Shown piece after piece: positions 1 to 53,317 of a DNA stretch of 53,317 nt; position 1 is the stretch's first letter, and each line of letters starts with the position of its first letter. The notes beneath the pieces are model-generated. The model ran no database searches. It saw only the letters and a program-made list of their open reading frames with translations, and had not been told where the DNA came from. Location: positions 1 through 53,317 of the forward strand of contig MNXA01000029.1 of NCBI GenBank assembly GCA_001871195.1. Direction: 5' to 3'. The translations under genes and the position numbers were made by a program. Source of the stretch: Zetaproteobacteria bacterium CG1_02_55_237. Lineage in GTDB: Bacteria > Pseudomonadota > Zetaproteobacteria > Mariprofundales > Mariprofundaceae.

Positions 1-242
1 AGAAGCACGAACGCACAGTCAACAAAGACAACACCGTCAGCTTTGAGGGCAGAACCCTGCAAATCCCCAGCAATGAATACCGACACCATTATGTCAAAGC
101 CAGAGTGCGTGTTCACTGCTATACCGATGGCAGCATGGCCATCTTCCACGGGCCAAGAAAACTCGCCGAGTTTCAGCCTCTTCTGAAGCCCAAGGCCAGC
201 AAGCCGGAACTACCACTACCAAGGCTGAAGGCAGCAATATGA
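1..242 (+). CDS. IS transposase, C-terminal fragment (5' part outside window)
   Basis: The frame opens at base 3 and runs to a TGA at 240-242, giving about 79 residues. The text KDNTVSFEGRTLQIP, then YVKARVRVH and DGSMAIFHGPRKLA, is the C-terminal barrel-like tail typical of IS1202/ISNCY-type transposases, where it follows the DDE catalytic core. The catalytic core itself is to the left of the window. About 45 bp after the stop lies what looks like the IS end, abutting the truncated FIST gene on the opposite strand. Family assignment is from memory of the conserved tail and is moderately sure. Whether the element is intact cannot be judged here. Confidence 0.72.
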   Translation, partial: KHERTVNKDNTVSFEGRTLQIPSNEYRHHYVKARVRVHCYTDGSMAIFHGPRKLAEFQPLLKPKASKPELPLPRLKAAI

Positions 243-290
243 ACCAAAACCAAACCGGACAACCCTTGTGCTCTAAAACCGGACAACTCT
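1..290 (+). mobile_element. Right end of an insertion sequence
   Basis: The segment comprises the transposase tail and a short non-coding end. The 12-mer AAACCGGACAAC occurs at 252-263 and again at 276-287, a subterminal/terminal repeat pair 24 bp apart, as expected for transposase binding sites at an IS end. The outer boundary is put near 287-292 because the FIST reading frame entering from the right loses family resemblance there. The exact border and any target duplication need the other end, which is outside the window. Confidence 0.6.
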
Positions 291-1199
291 ATTTGTTGCC
301 AACAGCGCGGATGCCTCAACTGCGCCCCCCACCAGTCGATCAAAACTGGCCCGCATAAGCCTTGCCAGAAAGCCTTCCGGCACATCACCGGCAAAAATGA
401 GGGCCTGATTCTTCTCATCAATTCCCAGAATGGTACGAACCAGACATTTCGTATCCGCATACCCGTCGCGAATGGTCAGGGGGAATTTCAACCCGGAGGA
501 AGGAAGATCAACTGCAAGCTCACCGAGGTATTCCTTATACAGAGCCAGCGCCGGCTTGCCATCCAACTCGTAAAGAATGTTGTTCTCGGAACGGGTGATT
601 TTGCGTTCGGGACCGAAGGCCTCCCAGCCTCCGCGTGCGCCATGCGTCATATGGAATTTCTCGCCGTAAAATCCAAGCGCAGTCACCATGCCGGTTTTTG
701 GCTTGCCGTCGTGCAACACCCAGGTGCGCTGGAACCGGGCACCGTCCGCAGCCATCCCACCGGTAACAGGCACATGATGCGGAACACGGCCCAGTCCGCT
801 AACCAGCTGACTTCCATTTACCTCAAGCCCGTCGGCGAGGACAAACACACCGCGCAGCCCATCCGTTGGCAGTTGTTGTGCGATAGCTTCGCCGGCTGCA
901 TATGAATCGGAAGCGTTGGAAACGACGGTGGAAGTAAGGACAAGATTGGTATGTTCAAACTTCATGATCGCGACGGAAAGACTCGCATCATTCACCCTGG
1001 TTCCGGCAATCTCACCCGCTGTTGAACATCCCAATATCTTTGATGTTGGATAGGAACTGCAAAGCTGCCTGATAGGTGCCGGATCATCGAAATATGCCGG
1101 CGCAGCAAAGACCAGAACAAGAGTTTGCTCGGAATCCATGTCGGGAAAAGTGTCAACGGACCATCCCTGATCAGTTTTATACGTAAAGGTATTTATCAA
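273..1199 (-). CDS. FIST-domain sensory protein, C-terminally truncated by an IS
   Basis: FIST_N plus FIST_C domains, proposed to bind small ligands such as amino acids and usually genetically linked to signalling proteins. FIST_N features include ILGCSTAGEIAG near residue 56 and a VLADGL/VTGGMAADG region; FIST_C starts near residue 215 (NILYELDGKPALALYKEYLGE). The start is a TTG at 1199 with SD GGAGG 8 bases upstream. Full-length family members run about 370-390 aa and end in a conserved segment after the RASFDRLV-like helix. Here the frame stops at 308 aa, and its last residues (VVRF, then TAG) are read from the IS end. The final FIST_C strands are missing, so the protein is probably inactive or altered. 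No partner kinase is adjacent. Confidence 0.8.
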   Translation of the reverse strand: MINTFTYKTDQGWSVDTFPDMDSEQTLVLVFAAPAYFDDPAPIRQLCSSYPTSKILGCSTAGEIAGTRVNDASLSVAIMKFEHTNLVLTSTVVSNASDSYAAGEAIAQQLPTDGLRGVFVLADGLEVNGSQLVSGLGRVPHHVPVTGGMAADGARFQRTWVLHDGKPKTGMVTALGFYGEKFHMTHGARGGWEAFGPERKITRSENNILYELDGKPALALYKEYLGELAVDLPSSGLKFPLTIRDGYADTKCLVRTILGIDEKNQALIFAGDVPEGFLARLMRASFDRLVGGAVEASALLATNRVVRF

Positions 1200-1229
1200 T
1201 AGGTCAGCCTCCTCAATGCAACAGGTATT

Positions 1230-1252
1230 CTTTTATCCGCAATCGATAAAAG
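1230..1252. promoter_or_regulatory. Inverted repeat upstream of the FIST gene
   Basis: CTTTTATC at 1230-1237 pairs perfectly with GATAAAAG at 1245-1252 across a 7-base gap, starting 30 bp upstream of the FIST start codon. It could be an operator or a leader hairpin. No regulator gene is nearby, so the role is unassigned. The 348-bp gap 1200-1547 is the divergent control region of the FIST gene and the bicupin; apart from the sites listed I see nothing coding in it. Confidence 0.35.
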
Positions 1253-1411
1253 ACCTTAATACAAACGAATCGGAGGAGACTTTTCTCGTGTACATTTCCC
1301 CTCCCCCTTTTGTTACTTTCACGGCTTTTAAATCGCGAACGTCCCCGCAATCCGCTGAAGTCGTCGACGTAGCATAGGCATGCCGAACCCGGGAGGCAAT
1401 CCACTCGCATT

Positions 1412-1440
1412 TTGTGGATTTTAAGGCAGTGACATAAATT
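1412..1440 (+). promoter_or_regulatory. Candidate sigma-70 promoter for the bicupin gene
   Basis: TTGTGG at 1412-1417 and TAAATT at 1435-1440 are separated by 17 bases, about 108 bp upstream of the bicupin start. Matches to consensus are 3/6 and 4/6, so this is only a candidate. Confidence 0.3.
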
Positions 1441-1492
1441 AAATTCAACCGTGTCTGAGGCTATTGATTTGGCTATGCTTCCCAACCCGGCA

Positions 1493-1510
1493 TCGAGAGC
1501 CCGCTCTCGA
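1493..1510. promoter_or_regulatory. Perfect palindrome, candidate operator
   Basis: TCGAGAGC at 1493-1500 is followed after two bases by its exact reverse complement GCTCTCGA at 1503-1510. It lies 37 bp upstream of the bicupin ATG and downstream of the candidate promoter, where a dimeric repressor could block transcription. The 2-base spacer is too tight for an RNA hairpin loop, which favours a protein-binding DNA site. Confidence 0.4.
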
Positions 1511-1547
1511 CCCATGATTCAGTCAGGTAACAGCAAGGAGTGCAACC

Positions 1548-2456
1548 ATGAACAACGACAAACAGCAATGGGAAAAACAGGTTGTGAGTTGGGAATATTC
1601 TGCTGCCGCGACACCTGATTTGAAAGAAGTGCCGATCCAGCCCTTCCCGGCCTCCTTGCATGAAAAGGGTGAGACACGAATCATTGAACTGGATCTTTCC
1701 AAAGAGCTGGAGACACCTTATCCGGCGACTGCGCCGAACCTGCTGGCCAACTACATCCGCATTTGCACCGATGAGAATATCAGAACATACGCGGCGGCAA
1801 CTTCGGAGGTCTATTTCGTGCTGCGCGGCTCCGGGCGCACCGAAACAGCAGATGGCACCATCACCTGGCAACAGGGTGATGCCTTCACACTGCCATACAA
1901 TCAGGGCGTCACCCACTATGCCGATGAAGACAGCGCCCTCTACTGGAGCCACGATGCACCATTGTTGCAATACATGGGCGCGATTCCGAGCAAACAGATG
2001 TTCAAGCCTGCCTTCTACAGCAAGGCCTATATGTGTGATGAAGTGGAGAAATTGCGTGAGCCTGCCCTGCGCGAAAAGCGCAACCGCATCGGCATTATTC
2101 TCGGCAACACCGATACTGCCAAAACCAAAACCATGACCCACACCATGTGGTCGCTATTCAACCTGCTGCCTGCGGGCGCGGTGCAGAAGCCGCACCGCCA
2201 TCAATCCGTGGCGCTTGATCTGGCTGTTTTTTCCGGCCCGGACACCTATACCATGATCGGCAAGAAGGTGGATGAAGCGGGCAATATCATTGATCCCGTC
2301 AAGGCGATGTGGGCAACCAATACCGTGTTCGTCACCCCGCCGGGCTGGTGGCACTCGCATCACAATGAATCGGATCAGGATGCCTTTGTCTTCCCGGTGC
2401 AGGATGCCGGGCTGCATACCTATATGCGCACCCTCGATATCCAGTTCATTCGCTAA
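1548..2456 (+). CDS. Bicupin protein, gentisate 1,2-dioxygenase-like
   Basis: 302 aa with two cupin barrels. The first is about residues 60-150 (EVYFVLRGSGRTE, GDAFTLPYN), the second about 195-295 (PHRHQSVALDLAV, NTVFVTPPGWWHSHHN). The HRH in the second barrel and the later HSHH supply candidate metal-binding histidines, so only the C-terminal barrel looks metal-competent. The architecture recalls gentisate/1-hydroxy-2-naphthoate dioxygenases. True gentisate dioxygenases are longer (about 340-370 aa) and sit among aromatic-degradation genes, which are absent here, so substrate and reaction are unknown. AAGGAG precedes the ATG at 1548. The gene is probably monocistronic and is followed at once by a five-hairpin block. 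Confidence 0.72.
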   Translation: MNNDKQQWEKQVVSWEYSAAATPDLKEVPIQPFPASLHEKGETRIIELDLSKELETPYPATAPNLLANYIRICTDENIRTYAAATSEVYFVLRGSGRTETADGTITWQQGDAFTLPYNQGVTHYADEDSALYWSHDAPLLQYMGAIPSKQMFKPAFYSKAYMCDEVEKLREPALREKRNRIGIILGNTDTAKTKTMTHTMWSLFNLLPAGAVQKPHRHQSVALDLAVFSGPDTYTMIGKKVDEAGNIIDPVKAMWATNTVFVTPPGWWHSHHNESDQDAFVFPVQDAGLHTYMRTLDIQFIR

Positions 2457-2609
2457 GGATGCTCTGAAAAAGTCAGAGCATCCGTGCGGCCCATGGACGG
2501 GCCGCCAAAATCATGCGCGCAAGTGCTTGATTTTGTGAGCAAAGGAAAAATCACACTTTTGCCTTTGCGTAATGAAAAACACCATGGAGGGTGTTTTTCA
2601 GAGTATCCC
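2457..2609. repeat. Multi-hairpin intergenic element with imperfect terminal inverted repeats
   Basis: The whole gap is tiled by five consecutive inverted repeats: 2457-2466/2474-2483 (10 bp, perfect), 2486-2492/2499-2505 (7 bp), 2506-2513/2528-2535 (8 bp), 2539-2545/2562-2568 (7 bp, extendable past one mismatch), and 2574-2583/2590-2599 (10 bp, perfect). The ends match each other as an inverted repeat: GGATGCTCTGAAAAA at 2457 and, on the other strand, GGATACTCTGAAAAA ending at 2609. It lies between convergent genes and may act as a bidirectional terminator. The terminal repeats suggest a MITE-like or REP-type dispersed element. No second copy was seen in this window. Confidence 0.6.
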
Positions 2610-2624
2610 TAAGCCCACAACCAG

Positions 2625-3593
2625 CTAGCCGAGCGACTTCACCACCTGTAGCGCCACGCGCTTGTTGTAGTCGTTGATCTTCCAGTGCGACGGCATCCAG
2701 CCGACCAGAAAACGATAGAAGTCGGCCTGCACCAGCGGCATCAGCGCCCGCCACTCGCGCTCTAATAACACCACGTCCGTATCCCGCCCCCGCTCTGCCA
2801 GCGCCTGCTTCAAGGTGGCAAAGTAATCATCCAGCAGCATCGCCTCGAAACGTTCCTGATCGCGATCACTCAGGCATGAGCCGAGAAAATAGGCCACATC
2901 CTTCATGCCGCAACCACCGCCGACATACTGGAAATCAACCGCGGCAACACGCTTCCCATCGCCCGAGAAACAGAAATTGGCCAGCTTGGCATCGCCATGC
3001 ACCAGGGTCTGAAAGCGGGCCGTGGAGAGCATGGAATCGATCACGGGAGCTGCATCGCGCAGGGCATCGTCCGCCATCACGGCCAGCTCATCGGGGCGCG
3101 TGGCCAGATGCCAGTAGGTGCCAACTTCCCACAGGCCAGCGGGCTTCTGCCCCATGAATTCGGCATGGAAGTGGGCCAGCCAGGCTAAGCAGGCCTGCAC
3201 ACCGTCCAGATCGAGACCTTGGCGGCGTACCGGATAGCCTGCGGCATCGAGATCTTCGAGCACCATCAGATGATCCTCACCAAGCGTATCCGAGGCATAG
3301 CAATGCGGCACACGACAGCGCTCGTCGCAGCGACTGGCAAAGTCGTGATACCAGGCCATTTCCACTTCATAAGAGCGCACCTTGCGCCGGTGCGACAGAT
3401 CATTGTGCCAACCGTGCGGATGATTCACCTCAGAAGGAAAGATCACGTGCTTGAGCACAGCACTCGGCACTTCGCCCCCATGCACACGATAGCGGACAAT
3501 CTCTCCATAGCCGCTCCACAGCGACTGGATCACCTCGCCGCGCTCAAGTGAGGCTGCACCGGTTGCCTTGAGCAGCAGTTCATCCATCGGCAT
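2625..3593 (-). CDS. APH/EcKinase (CHK-like) small-molecule kinase family protein
   Basis: 322 aa from the ATG at 3593; the open frame extends further upstream, but that part overlaps purT and does not resemble the family. Kinase features are [11 protein letters not shown] (Brenner motif HGDxxxxN, catalytic Asp) and VDFQYVGGG, where VDFQ replaces the DFG-like motif, a hallmark of ecdysteroid-kinase-like/CHK proteins. Upstream lie a Lys-containing strand (AVLKHV) and [11 protein letters not shown], the hinge. It likely phosphorylates a hydroxyl on a small molecule; the substrate is unknown. The ATG is 31 bp past the purT stop on the same strand, so the two are probably co-transcribed. The SD is weak, and the second Met at 3587 is also possible. 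Confidence 0.75.
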
Positions 3594-3624
3594 ATGCTGT
3601 TCGCGAATGCTTAAGCGCTGATGC

Positions 3625-4812
3625 CTACAGGGAGACCTTGATGCTCTTGCAGGCAGCCACGGCCTTCTCGCGTGCCTCTTCAAGGCTTGCGCCGCGCGCC
3701 AGGGCGACAGCCATGCGGCGCTTGCCATGCACTTCAGGTTTACCGAACAGGCGAATCTGCGTATCCGGTTCCGCCAGCGCCTTTTCCAGACCACCGAAGC
3801 TAACCTTGGTGGAGTCACCCTCCACCACCAGCGGGCAGGAGGCTGCCGGGCCGTGCTGGTGAATATTGGGGATAGGTAAACCCAGAATCGCGCGGGCATG
3901 CAGGGCGAATTCGGAAAGATCCTGTGAAATCAGCGTCACCAGACCGGTATCATGCGGGCGCGGCGAGACCTCACTGAAAATGGCTGCATCGCCCTTGATG
4001 AACAACTCCACCCCGAACAGACCATAACCACCCAGCGCATCGGTCACCTTGCCGGCGATATGCTGTGCCGCTTTCAGGGCCGCATCGGACATGGGCTGCG
4101 GCTGCCATGATTCGCGGTAATCGCCATCCACCTGCAGATGACCAATGGGCAGGCAGAAAGATGTGCCACCCGCATGGCGCACGGTGAGCATGGTGATTTC
4201 ATAATCGAAATCGACAAAGCCTTCGACAATGACCTTGCCCTTGCCTGCCCTGCCGCCCTTCTGGGCGTAGTCCCAGGCCTTGTGGATATCGGCCCCGGCA
4301 CGAATCACCGACTGCCCCTTGCCCGATGAACTCATGATCGGCTTCACCACGCAGGGCATGCCGATGGCTTGCACCGCCGCCTCGAACTCTTCCTGTGTCG
4401 CCGCAAACTGGAAGGGAGATGTTGCCAGCCCCAGTGTTTCGGCGGCGAGCCTTCGGATGCCCTCGCGGTTCATGGTCAGCTGTGTGGCGCGCGCGGTCGG
4501 GATCACCCTGAAGCCCTCGCTCTCCAGCTCAGCCAGCGTGACTGTGGCAATAGCTTCGACCTCGGGCACGATCAGGTTTGGCTTTTCCGCCTCGATCAGG
4601 CTGCGCAGGGCTGCGCCATCGAGCATCGAAAGCACATGCGAGCGATGCGCCACCTGCATGGCCGGAGCGTTCTCATAGCTGTCCACCGCAATCACCTCGA
4701 CACCCAGCCGTTGCAACTCGATGGCTACCTCTTTGCCGAGTTCCCCCGAGCCGAGCAACATCACTTTTGTTGCCGATGGGGATAGTGGTGTGCCGATCTG
4801 AACCTGTGTCAT
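3625..4812 (-). CDS. purT: Formate-dependent phosphoribosylglycinamide formyltransferase
   Basis: PurT makes formyl-GAR from GAR, formate and ATP in de novo purine synthesis, independently of tetrahydrofolate. The 395 aa match the usual length of about 392. The N-terminal [24 protein letters not shown] is the pre-ATP-grasp Rossmann segment. [27 protein letters not shown] and the metal-binding [23 protein letters not shown] are ATP-grasp motifs. The C-terminal [16 protein letters not shown] is family-typical. Start chosen at 4812 (AGAGG SD 8 bases upstream); the 49 extra upstream codons of the open frame have no family counterpart. The 256-bp region 4813-5068 is divergent to the MscS-like gene and holds no evident gene. 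Confidence 0.93.
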
Positions 4813-5068
4813 GCCAAGAACCTCTGATGATATTGAATGATGGTTTACCAAGGTCCGTATTGTATCGCATAAACCAGGGCGAACCACCGCAATCTCGAAG
4901 AAAGGGCTGCGCAGGAAAGCCATAATCTTGAATCGGCACCGGCTGTTTTCGCGACCCATGCAAGCGTCCTGTCACGCGTGACTGGAAATCATGCGCATAT
5001 TTTCATAAGGTGGTTGTACCAATCCGGCTGGCAGCCATGCCGTCGGATGGAAAGAGGAGTATCTTTCG

Positions 5069-6154
5069 ATGCAATTTCTTGATGTCATCATCCTGCACAA
5101 CAGCGTGCTCAACTGGCTGGTTGCACTGGGCGCCACGCTTGTTGCAGCGCTGCTGCTGGTCGCCATCAAGCGGCTGGCCGGAAGAAGACTCCGCAAATCC
5201 ACCAGCGAACAGGAAAACCGTATGGCCGGCTACGTGGTTGAGATACTCGCCCATACCCGCCCCTCCTTTCTGGCCATTATCTGCCTTTATACCGGTTCAC
5301 GCTTTATCGAGCTGACCGACCGCCCCGATCACATCTTCAACAACATCGTGGTGATCGCACTGTTCATCCAGTGCGGCCTGTGGGCCACTGTCGCGGCCAA
5401 CGGGGCGATAGCGCGTTACCGCGAAAAGCAGCTGAGTGAGAACCCGGCGAGCGTCACCACCATCAATGCCATCGGCTTTGTCGCCAAGCTCGTGCTGTGG
5501 ACGGTGCTGCTGCTGCTGGCCCTGGACAATCTCGGCATCGACATCACCGCGCTGGTCGCCGGCCTCGGCATCGGCGGCATCGCCGTGGCACTTGCGGTAC
5601 AAAATATCCTTGGCGACCTGTTGGCTGCGTTGTCCATCGTGCTCGACAAGCCCTTTGCCGTCGGCGACTTCCTGATCGTCAACGAGCATCTCGGAAGCGT
5701 CGAGTATGTCGGCCTCAAGACCACGCGACTGCGCAGCCTCTCCGGTGAGCAACTGGTGTTTTCCAACTCCGATCTGCTGAATAGCCGCCTGCGAAATTTC
5801 GGCCGCATGTACGAGCGCCGCGTGCTGTTCCCGATCGGCGTGGTCTATCAGACCCCGCGCGACAAGTTGAAGATGATTCCACAGATCCTGCGCGAGGCTA
5901 TCGAGGCGCAGGGTGACAAGAAGGTCCGCTTCGACCGTTCCCACTTCAAGGAATACGGCAGCTACTCGCTGAACTTCGAGACGGTCTACTACGTGCACGG
6001 CCCGGATTATAACCTCTATATGGATATCCAGCAGGCCATCAACTTCCTGATTCACGAACGCTTCGAGGATGAAGGCATTGAGTTCGCCTACCCGACCCAG
6101 GTGCTGCACATCGAGGGCGGCGGGAAAGGCGACATGCCCGTCCCCCGACCTTAA
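5069..6154 (+). CDS. MscS-family mechanosensitive channel
   Basis: 361 aa with about four transmembrane helices: residues 12-32, about 60-75, 88-108 and the pore helix about 130-190. The pore-lining region LVAGLGIGGIAVALAVQNILGDLLAALSI is the glycine/alanine-rich TM3 of MscS followed by the conserved NxxG segment. The beta domain follows (FAVGDFL, GSVEYVGLKTTRLRS, NSDLLNSRLRNF). The C-terminal alpha/beta domain ends near 350. It would open under membrane tension and release solutes on hypo-osmotic shock. Start ATG 5069 with GAGGAG upstream. It is longer than E. coli MscS (286 aa) because of the extra N-terminal helices. Monocistronic as far as can be seen. Confidence 0.88.
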   Translation: MQFLDVIILHNSVLNWLVALGATLVAALLLVAIKRLAGRRLRKSTSEQENRMAGYVVEILAHTRPSFLAIICLYTGSRFIELTDRPDHIFNNIVVIALFIQCGLWATVAANGAIARYREKQLSENPASVTTINAIGFVAKLVLWTVLLLLALDNLGIDITALVAGLGIGGIAVALAVQNILGDLLAALSIVLDKPFAVGDFLIVNEHLGSVEYVGLKTTRLRSLSGEQLVFSNSDLLNSRLRNFGRMYERRVLFPIGVVYQTPRDKLKMIPQILREAIEAQGDKKVRFDRSHFKEYGSYSLNFETVYYVHGPDYNLYMDIQQAINFLIHERFEDEGIEFAYPTQVLHIEGGGKGDMPVPRP

Positions 6155-6242
6155 CGTCCCCTTTTCCCATTCCCTGTCGGTCTGAGGCCGGGATGGTGAC
6201 CTTGAACAAAATGAGGCTAAAGTGCTGTTTGCGAGGTAAGTC

Positions 6243-6641
6243 ATGACAAATCAGAGCGCATGGTTTAAAGCAGCAAGCAGTGGTGATGAAGAAGCGCTGA
6301 GACAGCTCTTGAATCAGGGCGCTGATGTCAACGCAAGGGATGAGGCAGAAAATACCGCCCTGCATCTGGCAACCAAACATGGACACAAAAACATCATGCG
6401 GCTGCTTATTGAGCATGGCGCCAATGTGAATGCACAGAATGATTATGCTTCCACACCACTGCATCTGACAGAAAAGAACATGGAAACCATTCGCATTCTT
6501 TTAGAGGCGGGAGCCGATCCAAATATGACGGATAAAGACTGGAATTTCCCATACTATTATGTCTTTTACGGCTCGATGCCACGTGAGCTCACCGAACTTT
6601 ATATCAAGCACGGCGCTAACCTGATGTTGTATCCAGAATGA
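6243..6641 (+). CDS. Small ankyrin-repeat protein
   Basis: 132 aa, essentially only ankyrin repeats: NQGADVNARDEAENTALHLATKHGHKNIMRLLIEHGANVNAQN, then STPLHLTEKNMETIRILLEAGADPNMTDKDW, and a degenerate final repeat ending KHGANLMLYPE. Three to four repeats would form a short protein-binding solenoid. There is no signal peptide, so it is cytoplasmic. GAGGTAAG precedes the ATG. The TGA overlaps an ATG (ATGA, 6638-6641) that opens the lipocalin frame, so translational coupling with the next gene is possible. Function beyond protein binding is not evident. Confidence 0.8.
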   Translation: MTNQSAWFKAASSGDEEALRQLLNQGADVNARDEAENTALHLATKHGHKNIMRLLIEHGANVNAQNDYASTPLHLTEKNMETIRILLEAGADPNMTDKDWNFPYYYVFYGSMPRELTELYIKHGANLMLYPE

Positions 6642-6667
6642 GAGACACCATCTTCCGGAATCGCGGC

Positions 6668-6673
6668 TATAAT
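6668..6673 (+). promoter_or_regulatory. Consensus -10 box directly before the lipocalin start
   Basis: TATAAT at 6668-6673 is a perfect -10 hexamer. A transcript from it would begin near 6680, exactly the A of the lipocalin ATG, i.e. leaderless. No good -35 hexamer is at the right distance, so this may be chance. Confidence 0.25.
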
Positions 6674-6679
6674 GAATCC

Positions 6680-7192
6680 ATGCGCATACTCACAGCACTG
6701 CTTCTGACCATCTTTGTTTCAGGCTGCACAGGGATTCCCGAGGGGGTCACACCGGTCAGCGACTTCGACATCGGGCGCTATCTCGGCAAGTGGTATGAGA
6801 TTGCACGCCTCGATCACTCCTTTGAACGCGGGCTGGAACAGGTCACTGCCGGGTACAGCCTGCGGGATGACGGGGGCGTGGCTGTCATCAACCGCGGCTA
6901 TTCAGCCGAAACAGGCGAATGGGACGAGGCACATGGCAAGGCCTTCTTTGTCCGCTCGGCAAACGAGGGCTACCTGAAGGTATCGTTCTTCGGGCCCTTT
7001 TATGGCTCGTACATCATCTTCGTACTCGACAGCGATTACCGCTACGCATTCGTTTGCGGCCCGGATAAATCCTACCTCTGGCTACTGGCCAGAACCCCGA
7101 CAGTCCCGGATGCAGTGATCGACCAGTTCATTGAAACATCCAAGGCGCTGGGCTTCGACACCGCACAGCTCATCTTTCCCAGGCAACAATAA
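6680..7192 (+). CDS. blc: Outer-membrane lipoprotein lipocalin, Blc-like
   Basis: 170 aa from ATG 6680. A short signal sequence with lipobox VSGC (Cys about residue 17) indicates a lipoprotein. VSDFDIGRYLGKWYEIARLDHSFERGLEQV carries the lipocalin GxW motif as in E. coli Blc, followed by YKVS-type strands (GYLKVSFFGPFYGSY), YAFVCGPDKSYLWLLARTP and a C-terminal helix. Blc binds lysophospholipids/fatty acids and is tied to envelope stress. An alternative start at 6638 overlaps the ankyrin stop and adds 14 residues before the signal sequence. There is no SD before 6680, so either coupling from 6638 or leaderless initiation is plausible. Confidence 0.88.
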   Translation: MRILTALLLTIFVSGCTGIPEGVTPVSDFDIGRYLGKWYEIARLDHSFERGLEQVTAGYSLRDDGGVAVINRGYSAETGEWDEAHGKAFFVRSANEGYLKVSFFGPFYGSYIIFVLDSDYRYAFVCGPDKSYLWLLARTPTVPDAVIDQFIETSKALGFDTAQLIFPRQQ

Positions 7193-7365
7193 AGGGCTGT
7201 ATCCCCTTTTCCCCCTGAAAAGGAAACTCTAAGCCCTGATTGCCCCCTCTGTTTTGGCATTAATCATGGGCACTCAGCACATTACCTGATTCGCCCCGGT
7301 CAGGACCGTTAACATTCAAAACCTGACAGCGTCTTCTTTGCTCCGACCAATAGCGATCTGACGAG

Positions 7366-9228
7366 CTAGAGCGCCTGCTCAATGCGATTGCGGCCGTTTT
7401 CTTTGGCACGGTACAGTGCTGCATCCGCACGCTTTAAAGATTCGTCCAGCGTCTCGTTAGCGACGTCAATGACGGCAACGCCGAAGCTTGCCGTGATGCT
7501 GATACTCAGACCATCGACAGTTACCTTCAACTCCTCCACTGCACTCCTGAGTCGTTGCGCCAGCTCGGTTGCTGTTTGCAGATCGGTCTGTGGCAGCAGA
7601 GCGGCAAACTCCTCGCCGCCAATTCGACCGATCGTATCCACATTGCGAATCAGTTTATGCAAGGTATTGAGAACCTCAATGAGAGTAGCGTCGCCGACAG
7701 CGTGACCGAAGTTGTCGTTGATCAATTTAAAATGATCAAGATCAATCATGATGACAGCGAGCGTCGTCTTGTAACGCATGGCACGTTCATACTCTTTTTC
7801 GCCATATTCAAAGAATGCACGGCGATTTAATGCGCCGGTAAGCACATCTGTCCGCGCCAGCATCTCTGCCTGCTTCATCGACTGTTCCAGTGCAGCCGTA
7901 CGCTCCTGCACCAAGCGCTCAAGGGAGTCGCTCTTTTTCTCCACATACTCAAGATGCGTTATTCTCATCGCCTCTTTCTCATGCCTGAGCAGATTGATAC
8001 GATCAGCCAGAGCGAAAGAGAGCAGCACCCCCTCAATAAAGAAACCCAGTGCAGGCGCAAATCCGGTGACAAAATTTAATGGTACTACCCCCGTGTTACG
8101 CAGCATGGCAATGATTATGCCGAGGCTCCACACACTCCAGCCCAATACATAAAATCGTGCATCAAGCCTGCCTTTTAGATATTGCCATAGCCCGATCAAT
8201 GGAAAAAACATCGATGCAAATGCACACAGGAAGGCAAACTGCACCGCATGGTCACGCCAACCCAGGCAATAACTGAGCAGCGAGAGCCCAGCTGCGACAA
8301 AAATACCCTGCAGCAGCCGGTCAATGACCGTGGATTCCTGAGCTGTGCATAGAAACATACGGGTAAACTGGGTAGCCAGCACCAGCGTCAACACCGGAAA
8401 CAGAATGGGGGAAAAATCCGTAAGCCAGATAGAACCCGGCCACAGGTAGCGATATCCGAACCCGGTCACCGCAAGCAGACTGAACACTGCAGCCAGCATA
8501 TAGGAGGTATACCAGATGTATTCAAACATGCGGGTGGAGTAACCGATCAACAGGTTATATAAAAACAGCAAAAGGCCGATACCGATGAAAACGCCAATAA
8601 CAAAATACCTTTTGGCGTAGTGCTGATCAAAGGCATCCGGCGTCCACAAGCGCAGCTGTGTCTCGGCAAGACCGGGCAGTTCATAGGAAAAATGAATCCA
8701 TATCTTCTGCCGGGCACCGGGAGGCGTGTTCACTGCATAAGTATTGCTTTCCGAAGCAATGGAACGCCCTGCAAAGGGATGATGATCCCCACCTTGCTGC
8801 ACGTTTTTCCCGTCCATGTAAAAACTAACATGATCCCACTGCGGATGGGTCGCTTCCAGATACCAGACAAGCTGCTCGCTGCCGCTATTCTGCACATCAA
8901 TCCTCAACCAATAGTCCGAGGAGCTTATACCGAAATTACTACTGCCATCCGGCAACGGCATAAATGTCGATGCCAAGGGTTCGCTGCGCACTTGCTCGAA
9001 TGTGTAAGCATGCGCAGGATCTTCCAGATAGCGCACCATTAATCCGGTGCTTTCCCCCTGCATGATGGGCTTGAGCGTGACCAGCGGCTCCGCCTGACAG
9101 GGACCGCTGACAAACAGCGTGGCGAGCAGCAGAAGCAGGCCCCCTAAAAGGGCATGGCTTGCAGCTTGGCGCACGCAAGCCCTCACCCCTCCGGCAACTC
9201 TTACAATACAGTATCCAGACACTTCCAT
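7366..9228 (-). CDS. 7TMR-DISM diguanylate cyclase (GGDEF)
   Basis: 620 aa. Signal/hydrophobic segment about 27-46, a periplasmic 7TMR-DISMED2-type ligand domain about 55-185 (SSDYWLRIDVQNSG, WYLEATHPQWDHV), seven transmembrane helices about 205-410, a coiled segment (LERLVQERTAALEQSMKQAE), then GGDEF about 450-615. The active-site signature is GGEEF at 537-541, preceded at five residues by RNVD, an intact RxxD inhibitory I-site. DLDHFKLINDNFGHAVGD is the metal/GTP-binding region. It should make c-di-GMP from GTP in response to an external signal, with product inhibition. Start ATG 9228 has no strong SD; a shorter start is possible. Region 7193-7365 holds no gene. Confidence 0.9.
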   Translation of the reverse strand: MEVSGYCIVRVAGGVRACVRQAASHALLGGLLLLLATLFVSGPCQAEPLVTLKPIMQGESTGLMVRYLEDPAHAYTFEQVRSEPLASTFMPLPDGSSNFGISSSDYWLRIDVQNSGSEQLVWYLEATHPQWDHVSFYMDGKNVQQGGDHHPFAGRSIASESNTYAVNTPPGARQKIWIHFSYELPGLAETQLRLWTPDAFDQHYAKRYFVIGVFIGIGLLLFLYNLLIGYSTRMFEYIWYTSYMLAAVFSLLAVTGFGYRYLWPGSIWLTDFSPILFPVLTLVLATQFTRMFLCTAQESTVIDRLLQGIFVAAGLSLLSYCLGWRDHAVQFAFLCAFASMFFPLIGLWQYLKGRLDARFYVLGWSVWSLGIIIAMLRNTGVVPLNFVTGFAPALGFFIEGVLLSFALADRINLLRHEKEAMRITHLEYVEKKSDSLERLVQERTAALEQSMKQAEMLARTDVLTGALNRRAFFEYGEKEYERAMRYKTTLAVIMIDLDHFKLINDNFGHAVGDATLIEVLNTLHKLIRNVDTIGRIGGEEFAALLPQTDLQTATELAQRLRSAVEELKVTVDGLSISITASFGVAVIDVANETLDESLKRADAALYRAKENGRNRIEQAL

Positions 9229-9341
9229 GCTTATACGAAGACCGCCTCAGAAAAATTCTGTTTGTCTGCAATAAAATAACGAATTATATAAACTCTCGAA
9301 ACGAAGTTTGTCGACAAAAAGAAATTCCACAACTACTGAAA

Positions 9342-9382
9342 AAAGCCACCTGCCAGTCATCAAACGATCAGCAGAGGGCTTT
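9342..9382. terminator. Hairpin between the GGDEF gene promoter region and msrA
   Basis: AAAGCCACCTGC (9342-9353) and GCAGAGGGCTTT (9371-9382) form an imperfect stem (two mismatches) with a 17-base loop, just downstream of msrA on the minus strand. The loop text is nearly the same as in the hairpin at 10467-10507. Confidence 0.5.
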
Positions 9383-9405
9383 GAGGTACCGAAGCCTGAG
9401 GGCTA

Positions 9406-9912
9406 TCAGACCTTCAGACGTTCGGGTAATACCCAGTTCGGGCGCGGAAAATGGCAGGTGTAGCCGCCCGGATTCAGCAGCAGATAATCCTGATGCTCCG
9501 GCTCGGCCTCCCAGAAATCGCCTGCAGGCCCAAGCTCGGTGACAACCTTGCCCGGCCATAAGCCGCTGGCCTCGACATCGGCGATAGTGTCGAGTGCAAC
9601 CGCTTTCTGCGCCTGGCTGGTGTAATAGATCGCCGAGCGATAGGAGCTTCCGCGATCGTTTCCCTGCTGGTTCAGCGTGGTCGGATCGTGAATCTGAAAG
9701 AAGAGCTCCAGCAGCCTGCGGAATGACAATATCTCAGGATCGAAAATGATTTCGATTCCCTCCGCATGGTTGCCGTGGTTGCGGTAGGTGGCGTTGGCAA
9801 CATCGCCGCCGGTATAACCGACGCGGGTCGAAACAACGCCGGGAAGCTTGCGGATTAAATCCTGCATACCCCAGAAACATCCGCCTGCGAGTACTGCGCG
9901 CTCATGTGCCAT
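9406..9912 (-). CDS. msrA: Peptide methionine-S-sulfoxide reductase
   Basis: 168 aa. MsrA reduces the S-epimer of methionine sulfoxide in proteins. The catalytic motif GCFWG is at residues 11-15 (Cys12), followed by VGYTGG, HAEGIEI and [20 protein letters not shown], all family-typical. There is no recycling Cys near the C-terminus apart from YTCHF near residue 152. The ATG (9912-9910) overlaps the TAA of msrB by one base (TAATG), and its SD GGAGG lies inside the end of msrB: a translationally coupled msrB-msrA unit covering both sulfoxide epimers. Predicted cytoplasmic. Confidence 0.95.
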
Positions 9913-10355
9913 TAGATGTCCTCCACCTGATCAAGATAGTCGCCATAACCTTCCGCTTCCATCTCCTCACGATGGATGAAACGGAGCGAGGCCGAGTTAA
10001 TGCAGTAACGCAGGCCGCCCCGGTCGCCTGGTCCGTCGGGAAAAACGTGGCCGAGATGGCTGTCGCCGTGCGTGCTGCGCACCTCGGTGCGGGTCATACC
10101 GTGGCTGCTGTCGCACAACTCGTTGACGTTCAGCGGCTCGATTGGCTTGGTGAAGCTCGGCCAGCCGCATCCGGACTCGAATTTGTCACCGGAGGCAAAG
10201 AGCGGTTCGCCGGAAACAATATCGACATAGATGCCCGGCTCGCTGTTGTGCAGCAGTTCACCGCTTCCGGGGCGTTCCGTGGCGTTCTCCTGGGTTACCC
10301 TGTATTGCTCCGGGCTCAGGCTGGCGATGGCATTCGGGTCCTTGTGGTATTTCAT
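9912..10355 (-). CDS. msrB: Peptide methionine-R-sulfoxide reductase
   Basis: 147 aa. It reduces R-methionine sulfoxide. [32 protein letters not shown] and [12 protein letters not shown] are the SelR/MsrB core; the Cys in RYCINS is the catalytic one. The two CxxC zinc sites of the E. coli-type enzyme are absent, making this the zinc-free form. Start ATG 10355 has a clear AGGAG seven bases upstream; the longer open frame upstream is not needed. It is first in the msrB-msrA pair. Confidence 0.94.
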
Positions 10356-10466
10356 GTGATCTCCTGTTGCGCATGGCTGAGCGGCTGCATACGGCAAATG
10401 GTCGCAGGACACCGCAAAAAAATTACACTCAGCGGCACTCATCAAACCACAGGGGGAGAAAAAGAA

Positions 10467-10507
10467 AAAGCCCCCTGCCAATCATCAAACAATCAGCAGA
10501 GGGCTTT
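10467..10507. terminator. Hairpin of the recurrent AAAGCCCCCTGC family
   Basis: AAAGCCCCCTGC (10467-10478) pairs with GCAGAGGGCTTT (10496-10507), one mismatch, with a 17-base loop that nearly repeats the loop at 9354-9370. It lies upstream of msrB and downstream (minus strand) of the lipoprotein gene, and could terminate in both directions. Confidence 0.5.
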
Positions 10508-10761
10508 GGTTTATTCATTAAGCGTGGGAATCTTTGAAAAACGTCACGAGCGCCTCAGATGCAAGGCGCACGGAGCGCAGGAGCCGAGGCATATCGGTGA
10601 ATATGTTGAGGCTCCGAGCACGCGCAACACCGCAGATGGGTGCGCGGCAGTTTGATCGGGGGCTACCCACGACTGTCGACTCATTTTTCCAAGGACTATT
10701 AGATCAATCGAATCTGCCCCCATTGACTTCAATCACGTTTCTTCACTGGAGAAGCCAGGTA
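10508..10761. other. Gene-free structured intergenic stretch
   Basis: No convincing reading frame. The part 10545-10660 is dense in short self-complementary words: GGAGCC at 10580-10585 pairs with GGCTCC at 10610-10615, with CATAT/ATATG also pairing inside. Its style resembles dispersed intergenic repeats of proteobacteria, but no second copy is in the window. Confidence 0.35.
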
Positions 10762-11040
10762 TTACTTGCAATCGCATCTGCACGAATAGCCCCCTCCGCC
10801 ACCGCGAATATAAACAGATGTGCAGAGCTTATTGTCCGACGGCCAGGTCACATCTTCACAAATTTGCCCTTCACATGATCCACAGTACTTACCTCCAAGA
10901 GAGCAGCTTTTGTTCTCCGGATTGGGCTTTACAGTTACCGGCGTGCAAGGCTTGCCATCATCAAACCAAGCCGCACATGAAGTTAAAGCAACCATCGAGA
11001 TGAGAATCATCAAAGTTAAAAAGCTCTTACGAATTGGCAT
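10762..11040 (-). CDS. Small cysteine-rich lipoprotein, unknown function
   Basis: 92 aa. The N-terminus MPIRKSFLTLMILISMVALTSC is a lipoprotein signal with lipobox LTSC; the mature part starts at that Cys. The rest holds nine more cysteines in a short chain (GKPC, NKSC, KYCGSC, QIC, KLC, YSCRCDC), suggesting a disulfide-knotted or metal-binding extracytoplasmic domain, and ends in a GGGGG stretch followed by CRCDCK. Start ATG 11040 has an excellent AAGGAGG SD. It follows the 220-aa gene by 32 bp on the same strand, likely one operon. I recognise no family. Confidence 0.75.
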   Translation of the reverse strand: MPIRKSFLTLMILISMVALTSCAAWFDDGKPCTPVTVKPNPENKSCSLGGKYCGSCEGQICEDVTWPSDNKLCTSVYIRGGGGGYSCRCDCK

Positions 11041-11072
11041 GATTTATCCTCCTTGTCCTGTTTATCTCCCTG

Positions 11073-11735
11073 TTAGAAAAGCCTCAGATTCCCATCGGCG
11101 AAAAGGAAAACCTGACCGTCGGCCTCTGCCGCCGCGTTCATTTCAAATTTCAGCTTATAGGTGCCAGGGCGAATAACGACAGTGGGGCCGGCGTTCAGGT
11201 CCAGATATAAACCAGGGTTGCCAATAGATTTGTCTAGGGCACCGTTTTTCTTCACATCCAATCTGGTGGGATCGTTGGGAGACTGGTCAAAGTTATAACT
11301 TCCCTGAAAGAGAGGGATCGGACCTGGACCCGGAACTGGACCTCCTGTGAGATGCACAGCAAATGCAACCTGATTCGGCCCAACGTTTACGAACGCTACA
11401 GAGTGGATGTGTACTTCAGCAGACAGGCTTTGCCAGACACCAACCCAACTGAGAATTTTCTCCCACCACGAATAGGTGATCGTCACAGATGAATTTGCTT
11501 CGCCTTTTGCCTTGGCCTTAGGAGTTTTGCCCGGCGCGGGATTAGGGCCAACTATAGGCTGAACAGTAACGTTGATACTCGTGGAAGCTGTCGGATTGGC
11601 ACTCGATATAGCGGCCCCATCATTGCACCGCCCACTCCCAGCCCCAAAGTAATTGCATGCTTGTCCGGTTGCGGGATCGGCATCGTCAGCCATACCTACT
11701 GAAGCAAGAGTTGGCGCAGAAATAGTAATATTCAT
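11073..11735 (-). CDS. Hypothetical protein, 220 aa
   Basis: Not recognised. It has no signal peptide or membrane helix. Residues 1-55 are rich in Ser, Ala, Thr and Asn with a CNYFGAGSGRC pair of cysteines. A Pro/Lys/Ala-rich linker (GPNPAPGKTPKAKAKGE) follows, then a beta-rich C-terminal half (SSVTITYSWWEKILSWVGVWQSL, TYKLKFEMNAAAEADGQVF) that reads like a beta-sandwich. A GGGGGGG tract precedes the ATG by a few bases and may act as SD. It is first of a two-gene unit with the Cys-rich lipoprotein and is flanked on both sides by terminator-like hairpins, so it looks like a self-contained accessory cassette. Confidence 0.55.
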   Translation of the reverse strand: MNITISAPTLASVGMADDADPATGQACNYFGAGSGRCNDGAAISSANPTASTSINVTVQPIVGPNPAPGKTPKAKAKGEANSSVTITYSWWEKILSWVGVWQSLSAEVHIHSVAFVNVGPNQVAFAVHLTGGPVPGPGPIPLFQGSYNFDQSPNDPTRLDVKKNGALDKSIGNPGLYLDLNAGPTVVIRPGTYKLKFEMNAAAEADGQVFLFADGNLRLF

Positions 11736-11834
11736 GGCATCCCCCCCCTTTAATAGGGAATTTAATAAACAAATTCCCTTTCTCTACACAGATGAGAGTA
11801 GTCCACAAATTGGGATTTTACAAATTCGATTAAA

Positions 11835-11862
11835 AAAGCCCCCTGCTTGCGCAAGGGGCTTT
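11835..11862 (-). terminator. Rho-independent terminator of serC
   Basis: AAAGCCCC at 11835-11842 pairs with GGGGCTTT at 11855-11862, and on the minus strand the stem is followed by a run of T. The loop contains TTGCGCAA, itself self-complementary. It sits 23 bp past the serC stop. Confidence 0.75.
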
Positions 11863-11885
11863 GATATGTCGAGAGATGAAAGCTG

Positions 11886-12968
11886 TTAAGCGTTGTTGCT
11901 TGCGAACTCCTGCATATACGCAACCAGTGCATCCACACCCGCTTCCGGCATCGCATTGTAGATGCTGGCGCGCATGCCACCGACGGAACGATGGCCCTTC
12001 AGGCTCACCAGACCCTTCTCGGCAGCGCCCTTGAGGAAAGCAGCATCCAGCTCGGCATCGGCCAGGGTGAACGGCACGTTCATCCATGAGCGACCATTGA
12101 TGGCGACCGGGCTAGCGTAGAAATCGGTGGCATCGATGGCGGCATAGAGCTTGTCGGCCTTGCGCTTGTTGATCTTGCCCATGCCTTCCAGTCCGCCCTG
12201 CTCCTTGAGCCACTCGAAGACCAGACCGGCCACATACCAGCTGTAGGTCGCAGGCGTATTGTACATCGAATCATTTTCAGCCTGGGTCGCATAGTTGAAC
12301 ATGGTCGGGCAGATCGCAGATGCCTTGCCCAGCAGATCGTCGCGAATAATGACGATGGTCAGACCGGCAGGTCCGATATTTTTCTGTGCGCCGGCATAGA
12401 TCATGCCGAACTTGGACACATCAAGCGGACGCGAAAGAATGGTGGAAGACATGTCCGCCACGAGAGGCACGCCATTGGTCTCCGGAATATAATCGAACTC
12501 CACACCACCGATGGTCTCATTCGGCGTGTAGTGCACATAGGCAGCATTTGGATCGAGCTTCAGCTCCGCCTGTGTCGGGACTGATGTAAATCCATTGCCC
12601 GAGGTGTCGGCAGCGATGTTCACGGTGATGTAGCGCTTGGCCTCGGCAATCGCTTTTTTGGACCACATGCCGGTATTGATGTAATCGGCGCTCTTTTTGT
12701 CGCCCATCAGGTTCAGCGGAATCGCTGCGAACTGGCTTGATGCACCCCCCTGCAGGAAAAGAACCTTGTAGTTATCAGGAATCGACAGCACCTCGCGCAG
12801 GTCGGCCTCAGCCTTTGCCGCGATGGACATGTATTCCTTGCCGCGATGGCTCATTTCCATCACCGACATACCGGAGCCGTTCCAATCCAGCATTTCGTGC
12901 AATGCACGCTCGATGACGGGGGTTGGCAGCATTGCCGGGCCTGCACTGAAGTTAAACTTTCTTGCCAT
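11886..12968 (-). CDS. serC: Phosphoserine aminotransferase
   Basis: 360 aa, normal length. PLP enzyme converting 3-phosphohydroxypyruvate plus glutamate to phosphoserine in serine synthesis, and the corresponding step of pyridoxal phosphate synthesis. FNFSAGPAMLP at the N-terminus, FLQGGASSQFAAIPLNL, VHYTPNETIGGVEF, VADMSSTILSRPLDV and IYAGAQKNIGPAG (PLP-Schiff-base Lys196) are diagnostic; the tail GHRSVGGMRASIYNAMPEAGVDALV is also typical. Start ATG 12968 has AAGGA upstream. No serA or serB is in the window. Confidence 0.96.
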   Translation of the reverse strand: MARKFNFSAGPAMLPTPVIERALHEMLDWNGSGMSVMEMSHRGKEYMSIAAKAEADLREVLSIPDNYKVLFLQGGASSQFAAIPLNLMGDKKSADYINTGMWSKKAIAEAKRYITVNIAADTSGNGFTSVPTQAELKLDPNAAYVHYTPNETIGGVEFDYIPETNGVPLVADMSSTILSRPLDVSKFGMIYAGAQKNIGPAGLTIVIIRDDLLGKASAICPTMFNYATQAENDSMYNTPATYSWYVAGLVFEWLKEQGGLEGMGKINKRKADKLYAAIDATDFYASPVAINGRSWMNVPFTLADAELDAAFLKGAAEKGLVSLKGHRSVGGMRASIYNAMPEAGVDALVAYMQEFASNNA

Positions 12969-13001
12969 GGTTACCTATCCTTTTACCGGGGTTTTCTTAA
13001 T

Positions 13002-13048
13002 GCGGCGCAAGATAGCCCTATGATGGCGATTCCTCAATGCACGAAAAA
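13002..13048 (+). repeat. Dispersed intergenic repeat, copy 1
   Basis: Contains CGATTCCTCAATGCACGAAAAA at 13027-13048, preceded by GCGCAAGATAGCCCTATGATGG. The same layout recurs at 14201-14246 and, for the second half only, at 17212-17233. Confidence 0.55.
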
Positions 13049-13153
13049 GCCTTTATGCTCTTCACGCTTTAGGTTGATGAAGCCAAAGCTTGCACTACCG
13101 AATGCATTCCGCTCTGAACGAGGATTTAGAAATGGTTGTTTCTTCTCCTGTAC

Positions 13154-13159
13154 TATACT
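13154..13159 (+). promoter_or_regulatory. Candidate -10 box for the outer-membrane protein gene
   Basis: TATACT at 13154-13159 lies 41 bp upstream of the chosen GTG start. No well-spaced -35 was found. Confidence 0.25.
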
Positions 13160-13199
13160 CTATCCTCAGCTTACATCTTCGGGCGAGGGAGCTAGCACC

Positions 13200-14168
13200 G
13201 TGCAAAACATCAGCTTCATCAAATGGCTGCCCCAGATCGTCGGGGCGGCATGTACGTGCATCATGCTCGCAGGTCTGTCCACCATTCCGGCACAGGCCGC
13301 CAGTCCATCATGGCCAACGAGCGGATTCGAGAGCGAACTGGGCATGCGCTACTGGGCCAATTGGGGCGAAACCTCCAAGGACCTTTATGGCGCCACGCGC
13401 GCGGATCTCAGATCCCGCCTGACCTATGGCTCGCTGTCAGGCAACGCCGGCGAAATCTTCGGCCAGACCACCAACAACACTAATTTCGTCAAAGGCTTTG
13501 CGGGCCTCGGCATTATCGGGGCCGGCAATTTACAGGATGAGGACTTTCCGCCGGGCATCTCCCCCTATTCGAGCACGAACAGCGCTCCCCGCAGCGGCTC
13601 GATCGCTTACGCCACAATCGACATCGGACATTATTTCATCCAGACCCCGACCAGCCGGATTGGCGGCCTGATCGGCTATAACTATTTCAACGAGGAAATG
13701 AACGGCTATGGCTGTACGCAGACGGCCAGCAATACTGGCTGCGTACCGGCAATCTCCACGTCGTTCAAGGTTATTTCGCAGAAGAACAACTGGCATTCAC
13801 TACGCCTTGGCATAAACGGCGAGACCCGCGTGGGAAATTGGAGGCTGAGCGGCGAGGCGGTTGCACTGCCTTATGTCTTTCTCAAGGGAACCGATTCGCA
13901 TTTGCTGCGGATTTGCAGTAGCCCCGGCTGCTTTACCGGACCGGTTCCCGAGGACGGCCTTGGCTGGGGTTATCAGTTGCAAACCATGCTCGACTACCAG
14001 ATCAACCCCGACTTCAGCTTTGGTTTCGGCGCCCGTTATTGGCACATGCAGACCAAGGGCTACAGCCACTTCGGAGGCCGTATTGTCGGCGGTGGAGGAG
14101 GCTCCCAGCCTGTGGATTGGCAGACCACCATCTTCGGCGTCACCACCCAGGCCACCCTGCACTTCTGA
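13200..14168 (+). CDS. Outer-membrane beta-barrel protein, omptin-like/Pom family
   Basis: 322 aa from GTG 13200 (GAGGGAG upstream); the open frame extends far upstream, but only this start gives a signal peptide (FIKWLPQIVGAACTCIMLAGLSTIPAQA, cleaved about residue 33). The mature part is alternating beta strands: GFESELGMRYWANWGETSKDLYG, FVKGFAGLGIIGAGNLQDEDFPPG, YSSTNS, a cysteine pair in YGCTQTASNTGC, HSLRLGINGETRVGNWRLSGEA, and FSFGFGARYWHMQTKG, ending in an aromatic Phe. This matches a barrel family often annotated as omptin-like or Protochlamydia-type outer-membrane protein. I cannot confirm omptin catalytic residues, so protease activity is not claimed. Confidence 0.78.
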   Translation: MQNISFIKWLPQIVGAACTCIMLAGLSTIPAQAASPSWPTSGFESELGMRYWANWGETSKDLYGATRADLRSRLTYGSLSGNAGEIFGQTTNNTNFVKGFAGLGIIGAGNLQDEDFPPGISPYSSTNSAPRSGSIAYATIDIGHYFIQTPTSRIGGLIGYNYFNEEMNGYGCTQTASNTGCVPAISTSFKVISQKNNWHSLRLGINGETRVGNWRLSGEAVALPYVFLKGTDSHLLRICSSPGCFTGPVPEDGLGWGYQLQTMLDYQINPDFSFGFGARYWHMQTKGYSHFGGRIVGGGGGSQPVDWQTTIFGVTTQATLHF

Positions 14169-14200
14169 CGCACGAGCTGTTTCCCGCCAGTTTCCTGAAC

Positions 14201-14246
14201 GCGCTGCAAGACAGCCCAACGATGACGATTCCTCAATGAGTGAAAA
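14201..14246 (+). repeat. Dispersed intergenic repeat, copy 2
   Basis: GCGCTGCAAGACAGCCCAAC, then GATGACGATTCCTCAATG (14221-14238), parallels copy 1 at 13002-13048 base for base over most of its length. It is followed immediately by the terminator hairpin at 14251-14277. Confidence 0.55.
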
Positions 14247-14250
14247 GAAA

Positions 14251-14277
14251 AAGCCCCCTGCTTTCGCAGAGGGCCTT
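14251..14277. terminator. Bidirectional terminator between the OMP gene and psd
   Basis: AAGCCCCCTGC (14251-14261), loop TTTC, GCAGAGGGCCTT (14266-14277) form a strong stem between convergent genes. The A-run on the left serves as a T-tract for the minus strand. Confidence 0.65.
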
Positions 14278-14284
14278 ATCTGAA

Positions 14285-15226
14285 TTAAGTATACTGTCCC
14301 CGGAACTGTCGGGCTTCTGCAACGACATCGCCAAGTTGGATATACGTCTCAATGCCTGCCCCGGTGTTCTTCAAGATATCACTGGAGGGCTCCCACTTGC
14401 CTTTTTCTCCACATAAAACGACGGTACTGCCACCAAAGAGAAAGTAACCTTTTTCATCACCCTTTTTAAAAGGTTGGGATTCATCAAAGGATTGCACGAT
14501 TTTACCCACACAGGTGGCTCCAACTTCAATATAGGCGAGCTTGCCAAAATTCTCAGTGTTCAGGATCGAGACACGTCTTTCATTTTTGATAAAAATATCC
14601 TGCCTGTATTTTAAGGCCAATGGATTCACTGAGTGTAAATCGCCGGGGACAGTAAACGCCTTAAGGGTTTTGCCATCATCAGGGTAGTGGTAACGATGAT
14701 AATCCACAGGGCATAACCTTGCGATCATCAGCGGCCCTCCGATAAAGTCTTCGGCTAATTCTCGATCACCGATCAGGTCAACAGCGCGCAACATCGATCC
14801 CTTAACCGGGATATTGAGATCATCGGTCATGCTTTCATGGCCAAAGTATCGTGCTTCAGCAAATGCACCCATTTCATAATCATTCGGGGCAAACGTTCTT
14901 TGTCCTTCCTGAAACTCCCGAATAAAGAATTCATTAAATGATTGATAGGATGTTTCAATCGGGTTCTCTTTGAACGATCCCTTTTTATATTGCTCAATTT
15001 GAATGTTAAATTTTTTGAGAAAGGGTGGGACCTTTTTTGCCGACTTCAAACTATCCTGTGATTTTCCGTATAACTGACTGAACATCTTACTTGCAATAAC
15101 AGGGCCCAGCATCCGTCCGATGGGGTTGCCATAGGCAAACTTAACCATGCCATCGCCATAGACCTTTTCTATTTCGATTTTGTTTTCGTAACGGTTAAAC
15201 ACTTGAATTTCAAAGCCGTGACTCAT
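14285..15226 (-). CDS. psd: Phosphatidylserine decarboxylase proenzyme
   Basis: 313 aa. It decarboxylates phosphatidylserine to phosphatidylethanolamine at the membrane. Key text: ARLCPVDYHRYHYPDDG (catalytic His region), GDLHSVNPLAL, VEVGATCVGKI-like IEVGATCVGKIVQSF, and FLFGGSTVVL, whose GST is the self-cleavage site that makes the pyruvoyl cofactor. The N-terminal extension and FGGST rather than LGST place it with the longer, eukaryote/Gram-positive-like PSD type. The gene is visibly more AT-rich than its neighbours, so it may have been acquired. Start ATG 15226 with AAGGG ten bases upstream. No pssA is present here. Confidence 0.9.
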   Translation of the reverse strand: MSHGFEIQVFNRYENKIEIEKVYGDGMVKFAYGNPIGRMLGPVIASKMFSQLYGKSQDSLKSAKKVPPFLKKFNIQIEQYKKGSFKENPIETSYQSFNEFFIREFQEGQRTFAPNDYEMGAFAEARYFGHESMTDDLNIPVKGSMLRAVDLIGDRELAEDFIGGPLMIARLCPVDYHRYHYPDDGKTLKAFTVPGDLHSVNPLALKYRQDIFIKNERRVSILNTENFGKLAYIEVGATCVGKIVQSFDESQPFKKGDEKGYFLFGGSTVVLCGEKGKWEPSSDILKNTGAGIETYIQLGDVVAEARQFRGQYT

Positions 15227-15318
15227 TGCAGGAAACCCTTTGTCCTTTTTCTACTTCGGCGATGATATCATGTGAATCAACGTGAGCTAAGTTTATGTAT
15301 CTGACCCCATTGTTTTGC

Positions 15319-16794
15319 TTATGTGCCGCAGAAGGTCTCCAGCACCTCTTCATGCGTCTCCGGCGACAGCTCGTAGTGTTCGCATCCGGCTTGTTCTTCA
15401 AAGGGATGTGCCAACAGCTCGACCAGTGCGTGGAACGGGGCGAAGTTACCATCATGGGCCGCAACAATGGCCTGCTCCACCCGATGGTTTCTCGGGATAT
15501 AGACCGGGTTGCTGTGCCGCATCCCCCGAATGACTTTGTCTGTTGCGCTACGCAGCTGTTGCCAGCCTTCCAGCCAGCCTTGGGCCTGTTCGCGATGCTT
15601 GAACAGCCTCACAACAGAAATCGAATCCCCCTCTCCGCCAGCGAGCGCAGTCAGGCGCCGGAAAAAGAGCGTGAAGTCGACCTCGCCATCGGCCATGGTC
15701 GAAAGTGTATCCTTGATAAAGGCCCCATTGTCGCCATCTCCGTCCCCGGCCCTGTTCCCGGCAAGGCCCAGCTTGGCCGAAAAGATGCGCATATAGTGCG
15801 CATCAAAGGCATCGCTGAACTCACCTAGCACGGCCTCGGCCGCAGCAATCGCCTTCTGCTGCTCTGCATGCATCAATGGCAGCAGCGCCTCGGCCAGGCG
15901 GGCCAGATTCCATTGGGCCATGTTCGCCTGCCTGTTCCAGGCATAGCGCCCCATCGCATCAATCGAGCTGAATACCTTCTCCGGATGAAAGCGGTCCATA
16001 AAGGCACAGGGGCCGAAATCGATCGTCTCGCCGGCCACCTGCATATTATCGGTGTTCATCACTCCGTGGATGAACCCCACCCCCATCCATTGTGCAATCA
16101 GCCCGGCCTGTCGCATCGCGATGGCTTCAAACAGCGCAAGATACTTATTCTCTGCCTCAAGCAGCTCCGGGTAATGGCGATCAATCACATAATCAGCCAA
16201 CGCGGTGATCCCTTCCTGATCGTCCCGAATGGCGAAATACTGGAAGGTGCCGACCCGTACATGGCTTTGTGCCACACGCGCCAGCACCGCCCCCGGCAAT
16301 GCCGTCTCTCGCTGTACGGATTCGCCGGTCAGTGTGGCGGCCAGCGTGCGCGTGCCGGGAATCCCGAGTGCCGCAAAAGCCTCGCTGACAATATATTCGC
16401 GCAACACGGGGCCAAGCGCAGCCTTGCCGTCGCCACGCCTTGAATACGGGGTGCGGCCCGAACCCTTGAGGTGCAGGTCGAAGCGCACGCCATCCTTATC
16501 GAGCATTTCCCCGATCAGATGCGCCCGCCCATCACCCAACTGCGGAGAAAGGCCACCGAACTGATGCCCGGCATAGGCCATGGCAATGGGCTCGGCACTC
16601 TCAGGCAGGCATTGCCCTGAAAGCATGGCAACCCCATCCGCTGATGTAAGCCAGTCCATATCCAGCCCAAGTTGCGCAGCGAGAGCCTCATTCACCCGGA
16701 TAAGCTGTGGTGCCGGTACCTGCTCCGGATGGATGCGTGCATAGAAGCGCTCCGGCAGTCCGGCATAGGTATGTTCGAATCGAATCGGTGCCAT
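15319..16794 (-). CDS. selO: SelO-type protein AMPylase (YdiU/UPF0061)
   Basis: About 491 aa. SelO is a pseudokinase-fold enzyme that transfers AMP to Ser/Thr/Tyr and affects redox proteins. Motifs: MAYAGHQFGGLSPQLGDGRAHLIGE, HLKGSGRTPYSRRGDGKAALGPVLREYI, GVGFIHGVMNTDNM, and TIDFGPCAFMD (metal-binding Asp). The C-terminus ends FCGT, with the Cys that is selenocysteine in many eukaryotic homologues. Start placed at ATG 16794 (MAPIRFEHTY); a GTG at 16809 with a marginal SD is an alternative. It is close to the divergent ybeD-like gene. Confidence 0.92.
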   Translation of the reverse strand: MAPIRFEHTYAGLPERFYARIHPEQVPAPQLIRVNEALAAQLGLDMDWLTSADGVAMLSGQCLPESAEPIAMAYAGHQFGGLSPQLGDGRAHLIGEMLDKDGVRFDLHLKGSGRTPYSRRGDGKAALGPVLREYIVSEAFAALGIPGTRTLAATLTGESVQRETALPGAVLARVAQSHVRVGTFQYFAIRDDQEGITALADYVIDRHYPELLEAENKYLALFEAIAMRQAGLIAQWMGVGFIHGVMNTDNMQVAGETIDFGPCAFMDRFHPEKVFSSIDAMGRYAWNRQANMAQWNLARLAEALLPLMHAEQQKAIAAAEAVLGEFSDAFDAHYMRIFSAKLGLAGNRAGDGDGDNGAFIKDTLSTMADGEVDFTLFFRRLTALAGGEGDSISVVRLFKHREQAQGWLEGWQQLRSATDKVIRGMRHSNPVYIPRNHRVEQAIVAAHDGNFAPFHALVELLAHPFEEQAGCEHYELSPETHEEVLETFCGT

Positions 16795-16925
16795 GCGGGG
16801 ATGATACACAGAACCCTGCCAAAGAAAGCCGGTGTGGGCTTATGGGTTAAGCATGGCCACCATGAAATTGCGCATATATGGTTCGCCGGAATAGCGATGC
16901 GACATGCCAGACTCAAGGAGAGCTT

Positions 16926-17189
16926 GTGAGCGAAGAATCCCTGCTGGAGTTCCCCTGCGAGTTTCCGCTTAAAGTGATGGGGGCGAACACCGCCGAATTT
17001 GAAGCGGCGATTGTGATGATCAGCCGTCAGCACATCCCCGATCTCGGGGAGGCCGCCATCCAATCAAGGCCGAGCAAGGCAGGCAATTATGTCTCGATCA
17101 CCATCACCTTCACAGCCACCAGCAGGCCCCAGATCGACAATCTCTACCGCGCCCTGAATGCACACCCGGACGTCAAATTCGTTTTGTAA
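16926..17189 (+). CDS. ybeD: YbeD/DUF493 family protein
   Basis: 87 aa from GTG 16926 with a strong AAGGAG SD. LEFPCEFPLKVMGANTAEFEAAIVMISRQHIPDL, then SKAGNYVSITITFTATSRPQIDNLYRALNAHPDVKFVL, is the full DUF493 ACT-like fold. In enterobacteria YbeD sits by lipB and has been proposed as a regulator; here lipB is absent. Role unknown. It is followed by intergenic repeat copy 3. Confidence 0.88.
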   Translation: MSEESLLEFPCEFPLKVMGANTAEFEAAIVMISRQHIPDLGEAAIQSRPSKAGNYVSITITFTATSRPQIDNLYRALNAHPDVKFVL

Positions 17190-17211
17190 CCGCCTGTCTT
17201 TTCTGATTCAA

Positions 17212-17233
17212 CGATTCCTCAATGCACGAAAAA
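17212..17233 (+). repeat. Dispersed intergenic repeat, copy 3 (partial)
   Basis: CGATTCCTCAATGCACGAAA starts at 17212 and is identical to the core of copy 1 (13027-13048). It is followed by a degenerate CCTGCGAAAACAGAAGG hairpin where copy 2 has a good one. It lies between the convergent ybeD-like gene and the STAND gene. Confidence 0.5.
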
Positions 17234-17289
17234 AACCCTGCGAAAACAGAAGGCTCGAATATAAAAGGGCTAACCCATTTATTTACTTT

Positions 17290-20200
17290 TTATTGGGGTG
17301 ATTCAGCACCCCCTGATAACTTCTTAAGTAAATCACCAGCTTTTAACTTTTTCACATCTTCTTTTATCCATTCGTAAACACGCATCCTGATAGGCGCTTC
17401 TTTGTGGGCATAAGACGAGGTTCTATACAAGCCAGATGAAGCCATCCGAAATCCAGCAGCATTATGAGGCGACAACAAACTAAGTAATCCAGTACGATGA
17501 AATGCGTTCAATTCAATAGACTCATTGCCTGCGGTAAGAATGAATTGCCTACTTTCCCAAGAAACCGTTGCTTCTTCAGGCTGAATAAATACTCGAACAC
17601 TTGCTGCTTCTTTACTTTGATTTATCAGGCTATACGTTATTTCCCATCCATGCTCATCAAGCTTTTGAGGGCAATATAAAACAATCGCACTCGTATGCAT
17701 CAATCTCTTGCTGTCTAATAATCCACTGAAATTAACTGCTACAAGTTGTCTGTAAGCAATCAGGCTCTCTTGAAACAGAACCTCAAGAAGTGATTTGACC
17801 TGAGTCGCACTTAGTGGGCACTCAGTGTTGTAGTGTTGTCGTAGAAGGTCTATGGCTTCAGGTAGAGGTGTATTTTCAACATGAGAACAATGCGTTTTCA
17901 GGTACTCGACATATGTCATAAGCACCTCAAGGTGCTCTTCTCCATGATAAAAAGTTATGGGGAATCGCATGCCTTGGCTTGCTTCATTGTCTGCTTTGCA
18001 GGACAAATCATGAAACATTTGCTGATCAATTGTAAAGTGATGTGAAATGATTCCGTTTGAACCCTTGGAACTTGATACATATTCACTATTGGTTTCAATC
18101 TGCTCCTGCATCCATTGATTGTGATAGAAGCGTTTGCCAAAAAAAGCCTGCAGGCGTTGATCAAGCCACTGTAAATCCAATGGGGACTTCAGAGTGACCT
18201 GATGATTAGTTTCATTTAGCTCCAATTCAGACTGATGCTTTGAAGCAATCGCAAAAATACTTTCTTTAATGATTACATCACTAGCTGTTTCATCCAGCCA
18301 GCCATTTTCAGTTGCTTTTACTATCCGCTCCAGTGCAAATTCTGTCGCTGCAATATCCAGATCAGCATTGCCAAAGTTAACGCCTCCTCCTCTCCAGTTA
18401 GATACTCCAAGACGTCGCATCTCCAACCCATGCTCTTCCCTTCCAGAAACATGTGATAGATCAATTATCTTATCAGCACTGCGCTCAAGCGGGAAAAGGC
18501 CATACGACAACCAACCATCATGCCACTGATATGCAAGGCCAACTTCACCGGCTGTAAATGGCTCCAAATTGGATTTTAGACCAGGGACGAGCTCATCAAG
18601 GATTCTTTGATAGGTTGAGAGAAACAGTGCCGCTTGGCCTCCAACATGTTCACTCAATATTTGACGGTGGCTGGACGGTGCAAATTGTAAATGCCATATC
18701 AATGCGCTTTGCAGGATACGATTTTTCAAAAGTTTTGCTGCTTCATCTCTGAATCGCTCATTATCCATTTTGTCGAGTTCGAGCAAGTAACGGGCAATCA
18801 CAAAGTCCCTGACTCGCCCATAATAAAATGAAAAAGACGCTCGGCCGTGTTCATCTTCATGGCGAACAATTATCCCCTGAGCAAGCAATTCTTGATTCAA
18901 TGGCAATGAAGTCGTCTTGCGCACCTGAGTTTCAGGCACATTCTCTTCTTCTGGCATAGTCATCATCTTTGTAGAGGGTTCACATAACTTGTCATACAAG
19001 GACTGTGCAAAAGCAATTAAAGCTGATTTAGTCCGAGAAGGATCAGTCACTTTCTCAAATTTTTTCTTCAGCCAAGCATCTATCAGCTTCTCTTCAGACA
19101 TGTCATGTGGCAAGGACCCTTGCCCGGTATACACCTCGCTAATAACTCGCATCATAAAAGGAGATCGGCACAAATCGCGCAAAACACCTTCAGGCACTCC
19201 GCCTAGTTGGAAAAATTTCACATATTTTGGAATAACTTCATCCAACTCTCTGTCGGAAAGCGGATAAAGCATGAAAGGCTTCGGCTCACTAGCTGCTTGC
19301 CCCTCATCTCCATCTATTTGCTGCCATGATGTATCCAGTGACAGTTTCAATGCCGATTCGTCTCCACGGAATGTTTCAAACCGCTGCCACTCTGTAGACT
19401 TTACTGAAACAACCAGCTTAATCCTTCCACCGAATTGACCTAATCGAGTTGCGAAGTCACTGACTGATTTTTCGAAGATAGGAACGTCAGCCTCATCAAG
19501 CGCATCTATAAGTATAATAACATTGCATTTCGCAGCTTTGGCAAGCTCATCCAAGCGCCGCATCAGCTCTTGGTCGCGCAACTGGTCGCTAAAGTTCCAG
19601 TTAAACTCATCCGTTAGCGTTTCAAGCAACCCTTTACACAGGCTATTTGCACAAAAGAACAATGTAATATGCTGCTCTCCAAGCGAATCAGCGAGTGCAC
19701 ACATCTCATTTGTTTTACCAACACCGGATTCACCAACAAGTGCAAACGATAACCCCGGTTCTTGTGTGAAAAGATCAATAGCATTTCTTACCTTTTGCCG
19801 AGGGACATAGATGACAGGTATATACTTCTTCGAACGGTGACGCTCGTCGCCGAGCAATGGCAGTAACCTTTGAGTTTGCTGAGCCTTAGAGAAGGCTTGT
19901 ACATTCTCAATTGAATAGCCTATAAAATATTTCAGGGCTTCAAATCGGATTCGCAAATCATCTGCTGAAGTAAGCGCTCTTCCATTCGCCCAGAAATCAG
20001 ACTGCTCACCAATCTTGTCGCTCGATAATTCTTTCGTTGTAATGGAGTCATAAATTCTTGATTCCTTACCATTTGAAACCACTACAAAAGGGGCAATTTG
20101 ATCTAGCAATCGAGCATAGCTAATTGCTTGTTTAGTATCTTCATCTGTGAGTTTCTGGTTGCTGGCTTTCAATTCAACGACAAAAAGGTTTTCCCCCTCC

Positions 20201-20436
20201 ATGTTCTTTACCAACACATCAAGTCGCCCACCAAGTTTCTCTCTTGGTATTTTGCTTCCTATCTCTACAGTGGTTCGCCCAAGCTTCAACTTAAAGCTTT
20301 TTTCTAGTTGAATCTGATTCTGACTGATACCTAAAGATTGAAGATAGGGTAATAGAATCCGTGCTTTGAAATCTTCTTCGGTTGGCATGGGATTCATTGC
20401 GCCGGAAGTGATGGGGGCCGGGCTTGTTTCGTGCAT
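17290..20436 (-). CDS. Nuclease-STAND ATPase, candidate anti-phage defence protein
   Basis: 1048 aa. Residues 20-135 resemble the HsdR N-terminal PD-(D/E)XK nuclease fold: GGRLDVLVKN (Asp73), FVVELKAS (Glu88-x-Lys90), and Gln103 in TKQAISYA. A P-loop NTPase follows: Walker A GESGVGKT (235-242) and Walker B VIILIDALDEAD (306-317), the hhhhD-x-hDE style of STAND/NACHT proteins. SFYYGRVRDFVIARYLLE (about 575) resembles the winged-helix end of the STAND module. The last 400 residues match nothing I know and show no clear TPR/LRR periodicity. Start ATG 20436 has a GGGGAGGG SD. It is strikingly AT-rich against its neighbours and stands alone, which fits single-gene effector-switch-sensor systems. 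It is similar in plan to Avs proteins but not assignable to a named type. Confidence 0.72.
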   Translation of the reverse strand: MHETSPAPITSGAMNPMPTEEDFKARILLPYLQSLGISQNQIQLEKSFKLKLGRTTVEIGSKIPREKLGGRLDVLVKNMEGENLFVVELKASNQKLTDEDTKQAISYARLLDQIAPFVVVSNGKESRIYDSITTKELSSDKIGEQSDFWANGRALTSADDLRIRFEALKYFIGYSIENVQAFSKAQQTQRLLPLLGDERHRSKKYIPVIYVPRQKVRNAIDLFTQEPGLSFALVGESGVGKTNEMCALADSLGEQHITLFFCANSLCKGLLETLTDEFNWNFSDQLRDQELMRRLDELAKAAKCNVIILIDALDEADVPIFEKSVSDFATRLGQFGGRIKLVVSVKSTEWQRFETFRGDESALKLSLDTSWQQIDGDEGQAASEPKPFMLYPLSDRELDEVIPKYVKFFQLGGVPEGVLRDLCRSPFMMRVISEVYTGQGSLPHDMSEEKLIDAWLKKKFEKVTDPSRTKSALIAFAQSLYDKLCEPSTKMMTMPEEENVPETQVRKTTSLPLNQELLAQGIIVRHEDEHGRASFSFYYGRVRDFVIARYLLELDKMDNERFRDEAAKLLKNRILQSALIWHLQFAPSSHRQILSEHVGGQAALFLSTYQRILDELVPGLKSNLEPFTAGEVGLAYQWHDGWLSYGLFPLERSADKIIDLSHVSGREEHGLEMRRLGVSNWRGGGVNFGNADLDIAATEFALERIVKATENGWLDETASDVIIKESIFAIASKHQSELELNETNHQVTLKSPLDLQWLDQRLQAFFGKRFYHNQWMQEQIETNSEYVSSSKGSNGIISHHFTIDQQMFHDLSCKADNEASQGMRFPITFYHGEEHLEVLMTYVEYLKTHCSHVENTPLPEAIDLLRQHYNTECPLSATQVKSLLEVLFQESLIAYRQLVAVNFSGLLDSKRLMHTSAIVLYCPQKLDEHGWEITYSLINQSKEAASVRVFIQPEEATVSWESRQFILTAGNESIELNAFHRTGLLSLLSPHNAAGFRMASSGLYRTSSYAHKEAPIRMRVYEWIKEDVKKLKAGDLLKKLSGGAESPQ

Positions 20437-20453
20437 ATTCCCTCCCCTTTAGA

Positions 20454-20561
20454 TAATTCCAACTGCTCCAAATAACAATCACCGCCACGGTAGGCGCTGG
20501 TGATTTTGGCAGCATAGGCTTGCAGGGGCTTGGAGACAACACGGTCGCGCTTGTCTATGCC
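20454..20561 (-). pseudogene. Fragment of the 3' end of ilvD
   Basis: Read on the minus strand, this gap encodes [15 protein letters not shown] followed by KITSAYRGGDCYLEQLEL. The C-terminus of the complete ilvD in this window reads [15 protein letters not shown] and then [17 protein letters not shown]. Bases 20509-20552 match 25684-25727 at 41 of 44 positions in the same orientation. Beyond that the DNA diverges but the protein similarity continues to the natural end. An in-frame TAG lies just upstream and the rest of the gene is missing, so this is a remnant. It ends right at the SD of the STAND gene. Confidence 0.75.
20509..20552 (-). repeat. 44-bp direct repeat of the ilvD 3' end, distal copy
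   Basis: 41/44 identical to 25684-25727, same orientation, about 5.2 kb apart. The pair brackets the monooxygenase and histidine kinase/response regulator genes and may be an attL/attR-like footprint. Confidence 0.7.
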
Positions 20562-20624
20562 TCGGCATGCTTGCTAGGCTATGGTGAAGCAAGGGAATAA
20601 GTCGTTACGCCCAAGGAAATATCC

Positions 20625-22157
20625 GTGAAAACCAAAAAAGAATCCTCCCGGAAGGACGCTCAAAGTTTTGAGACCGTGATCATCGGCTCAGGCTTTTCAG
20701 GGCTGCTGGCGGCTGTGCGTTTGCAGAAAAAGGGCTTCAATGATTTCATCATGCTGGAGCGCAGCCCTGAGCTGGGTGGTACCTGGCAGATCAACTCCTA
20801 CCCCGGAGCCGAGGTGGATATTCCAACCAGCCTCTATTCCGTTTCCTTTATCCCCTTCCCGTTCAAAAAAACCTTTGCCCCGCAAAGCGAATTACTCGCC
20901 TACACCAACCATATCATCGATACCTTCGGCTTAAGAAAAAAGGCCAAAACAAACCAAACGGTCAGCAGCCTCACCTTTGATGAGAGCGAGGCCCTTTGGC
21001 ATATCGAGACCGCGTCTGGTGAAAGATATACCGCCCGCTTTGTGATCGACACCAGTGGTGTGCTGGCCAACCCGCATATCCCCAACATCAAGGGAGCGGA
21101 AAGCTTTAAGGGGCCAATCTTCCACGCCGGCCACTGGGATCATTCGGTCTCCTATGCAGGCAAACGCGTCGGGGTGATCGGTTCGGGATGCTCAGGGGCG
21201 CAGATCGTTCCTGCCATGGCCGGCAAGGTTTCCAAATTGACCCTGTTCATGGGCAAGGCGCAGTGGATCCTCCCCCGCTCAGATAGGGAATACAGTGCTA
21301 TTGAGAGATACGTTCGAACCTTGCCCGGCATCCGGCATATCATTCGTTTCTTCGTCTTCATATTCTACGACATCAGGTTTGTTGCCTTCCGCCGCTATCC
21401 GGTGATCTCGGGAATCGCCCCGCTCATTAAAAGCTATTACCGCAAGCGGATGCAAAAGCATCTCGATAAATACATCCGGGACGAAAAACTACGCGAACAT
21501 ATGATGCCCGATTACGAATTGGGCTGCCGCCGCGTCATCCCGACCAACACCTATCTCCCGGCACTGGCCCGTGACAATGTCGATGTGGATATCAGCGGCA
21601 TCGAGTGCATCACGCCGCAAGGGATTCAAACCAAAGACGGCAAAGACATCCCGCTGGATATCATCGTCTATGCCACGGGCTACTACGCCTATACGAATAT
21701 GAAAAAGGCGCTGACCTTTCAGGTCTATGGCCTGAGTGATGGGATGGGCCGCCGCAATCTCAACAGCGAATGGGAAAAAGACATCGCCTCGTATAAGGGC
21801 ATCACTGTTTCCGGCTACCCCAACTATTTCAAGGTGAACGGCCCGAACACCGGCTCCGGCCACAGCTCGCAGATGTCTTATATGCAGGTGGCGACCGATT
21901 ATATCGTGCAGGCCATCAGTGCTGTGAAAAGCGATACCAGCATCAAGGCCATCCATCCGAAGAAAGAGCTTCAGGATGCCTATGTCGCCAAGATGCGAGC
22001 AAAGATGCAAAAGACGGTCTGGCAAAATGCCACTGTCACCGCCTTCTACAGAAAGAACATGTCTGAGGAAGTCACCAGCCTGTCACCGGAACCGGTGACC
22101 GGCTTCATCTTTTCACGCAAATGGTTCTGCTTGGGTGATTACAACCTGATAAAGTGA
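20625..22157 (+). CDS. Flavin-binding monooxygenase, Baeyer-Villiger type
   Basis: 510 aa from GTG 20625 (AAGGAAAT upstream). FAD Rossmann motif GSGFSG at 21-26, NADPH Rossmann motif GSGCSG at 186-191, and between them FKGPIFHAGHWDH (161-173), which fits the type I Baeyer-Villiger fingerprint FxGxxxHxxxW[PD]. GGTWQINSYPGAEVDIPTSLYS after the first motif is also typical. It would insert oxygen next to a ketone (or hydroxylate a related substrate) using NADPH and O2; the substrate is unknown. A hydrophobic stretch near residues 225-245 (IIRFFVFIFYDI) suggests membrane association. The start region follows the ilvD fragment; the gene lies inside the segment bounded by the ilvD repeats. Confidence 0.88.
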   Translation: MKTKKESSRKDAQSFETVIIGSGFSGLLAAVRLQKKGFNDFIMLERSPELGGTWQINSYPGAEVDIPTSLYSVSFIPFPFKKTFAPQSELLAYTNHIIDTFGLRKKAKTNQTVSSLTFDESEALWHIETASGERYTARFVIDTSGVLANPHIPNIKGAESFKGPIFHAGHWDHSVSYAGKRVGVIGSGCSGAQIVPAMAGKVSKLTLFMGKAQWILPRSDREYSAIERYVRTLPGIRHIIRFFVFIFYDIRFVAFRRYPVISGIAPLIKSYYRKRMQKHLDKYIRDEKLREHMMPDYELGCRRVIPTNTYLPALARDNVDVDISGIECITPQGIQTKDGKDIPLDIIVYATGYYAYTNMKKALTFQVYGLSDGMGRRNLNSEWEKDIASYKGITVSGYPNYFKVNGPNTGSGHSSQMSYMQVATDYIVQAISAVKSDTSIKAIHPKKELQDAYVAKMRAKMQKTVWQNATVTAFYRKNMSEEVTSLSPEPVTGFIFSRKWFCLGDYNLIK

Positions 22158-22158
22158 A

Positions 22159-22431
22159 CTACTGAGGGTAAATCAGGCGACCCTTTTCTCCAGTCCGTGG
22201 ATACGCGCTTCGCGGCCTTCCACCTTCTCCCTCAAACGAATCGAGTTTGGAGGCTAGCGAATCATGCATGGTCTTGATTGTGGCCATGACTTCACGATGG
22301 TTCTCCAAGGCTTGAACCAGAAAGCGATCCATCTTCCGATCAATCGTCGCATGACCCTCCAGCAGCAGGTCGAACTTACCATTCATGTCTTCAAGGATGA
22401 CTTCCAGACGATGTTCTTGCTCATTTGTCAT
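22159..22431 (-). CDS. Small coiled-coil hypothetical protein
   Basis: 90 aa from ATG 22431 with a GGGGGGTG SD-like tract. Residues 1-65 are strongly helical with a heptad pattern (MTNEQEHRLEVILEDMNGKFDLLLEGHATIDRKMDRFLVQALENHREVMATIKTMHDSL); the tail is short, basic and Pro/Gly-containing. It resembles small coiled-coil proteins that often accompany two-component or chemoreceptor genes. It is the last gene of the kinase/regulator run, 96 bp after the response regulator. Its stop is convergent with the monooxygenase, one base apart. A longer start at 22506 is less likely. Confidence 0.6.
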   Translation of the reverse strand: MTNEQEHRLEVILEDMNGKFDLLLEGHATIDRKMDRFLVQALENHREVMATIKTMHDSLASKLDSFEGEGGRPRSAYPRTGEKGRLIYPQ

Positions 22432-22527
22432 GTTTTCACCCCCCTCGCTATTGAGCCTGCAATCTGCTTTTTCCGCCAGCTCCATGACAAGCAGGGTGTC
22501 ATGCACTTGGCGTTCATGGTTGCTTGC

Positions 22528-22896
22528 CTAAGCCAGCAACTCATGAATCGCATCGAGGATTTCCTGACGTTCGAAGGGCTTGGAAAGCACCTTGTCGGCA
22601 CCGATTTTGCTCGCGTACTCCAGGTATTCGAAACCACGGCGTCTGTTGCCGCCGCCGGTGATTGCAATCACCTTCACATCGGGGAATTCCTTTTTCAGAT
22701 CCAGAATGGTCGAGATGCCCTCTTTATCCGGCATGAAGATATCGGTAATAACAAGGTCCGCTGGCTGCCACTTGAAGGCCTCTATGCCTTGCGCGCCATC
22801 GGCGGCTTCCGTTACCTCATGGCCGGCCTGTTCCAGCATCTGCCGCAGCATTTGCCTGAAGAGTTGCTCGTCATCAATAATCAGAATGCGCGCCAT
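22528..22896 (-). CDS. CheY-like single-domain response regulator (copy A)
   Basis: 122 aa, one receiver domain and no output domain. Acidic pair D8/D9, phosphoacceptor D52 (LVITDIFMPD), T80 in IAITGGG and K106 in LSKPF are all in place, so it should be phosphorylated. It probably signals by protein contact or by phosphorelay to a partner elsewhere. It is roughly 80 percent identical to the next receiver at 22957-23325, a recent tandem duplication. It lies in an operon behind the histidine kinase. Confidence 0.93.
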   Translation of the reverse strand: MARILIIDDEQLFRQMLRQMLEQAGHEVTEAADGAQGIEAFKWQPADLVITDIFMPDKEGISTILDLKKEFPDVKVIAITGGGNRRRGFEYLEYASKIGADKVLSKPFERQEILDAIHELLA

Positions 22897-22956
22897 TCAA
22901 TCATCCCCCCCATCTGATCGGAAAAAATGGAACCTTGTTTCATGCGGGTCGACCGC

Positions 22957-23325
22957 CTAAGCCAGCAATTCCTGAATCGCGTCGAGGATTTCCTGGCGTT
23001 CGAAGGGTTTACTGAGGGTCTTATCCGCCCCGACAGTCTCCGCGAACTTCAGATATTCATAACCACAGCGCTTGTTCCCCCCACCGGTGACAGCAATCAC
23101 CTTTGCATCGGGGAATTCCTGTTTCAGATCCTGAATGGTTGAGATGCCTTCTTTATCGGGCATGAAGATATCGGTAATGACCAGATCCGTCGGGGCCTTG
23201 CGGTATGCTTCTATCCCCTCGGCACCATCGGCGGCTTCCGTCACCTTATGGCCGGCCAGCTCCAGCATCTGCCGCAGCATTTTCCGGAACAGCTCTTCGT
23301 CATCAACAATCAGTATCCGCGCCAT
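22957..23325 (-). CDS. CheY-like single-domain response regulator (copy B)
   Basis: 122 aa. Same build as copy A: D8/D9, D52 in LVITDIFMPD, T80 in IAVTGGG, K106 in LSKPF. Differences cluster in helix 2 and in helix 4/5 (NKRCGYEYLKFAETVGADKT), the surface that usually decides partners, so the two copies may have split roles. It begins 40 bp past the kinase stop and is therefore the likely first target. Confidence 0.93.
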   Translation of the reverse strand: MARILIVDDEELFRKMLRQMLELAGHKVTEAADGAEGIEAYRKAPTDLVITDIFMPDKEGISTIQDLKQEFPDAKVIAVTGGGNKRCGYEYLKFAETVGADKTLSKPFERQEILDAIQELLA

Positions 23326-23365
23326 CCAAACCTCCAGTCCTGATCAGCAAAAGCGGCAAACCATC

Positions 23366-25507
23366 TCACGACTTCGCCCCCCTGCTCTTCGGCAAATACA
23401 CATGAAAGCTACTGCCCTTTCCCGGCTCGCTTTCCACAAAAACAAAGCCACCATGGCCCTTAACAATGCCGTGCACCACGGCCAGGCCCAACCCTGTCCT
23501 CTTGCCCACACCCTTGGTGGTGAAAAAGGGCTCGAACAGGTGTTGCATGATTTCACTATCCATACCGCAGCCATTATCTGCAATGCTCAGCTGCAAAAAA
23601 CTACCCGGCTGGACATGTTGAACAGTAGCCATCCTGTCATCCACCCTGCTCTCCTTCAAGCTTACCTGCAGTAAGCCTTCACCATCATCCATGGCGCCGG
23701 CGGCATTCATGCAAAGATTCATGATGACCTGCCCGATTTGCGTGGCATTGGCCTGAATCTCACCCGTATTCACCTGTATATCCTGTTGCACGGTAAGCTT
23801 TTCCGGCAGGGAATGTCGCAGCAGCCTGATGGTTTCCTTGAGCAGCAAGGCCAGTTGCACCGGCTCCTGTTTGCTCGTGCCCAGCCTGCTGAAATCCATC
23901 AATTGCTTCACCAGGGACTTGGCACGCTTGCCAGCCTGTAAAATTGCATCGACATTCTGTCGGCTGACACCACCCTCCGGCAGGCCATCCCTGAGCATTT
24001 CGCTATAGCCCAGAATCACACCGAGCAGGGTGTTGAAGTCATGCGCAATACCGCCGGCAAGCTGACCCACCACTTCCATCTTCTGGGCCTGTCGAACCTG
24101 ATCCTCGAGAAGTTTGATCGGGCTGATATCCGCCCCGTAGACGAACACATATTTGCGCAAGGGTTCGGAGCGCAGGACAAAGAAATAGTGCGCTGCACCA
24201 AGCTTTGTTTCCACCTGCATGATCTTCTCATCAGGACCGAACATCTCGGCGAACTCTTCACCTGCCAGTCCCGGAATGGCCTTGAAGATGGACATACCCT
24301 CAACCTTATCCATGCCATACAAGTCATTGCTTGCCGTATTGGCCAGGCAAACTGTTCCGTCCCGGTCCACCCGCATCACCGGACCGGGAGCCATCTCCGG
24401 AAGCAGCGCCATCTCCTTCAATGCCTGTTCAGCTTTTTTATGCCTTGAGACGACAAGCACGATGATAAAGACGGCCAGCGCAAGCAGCAGATAGGCCGCG
24501 ATAGTCAGAATTTGCCCGCTGGTCCTGTGGTAGAAGGCCCCGGATGAAATAACGGACTGCGGCACAAACGATACAACCTTCCAATGATAACCGGCAGCAC
24601 TCTGCTTCTTCCCGTCGGATACGCCCTGCACCACAGAACCCATGAATGCATGCTCATCAATCAGCAGGGGGCGGGCCGTGGCATAGGCAAACAGGCCCTG
24701 CTCTGTCCGCAGTGTGCCCACGTCAGCCTTCGATATCGTGCGCCATGCTTCGGGATAGGCATGCCCGAAGGTGCGCTCCGGCCTGTCCAGCATGAAGCCC
24801 CACTCATCCTCGCGATTCGGACTGCTTAGCCAGAAGCCCTCACGATTGAGCAGCATGCCGCCAACCGATTCACTTCCCTGCATCGCCAGCCGGAAGTGCT
24901 GCAACATTTCATCGGCGATATAATTAAGCACCACCACGCCCTGCCTGCGCCCGGCACTGTCGAACACGGGTGTGGCGAAGCGAATCACCGGCCTGTAGGG
25001 GATTTCCACCAGCCCATGCTCGATATTCAAATCCAGCGGGGAGACATAAATTTCATTGCGGGCAAGCTGCATCGTGTCGCTAAAGTATTCGTGCTGAGAT
25101 TTGTTCTGCAACTCGTCGTGCGGTACGGCGACAGGCATACCGTCTATGTAATCAACGCGGATCACTTCCTGACCGGATGCATCCAGATAGCGAATCTGAC
25201 TGTAATGCTGTCTTCCCCGCGAAAGCAGCAGGAAAAACTCTTCCATCCCCTGCCGGTGCAAGGCATCGCCGCTATCCACATACTGACGCAGCTCATCCAT
25301 CTCCACGATAATGCGGATATCGCCCTCGGCCGACTCGAAGTCTTTTTCAGTCCGCTCGCGGGCCACCCCGACATGGCGGGCTTCGCTTGACGCCAATTGT
25401 GCCACACGTGTGTGTTCGTCGAATCTGGCGAGCAGGACCAGAACAATGCTCAGCCCGAGCGCCAGGGGAAGGTAAAGCAGCGTAAACCGCCTGAGCAGGG
25501 TAAGCAT
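23366..25507 (-). CDS. Membrane sensor histidine kinase with periplasmic Cache-like and PAS domains
   Basis: 713 aa. TM1 about 8-28, a large periplasmic sensor 29-330 of double-Cache type (QIRYLDASGQEVIRVDY, FATPVFDSAGRRQGVVVLNY), TM2 about 333-353, a PAS domain about 362-465, HisKA with the phosphorylated His489 in LAGGIAHDFNTLLGVILGYSEML, and HATPase_c with the N box (MNLCMNAAGAM), IADNGCGMD and GLGLAVVHGIVKGHGG. The HDFNN-like hybrid-kinase subfamily often carries a receiver at the C-terminus; here the protein stops after the ATPase and two separate receivers follow instead. The ligand is unknown. Start ATG 25507 with a weak SD. Confidence 0.92.
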   Translation of the reverse strand: MLTLLRRFTLLYLPLALGLSIVLVLLARFDEHTRVAQLASSEARHVGVARERTEKDFESAEGDIRIIVEMDELRQYVDSGDALHRQGMEEFFLLLSRGRQHYSQIRYLDASGQEVIRVDYIDGMPVAVPHDELQNKSQHEYFSDTMQLARNEIYVSPLDLNIEHGLVEIPYRPVIRFATPVFDSAGRRQGVVVLNYIADEMLQHFRLAMQGSESVGGMLLNREGFWLSSPNREDEWGFMLDRPERTFGHAYPEAWRTISKADVGTLRTEQGLFAYATARPLLIDEHAFMGSVVQGVSDGKKQSAAGYHWKVVSFVPQSVISSGAFYHRTSGQILTIAAYLLLALAVFIIVLVVSRHKKAEQALKEMALLPEMAPGPVMRVDRDGTVCLANTASNDLYGMDKVEGMSIFKAIPGLAGEEFAEMFGPDEKIMQVETKLGAAHYFFVLRSEPLRKYVFVYGADISPIKLLEDQVRQAQKMEVVGQLAGGIAHDFNTLLGVILGYSEMLRDGLPEGGVSRQNVDAILQAGKRAKSLVKQLMDFSRLGTSKQEPVQLALLLKETIRLLRHSLPEKLTVQQDIQVNTGEIQANATQIGQVIMNLCMNAAGAMDDGEGLLQVSLKESRVDDRMATVQHVQPGSFLQLSIADNGCGMDSEIMQHLFEPFFTTKGVGKRTGLGLAVVHGIVKGHGGFVFVESEPGKGSSFHVYLPKSRGAKS

Positions 25508-25628
25508 ATTTATTGCCTGCCTGCAGCTGTGCCTGCATCACGACAGGCATGCCGGCGATGCCGCACATAAGGCTTGGCGGGGGTAGATTCTGTGGCGCGC
25601 ATTCCCCTCCCCCCTGTCCCCTGAGCTT

Positions 25629-27476
25629 TTATTTCAACTGCCCGAGATCACGCACACCGCCGCGATCTGCCGAGGTGGTGAGCGCTGCATAGGCTAGCAG
25701 GGCCTTGGAGACAACACGGTCGCGCTTAACCGGTTTCCAGGCGGCATCGCCCCTGGCCTGCATGGCGGTGCGTCTGGAAGCCATTTCCTCGTCACTGATG
25801 GCCAGATGGATGGTGCGCTTCGGGATATCGATTTCAATCCTGTCACCATTCTCGATCAGACCGATGGCACCGCCTTCGGCTGCTTCCGGCGAGGCATGGC
25901 CGATGGACAGGCCCGAAGTGCCGCCGGAGAAACGGCCGTCGGTAAGCAGGGCGCAGACCTTGCCCATGCCCTTGGATTTGAGATAGGAGGTCGGATAGAG
26001 CATTTCCTGCATGCCGGGGCCACCCTTCGGGCCTTCGTAGCGGATAATCACCACATCACCGGGCTTCACGCGATCATTGAGGATGCCGCTCACGGCATCA
26101 TCCTGTGATTCAAACACATTGGCAGTGCCGCTGAACTTCCAGATGGACTCGTCCACACCGGCGGTTTTCACGATGCAGCCTCTTTCCGCAATATTGCCAT
26201 AGAGCACGGCCAGACCGCCCTCTTTCGAATAGGCATGCTCGTTATCACGAATACAACCGGCCACACGGTCGGTATCCAGCGACTTCCAGCGCTCGGCCTG
26301 CGAGAAGGCCACCTGTGTCGGCACACCGCCGGGAGCGGCGCGGAACATCTCGCGCGCTGCCTTGTTGGACTCATTCATCACATCGTTGGCATCAATGCCT
26401 TCGCCCAGGGTAGCGGCATGCACGGTGGGGATATTGCGATGAATCAGGCCGGCACGATCCAGCTCGGCGAGAATGCCGATCACCCCGCCGGCACGGTGTA
26501 CATCTTCCATGTGATAGTGCTGCACGGCAGGCGCAACCTTGCACAGATTCGGCACACGGCGGCTCATGCGATCGATATCGGCCATGGTGAAATCCACCTC
26601 GGCTTCCTGGGCACAGGCGAGCAGATGCAGCACGGTATTGGTGGAGCCACCCATGGCGATATCCAGCGCGATGGCGTTTTCAAAGGCCTCAAACGTGGCA
26701 ATCGAGCGCGGCAGGGCCGACTCGTCGTCGTTTTCGTAATAACGCTTGCACAATTCGACTGCGGTACGCCCTGCTTCGAGGAACAATTCTTTTCTGTCGG
26801 CATGCGTGGCAAGCAGCGAACCATTACCCGGCAAAGCCAGACCCAGTGCCTCGGCCAGACAGTTCATCGAATTGGCGGTAAACATACCCGAGCACGAGCC
26901 GCAGGTCGGGCAGGCCGAGCGCTCCACGGCGGCCACATCCTCATCGGACTCATCGGGGCTTGCCGCCATGACCATGGCATCAACCAGATCGAGATGCAGC
27001 TCGCGATTGTTGATGGTCACCTTACCGGCCTCCATCGGGCCGCCGGAAACGAACACCGCCGGGATATTCAGACGCAGGGCTGCCATGAGCATGCCGGGGG
27101 TGATCTTGTCGCAGTTGGAGATGCACACCATGGCATCGGCGCAATGCGCATTGACCATATATTCCACCGAATCGGCAATGATCTCGCGGCTGGGCAGGGA
27201 GTAGAGCATGCCGCCATGCCCCATAGCAATGCCGTCATCCACGGCGATGGTATTGAATTCCTTGGCCACGCCGCCCGCCGCCTCGATCTCGCGCGCCACC
27301 ATCTGGCCGAGATCCTTCAGGTGCACATGACCGGGTACAAATTGGGTAAAGGAATTGACCACGGCAATGATGGGCTTGTCGAAATCACCATCCTTCATGC
27401 CTGTGGCACGCCACAGCGAGCGGGCGCCGGCCATATTGCGGCCGTGGGTGGTGGTGCGGGAACGGTAAACGGGCAT
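25629..27476 (-). CDS. ilvD: Dihydroxy-acid dehydratase
   Basis: 615 aa. It dehydrates 2,3-dihydroxy acids to 2-keto acids in isoleucine/valine synthesis using an Fe-S cluster. [26 protein letters not shown] at the start matches the E. coli enzyme, followed by [55 protein letters not shown] and [17 protein letters not shown] (cluster cysteines). The C-terminal [32 protein letters not shown] is the part duplicated as a fragment upstream of the STAND gene. Start ATG 27476 has a GGAGGATG SD. It is divergent from nadA. Confidence 0.96.
25684..25727 (-). repeat. 44-bp direct repeat inside the ilvD 3' end, proximal copy
   Basis: Coding sequence for [15 protein letters not shown] in the intact ilvD; 41/44 identical to 20509-20552. 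See the ilvD fragment at 20454-20561. Confidence 0.7.
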
Positions 27477-27558
27477 GATCATCCTCCGGAATATCAATAG
27501 GCGCAGCTTACTATGTCATTGCAGAGCATGCGACACGGAAACCATACGCTCTGTATCG

Positions 27559-27587
27559 TTGACATCCAGCAGGCGCCCTTCGACACT
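27559..27587 (+). promoter_or_regulatory. Candidate promoter for nadA
   Basis: TTGACA at 27559-27564 is a perfect -35. A 17-base spacer leads to GACACT at 27582-27587, a poor -10. Transcription would start close to the chosen nadA ATG at 27595, giving little or no leader. Confidence 0.3.
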
Positions 27588-27594
27588 TACGTTT

Positions 27595-28704
27595 ATGAGC
27601 AGCAACGCATTAATGCAGGAACTATACGACACCCCCGAAGAGGAATTGCTGGCAGAAATCAGGCAACTGCGCGCCAAACTCGGCGACAAGGTGCTGATTC
27701 TCGGCCACCACTACCAGCGCGAAGAGGTGATCGGCTTTGCCGATGTCACCGGCGATTCGCTGAAACTTGCGCAATACGCAGCGACCACCAAGGCGCCCTA
27801 TATCATCTTCTGCGGCGTGCATTTCATGGCCGAAACCGCCGATCTACTCACATCCGATACGCAGAGCGTGATCCTTCCCGATCTCGCCGCCGGTTGTTCG
27901 ATGGCCGATATGGCCGACGATGTGCAGGTGCGCCGCTGCTGGCAGGAGCTATCCACCGTCATCAAGCCGGATGAACGCGTGACACCTGTGACCTACATCA
28001 ATTCGACCGCTGCACTCAAATCCTTCTGCGGCGAGCATGGCGGCATCGTCTGCACCTCCTCGAACTGCCATCGGGTAATGAGCTGGGCATGGGACAGGCG
28101 CGAAAAAATACTGTTCTTCCCCGACCAGCATCTGGGTGAGAATACAGCATTGAAAATGGGCATCCCCGAAGCCGACATGATTATCTGGGATCCGGCCAAA
28201 CCGCTCGGCGGCAACACGCCGGAGGCAATCGACAAGGCCAGCCTGATCCTGTGGAAGGGCTTCTGCTCGGTGCATCAGCTGTTCAAGGCAGAGCATGCTG
28301 CTGCCATGCGCGAAAAACATCCCGGCATCGAAATCCTCGCCCATCCGGAATGCTCGCGTGCTGTGTGCGAAACATCCGATTACGTAGGCTCCACCGAGGC
28401 CATCATCCAGTACGTGGCCAAAGCCCCGGCCGGACAGTCCTTTGCCGTGGCCACCGAACTGAATCTGGTCAACCGCCTGCGCTTGCATAATCCGGACAAG
28501 CCGGTGTATTTCCTGTCCCCGACCATCTGCATGTGCTCGACGATGTTCCGCACCGATCCGCAACACCTGCTGGCATCACTGCGCGAGGTGGAAGCCGATC
28601 ATGCCGCACATCCAATCCGCGTCCCGGAAGCCGACCGGCGCTGGGCCATCCTGTCGCTCGAACGCATGCTGGATCTGGGATCTGTTAACAAGCATCCAGA
28701 TTGA
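27595..28704 (+). CDS. nadA: Quinolinate synthase
   Basis: 369 aa. NadA condenses iminoaspartate with dihydroxyacetone phosphate to quinolinate, the first committed part of NAD synthesis, using a [4Fe-4S] cluster. LILGHHYQREEVIGFADVTGDSLKLA is the N-terminal signature. Likely cluster ligands are the Cys in FCGVHFMAE (Cys73), in AHPECSR, and in SPTICMCSTM. Start placed at ATG 27595; no clear SD is seen, and the open frame extends to 27475 into ilvD. Neither nadB nor nadC is adjacent. Confidence 0.94.
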   Translation: MSSNALMQELYDTPEEELLAEIRQLRAKLGDKVLILGHHYQREEVIGFADVTGDSLKLAQYAATTKAPYIIFCGVHFMAETADLLTSDTQSVILPDLAAGCSMADMADDVQVRRCWQELSTVIKPDERVTPVTYINSTAALKSFCGEHGGIVCTSSNCHRVMSWAWDRREKILFFPDQHLGENTALKMGIPEADMIIWDPAKPLGGNTPEAIDKASLILWKGFCSVHQLFKAEHAAAMREKHPGIEILAHPECSRAVCETSDYVGSTEAIIQYVAKAPAGQSFAVATELNLVNRLRLHNPDKPVYFLSPTICMCSTMFRTDPQHLLASLREVEADHAAHPIRVPEADRRWAILSLERMLDLGSVNKHPD

Positions 28705-28752
28705 AGCTCTGCAGTTATCAGACCCGAATATGATTTACCCCGGAGAAACCCA

Positions 28753-30243
28753 ATGATACCCCACCTCTTATCCCGAACGCTTGTATCCCGTCTGTCGCTG
28801 CCTGCCTGCCTGCTGGCAGCCCTGCTGCTTTTCCCGCTGCCTGCATCGGCAGCAGAATCCGCACCCTCGCTTTTCTCACTGGAGCAGCAGATCGATGACT
28901 TCGTCAACGGCCCTGAATATCGTTTTGCCCCGGATAGCGTTGCCCGCGCGCGCGCCCTGCTTGCTGCCGCAACGATGGCCGAACACCGGCAGGATGCGGC
29001 CAGCCGGGATCAGGGCGCACTCGAAACCGTTGAAGCCCTGAGCAATGCCCACAGAGTCGTCGCCGACTTCAAGGCGAAATATGCCGAAACCCTGAAACTG
29101 GAGCGGGCGGCGACGGAAGCCGCCGGCAACATCCCGGACAGCGGACTGAGGCTGGCACAAGAGTCCATGAGCGATCTGATTCGTGCCTTCGAGCAGGGGC
29201 GGCTTAACGAAAGTGCCGGGCTGGCAGAAAGCACCAACAATCAGTTTCTCGCCGTGGTAAAAGACAAGCTCCCCTCCATTCTGCAAAAGACCGATGCCGC
29301 CCTGCTGGCTGCCTCGCGCAGCAATGCCAAGCGCTATGCCCCTGTGAGCTATGCCGAGGCGGAGAAGTGGCTGGCCGATGCCCTGGCCTATAACGACGGC
29401 CTCAACCAGAAGTACCCCGAACACCCGCGCCTCGGCCTGAGTCTGGCGGCCAGAGCCGGTGAGCTGGCCGAGCAGATCATGCTGTGGCGCAAAAAACCGG
29501 ACAGCTACGAGGAACTGGTACTCAAGGGCCGTGATGAACGTCTGGCCATGGCGCGCGCACTTGGCATGCCGCTGGATACCAGCAATCCGATGGCCGATGT
29601 GGATGCAGCACGTATCGTCGAGGCGATTGGGCAACAGCGGGCAGCCGTGCAGAAGCAGCAGCAGAAGTATCAGCAGCAACTGACGGCACTTGAGGCAGGG
29701 TACCAGCAGCGGCTTGCGGAAAAGACCGATGAACTGCGCAACGAATTGGGCCAGCAACAGGGCGCACAGATGAGCGAGCTGAAAGAGGCCTTCCGCGCCA
29801 AGCTGGAACGTGAAACCTTCGAAACGCGCAGGCAGCAGAAGCTGAGTGAGTTGTTCAAGAAAGACGAAACAGAAATTTCCGCCAATGTGGATGGCTCGCT
29901 GCTGCTTCGCATAAGCGCCCTGCAGTTCGGCTCGGGCGCCACCGGCATCGACAAGAAGTATTACGATCTGCTGAGCCGGGTACGCAACGGCCTTGATCTG
30001 TATCCCGACCGGAAGATTGTTATCGAAGGACATACGGACAATCGCGGCGAACCCGACGTCAATCAGCGCCTGTCGCTTAAGCGTGCTGAAACCGTGCGTG
30101 ATTTCCTGATTGCCGCCGGCATGGATGGCAGCCGTCTGAAGGCGCTCGGCTACGGCGAGGTGCGCCCGATCGCCAGCAACGACTACGATCGCGGCCTGGC
30201 CATGAACCGGCGCATCGACATCATCATTCAGGCAGGCAAGTGA
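28753..30243 (+). CDS. OmpA-family envelope protein with N-terminal helical (DUF4398-like) region
   Basis: 496 aa. Signal peptide 1-33 (LLAALLLFPLPASAAES). Residues 35-260 are alanine-rich helices resembling DUF4398 (ARALLAAATMAEH, YAEAEKWLADALAYN). A long coiled coil at about 295-365 is rich in Gln/Glu/Lys. The OmpA-like peptidoglycan-binding domain at about 385-495 carries IVIEGHTDNRGEPDVNQRLSLKRAETVRDFLIAAG and LGYGEVRPIASN, ending NRRIDIII. It is likely periplasmic, anchored to the cell wall, with the coiled coil as a spacer. GGAGAAAC precedes the ATG. Its TGA overlaps the GTG of the next gene (GTGA), so the two are translationally coupled. Confidence 0.87.
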   Translation: MIPHLLSRTLVSRLSLPACLLAALLLFPLPASAAESAPSLFSLEQQIDDFVNGPEYRFAPDSVARARALLAAATMAEHRQDAASRDQGALETVEALSNAHRVVADFKAKYAETLKLERAATEAAGNIPDSGLRLAQESMSDLIRAFEQGRLNESAGLAESTNNQFLAVVKDKLPSILQKTDAALLAASRSNAKRYAPVSYAEAEKWLADALAYNDGLNQKYPEHPRLGLSLAARAGELAEQIMLWRKKPDSYEELVLKGRDERLAMARALGMPLDTSNPMADVDAARIVEAIGQQRAAVQKQQQKYQQQLTALEAGYQQRLAEKTDELRNELGQQQGAQMSELKEAFRAKLERETFETRRQQKLSELFKKDETEISANVDGSLLLRISALQFGSGATGIDKKYYDLLSRVRNGLDLYPDRKIVIEGHTDNRGEPDVNQRLSLKRAETVRDFLIAAGMDGSRLKALGYGEVRPIASNDYDRGLAMNRRIDIIIQAGK

Positions 30244-31298
30244 CAGAGTCCGACAACCTGACCGGCATACCGCAGGAGATGCAGGCGCATGTGCATGGCC
30301 TGCTCGAGACCCTGCAACATGATTCCCCGCACAAACGTGCCCTGTTGCTGGAAACCATCCGGCTGATTGCTTCCTGCGATCATGCCGGGGACATGAAAAT
30401 GGTGAGCAACACCGTGCATGAAATCCGCAAGGGACTGGAAGTTTTCAAGCCTTATCAGGCAGTCCGCAAGGTTAGCATCTTCGGCTCGGCGCGAACGCCT
30501 CCGGAAGATCATCGCTATCAACAGGTAAAAAGATGCGCCTCCATCCTGCGTGATAACGGCATGATGGTGATTACCGGCGGTGGCGGCGGCATCATGCATG
30601 CGGCCAATGAAGGCGCCGGCGAAGAGCATTCCTTCGGCATCAATATCAACCTGCCGCTGGAACAGTTTCCCAACCCGATTGTCGACGGCTCGCCGCGACA
30701 CTTCTACTGCAAATACTTTTTCACCCGCAAGCTGTTTTTCCTCAAGGAAAGTGATGCGGTTATTCTCGCCCCCGGCGGTTTCGGCACGCTCGATGAAGGC
30801 TTTGAGACACTCACCCTGCTACAGACCGGACGCACGCCGCCGGTTCCCGTGATCCTGCTGGAGGCACCGGGCGACGACTACTGGGGCCCGTTCGTCAATT
30901 CATGGATGCGCCGGCTGGTGGAAGATCATCTGATAGGGCCGAACGATCACCATTTCCTCTACCATACCGACGATGCCGAATCCGCGGTGCGGCATATCAC
31001 CAGCTTTTACAGCAACTATCACAGCTTTCGTTATGTCGGCGAATGGGTGCTGCTGCGCATCAACTGCCCGCTTTCCGATGAGGAACTGCAAAGACTGAAT
31101 GCAGAATTCTCCGATGTGCTGAATCAGGGTGCCATCGAACAGGTTTTTCACTGGCCGAAGAGTGATGATCCCGGTCTCGATCACCTGCCGCGCCTGCGCA
31201 TGTTACTCAACCGCAGTCGCATGAATGTATTGCCGGAGATTATCCGGCGCATGAACGGCCTGGCCAATGGCGGCGACGAAGGCCCTCCCTGCAGTTAG
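30240..31298 (+). CDS. LOG-family protein (lysine-decarboxylase-like nucleotide-binding fold)
   Basis: 352 aa from GTG 30240. KVSIFGSARTPPED opens the Rossmann-type domain, MVITGGGGGIMHAANEGA binds the phosphate, and APGGFGTLDEGFETLTLLQTG holds the PGGxGTxxE motif of LOG phosphoribohydrolases. Small LOG proteins cleave nucleotide monophosphates to bases (cytokinin activation in plants). This is the longer bacterial form with N- and C-terminal helical extensions (residues 1-75 and 265-352), whose substrate is unsettled. It is coupled to the OmpA-like gene by a 4-base overlap, an odd pairing of cytoplasmic and envelope proteins. Confidence 0.88.
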   Translation: MTESDNLTGIPQEMQAHVHGLLETLQHDSPHKRALLLETIRLIASCDHAGDMKMVSNTVHEIRKGLEVFKPYQAVRKVSIFGSARTPPEDHRYQQVKRCASILRDNGMMVITGGGGGIMHAANEGAGEEHSFGININLPLEQFPNPIVDGSPRHFYCKYFFTRKLFFLKESDAVILAPGGFGTLDEGFETLTLLQTGRTPPVPVILLEAPGDDYWGPFVNSWMRRLVEDHLIGPNDHHFLYHTDDAESAVRHITSFYSNYHSFRYVGEWVLLRINCPLSDEELQRLNAEFSDVLNQGAIEQVFHWPKSDDPGLDHLPRLRMLLNRSRMNVLPEIIRRMNGLANGGDEGPPCS

Positions 31299-31319
31299 GG
31301 AACAGGGCTTGAGGGCCAC

Positions 31320-31787
31320 TTAGTCAGGTAGAAGTTCGGGTGTCATCATCCATTTTATATGCCACGCCCGCGCCTCATCGCGCTCCAGACAAACCACACA
31401 GGCATTGCGGAAACGAATCAGGGGCAACGCTTCGTCGTTGCACAAAAGAAGACCGGCCAGTCGCTGCAGATGCGGCAGATGCCCGACCAGCATTACATCC
31501 TCACTACGTGCTTCCAGCCGAAGCGCCCACAGGGCGGGGTCATCGGCAGGCTTGAGTCCGGAAGCGGCAGCAACAAAAAAGGCATTGTGGCAACCGGCCA
31601 GAATCGCGGCGGTTTGCGCGGTGCGCTCCTTGCCGCTGTGCAGCACCTCGGGTACGACCAGCCGGGAATGCTTATACAGAAAATCACCCATGCGACGGAC
31701 ATTCTCCTCCCCCTTCGCACTCAAGGGACGTGCTGGGTTCTCCTCACTGGACAGAGCTTCCCCGTGTTGTACCAGATAGACATGCAT
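31320..31787 (-). CDS. sixA: SixA-type phosphohistidine phosphatase
   Basis: 155 aa. Histidine-phosphatase superfamily: VQHGEALSSEENPARPLSAKGEENVRRMG (catalytic His8 in QHGEA), LHSGKERTAQTAAIL, and VMLVGHLPHLQRLAGLLL with the second His. E. coli SixA removes phosphate from histidine on phosphotransfer proteins such as NPr/ArcB HPt. GGAG seven bases before ATG 31787. It is convergent with the LOG gene, 21 bp apart. Confidence 0.9.
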   Translation of the reverse strand: MHVYLVQHGEALSSEENPARPLSAKGEENVRRMGDFLYKHSRLVVPEVLHSGKERTAQTAAILAGCHNAFFVAAASGLKPADDPALWALRLEARSEDVMLVGHLPHLQRLAGLLLCNDEALPLIRFRNACVVCLERDEARAWHIKWMMTPELLPD

Positions 31788-31838
31788 ATCCCACTCCTTG
31801 GCACAGATGATTCATCAACACTGACGAGCAACCCGGCT

Positions 31839-33761
31839 TCAAGCTATGGCGAAAAACCGCCGGACATCGCTCATTTCTTCCGTCTTCGGCGCACGCGGCA
31901 GATTTCTCGCCACCACGCGACCGTAGGATCGAGTGTACAGGCGCGAATCGAGAATGGCGATCACACCACGATCCTCCTGGGTGCGAATCAGCCTGCCCGC
32001 CCCCTGACGCAGGGCGGCCACCGCTTCCGGCAACTGGATATCGTAGAAGGCATTGCCGCCCTTCTTTTCGCAGGCCTCGCAGCGCGCCGCCAGCAGCCGG
32101 TCGTCGGGCGGCGCAAAGGGGATTTTATCGATAATCACCAGACTCAGTGATTCACCGGGCACATCCACGCCCTCCCAGAAGCTGCGCGTACCGCACAGGA
32201 CGGAATGCTTATCGTCCCGGAACTGCTGCAGAATCGCATCCTTGCTGCCGCTCTCATTCTGCACCAGCACCGGCCAGTCCACGGCTTCGGCCAGGCGTGG
32301 CGCAAGGCGGCGCAACATCTGATGCGAGGTGAACAACACAAAGGCACGACCGCTGGAGGCATCAAGCAGGGCCCGCATCTCGTCGAATAACGCATCCTCA
32401 TACTCAGCCGTGCCCGGTGCAGGAATATGGCGCGGCGCATAAATCATCGCCTGCGTGGCATAATCAAAGGGCGAAGGATGGGCCACGGCGAGCGCCTCCA
32501 CCCCCTCTTCCCCATCTGCTCCGGTATTCAGGCCGAAACGCTCGGCGGCATAGGCGAAGGAACCTGAAATGCGCAGTGTCGCGGAAAGCAGGATAAAGGA
32601 TGAGGCTCGCGACCACAGTTTCTCGCCCAGTACGGGGCCAGTTTCCACCGGGGCCAGAAGATGGGTGGCAACCCGCCCGCTGCCTTCCCGCCAGGCCACA
32701 TAGCCTTTGGGCGCCTTGAGGATGGCCTCGATGTCCATGCTGATGGCCTCGGCCCGGTCGGAGAGGCGGGCCGTTTCAGAACTTCGCTCACGACGCGCAT
32801 CGGCAAAGCCGGACAAGTCCTGCCAGGCCGTCTGTACACGCTCCAGATCGTCCCGGTCGAATGCCTCAACAACCTGAATAAACAGCATGCTCATATCACG
32901 CTTGAGATCGGCCTCGTCGCCGAATGCTTCCAGCACGCCTTGCATATCGTTATGCCATGTCGTCAATCGATTCAGGGCCACCTGACGACCGAAATGGCGG
33001 CAGGCAAGATCCGGCAAGGCATGCGCCTCGTCGAGAATGGTGACATCGAAATCGGGCAAAACCTCGCCGAAATCGCCGGATTTCAGTTGTGCATCGGCCA
33101 GCAGCAGGCTGTGGTTGCTGACCACAATATCCGCGTCCTGTGCCGCCTGCCGCGCATTGACCAGCGGGCATTCATTCCAGAAAGAACATTTGGTGCCCAG
33201 ACATTGCTCGGCGGTGGCCGTAATGCGGCTGCCGATACCGGCGGCAAAGACATCGAAGGAGAGGGATGCCAGATCGCCGTCGCGACTGTCCTTGGCCCAT
33301 TTATTCACCCTGAGCAGGCTGCGCTTGGCCCAGGGTTCGACCTTCGCATCCTGCAGGCTTTTCTCCAGACGCTGCGGACAAAGGTAGTTGGCCCGCCCCT
33401 TGAGCAGGGCAACGCGCCGGCGCACCCCCAGCGCCTTCTGCACCGTGGGAATATCGCGAAACATCAGCTGATCCTGCAGCGCACGGGTATGGGTAGAGAT
33501 AAGGACTTTATCCGCACAGCGCAGCGCCGGCACCAGATAGGCCAGTGTTTTGCCCGTACCCGTTTCCGCCTCGGCCAGCAACAGACCGCCCTGCTGCATG
33601 GTGTCGGCGATTTCCCCGCTGAGATCCACCTGTTCCTGACGGCAGACATAGCCCGGCATGGCCGATGCGAGCGCACCGTCCGGTTGAAAATCGCGGGTAG
33701 TTCGAACTGAAAAGGAATTAGGGCCTGTTAACACTAATTCTGGCCGTAGCGATATCGTCAT
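31839..33761 (-). CDS. DinG/YoaA-type Fe-S helicase, 5' end supplied by a MITE
   Basis: About 640 aa. XPD/DinG-like superfamily 2 helicase: Walker A AETGTGKT, Fe-S cysteines in RANYLCPQRLE and CLGTKCSFWNECPL, DEAH box in TILDEAHALPD, motif V/VI region TRSFWEGVDVPGESLSLVIIDKIPF and RQGAGRLIRTQEDRG. It unwinds 5' to 3' and takes part in repair. Host-like sequence starts about PNSFSVRTTRDFQPDGALASAMPGY; everything upstream of base 33720 is MITE. No ATG lies in the remaining host part before Met at 33659. Candidate starts inside the MITE are ATG 33761 (used here), ATG 33794 and GTG 33734, none with an SD. The original start was probably lost or displaced. Confidence 0.83.
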   Translation of the reverse strand: MTISLRPELVLTGPNSFSVRTTRDFQPDGALASAMPGYVCRQEQVDLSGEIADTMQQGGLLLAEAETGTGKTLAYLVPALRCADKVLISTHTRALQDQLMFRDIPTVQKALGVRRRVALLKGRANYLCPQRLEKSLQDAKVEPWAKRSLLRVNKWAKDSRDGDLASLSFDVFAAGIGSRITATAEQCLGTKCSFWNECPLVNARQAAQDADIVVSNHSLLLADAQLKSGDFGEVLPDFDVTILDEAHALPDLACRHFGRQVALNRLTTWHNDMQGVLEAFGDEADLKRDMSMLFIQVVEAFDRDDLERVQTAWQDLSGFADARRERSSETARLSDRAEAISMDIEAILKAPKGYVAWREGSGRVATHLLAPVETGPVLGEKLWSRASSFILLSATLRISGSFAYAAERFGLNTGADGEEGVEALAVAHPSPFDYATQAMIYAPRHIPAPGTAEYEDALFDEMRALLDASSGRAFVLFTSHQMLRRLAPRLAEAVDWPVLVQNESGSKDAILQQFRDDKHSVLCGTRSFWEGVDVPGESLSLVIIDKIPFAPPDDRLLAARCEACEKKGGNAFYDIQLPEAVAALRQGAGRLIRTQEDRGVIAILDSRLYTRSYGRVVARNLPRAPKTEEMSDVRRFFAIA

Positions 33762-33987
33762 TTTTGATGCGCTGCAAGGCATTTCGAGCGTCATGTGCTA
33801 TCTGCACATCAGCGAAAAATAACGCCGCAGAGCGCAAAAATGGCGTATCCCGCAGGGCTGCGCCCCAAATGTGGCCATTCAGCGTTGCTCGTCGTTCATT
33901 TGGATTCACCAAACTTCTCTCCTTGCGCCTTGACTGGCCACATTTGGGGCAGCAGCGCTTCGATCAGAATTAGTATTAACAGGCCCC
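33721..33987. mobile_element. MITE-like element with terminal inverted repeats
   Basis: The left end GGGCCTGTTAACACTAATTC (33721 on) and, on the other strand, the right end GGGCCTGTTAATACTAATTC (ending 33986) match at 27 of 31 bases over the extended ends. Inside, a 16-bp perfect inverted repeat sits at 33862-33877 and 33935-33950. There is no transposase; a 64-codon frame inside is probably spurious. The length is about 267 bp. No clear target duplication is seen. It lies between the helicase and the divergent PBP-GGDEF gene and overlaps the helicase 5' end. Confidence 0.78.
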
Positions 33988-34144
33988 TTGAGCATGAACT
34001 GCAAGCCTACTTCAGCATGGCGCATGCAGGCAAAGCCTCAATTAGCCACCATTCGGGATTCTCTTCACTGGCATCTCCGATGCTCTGCATTGCACACACG
34101 CGAAGGTCGTCGAATGACTGCTATCGATGTGATAAATTCCCCGC

Positions 34145-35812
34145 ATGAGAAGCAAATATTTTTCCTCCATATCCTGTAGAGCTGGATCAAGCCTTCTCTT
34201 TGTAGTCTGCATCTGCCTTTTTCCTTTTCTATCTGAAGCAAAACCCGAAACGATTTCCCTGCAATTAAAATGGAAGCATGCATTCCAGTTTGCCGGATTT
34301 TATATGGCCCAGGAGAAAGGGTTTTATCGCGATGCAGGCCTTGATGTTGATATCAGGGAAATGCAAACAGGGACGCATGCCGTTGATGAGCTTGCCAATG
34401 GTAAGGTGGATTACGCCTTGGGAGATACCGGAGTCTTATTGGCGCGTGCAAACGGGATCCCTATAAAAATATTGGCGGCGATTTTTCAGCACTCTCCTCT
34501 TGCCTTGATTGTGCGGAAGGAAGCGACCATAACAAAGATCACGGACCTGCGTGGAAAACGCATCATGATGACGCCCGGCCTGAATGCCGACATTCTTGCC
34601 GCACTCGGGGCTGTAGGAATTTCTTCCAGCGATTTCGTGCGTCAGGAAATCAGCTACGATATTAATGACCTGGTGAATGGGAATACCGATGCGTTCAGCA
34701 GTTATATTACAGATCAACCGCATCAGCTGGATTTGCGCCACATCCCTTATCGCATTTTTCGTCCCAGAGATTATGGCATAGATTTTTATGGAGACATTCT
34801 CGTTACCTCCGAGAAGGAGATAAAAAAACATCCTCAAAGGGCCAGGGCTTTTATCGATGCATCCATGCAGGGATGGCAATATGCCCTGGCCCATATTGAT
34901 GAGACCATTGACCTTATTCTGCAAAAATACAACACACAAAACCTGCATCGGGATCAGCTCAAATTTGAAGCCCTGAAAACAAAAGAGATGATTTTAGGCG
35001 ATATTGTTCAGATTGGTTATATGAGTGAGCTCCGCTGGCAGCACATCGCCGACATCTACACCTCCCAGGGTCTGCTTCCGGCCGGGTTTTCGGTTTCACA
35101 GGCCCTGTATCAACCTGACGTCGAGCTTCTTGATGTGCTTAAGGAAAACAGCTTAAAAATCACATTCGCCTTCCTGATCGTTCTCCTGTTTTTCTTTGCC
35201 CTGAACACCATGTATTTACGCAGGGCCGTAAAGCAAAGGACGAGCGAGCTGGAAAACAAGGAAAAGGAGCTTCAGCACCTGAACAGGGAGCTTGAGCTAC
35301 TATCCCTGCTGGATGGTCTGACCGGTATAGGAAACAGACGAATGTTTGATCAAGTGCTGGATAGAGAGTGGTTCCGCGCCCAGCGAGACAAGCATCCTGT
35401 TTCCGTCATCCTGATCGATGTTGATTTTTTCAAGCCATACAATGACTACTATGGGCATCAGCAGGGCGATGATTGCCTGACACGGGTTGCACATATCCTG
35501 AATGGCATCACGCACCGCTCAAGCGATTTATGTGCCCGCTATGGTGGTGAGGAGTTTGTTATTTTACTGCCGGATGCAGATTCGACAAATGCCCATCGAC
35601 TGGCAGAAGACTGTCGCATAAGCGTTGCCGATGCGGCTATCCCGCATATTCATTCAAAAGTCAGTAAGGTGGTTACCATCAGCATCGGTGTAAGCACTGT
35701 AATCCCTACAGTGGAATGCGACCCGTCCTCGCTTATCAAAGCTGCCGACAAGCTTCTATACAAGGCCAAGAAGAATGGTCGCAATCGGGTTGAATCCGAG
35801 CATCAGCCGTAA
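34145..35812 (+). CDS. Periplasmic NMT1/THI5-like binding domain fused to a GGDEF diguanylate cyclase
   Basis: 555 aa. Signal peptide 1-32. An NMT1/THI5-like solute-binding domain of about 280 residues (LQLKWKHAFQFAGFYMAQEKGFYRDAGLDVDI, DYALGDTGVLLARANGIPIKILA) normally serves ABC transport of pyrimidine/thiamine precursors or sulfonates. A single TM helix about 337-357, a short coiled coil, then GGDEF about 380-550 with GGEEF at 467-471 and an RSSD I-site at 458-461. The fusion would turn ligand capture in the periplasm into c-di-GMP synthesis in the cytoplasm. No ABC transporter is adjacent. Moderately AT-rich relative to the copper operon next door. Confidence 0.9.
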   Translation: MRSKYFSSISCRAGSSLLFVVCICLFPFLSEAKPETISLQLKWKHAFQFAGFYMAQEKGFYRDAGLDVDIREMQTGTHAVDELANGKVDYALGDTGVLLARANGIPIKILAAIFQHSPLALIVRKEATITKITDLRGKRIMMTPGLNADILAALGAVGISSSDFVRQEISYDINDLVNGNTDAFSSYITDQPHQLDLRHIPYRIFRPRDYGIDFYGDILVTSEKEIKKHPQRARAFIDASMQGWQYALAHIDETIDLILQKYNTQNLHRDQLKFEALKTKEMILGDIVQIGYMSELRWQHIADIYTSQGLLPAGFSVSQALYQPDVELLDVLKENSLKITFAFLIVLLFFFALNTMYLRRAVKQRTSELENKEKELQHLNRELELLSLLDGLTGIGNRRMFDQVLDREWFRAQRDKHPVSVILIDVDFFKPYNDYYGHQQGDDCLTRVAHILNGITHRSSDLCARYGGEEFVILLPDADSTNAHRLAEDCRISVADAAIPHIHSKVSKVVTISIGVSTVIPTVECDPSSLIKAADKLLYKAKKNGRNRVESEHQP

Positions 35813-35821
35813 GAGCGCAGG

Positions 35822-36181
35822 TCAGCTGACCCTTAGCACACCCCGATACATGCCCATCTGGCACTGATAGGCGTATTCACCTGTCTGCTCAGGGACGATG
35901 CGAATCACCACCGGCTTACCCAAAGGCAATTCTTTCTGGATGCCGAGCTCGGGAAACACCACCTGTGAGGCGCAGGCCGCTTCATCCTCGCGGATGAACT
36001 TCAGCGATATCCCCTTGCCCGCTGTCGCTTCGATCAGGGCTGGATCGTACACCCCATCCTTGACGCGAACCTCGATGATCTGGCCGGGAGCCGCAGCCAC
36101 GACGGCTGTCGGTCGATACATCCAGAACCACCAGATGATGAAGCCGATCAGTGCAAGGCCTGCGATATTTACCAGTATCAT
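35822..36181 (-). CDS. Membrane-anchored cupredoxin-like protein
   Basis: 119 aa. One N-terminal TM anchor (1-25) and a cupredoxin_1-type beta domain ([83 protein letters not shown]). The Cys in ACAS and in [10 protein letters not shown], with nearby Met, can bind copper, but the classical His ligands are missing. Its ATG overlaps the copA TGA (ATGA), so it is the last, coupled gene of the copper operon and may receive Cu from the P-ATPase on the periplasmic side. Confidence 0.82.
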
Positions 36182-38433
36182 GACTTACCTCCCGACGCTT
36201 GCCCGGAAGGAATAAACAGGCGAAGACGGTTGGCATTACTCACCACCGTCACCGAGGACATGGCCATCGCCGCACCGGCCAGCATCGGATTGAGCATCAG
36301 GCCGAAGAAGGGAAACAACAGACCGGCAGCGACGGGAATGCCAAGGCTATTATAAACAAACGCCCCGAAAAGATTCTGTTTGATATTACGCAGCGTCGCC
36401 CTGGAAATCTCGATGGCCGTCACCACGCCATCGAGCGAGGAGCGCATCAGGGTGATATCGGCGGATTCAATGGCCACATCCGTCCCCGCACCAATGGCAA
36501 AACCGACATCGGCACGGGAGAGTGCCGGCGCATCGTTGATGCCGTCGCCGACCATACCGACGACTTCTCCGGCAGCCTGCAATTCCGCCACCTTGGCATC
36601 CTTATGCTCAGGCATCACCTCGGCGAACACCTCGGCAATACCGACCTGTGCGGCAACGGCCTCAGCCGTGCTGCGATTGTCACCGGTCAACATCACCACT
36701 TTCAGGCCCATGGCCTGCATCCGGGCAATGGCAGCCCTGGAATCATCCTTGATCGGATCGGCCACGGCGATGATGCCGAGAAGCTTTCCGTCGCTGGCCA
36801 GCAGCATCGGTGTTTTCCCTTGCGCCGCCAGTGCCGTTAATTGTTCACCCCTGTCCGCATCGACTGCAATCTTGTGTGCCGCCATCAGTGCGCTATTACC
36901 CAGCAGGATCTTGTGCCCATCTACCCGGCCGCCAACCCCCTGCCCCGATATCGCCTCAAACCCCTTACAGGCCGCCAATTTCTTGTCCCCCGGCATATCT
37001 CCCGCTTTAGCCACAATGGCCGCAGCCAGCGGATGCTCGCTGCCGGCTTCAAGTGCGGCAGCCAGACGCAGCATGGCATCCCCATCCTCGCCAATAATAT
37101 CGGTCACCGCAGGCCTGCCTTCGGTCACGGTACCGGTCTTGTCGAGCACAATCGCTGTGAGCTTCGAGGCCCGTTCCAGCGCCTCTCCCCTGCGAATCAG
37201 AATACCGAACTCCGCCGCCTTGCCGACCCCGACCACCAGTGAAATCGGCGTGGCCAGCCCGAGCGCGCAGGGGCAGGCAATAATCAAGACCGTCATGGCA
37301 GCCACCAGGGCAAAACTGATGCGTGGTTCCGGCCCGAAATTGAGCCAGACCAGTGCGGTCAGCACGGCCAGAATCAGCACTGTCGGCACAAACACGCCCG
37401 CCACCTTGTCCACAATGCGGCCGATGCGCGGCTTGGAGGCCTGCGCGTTTTTCACCATCTCGATGATATGCGCCAGCACGGTATCAGCACCCACATGGGT
37501 GCTGCGGTAAAGAAAGCTTCCTGTCTCGTTGATTGTGCCGCCGACCACGCTATCGCCCGACTTTTTCTGCACTGCCATCGGCTCGCCGGTAAGCATGGAT
37601 TCGTCCACCCGCGATTCGCCCTCCAGCACATCGCCATCAACGGGAATCTTCTCGCCTGGACGCACACGAATCACATCACCGGCCACCACCTCGGCTATCG
37701 GCACATCGATTTCCTGCCCCTCGCGCACGACCCTTGCCGTTGCTGGTTGCAAACCGATCAGACGCCGGATGGCCTCGGAGGTCTTGCCGCGCGCGCGCAC
37801 CTCAAGTGCCTGTCCCAGATTGATCAGGGCGATGATGATCAGCGAGGCATCGAAATACGGGTGGCGGGCCGCCTCGGGGACCAGCCCGGGAGCAATGCAG
37901 ATGAGCATCGAATAAAGCCACGCCGTACCCGTACCGGTGGCAATCAGGGTATCCATGGTGGCCGAGTGGTGGATGAAGGCGCGCCAGGCACCAACATAAA
38001 AATGTCGCCCGGCATAGATCATGGTCACCAGGATGATAATGCCGATTGCCAGCCAGAGCAGAGGTGCAGCGGTAATTTCCGGCAGGTAATGCAGAAACAT
38101 ATCCGCAATCAGGGGCAATCCGACCAGTGCAGCAACGGCGAAGCGGCGCATCAGACTGCGAAAATGCGCCGCCTCCTCGTTCTGTTTGTCGGCCACATTC
38201 TCCGCACCCAGTATCGGACTGGCATCATAGCCAACCGCCTGCACGGCCGAGACCAGATCGGTGACATCCAGTGAGGTATCACCCCTAACCGCTGCCGTGC
38301 GATCCACCAGATTCACACTGGCCTGCTGTACCCCGGGTGCCGCCGCCAGTGCGCCCTCAACCTTGCTGACACAGCCGGCACAGCGCATGCCCTCAATATT
38401 CAGGCGGACTTGCGCAGAATCGGCTTTCGTCAC
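36178..38433 (-). CDS. copA: Cu(I)/Ag(I)-exporting P-type ATPase
   Basis: 751 aa. One N-terminal HMA domain with GMRCAGC (Cys18, Cys21), eight TM helices, the transport motif CPC at 387-389, phosphorylation Asp431 in DKTGTVTEG, the HP motif in SEHPLA, TGE at 292-294 in LTGEPM, and [10 protein letters not shown] as hinge. CPC plus HMA marks a Cu+/Ag+ exporter (P1B-1) pumping metal from cytoplasm to periplasm. GTG start 38433 with GAGG upstream; 8 bp from the DUF411 stop. Followed by the coupled cupredoxin. Regulation is presumably with the whole operon; no cueR/copR is in the window. Confidence 0.95.
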
Positions 38434-38441
38434 AACAAGCC

Positions 38442-38906
38442 TCAGTAGTGACTGAACACGGTGGTCTTGCCTTCCTTGTCGAAGGCCAGCACATCGTAAT
38501 TTTTAGGCTCCAGCATGTTCGGCTGCATACCGGGAGACTGGCCCGGCATGCCGGGGGCAGTCAGGCCCACCACGTCTTTCGGCTTTTCCTTGAGCAGGCG
38601 CTGCACATCGGCGGCAGGCACATGCCCCTCAATCACATAACCGTCAATGATCGCCGTATGGCAGGAAGCCAGCTTTTCCGGCACACCGTACTTCGCCTTG
38701 ATGGCATCCATGTCCTCATCCTTATTCTCGGCCACTGTGAAACCGGCAGCCTTCAGTGTGTCGGCCCAGTTGGAGCAACAGCCACAGTATGGCGACTTGT
38801 ACATCATCATTTCACCTGCAACGGCAGGTGTCGCCGGCAAAGCAAAAGCTGCGATAGCCAGCAGGCCTGCCAGCATCCATGCAGAGTATGATTTTCCTTT
38901 GTTCAT
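38442..38906 (-). CDS. DUF411 periplasmic metal-binding protein
   Basis: 154 aa. Signal peptide 1-31 ([23 protein letters not shown]). The DUF411 core starts [24 protein letters not shown] with a thioredoxin-like CxCC motif and continues to [32 protein letters not shown]. Family members accompany copper-resistance operons and are thought to bind Cu in the periplasm. The C-terminal [14 protein letters not shown] stretch is Met-rich, adding possible Cu(I) sites. Start at ATG 38906 with AAGGAG at 8 bases; an ATG two codons earlier is too close to the SD. Confidence 0.9.
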
Positions 38907-38919
38907 TCTCATCTCTCCT

Positions 38920-41900
38920 TCAAGTCCGTTGTTGTTCTTTGTGCTGAAGTATAGCGCCATAGATGACCGGCAATACCAGCAAGCATAACAACGTTGTGCT
39001 GACCATACCGCCGATCATAGGTGCCGCAATGCGCTGCATAACATCCGAGCCCGTGCCGCTGCCCAGCATAATCGGCACAAGACCGGCTATCACCGCGGTG
39101 GCCGTCATGGCGATCGGGCGAACACGCTTAGCCACCCCACTCTGCACGGCTGCATACAAGGCGTCCGGTGTAAGTTTTCCACCCGCCTCGTCCCGCCTGC
39201 GGGCCACCTCCTGATCGATAAAGGTCAGGACCAGCACACCGATCTCGGCAGCCACACCGGCCAGGGCAATAAAGCCAACCGCCACCGCCACGCTCATATT
39301 GAAGCCCAGCAGCCAGACCAGCCAGAAACCGCCGATCAGGGCAAACGGCACCGACAACATCACCACCACCGGGGCCATCAGGTTGCCGAAGTTGAAATAC
39401 AGCAACAGAAAGATCAACAACAAGGTGGCCGGAATAACAATCCGCATCTTGGCAGCCGCCCTTTCCATGTACTCGAACTGACCCGACCATTCCAGCGTGT
39501 ACCCGGTAGGTATCTTCACCTGTTCGGCAATGATCTGCTTGGCCTTGGCAACATAGCCGCCGATATCGCTGGTGCTGATATCGACATACACCCAGGCATT
39601 CGGTCGCGCATTCTCACTTTTGATCGCCGGCGGCCCGCGATGCACAGCAATCTCCGCAACCGCCGCCAAGGGAATCTGTGCACCGGTCGGTGTCGGAATC
39701 AACACCCGCTTGAGTGCCTCCGGATTGCTGCGGTAGTCGCGCGGATAGCGCAGATTCACCGGATAGCGCTCCAGACCCTCCACCGTCTGCGTCACATTCA
39801 TGCCGCCGATAGCCGACTGGATCACATCCTCGATATCGCCGATGGTCAGACCGTAACGCGCTGCTTTGTCGCGCTGGATGTCGATATCCAGATAATAACC
39901 CCCGGCAGCACGATCACTGAAGGCAGAGGTTGTTTCCGGCAGGGCCTTGACCGCCCGCTCTATTTGCTCACCGACCTCTTGCAATACATTCAGATCCGGA
40001 CCGGAAACCTTGATGCCAACCGGTGTCTTGATCCCCGTGGAAAGCATGTCGATGCGCGTCTTGATCGGATAGGTCCAGGCATTGGCCAGACCGGGAAAGC
40101 GGATAGCCTTATCCATCTCCTGCATCAGTTCCTGCGTAGTTTTATCCGGGTCCGGCCACTCGGATTTGGGTTTCAGGCGGACAATGGTTTCCAGCATGGA
40201 CAGCGGGGCCGGATCGGTCGCTGTATCGGCACGCCCGGCCTTGCCGAACACCGACGCCACCTCCGGAAAAGTCTTGAGTATCCTGTCGGTCTGCTGCACC
40301 AGTTCACGAGCCTTGGTGATCGATATGCCGGGAAAGGTGGTCGGCATGTAGAGAATATCCCCTTCATCCAGTGGTGGCATGAATTCCGAACCGATGTTCG
40401 ACAATGGTACGGCCATCGATAAGAGCAAGGCCAAAGCAATCAGCACTGTCGCCCCCTTGCGTCTCAGGGCAGCGGCCAACAGCGGGCCATGCGCCCATTG
40501 CAGGGCACGATTCACCGGATTCTTCTTCTCCGGCATCACCTTGCCGCGGATGAACCAGCCCATCAGCAGCGGCACCAGGGTCACGGCCAGCAGTGCCGAA
40601 CCAAACATGGCATAGGTGGCGGTAAAGGCGAGCGGCTTGAACAAGCGTCCTTCCTGCGCCTCCAGCGTGAAGATGGCCATGTAGGAAACGGTGATAATCA
40701 GCAAGGAGAAAAACAGCGCCGGCCCTACCTCGCGGGAGGCTGTGGCCACTGCACCCCAGCGTTCGCTACTGCTCAATTCGCCCCCCTTTTTATGTTCCGA
40801 CTGTTCCAGGTGCTTGTGGGCATTTTCAATCAGCACAATCGCCCCGTCGACCATCGCCCCCAAGGTAATGGCGATGCCGCCGAGGCTCATGATATTGGCC
40901 GCAAGTCCCTGCCAGGACATCAATATGAAGGCGATCAACACGCCGAGCGGCAGGGTGACAATGGCTACCAGCGCGCTTCTGGCATGCATCAGAAAGAGCA
41001 TGCAGACCAGCGATATGACCAGAAACTCCTCAAATAGCTTGCCTTTCAGATTGGCTACGGCGCGCTCAATCAGGTCACCGCGATCATAGGTCGGCACGAC
41101 TTCCACACCTTCAGGGAGACCTGCCTTCAGCTCCTCCAGTTTCTGGCGCACAGCCTTGATGGTGGTCAAGGCATTCTCACCATAGCGCATGATAATCACG
41201 CCGCCGGCCACCTCGCCCTCACCGTTGAGTTCGGCGAGTCCACGTCTGAGTTCCGGCCCAAGGTGCACATGCGCCACATTGCGCAGCAGAATCGGGGTGC
41301 CATGCGCATCCACCCCCACGGGAATGGACTCCAGATCGGCAATGCCTTTCAGATAACCCTTGCCGCGCACCATGAACTCGGTTTCGCCCATTTCGATCAT
41401 GCGACCGCCGACATCATTGTTGCTGCGCTTGATGGCATGCATCACCTTGGACAGTGGAATGCCGAACTCGGCCAGCGCATTGGGATCGACCTCAACCTGA
41501 TACTGCTTCACAAAACCGCCGATGGATGCGACCTCGGATACGCCGTTCACCGTTTGCAGGGCGTAGCGCATATACCAGTCCTGAATCGAACGCAGTTCGG
41601 CCAGATCATGCGCCCCTGTTCTGTCGATCAGCGCATATTCATACACCCAGCCCACGCCCGTTGCATCCGGTCCGAGCGTCGGCGTGACCCCATTGGGCAA
41701 GCGTCCGGCCACATAGTTCAGGTATTCGAGGACGCGCGAACGAGCCCAGTACATATCCGTGCCATCGTCGAAGATGATGTACACAAAGGAGAAACCGAAG
41801 AAGGAATAACCGCGCACCACCTTGGCATGCGGCACAGCCAGCATGGCGGTGGTCAGCGGATAGGTGACCTGATCCTCAACCACCTGCGGGGCCTGACCGG

Positions 41901-42060
41901 GATACTTGGTGAACACAATCACCTGCACATCGGAGAGGTCGGGAATCGCATCGAGTGAAATGTTTTTCACCGCAAAGCTTCCAGCGGCAACAATCAGGCC
42001 GGCAAACAGCAGGACCATCAACTTGTTGCGCAGGCTGGCATCAATAAGTTTGGCGATCAT
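38920..42060 (-). CDS. cusA: CusA/CzcA-family heavy-metal RND efflux pump
   Basis: 1046 aa, the usual length for HME-RND inner-membrane pumps. SLDAIPDLSDVQVIVFTKYPGQAPQVVEDQVTYPLTTAMLAVPHAKVVRGYSFFGFSFVYIIFDDGTDMYWARSRVLEYLN is the HME-RND N-terminus; GAMVDGAIVLIENAHKHLE in TM4 carries the proton-relay acid. The two large periplasmic loops and 12 TM helices are in order. The neighbourhood (CopA, DUF411, Met-rich partners) favours Cu(I)/Ag(I) over Zn/Co/Cd. It would take metal from the periplasm or from CusB and drive it through CusC with proton motive force. Confidence 0.94.
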   Translation of the reverse strand: MIAKLIDASLRNKLMVLLFAGLIVAAGSFAVKNISLDAIPDLSDVQVIVFTKYPGQAPQVVEDQVTYPLTTAMLAVPHAKVVRGYSFFGFSFVYIIFDDGTDMYWARSRVLEYLNYVAGRLPNGVTPTLGPDATGVGWVYEYALIDRTGAHDLAELRSIQDWYMRYALQTVNGVSEVASIGGFVKQYQVEVDPNALAEFGIPLSKVMHAIKRSNNDVGGRMIEMGETEFMVRGKGYLKGIADLESIPVGVDAHGTPILLRNVAHVHLGPELRRGLAELNGEGEVAGGVIIMRYGENALTTIKAVRQKLEELKAGLPEGVEVVPTYDRGDLIERAVANLKGKLFEEFLVISLVCMLFLMHARSALVAIVTLPLGVLIAFILMSWQGLAANIMSLGGIAITLGAMVDGAIVLIENAHKHLEQSEHKKGGELSSSERWGAVATASREVGPALFFSLLIITVSYMAIFTLEAQEGRLFKPLAFTATYAMFGSALLAVTLVPLLMGWFIRGKVMPEKKNPVNRALQWAHGPLLAAALRRKGATVLIALALLLSMAVPLSNIGSEFMPPLDEGDILYMPTTFPGISITKARELVQQTDRILKTFPEVASVFGKAGRADTATDPAPLSMLETIVRLKPKSEWPDPDKTTQELMQEMDKAIRFPGLANAWTYPIKTRIDMLSTGIKTPVGIKVSGPDLNVLQEVGEQIERAVKALPETTSAFSDRAAGGYYLDIDIQRDKAARYGLTIGDIEDVIQSAIGGMNVTQTVEGLERYPVNLRYPRDYRSNPEALKRVLIPTPTGAQIPLAAVAEIAVHRGPPAIKSENARPNAWVYVDISTSDIGGYVAKAKQIIAEQVKIPTGYTLEWSGQFEYMERAAAKMRIVIPATLLLIFLLLYFNFGNLMAPVVVMLSVPFALIGGFWLVWLLGFNMSVAVAVGFIALAGVAAEIGVLVLTFIDQEVARRRDEAGGKLTPDALYAAVQSGVAKRVRPIAMTATAVIAGLVPIMLGSGTGSDVMQRIAAPMIGGMVSTTLLCLLVLPVIYGAILQHKEQQRT

Positions 42061-42109
42061 GGCCTGGAACCTTTCAGCACAGAGATCAGAGAGAAAAAAG
42101 GAATCGGCA

Positions 42110-43573
42110 TCACTTCATGCCCTCCATGCCCATATGATCCATAGGCATCCCTTCCGGTTTCACCGGTTTGCTGCCCTCCGGGACCTTGGGCGCATCCATC
42201 TGCATATCTTTTTCAGGCGCGGCCGGCATAACCATGCCCTCCATTCCCTGCTTTGGCTCTTCCTTGCCTTGTGAAGAGTTCATGCTCTTCGGCTCCACCA
42301 TCTTGGCTGCGGCCTCGCGGATGGAGGATTCGGAATCGATCAGGAACTGCCCGCTGCTGACCACTGTTTCGCCGGCCTTCACACCCTCGACGATTTCCAC
42401 CAGCCCGTCGGCCGTGATGCCGGTGCGCACCGTACGCGGCTCGAAGCGACCCGCTTCGCTCTGCACAAACAAATGCGCCTGCTTGCCGGTAATCAGTACA
42501 GCCTCGCGCGGCACAAACACGCCGGACTTGATGGCGCTGGCGGCAATCTCGACATCACCGAACATATCCGGTTTGAGCAGGCCATCGGCATTATCGAATT
42601 CGATACGCACCTTGTTGGTGCGCGTTTTGGCATCCAGATAGGGGTAGATATAAGTGATGCGACCAACGAAATCGTGACCCGGCAGCGATCCGATACGCAG
42701 CGTCGCCTGATCCCCGACATTCACCCAGGAAATTTCATATTCGTACAGATCGGCCAGCACCCACACCCGGGAAAGATCGGCAATTTGATACAGCTCGGAC
42801 GCAGGTGTCACACGTGCCCCCTCACGCACGCCGATATTCGTTACCACACCAGCTGCCGGGGCATGAATATGCATATTCTTGCGCACCTTATGCGTGCGCT
42901 GCAGTTCCAGAATCTGGTGCTCGGCCACATCGAAGAAACGTAAGCGGTCCAGTGATGAATCCAGCAGGCGTTTGGCACCCTCGCGAATATCGGAATAGGG
43001 GCTGCTCTTCAGTTGCTCCCAGTTGCTCAACGCCAAAAGATATTCCTCCTGGGTCGCCACCAGCTCCGGCGAATAGAAGGACAGCAGCATGGTATCCTGC
43101 TTCACGCTTTCCCCTGTTTTATCGACAAACAGCTTGTCCACCCAGCCATCCACCTTGGGATGCAGGGTCACCAGCTTGGTTTCATCGAAGGTAATACGGC
43201 CGACCGTGGTGATGTTGCGCGACAGCTTCTTCTGCACAGCTGTCGTCAGGCGTACGCCGATATCCTGCGAGGTCGCCGGGTCGATACGCACCGTACCGGC
43301 GGGCGCATTCCCACCCCCAGCATTACCGTCGGCACAAACCGGAATGTAATCCATACCCATCGAATCCTTGGCCGGATTCGGGCTGGTAACAGCCGGATTC
43401 ATCGGATTGCGCCACATCAAAGGCTGCGCGCCATCGGCGCAGGGACCATCGCCGTTGGCCTCGTTTTTTGCAGCATCTGCGGCCTGTTCGCTTTTGGAGC
43501 CGGACAGAAAGTAACCGCCGGACAAACCGAGGCCGAGCGCCAGTACAATCAATATCGCATTCGTCTTATTCAT
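42110..43573 (-). CDS. cusB: CusB-type periplasmic adaptor of the RND pump
   Basis: 487 aa. N-terminal membrane anchor 1-25, then a heavy-metal-binding domain with LMWRNPMNPAVTSPNPAKDSMGMDYIPVC, the classical YHS-like CusB/CzcB metal site. The adaptor body follows: beta-barrel, lipoyl halves and a helical hairpin about 185-235 (NWEQLKSSPYSDIREGAKRLLDSSLDRLRFFDV). The C-terminal 60 residues are very Met-rich (MEGMVMP, MQMD, MPMDHMGMEGMK), an extra Cu(I)/Ag(I)-binding tail longer than in E. coli CusB. The start overlaps the cusC end by 8 bases, showing coupling. Confidence 0.93.
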   Translation of the reverse strand: MNKTNAILIVLALGLGLSGGYFLSGSKSEQAADAAKNEANGDGPCADGAQPLMWRNPMNPAVTSPNPAKDSMGMDYIPVCADGNAGGGNAPAGTVRIDPATSQDIGVRLTTAVQKKLSRNITTVGRITFDETKLVTLHPKVDGWVDKLFVDKTGESVKQDTMLLSFYSPELVATQEEYLLALSNWEQLKSSPYSDIREGAKRLLDSSLDRLRFFDVAEHQILELQRTHKVRKNMHIHAPAAGVVTNIGVREGARVTPASELYQIADLSRVWVLADLYEYEISWVNVGDQATLRIGSLPGHDFVGRITYIYPYLDAKTRTNKVRIEFDNADGLLKPDMFGDVEIAASAIKSGVFVPREAVLITGKQAHLFVQSEAGRFEPRTVRTGITADGLVEIVEGVKAGETVVSSGQFLIDSESSIREAAAKMVEPKSMNSSQGKEEPKQGMEGMVMPAAPEKDMQMDAPKVPEGSKPVKPEGMPMDHMGMEGMK

Positions 43574-44885
43574 GATGCATTACTTCCTTGTTTAAATCGT
43601 CCAGGCCGGCAGCGGCCGCCAGCCGTGCTTCGGCCTGATGCAAAGCCGAGACCTGTTGCCAGTACTGGATATCCGTATTGAATTCATTGAGCTGGGCACG
43701 CACCAGATTAAGGAAATCCACCTTGTTCACCTGATAGCCTGACTGCATCGAGGCCGTGGTCTGCCGTGCCTGCGGCAGAATTCCCTGCTCGAACAGCTGC
43801 ACCCGTTCACGCGCAATCCTGAGATCTGAGGCCGCCGTATCAATTTCGGCATCCACCTGATTGGCCGCGTCCCGCCATGAGAATTCGGCCGAGGCCTTCT
43901 CCGCCATGCGTTGATCCACCGCCTTGCCCTGCTTGCTGCCACTGTATAGAGGAAGACTCATGCTGAGCATGACGGAAGCCAGATCAGGGCGCGCCTGCCC
44001 GTTGGCATTCGAGCCCTGCCGGAAACCATAAGCCGCACCCAGCATGAAATCCGGATAGTAATCCCGCTCAGCCAGATCCACCTTGGAATCGGCCGCCTGC
44101 ACACCATAATCCTTTGCCAACAGCATCGGCCGCATCTCCCTTGCCTGCTGTTTGAGCGCGGCAGTATCTGTGTTGATATCCTGCAGATCAGGCTTGTCCT
44201 GTCGGGGTAGTTCAATACTGCTGTTTGCAGGCCTGCCCAGCAGCGCATTGAGTGCGGCGGACTCGCGCTGTCGTGAGGAAGTCAGTTCCAGTTCACGCTC
44301 CAGCAGTTTGGAAAGCTCCAACTGCGCCAGTAACACATCCTGCTGCAGCCCCTTGCCTGTTTTGTATTTGGTTTCGGCAATGCGCACCAGATTGCGCAGC
44401 AGTTCCTGATTTTGCCGGATAATGGACAGCGCCTTGTCCAGATAGGCCAGATTCCACCAATGAATGCGGGTATTGCGCAGCAACAGCAGGCGGAATTCCT
44501 GCCTGTCCTGCACAGCCGCCTCGGCCATGCGATTTGCCGCTTCAGCCCTTAAACCCAGCTTGCCGGGAAACGGCAGCGCCTGAGCAATGCCCAGCTGCAT
44601 CTGGGTCATGGGCTCCTGCGTGTTGGAAAAGGTATCCACCGGCAGATTCATGGCATTAAGCGACAGCATCGGATCGGGAAGGCTTCCCACCTGCGATGGT
44701 ATGGCAGACATGGCTTCCGCCCGTTTGCCTGCAGCGGCGAGTGCGGGGTTGTTCTGCGCAGCCAATGTTTCGGCCTGCGCCAGGCTCAGCACGGCATCGG
44801 CTGCCTGCACCTGCGCCGCACAGGCTCCGGCTGAAATCACAATCATTGCCAGCAACTGCCGGACTTTTTTGCTTGGGACATGCAT
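43566..44885 (-). CDS. cusC: CusC/TolC-type outer-membrane efflux channel
   Basis: 439 aa from ATG 44885 (AGGAGG upstream). Signal peptide ending AQVQA. Two OEP repeats of long helices: SLAQAETLAAQNNPALAAAGKRAEAMSAIPSQVGSLPDPML, then LGIAQALPFPGKL, and in the second half LDLAERDYYPDF-like VDLAERDYYPDFMLGAAYGF. It is similar to CusC-group OEPs that lack a strong lipobox; a Cys at residue 22 (AGACAAQ) does not fit the lipobox well. It completes the tripartite pump with CusB and CusA. Confidence 0.9.
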   Translation of the reverse strand: MHVPSKKVRQLLAMIVISAGACAAQVQAADAVLSLAQAETLAAQNNPALAAAGKRAEAMSAIPSQVGSLPDPMLSLNAMNLPVDTFSNTQEPMTQMQLGIAQALPFPGKLGLRAEAANRMAEAAVQDRQEFRLLLLRNTRIHWWNLAYLDKALSIIRQNQELLRNLVRIAETKYKTGKGLQQDVLLAQLELSKLLERELELTSSRQRESAALNALLGRPANSSIELPRQDKPDLQDINTDTAALKQQAREMRPMLLAKDYGVQAADSKVDLAERDYYPDFMLGAAYGFRQGSNANGQARPDLASVMLSMSLPLYSGSKQGKAVDQRMAEKASAEFSWRDAANQVDAEIDTAASDLRIARERVQLFEQGILPQARQTTASMQSGYQVNKVDFLNLVRAQLNEFNTDIQYWQQVSALHQAEARLAAAAGLDDLNKEVMHHE

Positions 44886-44975
44886 GGTAACACGCCTCCT
44901 GCTTAAAGATTCGTGCGATGCAAAGCAGCGCACACCCCGGCTTAAATAAGCCGTGGTATCAGCAGAAGGTGTAAA

Positions 44976-45422
44976 TCAAACGCGAATGCGCTGGGTTGTG
45001 GTAAAAAGAAGTGAGGAGGAGCGAGGTGGCCCTGTCGGCGCATAAAAAGAAGTCGTTTCATCCCATGCTGCCAAGGCAGGCATTTCGGGCAATAAGGACA
45101 AAGCCACAAGCACAAGGCTTACCTGCGTCAGGTCAGCAGTACCGGCCTTGACGAACTGATCCGGCTCATCGCAATGAAAGCAGCCGCCGGAATGGGATGT
45201 GCCGTTGTGCTGTCCATCCATGTGGGCCGACTTGCCGCAAGCCCCGTCCATATCACCCATCACGGTATCGGACATATGCATACCGGAGCCGGACATCTGG
45301 GACATCGGCATGGCATGCGCCTGCGAGGTCAGCAAACAGAAACCGGTGACCACGATCTGCACGGCAAACAAGCCCGCAACAAGGCGGGAAATCCGACGGG
45401 TATGGGATTTATGCATGAACAT
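44976..45422 (-). CDS. Met/His/Cys-rich secreted protein leading the copper operon
   Basis: About 148 aa from ATG 45422; the open frame extends to a TTG at 45458. Signal or anchor helix LVAGLFAVQIVVTGFCLLTSQAHA, then a metal-binding stretch with dense Met, His and Cys (MPMSQMSGSGMHMSDTVMGDMDGACGKSAHMDGQHNGTSHSGGCFHCDEPDQF), a second hydrophobic helix (LTQVSLVLVALSLLPEMPALAAW) and a short tail. The layout resembles small DUF2946-like proteins that head Cus/Cop operons. It likely binds Cu/Ag in the periplasm. The 90-bp gap to cusC is AT-poor and holds no evident terminator, so it is probably the first operon gene. Confidence 0.72.
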   Translation of the reverse strand: MFMHKSHTRRISRLVAGLFAVQIVVTGFCLLTSQAHAMPMSQMSGSGMHMSDTVMGDMDGACGKSAHMDGQHNGTSHSGGCFHCDEPDQFVKAGTADLTQVSLVLVALSLLPEMPALAAWDETTSFYAPTGPPRSSSLLFTTTQRIRV

Positions 45423-45435
45423 ACGAGGCACAGTA

Positions 45436-45458
45436 CGGCATAAAAAATGAAAGTTCAA
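45436..45458 (-). promoter_or_regulatory. Candidate promoter of the copper operon
   Basis: On the minus strand TTGAAC (45458-45453) is followed after 17 bases by TACTGT, just upstream of the Met-rich gene start. The -10 is weak and no clear CueR- or CusR-type dyad was found. Confidence 0.2.
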
Positions 45459-45473
45459 TGAAGTGTGCTGGCC

Positions 45474-46202
45474 TCATGCAGACGGTGGAACTCCTTTATC
45501 GGCTTCCGGCGCAGCTGTTTCAACTGCCGATTCAGGGCCTCGAGGCTCAGTACTCGACTGCGCAGCTGCATGCTGTTCTGCAAGCTCCGGAGCAGCTGAG
45601 CCGCCAAAGAAGCTGCGTATCTTTCTCCCCACGAGCTTGATACCACGCCACAGACGCGGCAAAAGCCAGATCATTAAAAGGATGAACAACCCGAGCAGCA
45701 CCAGATAAAGGGTCGGATGATTCAACGCCGTCCACAGCCCGACAATGACCGCAATGTCCTCGGTAATCGAAGCCGTCCAGTTGCTGAACGGTTCCGGCGA
45801 GGTGTTGATCAGGGCGCGCGTGCCCGCCTTGGTGGCATGTGTGGAAGCGGCAAGTCCGCCACCCATCAGGCCTGCAGCCAGCACCATGGCCGGATTCATA
45901 TCACCCACAGCAGCAGCGGCCAGCATGGCTCCAGCCGGAATGCGAATAAAGGTATGCAAGCCGTCCCATGCCGTATCCACACCGGGAATCTTGTCGGCAA
46001 AGAATTCGAGGAAATACATCACGCCTGCTGCCATCAGCACCGTCGGGTCGGTGAGTATTTCCAGTCCCGGCGGCAAAGTGATGTTGCCGGTCGCCCCCAT
46101 CAGACCAAGGGTCAGGATAGCAGCATAGAGATTGATACCACTGGCCCAGGCCGCACCCATGCTCAGGGCAAGCGTGCTGGTGATGTTGTTCAACTGCTCC
46201 AT
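45474..46202 (-). CDS. DUF4126 membrane protein
   Basis: 242 aa with about five TM helices (ALSMGAAWASGINLYAAILTLGLMGA, VLMAAGVMYFLEFFADKIPGVDTAWD, PAGAMLAAAAVG, MVLAAGLMGGGLAASTHATKAGTRALINTSPEPFSNW, LYLVLLGLFILLMIWLLPRLW) and an Ala/Glu/Pro-rich cytoplasmic tail. The FADKIPGVDTAWD and THATKAGTRALINTSPEPFSN blocks are the DUF4126 signature. Function unknown. ATG 46202 with AGGAG seven bases upstream. It follows the NCS2 permease by 74 bp. Confidence 0.85.
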   Translation of the reverse strand: MEQLNNITSTLALSMGAAWASGINLYAAILTLGLMGATGNITLPPGLEILTDPTVLMAAGVMYFLEFFADKIPGVDTAWDGLHTFIRIPAGAMLAAAAVGDMNPAMVLAAGLMGGGLAASTHATKAGTRALINTSPEPFSNWTASITEDIAVIVGLWTALNHPTLYLVLLGLFILLMIWLLPRLWRGIKLVGRKIRSFFGGSAAPELAEQHAAAQSSTEPRGPESAVETAAPEADKGVPPSA

Positions 46203-46276
46203 GACAGACTCCTGATATCTTCAATGCCGATATTCATGAGAGATGCTAACTCAGACAAGCGGAAAAACTCCGCCCT

Positions 46277-47833
46277 TCAATCTGCTGCGTGCCTGACTTC
46301 CCTTTGCTTCGCATGAGCGCCAAGCAACCAGAACAAGAGTGCTGCCGTCAGATAACCGACGGTGAAAGGCCATGCGGCCATGGGTCCGTAGGCATTAACG
46401 ATGGCTTGCGGCGTAATGGTGTAGCCATGAATCATGCCTGTGGCGCTGAGCAGCGCCGCAAGCATCGCCCAAGCACTTGCTGCCCGATAGTGCTTGTCGA
46501 TCAGGCAGACGGTCATGGCGGCCAACAGCATGGAGGTGAAGATGAAGCCACGCTCCAGTGCAATCATACCGCTGATCGGCAAAACCGCCGCAAGCGCCTC
46601 AAGACCGATGCTGCCAACCGTCTGCTGTGCAGCCCGCAGACCACTTTCCAGCATCATCAGACCCCAGGCTGCAAGCGCAGGTATCAGGCCGATGACTACG
46701 GCTGGCGCATGCTGACGCGGCGTGTCGTGGAAGGCCTGCGCGGCAATCACCATGCCGATCCACAGCAGAATCGCAGCACCCGCCTCGATGGGAATCAGGG
46801 CACTGATCAGGCCGACCAGCCCGAGCCAGCAGAGCAGGGAAATCACTGCGCCGTTGGCGATCGAATAACCGCTGCCCGCACCCATGCGCTTCCATGCCGG
46901 ATGCCCGATATAAATGGTTGTCGGGAAACAGCTACCGAAACAGGCGGCAGCAATCGTGCCGATGCCATTGACCGCCAGCGAGGACTTTACCGGATATTCA
47001 TCGCCGGCCGCCTCGGCACTTTCCAGATTTTGCAGGGAACCGACAAGATTGAATAAGCCCATAGGCAGAATCACCGATAAGAATCCCAACCACTGCGAGG
47101 AGCTGAATGCAGAGAATAAATCCCCGACAGCCAGTTGCGGTGGATGCAGGGAAACAGTTGTTGCAGCAGCCAATGCATCACCATCCATCCGTCCGAGGGA
47201 CCAGGCCAGAATTGTGCCGACCAGCACAGCGGCAAGCCCCGCCGGCATATCGAAGGGCAGACGCATGCCACCGACATAACGCATCAAAATAAGCGCCAGC
47301 GGCGCAAAACCGATGAGCGGATCAGCAAAGATACGGAAGGCAAAATCCATCGAAATAAAGGTAAGGGCAATACCTGCCAATGTTGCCAGCAGAGCTGCAC
47401 GCGGCGTGATGCGTTTAACCCTTGCCGCCACCCAGGCTCCGCCCAGCTCGATCAGACCGGAGCCGAGACAGGCCACCAGTCCCATCTGCCAAGCAAGCTG
47501 TGGGTCGCCGGTAAGCTTGACCACCGGCAGCATGACGAACAGCACAAAGGCAAAAAGGGATACGGTATTCACGCCATACGGCAGGGCTGTGGCCGGCTTT
47601 CCTGTGCGCTCATGCAAACGTTTGGCTTGCCATGCATAAAACATATTGCCGAACAGCAGGCTGATAGCCACACCCGGTAGGATATGGCCGTACACCAGTT
47701 CACCCGGCATACCGAGCACCAATGTGCATAACTGCACAATCAGAATCAGCTGAATCAGATTATCAACGAACAGTCCGAAAAAACCATCCAGATCGCCGCG
47801 ATGCCACCAGCGGAATGCTTGCGCTGCCTGCAT
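46277..47833 (-). CDS. NCS2-family nucleobase permease (xanthine/uracil/guanine-type)
   Basis: 518 aa, about 12-14 TM helices. GDLDGFFGLFVDNLIQLILIVQLC at the start, LPYGVNTVSLFAFVLFVMLPV, GSCFPTTIYIGHPAWKRMGAGSGYSIANG, and GLVGLISALIPIEAGAAILLWIGMVIAAQAF recall AzgA/PbuG-like transporters, though the substrate residues cannot be assigned. GGAG nine bases before ATG 47833. Co-directional with the cyclophilin 24 bp upstream. Confidence 0.8.
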   Translation of the reverse strand: MQAAQAFRWWHRGDLDGFFGLFVDNLIQLILIVQLCTLVLGMPGELVYGHILPGVAISLLFGNMFYAWQAKRLHERTGKPATALPYGVNTVSLFAFVLFVMLPVVKLTGDPQLAWQMGLVACLGSGLIELGGAWVAARVKRITPRAALLATLAGIALTFISMDFAFRIFADPLIGFAPLALILMRYVGGMRLPFDMPAGLAAVLVGTILAWSLGRMDGDALAAATTVSLHPPQLAVGDLFSAFSSSQWLGFLSVILPMGLFNLVGSLQNLESAEAAGDEYPVKSSLAVNGIGTIAAACFGSCFPTTIYIGHPAWKRMGAGSGYSIANGAVISLLCWLGLVGLISALIPIEAGAAILLWIGMVIAAQAFHDTPRQHAPAVVIGLIPALAAWGLMMLESGLRAAQQTVGSIGLEALAAVLPISGMIALERGFIFTSMLLAAMTVCLIDKHYRAASAWAMLAALLSATGMIHGYTITPQAIVNAYGPMAAWPFTVGYLTAALLFWLLGAHAKQREVRHAAD

Positions 47834-47857
47834 ACCGCTTACTCCGCCTACCTTAAG

Positions 47858-48436
47858 CTACTCCAGCACCTCGACGCTTTCGATGATCACAGGCTCATAT
47901 GGCACATCGCCCATGCCGGAGCGATTACCCGTCTCCACAGCCTCGATACTGCGCACCACATCCATGCCCTTGCTCACCTTGCCGAACACGGCATAGCCCC
48001 ATTCAGAGCCCCTTGTTCCACGATGATTGAGAAAGGCATTGTCTTTGGTGTTGATGAAAAACTGGGAGGTCGCCGAATCAGGCGATGAGGTACGTGCCAT
48101 GGCAATGGTTCCGATGCTGTTGCGCAAGCCGTTGTCCGCCTCGTTGAGGATGGCTGCATGCGTCGATTTCTGGCGCATATCTCTGGAAAAGCCGCCACCC
48201 TGAATCATGAAATTGGCAATCACGCGGTGAAAGATGGTGCCGTTGTAAAAACCTTCTTTCGCATAGCGCACAAAGTTAGCGACCGTTTTCGGTGCCTTGT
48301 CAGCATCCAGTGCAAGCTCAATCACGCCCTTCGATGTGGTCATTTTCACCTGAACCGTATCTGCCGCCTGAGCCGGAAGACATACGGACAGGGTGATGCC
48401 GGCGACAAGCATCAGCGACGTAATCATTCTCTTCAT
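47858..48436 (-). CDS. ppiA: Periplasmic cyclophilin-type peptidyl-prolyl isomerase
   Basis: 192 aa. Signal peptide 1-24 ([15 protein letters not shown]). Cyclophilin core: [56 protein letters not shown], then [27 protein letters not shown] and [20 protein letters not shown]. The catalytic Arg lies in FHRVI. The signal peptide makes it PpiA-like (periplasmic folding) rather than PpiB. AAGGGGATCACC precedes the ATG. Confidence 0.93.
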
Positions 48437-48535
48437 GGTGATCCCCTTGGATGAACTGTTATTCCGGGGAGTTTAACAGAGCCTTGATGCGCGCATCAAT
48501 TGTGCGTCGAGCAGCGCTTCATATAATTTCCCCGG

Positions 48536-49036
48536 TCAACTGCGCGTCATGCGCCTGAGCAGGGGTTGGTAATAGGGGAACAATAAAGACAATTCCTGGG
48601 CTGAAGCCAGTTCAAAATCGGCAAAATCAAAGCCCGGAGCAACGGTGCATCCGACAAGCGCAAAGGTTCCCCGCTCGACCACCTCGGAGGCAAACCAGCA
48701 GCCGGCGGGCACAAGGGCCTGAGGTCGCTGTCCTGCCGCTATATTGGTGCCCAGATGCAGGCAGCGATAACTACCATCGGGACTGATGACATGGATCAAC
48801 AGACCGTCGCCCTGGTAAAAATGCCACAACTCGTCGGATTTAATACGGTGAAATGCGGAAAAATCACCCCGCTGGAGCAGGAAATAGATGGCTGTGGAAA
48901 TGCTTCTGCCGGCAGGGAAGGCGTCGCTTGTCTTGTCACCGGGAAAACAATCCTCAGAGCGATAGCTTTCGCGATAAAAGCCTCCCTCCGGATGGGTCTC
49001 AAGACCAAGCTCCTGTATCCAGGCGGATGCAGACAC
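48536..49036 (-). CDS. DUF985 cupin protein
   Basis: 166 aa from GTG 49036, three bases after the sucD stop, so co-transcribed and perhaps coupled. LETHPEGGFYRESYRS, STAIYFLLQRGDFSAFHRIKSDELWHFYQGDGLLIHVISPDG and CTVAPGFDFADFELAS are the DUF985 cupin signature with conserved His/Glu. Related proteins include small-molecule epimerases and a plant guanosine-degradation factor; the reaction here is unknown. Confidence 0.88.
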   Translation of the reverse strand: MSASAWIQELGLETHPEGGFYRESYRSEDCFPGDKTSDAFPAGRSISTAIYFLLQRGDFSAFHRIKSDELWHFYQGDGLLIHVISPDGSYRCLHLGTNIAAGQRPQALVPAGCWFASEVVERGTFALVGCTVAPGFDFADFELASAQELSLLFPYYQPLLRRMTRS

Positions 49037-49039
49037 GAC

Positions 49040-49909
49040 TCAGCCCAGCAATTCCACCATGCGCTGACCAAGCAGCGTCGGGTTGTGCTCCACGGTAACG
49101 CCTGCAGCGGCAAGTGCAGTGAATTTGGCCTCTGCCGTTCCCTTGCCGCCGGAGATGATGGCGCCGGCATGGCCCATGCGTTTTCCGGAAGGAGCTGTGG
49201 CTCCGGCAATGAAGGCCACCACAGGCTTGCTCACATGATCGCGGATGTATTCAGCCGCATGCTCTTCATCCGAACCGCCGATCTCGCCGATCATCACCAC
49301 GCCTTCTGTCTGACCATCGGCCTCGAATAACTTCAGGGCATCAATGAAATCCATACCGTGTACCGGATCGCCGCCCATGCCGATGCATGTGCTCTGTCCG
49401 AGACCTGTCTGGGTCAACTGTGCGACTGCTTCGTAGGTGAGTGTGCCGGAGCGGGAAATCACGCCGATGCGTCCGGGCAAATGGATATGCCCCGGCATGA
49501 TGCCGATCTTGGCCTTGCCCGGGGTGATGATACCCGGGCAGTTGGGGCCAATCAGTGTGCAGTTGATCCCTGATATTTTCTCTTTCACACCCAGCATATC
49601 ACGCACCGGAATGCCTTCGGTAATGCAGATAATCAGTCGAATGCCGGTCTGGGCTGCCTCGACAATGGCCTCAGCGGCAAAACGAGGCGGCACGAAGATG
49701 ACAGTCGCCTCGGCTCCTGCACCGTCCACAGCTTCCTGTACGGAATTGAATACCGGCCGATCCAGATGAATCTGCCCGCCCTTGCCGGGCGTAACGCCGC
49801 CGACAAAGTTCGTGCCGTAGGCAATCATCTGTTCGGAATGAAAGCTGCCCTGTTTGCCGGTATAACCCTGACAGATTACCCGTGTGTTCTGATCAAGAAG
49901 TACGCTCAT
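49040..49909 (-). CDS. sucD: Succinyl-CoA synthetase alpha subunit
   Basis: 289 aa. With SucC it interconverts succinyl-CoA and succinate with ATP/GTP formation in the TCA cycle. [35 protein letters not shown] binds Co[11 protein letters not shown] is conserved, and [17 protein letters not shown] holds the phosphorylated His. Usually sucC lies directly upstream; here a terminator and a CBS gene do, so sucC must be elsewhere. TGGAG precedes the ATG. Confidence 0.96.
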
Positions 49910-49931
49910 CCGGCAACTCCAAAGAAAATGA

Positions 49932-49952
49932 GACGGCCCGATTCGGGCCGTC
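49932..49952 (-). terminator. Rho-independent terminator after the CBS gene
   Basis: GACGGCCCGA (49932-49941) and TCGGGCCGTC (49943-49952) form a strong GC stem; on the minus strand it is followed by TCATTTTCTTT. It separates sucD from the upstream CBS gene. Confidence 0.85.
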
Positions 49953-50020
49953 CCGGATATTCAGATTGAATCAATCCTGCCTGCGAAAACACCCAACTCA
50001 GGTGTCACAAACCGCAAAAC

Positions 50021-50467
50021 TCAGGAGGCGTAGTTAAAGAACAGTGCCTGATTGATATCGCTGATGGTAATCACGCCAAGCAGTTTGCCGTCTTCGGAAA
50101 CCGGGATATGGCGCAGATTCTTCAGACCCATATAGGAGGCTGCTTTGAGAATCGGCTCATCAGGAGCAACCGTGAACGGATTGGCGGTCATCACTTCTTC
50201 GGCCGTCATCTCCAGCATCTTCGGATAGCCTTCCTGCATCTCCTCGAAATCGCGGGCATGCACATTGTCGTGGATATACTCGCCATAGTTCGGGTACAGC
50301 GGCAGCAGCACGTCGCGCAGCGTCACAATACCGACCAGCGCACCAGCATCGTCCACAACTGGCACAGAACCGCAGTGGCGCTGAATCATGCCGACAACGA
50401 CCTTGCGCAGCGTATCCTCTTTTTTCACGGCCTTGACGCCGCTTGTCATCACATCACGTACAAGCAT
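50021..50467 (-). CDS. Two-CBS-domain protein
   Basis: 148 aa, a tandem pair of CBS domains: MLVRDVMTSGVKAVKKEDTLRKVVVGMIQRHCGSVPVVDDAGALVGIVTLRDVL and VMTANPFTVAPDEPILKAASYMGLKNLRHIPVSEDGKLLGVITISDI. Such pairs bind AMP/ATP/SAM-type ligands and sense energy state. There is no effector domain, so it acts through a partner. GAGGAGAGGGAAC precedes the ATG. Monocistronic, with its own terminator. Confidence 0.92.
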   Translation of the reverse strand: MLVRDVMTSGVKAVKKEDTLRKVVVGMIQRHCGSVPVVDDAGALVGIVTLRDVLLPLYPNYGEYIHDNVHARDFEEMQEGYPKMLEMTAEEVMTANPFTVAPDEPILKAASYMGLKNLRHIPVSEDGKLLGVITISDINQALFFNYAS

Positions 50468-50620
50468 GTTCCCTCTCCTCGATAAGTTGGTTTTCCCTTG
50501 ATCTTTTACCTAACTGGCGCTCTGGCGCCGAAACTCGAAGCGGCATCGTAGCACAGCAAACCCGCTGGGCAAAGCATACCTGATTACGTCTTTATAGTGC
50601 TTTCATCTCACCGATCATCG

Positions 50621-50640
50621 GGGGTTCAGTTCCCAACCCC
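50621..50640 (-). terminator. Hairpin downstream of the beta-helix gene
   Basis: GGGGTT (50621-50626) pairs with AACCCC (50635-50640), 15 bp past the beta-helix stop on the minus strand; a second small stem CCGAT-C-ATCGG (50611-50621) follows. There is no T-run, so it is a weak call. Confidence 0.35.
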
Positions 50641-50654
50641 TGAGCGTTCTATCC

Positions 50655-53317
50655 TTACCAGCTCAGCGTTGCCGCACCCGTCAGCACCGAACCGGATTCG
50701 TTGACATCAAGAATCAGCGAACCCGTTGCCACACCTGTAGTATCAACAAAAACGGAATAGTTCCCATCGCCATTGTCACGCGCCAACACACTTCCTGCCC
50801 CGGATGGTTGAATTCCTGTCAGCGAGGAAAGGGTTACGCCGGTCGTTGATCCCGCTCCCGACTGCACAAACACACTCTGTCCCGGCCCCAGATTCAAACC
50901 ACCAATCGCAGGCTTGATCTTTACCTCCTGCAGGGTCGTGTTGCCGACAATGGTTGCTACAGGCGTCACCGTTGCGCTCGCTGTACCCGTGAAACCGTAA
51001 GCCTTAAGGTAGTGGCCGCCCATATCCAGTACCCCGGCATCCGCTGCACCTGTCACGTTGGTCGTTTCCCCATTGGCAAATACCGATGAGGCTGTTGCCG
51101 CGCTGCCTGCATCAATCGGACCGTTTGGTGCAGTCAGCGTCTGATCCAGATAGAAGCCGCTCTGGAAGTTCGGGTTGATGCTGATGTCGCTTGCATTGTT
51201 CACTACACCCTGACCGATATCGTTGTTGAACGACATCGCCGAGGTAATTGCATTCCCGATGGTCAGTGGATCATTGAGGCTCTCGCCAACATTGATCGTT
51301 GCTTCCACGGTATTGTCCTCGTTAAACCACAGGATGTTGTCGTGGATGGAGGGAATCTGACCATTTGAAAGGCCGCTCTCAAAATAGGTGATGCCGCCAC
51401 CGCTGGATGCTGATCCCACTTGATTGTAGGCAATGGTATTGCTGGAAACGACGGAGTTGCGTGGATCATGCAGCTTGATGCCACCGCCTGCTGTCGCAGC
51501 CCGATTGCCACTGATCAGATTGTTGAAGATCGTCACCAGATTGGCCGGTTGGCGCACATAAATCCCTCCACCATAACCCGCACTGGCATCATTGCCGGCA
51601 ATCACCGAGTTCTTGATTAATATGGCATCCGAAGCCGAGGCCGGCGCAAGCAGCAGGCCACCACCACCCATCGAACTCGCAGCGGCTCCATTGGCTGTGT
51701 TATTAACCACAACCGTTTCCACCATATCAAACGAACCCTTGGCAAATATGCCACCACCACTGTTCACCGCGATATTGCCGGAAATGGTTGTCTTCTGGTC
51801 GATCACAACCTTGCTGCGCAGCGAATTATTCAGATATACGCCGCCGGCATCGTTGGTGCTGCTGTTGCCCTTAATATTACACAGATGGATTCCACCATCG
51901 CTCAAATCAAAGCGCACGCCACCGCCAAGAGATGAATTGCCGCCGGTAATAATAAAGCCGGTCAGGTGGATGCTCGTCGAGTTACCGTCAATCATCACCG
52001 GCCGACCGCTAGTTGTTACTGCAATGGTTGAACTCAAGGGATCAACGGGATTAAGTACCGTGGAACTGACCGAACCCACCAGTTGCAGATTGCTGCGCCC
52101 GGTTATCGTGATCGGGGCATAGGTGCCGGCAGCCACCAGAATATAGGTTGCAGTGCTTGCCGTTGCCCCGTTCGGCGCTGCCGTGATCGCCGCGCTCAGC
52201 GTCTTTTTTGCCGTAGCCCAGGAAGTACCCACACCGGTGTCATCCGGTTTTGTCCCATCCACAAAGTAAACCGTATTGGCCACCAGAGGATTCTGACCAC
52301 GGAAAACCTCGATACCGTCGCCAACGCCATCGCCATCGGTGTCGGCAAGCAAAGGATTGGTACCCGCAGTCACCTCGGCCCCATCAGAAAGCCCATCGCC
52401 ATCGGTATCGGCATTGTTCGGATCGGTGCCGTATGTATTCAGTTCATCGCTGTCTGTAAGACCATCGCCATCGCTGTCGTCGGCCGTGGCACCCCAGTTC
52501 AGTGTTGAGCCAGGCACCACCGAGGTTTTCGGAATACCGTACAGAGGTTTGGTGCCCGCTCCGGCTAGCGTGACTGTCGTACCCGTCGTGGTAATGCTAA
52601 TGTACTTGCCCGTCGTCGGCGTACTCAGGAACTGCAGGTTGTTGAACGGTGTGAACGTCGTGTTGGCAAGTGCAATGGTCATCTGCGTGTCAGTGGCCGC
52701 ATAATTGCGGAAGGTGACGTTGTCGAACTTGCCACCCAAGGCAGCTCCACTGGCAATCAGCAGTACATGATCGAAAATGGCACCGTCGATACTGGTTCCA
52801 CCCGCCGCGGTTACCGTCCTGCCGTTGCCGGTGATGGTCGGTGTCACTCCTGCACCAATAATTCCCACGCCCTTGATCAATATATTGCTGGCCAGTGAAA
52901 CATTGTTGGCAATTTCCACGTCGTTGAAATAGGACGTGCCGGGATGGATAAAGCTGATTGTTTGTGCCGCTGCACCGTCAAACACCACCTTGTGCGTCCC
53001 GGTAGCAATGAAAGTGGAATTGTTGCCATCAATCTCGGAGAAGTTGCCGTGCACATGCAGTGCCCCGGCTGTAAACCAGCCGCTAGTATTGGCATTGCTG
53101 CCATCCCTGAATGTCGCAGAGCCCCCCACCGTCACAACATCCGCTGCATTCACCATCTTCAGGCCACTCGCAGCATTCGTACTCCATGAGGTAAGCGTAC
53201 CGCTGATGCTCAACGTCTGTCCGTTAACAGCCAGTACCCCTGAAAGCCCCGAGCCGGCAACGGTCAGGTTACCGGTCAACGTCAGCGCCTGGGCAAGCTG
53301 AACATTGCCGGTCACTG
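50655..53317 (-). CDS. Large secreted beta-helix protein with TSP3 calcium repeats (5' end outside window)
   Basis: 887 codons including the stop; the frame stays open to the window edge, so the N-terminus is missing. From the left of the protein: repetitive beta-strand sequence (LTLTGNLTVAGSGLSGVLAVNGQTLSISG), three thrombospondin type 3-like Ca-binding units (DSDGDGLTDSDELN, DTDGDGLSDGAEVTAGTNPL, DTDGDGVGDGIEVFRGQNPL), then a DUF1565-like right-handed parallel beta-helix (YFVDGTKPDDTGVGTSWATAKKTLSAAITAAPNGA, VMIDGNSTSIHLTGFIITGGNSSLGGGVRF, GGIFAKGSF, GGGIYVR). It ends in a short Ig-like strand set ...TGAATLSW. Likely exported; surface location and adhesion are inference. Confidence 0.85.
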   Translation of the reverse strand, partial: VTGNVQLAQALTLTGNLTVAGSGLSGVLAVNGQTLSISGTLTSWSTNAASGLKMVNAADVVTVGGSATFRDGSNANTSGWFTAGALHVHGNFSEIDGNNSTFIATGTHKVVFDGAAAQTISFIHPGTSYFNDVEIANNVSLASNILIKGVGIIGAGVTPTITGNGRTVTAAGGTSIDGAIFDHVLLIASGAALGGKFDNVTFRNYAATDTQMTIALANTTFTPFNNLQFLSTPTTGKYISITTTGTTVTLAGAGTKPLYGIPKTSVVPGSTLNWGATADDSDGDGLTDSDELNTYGTDPNNADTDGDGLSDGAEVTAGTNPLLADTDGDGVGDGIEVFRGQNPLVANTVYFVDGTKPDDTGVGTSWATAKKTLSAAITAAPNGATASTATYILVAAGTYAPITITGRSNLQLVGSVSSTVLNPVDPLSSTIAVTTSGRPVMIDGNSTSIHLTGFIITGGNSSLGGGVRFDLSDGGIHLCNIKGNSSTNDAGGVYLNNSLRSKVVIDQKTTISGNIAVNSGGGIFAKGSFDMVETVVVNNTANGAAASSMGGGGLLLAPASASDAILIKNSVIAGNDASAGYGGGIYVRQPANLVTIFNNLISGNRAATAGGGIKLHDPRNSVVSSNTIAYNQVGSASSGGGITYFESGLSNGQIPSIHDNILWFNEDNTVEATINVGESLNDPLTIGNAITSAMSFNNDIGQGVVNNASDISINPNFQSGFYLDQTLTAPNGPIDAGSAATASSVFANGETTNVTGAADAGVLDMGGHYLKAYGFTGTASATVTPVATIVGNTTLQEVKIKPAIGGLNLGPGQSVFVQSGAGSTTGVTLSSLTGIQPSGAGSVLARDNGDGNYSVFVDTTGVATGSLILDVNESGSVLTGAATLSW

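Follow-up and report, generated by a model that had tools for sequence, protein, structure and literature searches.

The window analysed here is a stretch of 53,317 nucleotides from the genome of Zetaproteobacteria bacterium CG1_02_55_237, for which Zetaproteobacteria bacterium CG06_land_8_20_14_3_00_59_53 was the nearest named relative. On its minus strand lies a gene for a DinG/YoaA-type helicase, in which Helicase_C_2 and DEAD_2 domains were found, the domain pair (DEAD or DEAD_2 with Helicase_C_2) by which such helicases are recognised. The 5′ end of the gene adjoins a short repeat element, a MITE, beyond which an NMT1/THI5-GGDEF gene is encoded (Table 1). In the sister species G002 and in G001, a 335-aa gene co-directional with the helicase is located just upstream of it. 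This gene is absent from the window and the NMT1/THI5-GGDEF gene lies on the other strand. The helicase is therefore now preceded by a divergent leader of its own. The swap of neighbouring genes is an event separate from the MITE insertion. A weaker relative (55%) of the NMT1/THI5-GGDEF gene was found elsewhere in G002.

Table 1. Features of the helicase locus and of the inserted element (positions in the window)
Feature	Position	Strand	Remarks
Helicase gene body	31839..33720	-	Helicase_C_2, DEAD_2; reading frame continues into the element as far as ATG 33794
Target-site TA	33719..33720		Left TA kept; right side reads CT (lost)
MITE	33721..33986		266 bp, two-fold symmetric, without transposase gene
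Left terminal inverted repeat	33721..33751	+	Outer 16-19 bp match IS5-family IS ends; in-frame GTG 33734 (minus strand)
Hairpin A	33751..33850 (approximate limits)	+	Variable outer stem, conserved core CAAGGC...TAACGC, inner stem ATGTGC/GCACAT; covariation
Central mini-hairpin CCCGCAGGG	33849..33857 (approximate coordinates)	+	
Hairpin B	33857..33956	+	Variable outer stem and conserved core; inverted homologue of hairpin A; modelled as R1
Right terminal inverted repeat	33956..33986	-	Inverted-repeat search
Probable native helicase start codon ATG	33993..33995	-	Left on the far side of the element; starts a frame of 29 codons that stops within it
NMT1/THI5-GGDEF gene	34145..35812	+	Occupies the place of the 335-aa gene that is co-directional with the helicase in G002 and G001

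The element, its ends and its target site

The element has terminal inverted repeats, a short length, multiple dispersed copies and ends that match those of an autonomous element, and it has no transposase gene, all of which are features of a MITE. An earlier reading made from the letters of the window alone (the sequence-only reading) had already proposed a MITE here, and most of its description was borne out. The terminal repeats, for which it gave 27 of 31 matching positions, are 31 nt long and 87% complementary. Its perfect 16-bp internal inverted repeat is nested in a 20-nt repeat with 95% complementarity (33862-33881 and 33931-33950). Only the right limit needed correction, from 33987 to 33986, where the multi-copy alignment sets the end of the element. 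The open reading frame list contained no frame of transposase length within the 266 bp. The same reading had suggested a search for other genomic copies, which yielded at least three more near-full copies in the source genome, on three other contigs (87, 79 and 77% identity), as well as many copies in relatives; covariance-model matches in the source genome numbered five. The DNA fold of the window element showed a z-score of -9.0, and none of 200 shuffled sequences was equally stable. Given these own-genome copies, this fold stability and the matches in 21 of the 61 genomes searched, all in the source's family f1, the element is not a product of chance.

In the multi-copy alignment, family copies run GGGYCTGTTNACAC...GTGTNAACAGRCCC and are mostly embedded between YTA and TAR, which corresponds to a duplicated TA. 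Many copies in relatives show TA on both sides, while the window copy and other own-genome copies show it on one side only. This single-sided TA was seen in all the own-genome copies checked (G000:C18, C42 and C22), unlike those in G030 or G015, and may indicate old insertions.

When the window terminal repeat was used as a query, plasmid loci were retrieved, mostly adjoining IS5-family transposases. The two best-defined insertion sequences (IS), one of 824 bp on a P. aeruginosa plasmid and one of 805 bp on an Enterobacter plasmid, encode a DUF4096/DDE transposase and run from GGGCCTGTTAAC, preceded by CTA, to an end followed by TAG. The outer 16-19 bp of the MITE terminal repeats match the ends of such IS5-family IS, and 16 of them are identical to the Enterobacter IS. 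Within the source's own family, G002 has an IS with the near-identical repeat GGGCGTGTTCACACTA, and transposase fragments occur directly behind TAGGGCCTGTTCACA in G014 and G034. Ends of the same type adjoin DUF4096-type transposases in G014, G034 and G055, and a matching IS5/DUF4096 transposase is present in G002, G014 and G034. No match to an IS5/DUF4096 transposase was obtained in the source genome (G000), the 54-contig assembly of which could miss a multi-copy IS. No similarity was detected between the interior of the MITE and those of the IS, only the terminal 16-34 bp being alignable. Therefore, the element uses IS5-type ends and is not a simple internal deletion of such an IS. The TA target also made DDE_3/IS630 transposases candidate parents, but none of the IS630-type loci fetched from the family has the MITE ends. 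The MITE would be mobilised in trans by an IS5-family transposase of the DUF4096 type (IS427-like) acting on the common ends.

The helicase gene and its start codon

The helicase gene of G002 starts with ATG TCC GTT GAT TCC TTT TCA, and the window coding strand past the element reads TA ATT CCT TTT CA. Before the element, the window coding strand (...TTTGCCTGCA...GTAGGCTTGCAGTTCATGCTCAAG) aligns with the upstream region of G002 with a score of 37, against a maximum of 35 in 2000 shuffles. The joined window flanks are collinear with the uninterrupted G002 gene through its ATGTCCGTTGATTCCTTTTCA (ATG). This empty-site comparison indicates that the MITE is inserted within codon 3-4 of a pre-existing gene for a DinG/YoaA-type helicase, presumably at a T-TA-A target. 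A missing blastn match and the missing TA had raised the question of whether the far flank was unrelated, as after a MITE-mediated rearrangement. This candidate was rejected when the far flank could be aligned to G002 as far as the native ATG.

The sequence-only reading had placed the MITE at the 5′ end of the helicase gene, with the frame passing through the left terminal repeat. Both statements are correct, and the position can now be given to the codon. It had also held that a relative lacking the element and starting at Met 33659 would speak against its view. The N-termini of element-free relatives were compared, and their starts lie upstream of 33721 (MSVDSFSSRISRDFQ in G002 and MSEDSSFSAVINKDFQ in G003). 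Its suggestion that the start codon had been replaced was not upheld: the native ATG survives at 33995 on the far side of the element, parted from the gene body by 266 bp and a stop. The frame from this ATG reads MLKGPVNTNSDRSAAAPNVASQGARREVW before the stop inside the element, where translation from the native start would end.

The in-frame starts inside the element are ATG 33794, ATG 33782, ATG 33761 and GTG 33734, of which the sequence-only reading had missed ATG 33782; the next is only ATG 33659. As it had noted for its starts, no clear Shine-Dalgarno sequence precedes any in-frame start, and some helicase starts in relatives also lack one as judged by eye. GTG 33734 in the terminal repeat would give MLTGPNSFSVRTTRDFQPDG (MLTGPNSFSVRTTRDFQ), which is near the N-termini of relatives in length. 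By our reading of its sequence, G024 appears to use a GTG at the equivalent position. The helicases of close relatives start a few residues before the conserved F-S...DFQPDG. Translation of the helicase most likely begins anew within the element, where GTG 33734 would be the best start.

A different reading is that the helicase is translated from ATG 33659, with about 20 residues lost and the PGYVxRxEQ segment kept, and that the element alters transcription only. This is the first start outside the element, and it precedes both the PGY..R.EQ segment and Walker A. However, we consider this reading unlikely, since the lost residues contain the segment DFQPDGALA conserved in relatives, and since for most full-length homologues, including some from beyond the family, the match starts at query residues 2-4, ahead of Met 33659. 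ATG 33659 also lacks a Shine-Dalgarno sequence. It is similarly improbable that a recent insertion inactivated the helicase and that the gene is a pseudogene in the making. The separation of the native start from the gene body by 266 bp and a stop would agree with inactivation, as would the absence of any promoter match within 33600-34300. Transcription from upstream would also sequester the start region in a highly stable hairpin, the predicted unpaired probability of GTG 33734 being 0.13 for a transcript that starts upstream of the element and 0.38-0.43 for one that starts inside it. However, the 615-codon frame is intact, the dN/dS between the window and G002 is 0.104 with no relaxed selection, and unique amino-acid changes are fewer in the window lineage (11) than in G002 (27). 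These data do not support the abolished expression envisaged by the sequence-only reading, though a very recent inactivation is conceivable. One TA copy has already decayed, which argues against a very recent insertion. Replacement of the promoter, also proposed there, is no more than possible; the co-directional upstream gene of G002 and G001 is gone here as well.

The family and fold of the element

Full-length copies are mostly 263-270 bp long and range from Zetaproteobacteria to Pseudomonas, Azotobacter and Halomonas. The common architecture was found in Azotobacter (265 bp), Halomonas (264 bp), a P. aeruginosa plasmid (265 bp), IMG/VR contigs (263 and 266 bp) and other Pseudomonadota genomes, the gammaproteobacterial assignment of the outside copies resting on the Azotobacter, Halomonas and Pseudomonas records. 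Internal insertions bring a few copies to 281-308 bp. When 398 Pseudomonadota genomes were searched with the covariance model of hairpin B (R1), 69 had matches, of which 37 belong to f1 and 32 do not. The element had no match in Rfam, and the family was not found, by terminal-repeat sequence or by description, in the papers searched. Apparently, the repeat family has not been described before.

G007 carries more than ten copies. More than 40 terminal-repeat ends were seen in this one 1.9-Mb genome, in which many contigs break inside the element; its true copy number is therefore higher. Short derivatives have preserved the two terminal repeats but only a single hairpin or none (L072 2122-2226 and L075 2823-2927, 105 bp each; L078 2153-2284, 132 bp; L073 2313-2364, 52 bp). 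A full, unannotated family copy is located on a P. aeruginosa IncP conjugative plasmid (L191 3003-3267; NZ_CP017294.1 8551-8815). A solitary terminal repeat, GGGTCTGTTAACACTAATG, in L118 2077-2100 (G007:C1:69077) is immediately followed by the start codon ATG of a purB-like gene (MKLSEISALSPLDGRYAGKV), and other single ends abut coding-looking sequence (L115, L116, L125 and L127). Terminal repeats may have remained at gene borders.

The consensus fold over 27 copies (42-89% pairwise identity) consists of a terminal stem, hairpin A, a central CCCNNNGGG mini-hairpin and hairpin B. It contains 89 pairs, 69 of which have changes on both sides. Paired cells amounted to 92.6%, against 75.3% in shuffled and about 39% in slid alignments, and the covariation score was 0.485 versus 0.160. 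The cores of hairpins A and B are inverted homologues of each other (mean z 4.5). Zeta- and gammaproteobacterial copies share 73% identity in core B, which has the sequence GCGTTGCTCGTCGTTCATTTGGAN5CCAAACTTCTCTCCTTGCGCCTTG, against 48% in its outer stem and 35% in the inner terminal stem; stem identities spanned 35-49%. In a test limited to those pairs that were predicted for both strands, G-U and A-C were equally frequent in the terminal stem (22 versus 22) and not significantly different in hairpin A (25 versus 13, p = 0.07) and hairpin B (13 versus 20, p = 0.30). This lack of strand preference indicates that pairing is kept at the DNA level and not in one RNA strand.

The fold could alternatively belong to a functional non-coding RNA carried by the element, for which the strong compensatory change, the conserved loop sequences and the fixed length would speak. 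We regard this as quite unlikely, because the strand-specific pairing of a structured RNA (G-U tolerated, A-C not) was not seen in the terminal stem or in either hairpin, and because the element resembles no RNA family described in Rfam. A mechanical origin of the compensatory changes deserves more weight, though it is less likely than not. Template switching between the inverted arms (quasi-palindrome correction), and not selection for structure, would account for the absence of strand bias and for arms that are near-perfect within a copy and strongly different between lineages. It leaves unexplained, however, why core B is conserved from class to class, why internal mismatches (the unpaired cores) have been retained and why the length is 263-270 bp. 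The two inverted core copies probably bind a protein, either of the host or the transposase, in an element whose whole length is kept self-complementary as DNA. We tentatively propose that the duplicated hairpin cores are functional modules selected across Pseudomonadota, making the element a mobile DNA structure and not passive filler between borrowed IS5 ends. As such modules, they might form a cruciform or a pair of single-stranded hairpins, the fixed geometry of which (263-270 bp) would be read by a protein of the host or by the transposase. As a whole, the account that we hold to be likely comprises an IS5-type MITE in codon 3-4 of the helicase gene, a translational restart in the element, and a pan-Pseudomonadota, self-complementary family with two hairpin cores.

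Significance and comparison with known repeats

The presence of a MITE beside a gene is ordinary, and the novelty at this locus is in the element family. Its unusual features are a covarying fold over the whole length, a near-fixed length and duplicated conserved hairpin cores. The family is common to Zetaproteobacteria and several Gammaproteobacteria, and has IS5-type ends but not an IS5-type interior. It makes testable whether such interiors are binding modules of the parasites or products of arm-to-arm correction. The helicase locus itself offers a clear-cut natural example in which the terminal repeat of a transposon may provide the start codon of a gene that is still under purifying selection.

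In common with the IS5-family DUF4096 IS, the MITE has the outer 16-19 bp of the terminal repeats and a YTAR target, with the TA duplicated in many family copies. These IS, however, carry a transposase, which the MITE lacks, and its interior shares nothing with theirs. ERIC and Correia-type MITEs are short, palindromic, inserted at TA, present in many copies and strongly structured, and the element is like them in all these respects; it differs by its two inverted hairpin modules with conserved cores. ERIC is common in E. coli, while the P. aeruginosa copy had no match in 5,426 E. coli genomes. The R0-R200 repeats of Pseudomonas fluorescens are intergenic and 50-352 bp in size, and some are MITE-like with hairpins (PMC2718517). 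The sizes listed there, such as 320 bp for R200, include no 266-bp family (PMC2718517), and it is by listed size that the element is set apart. TIMEs, non-autonomous inverted-repeat elements in Pseudomonas, are by definition miniature elements derived from Tn3 (PMC4133298). This description distinguishes them from the present MITE, the ends of which match the IS5 family.
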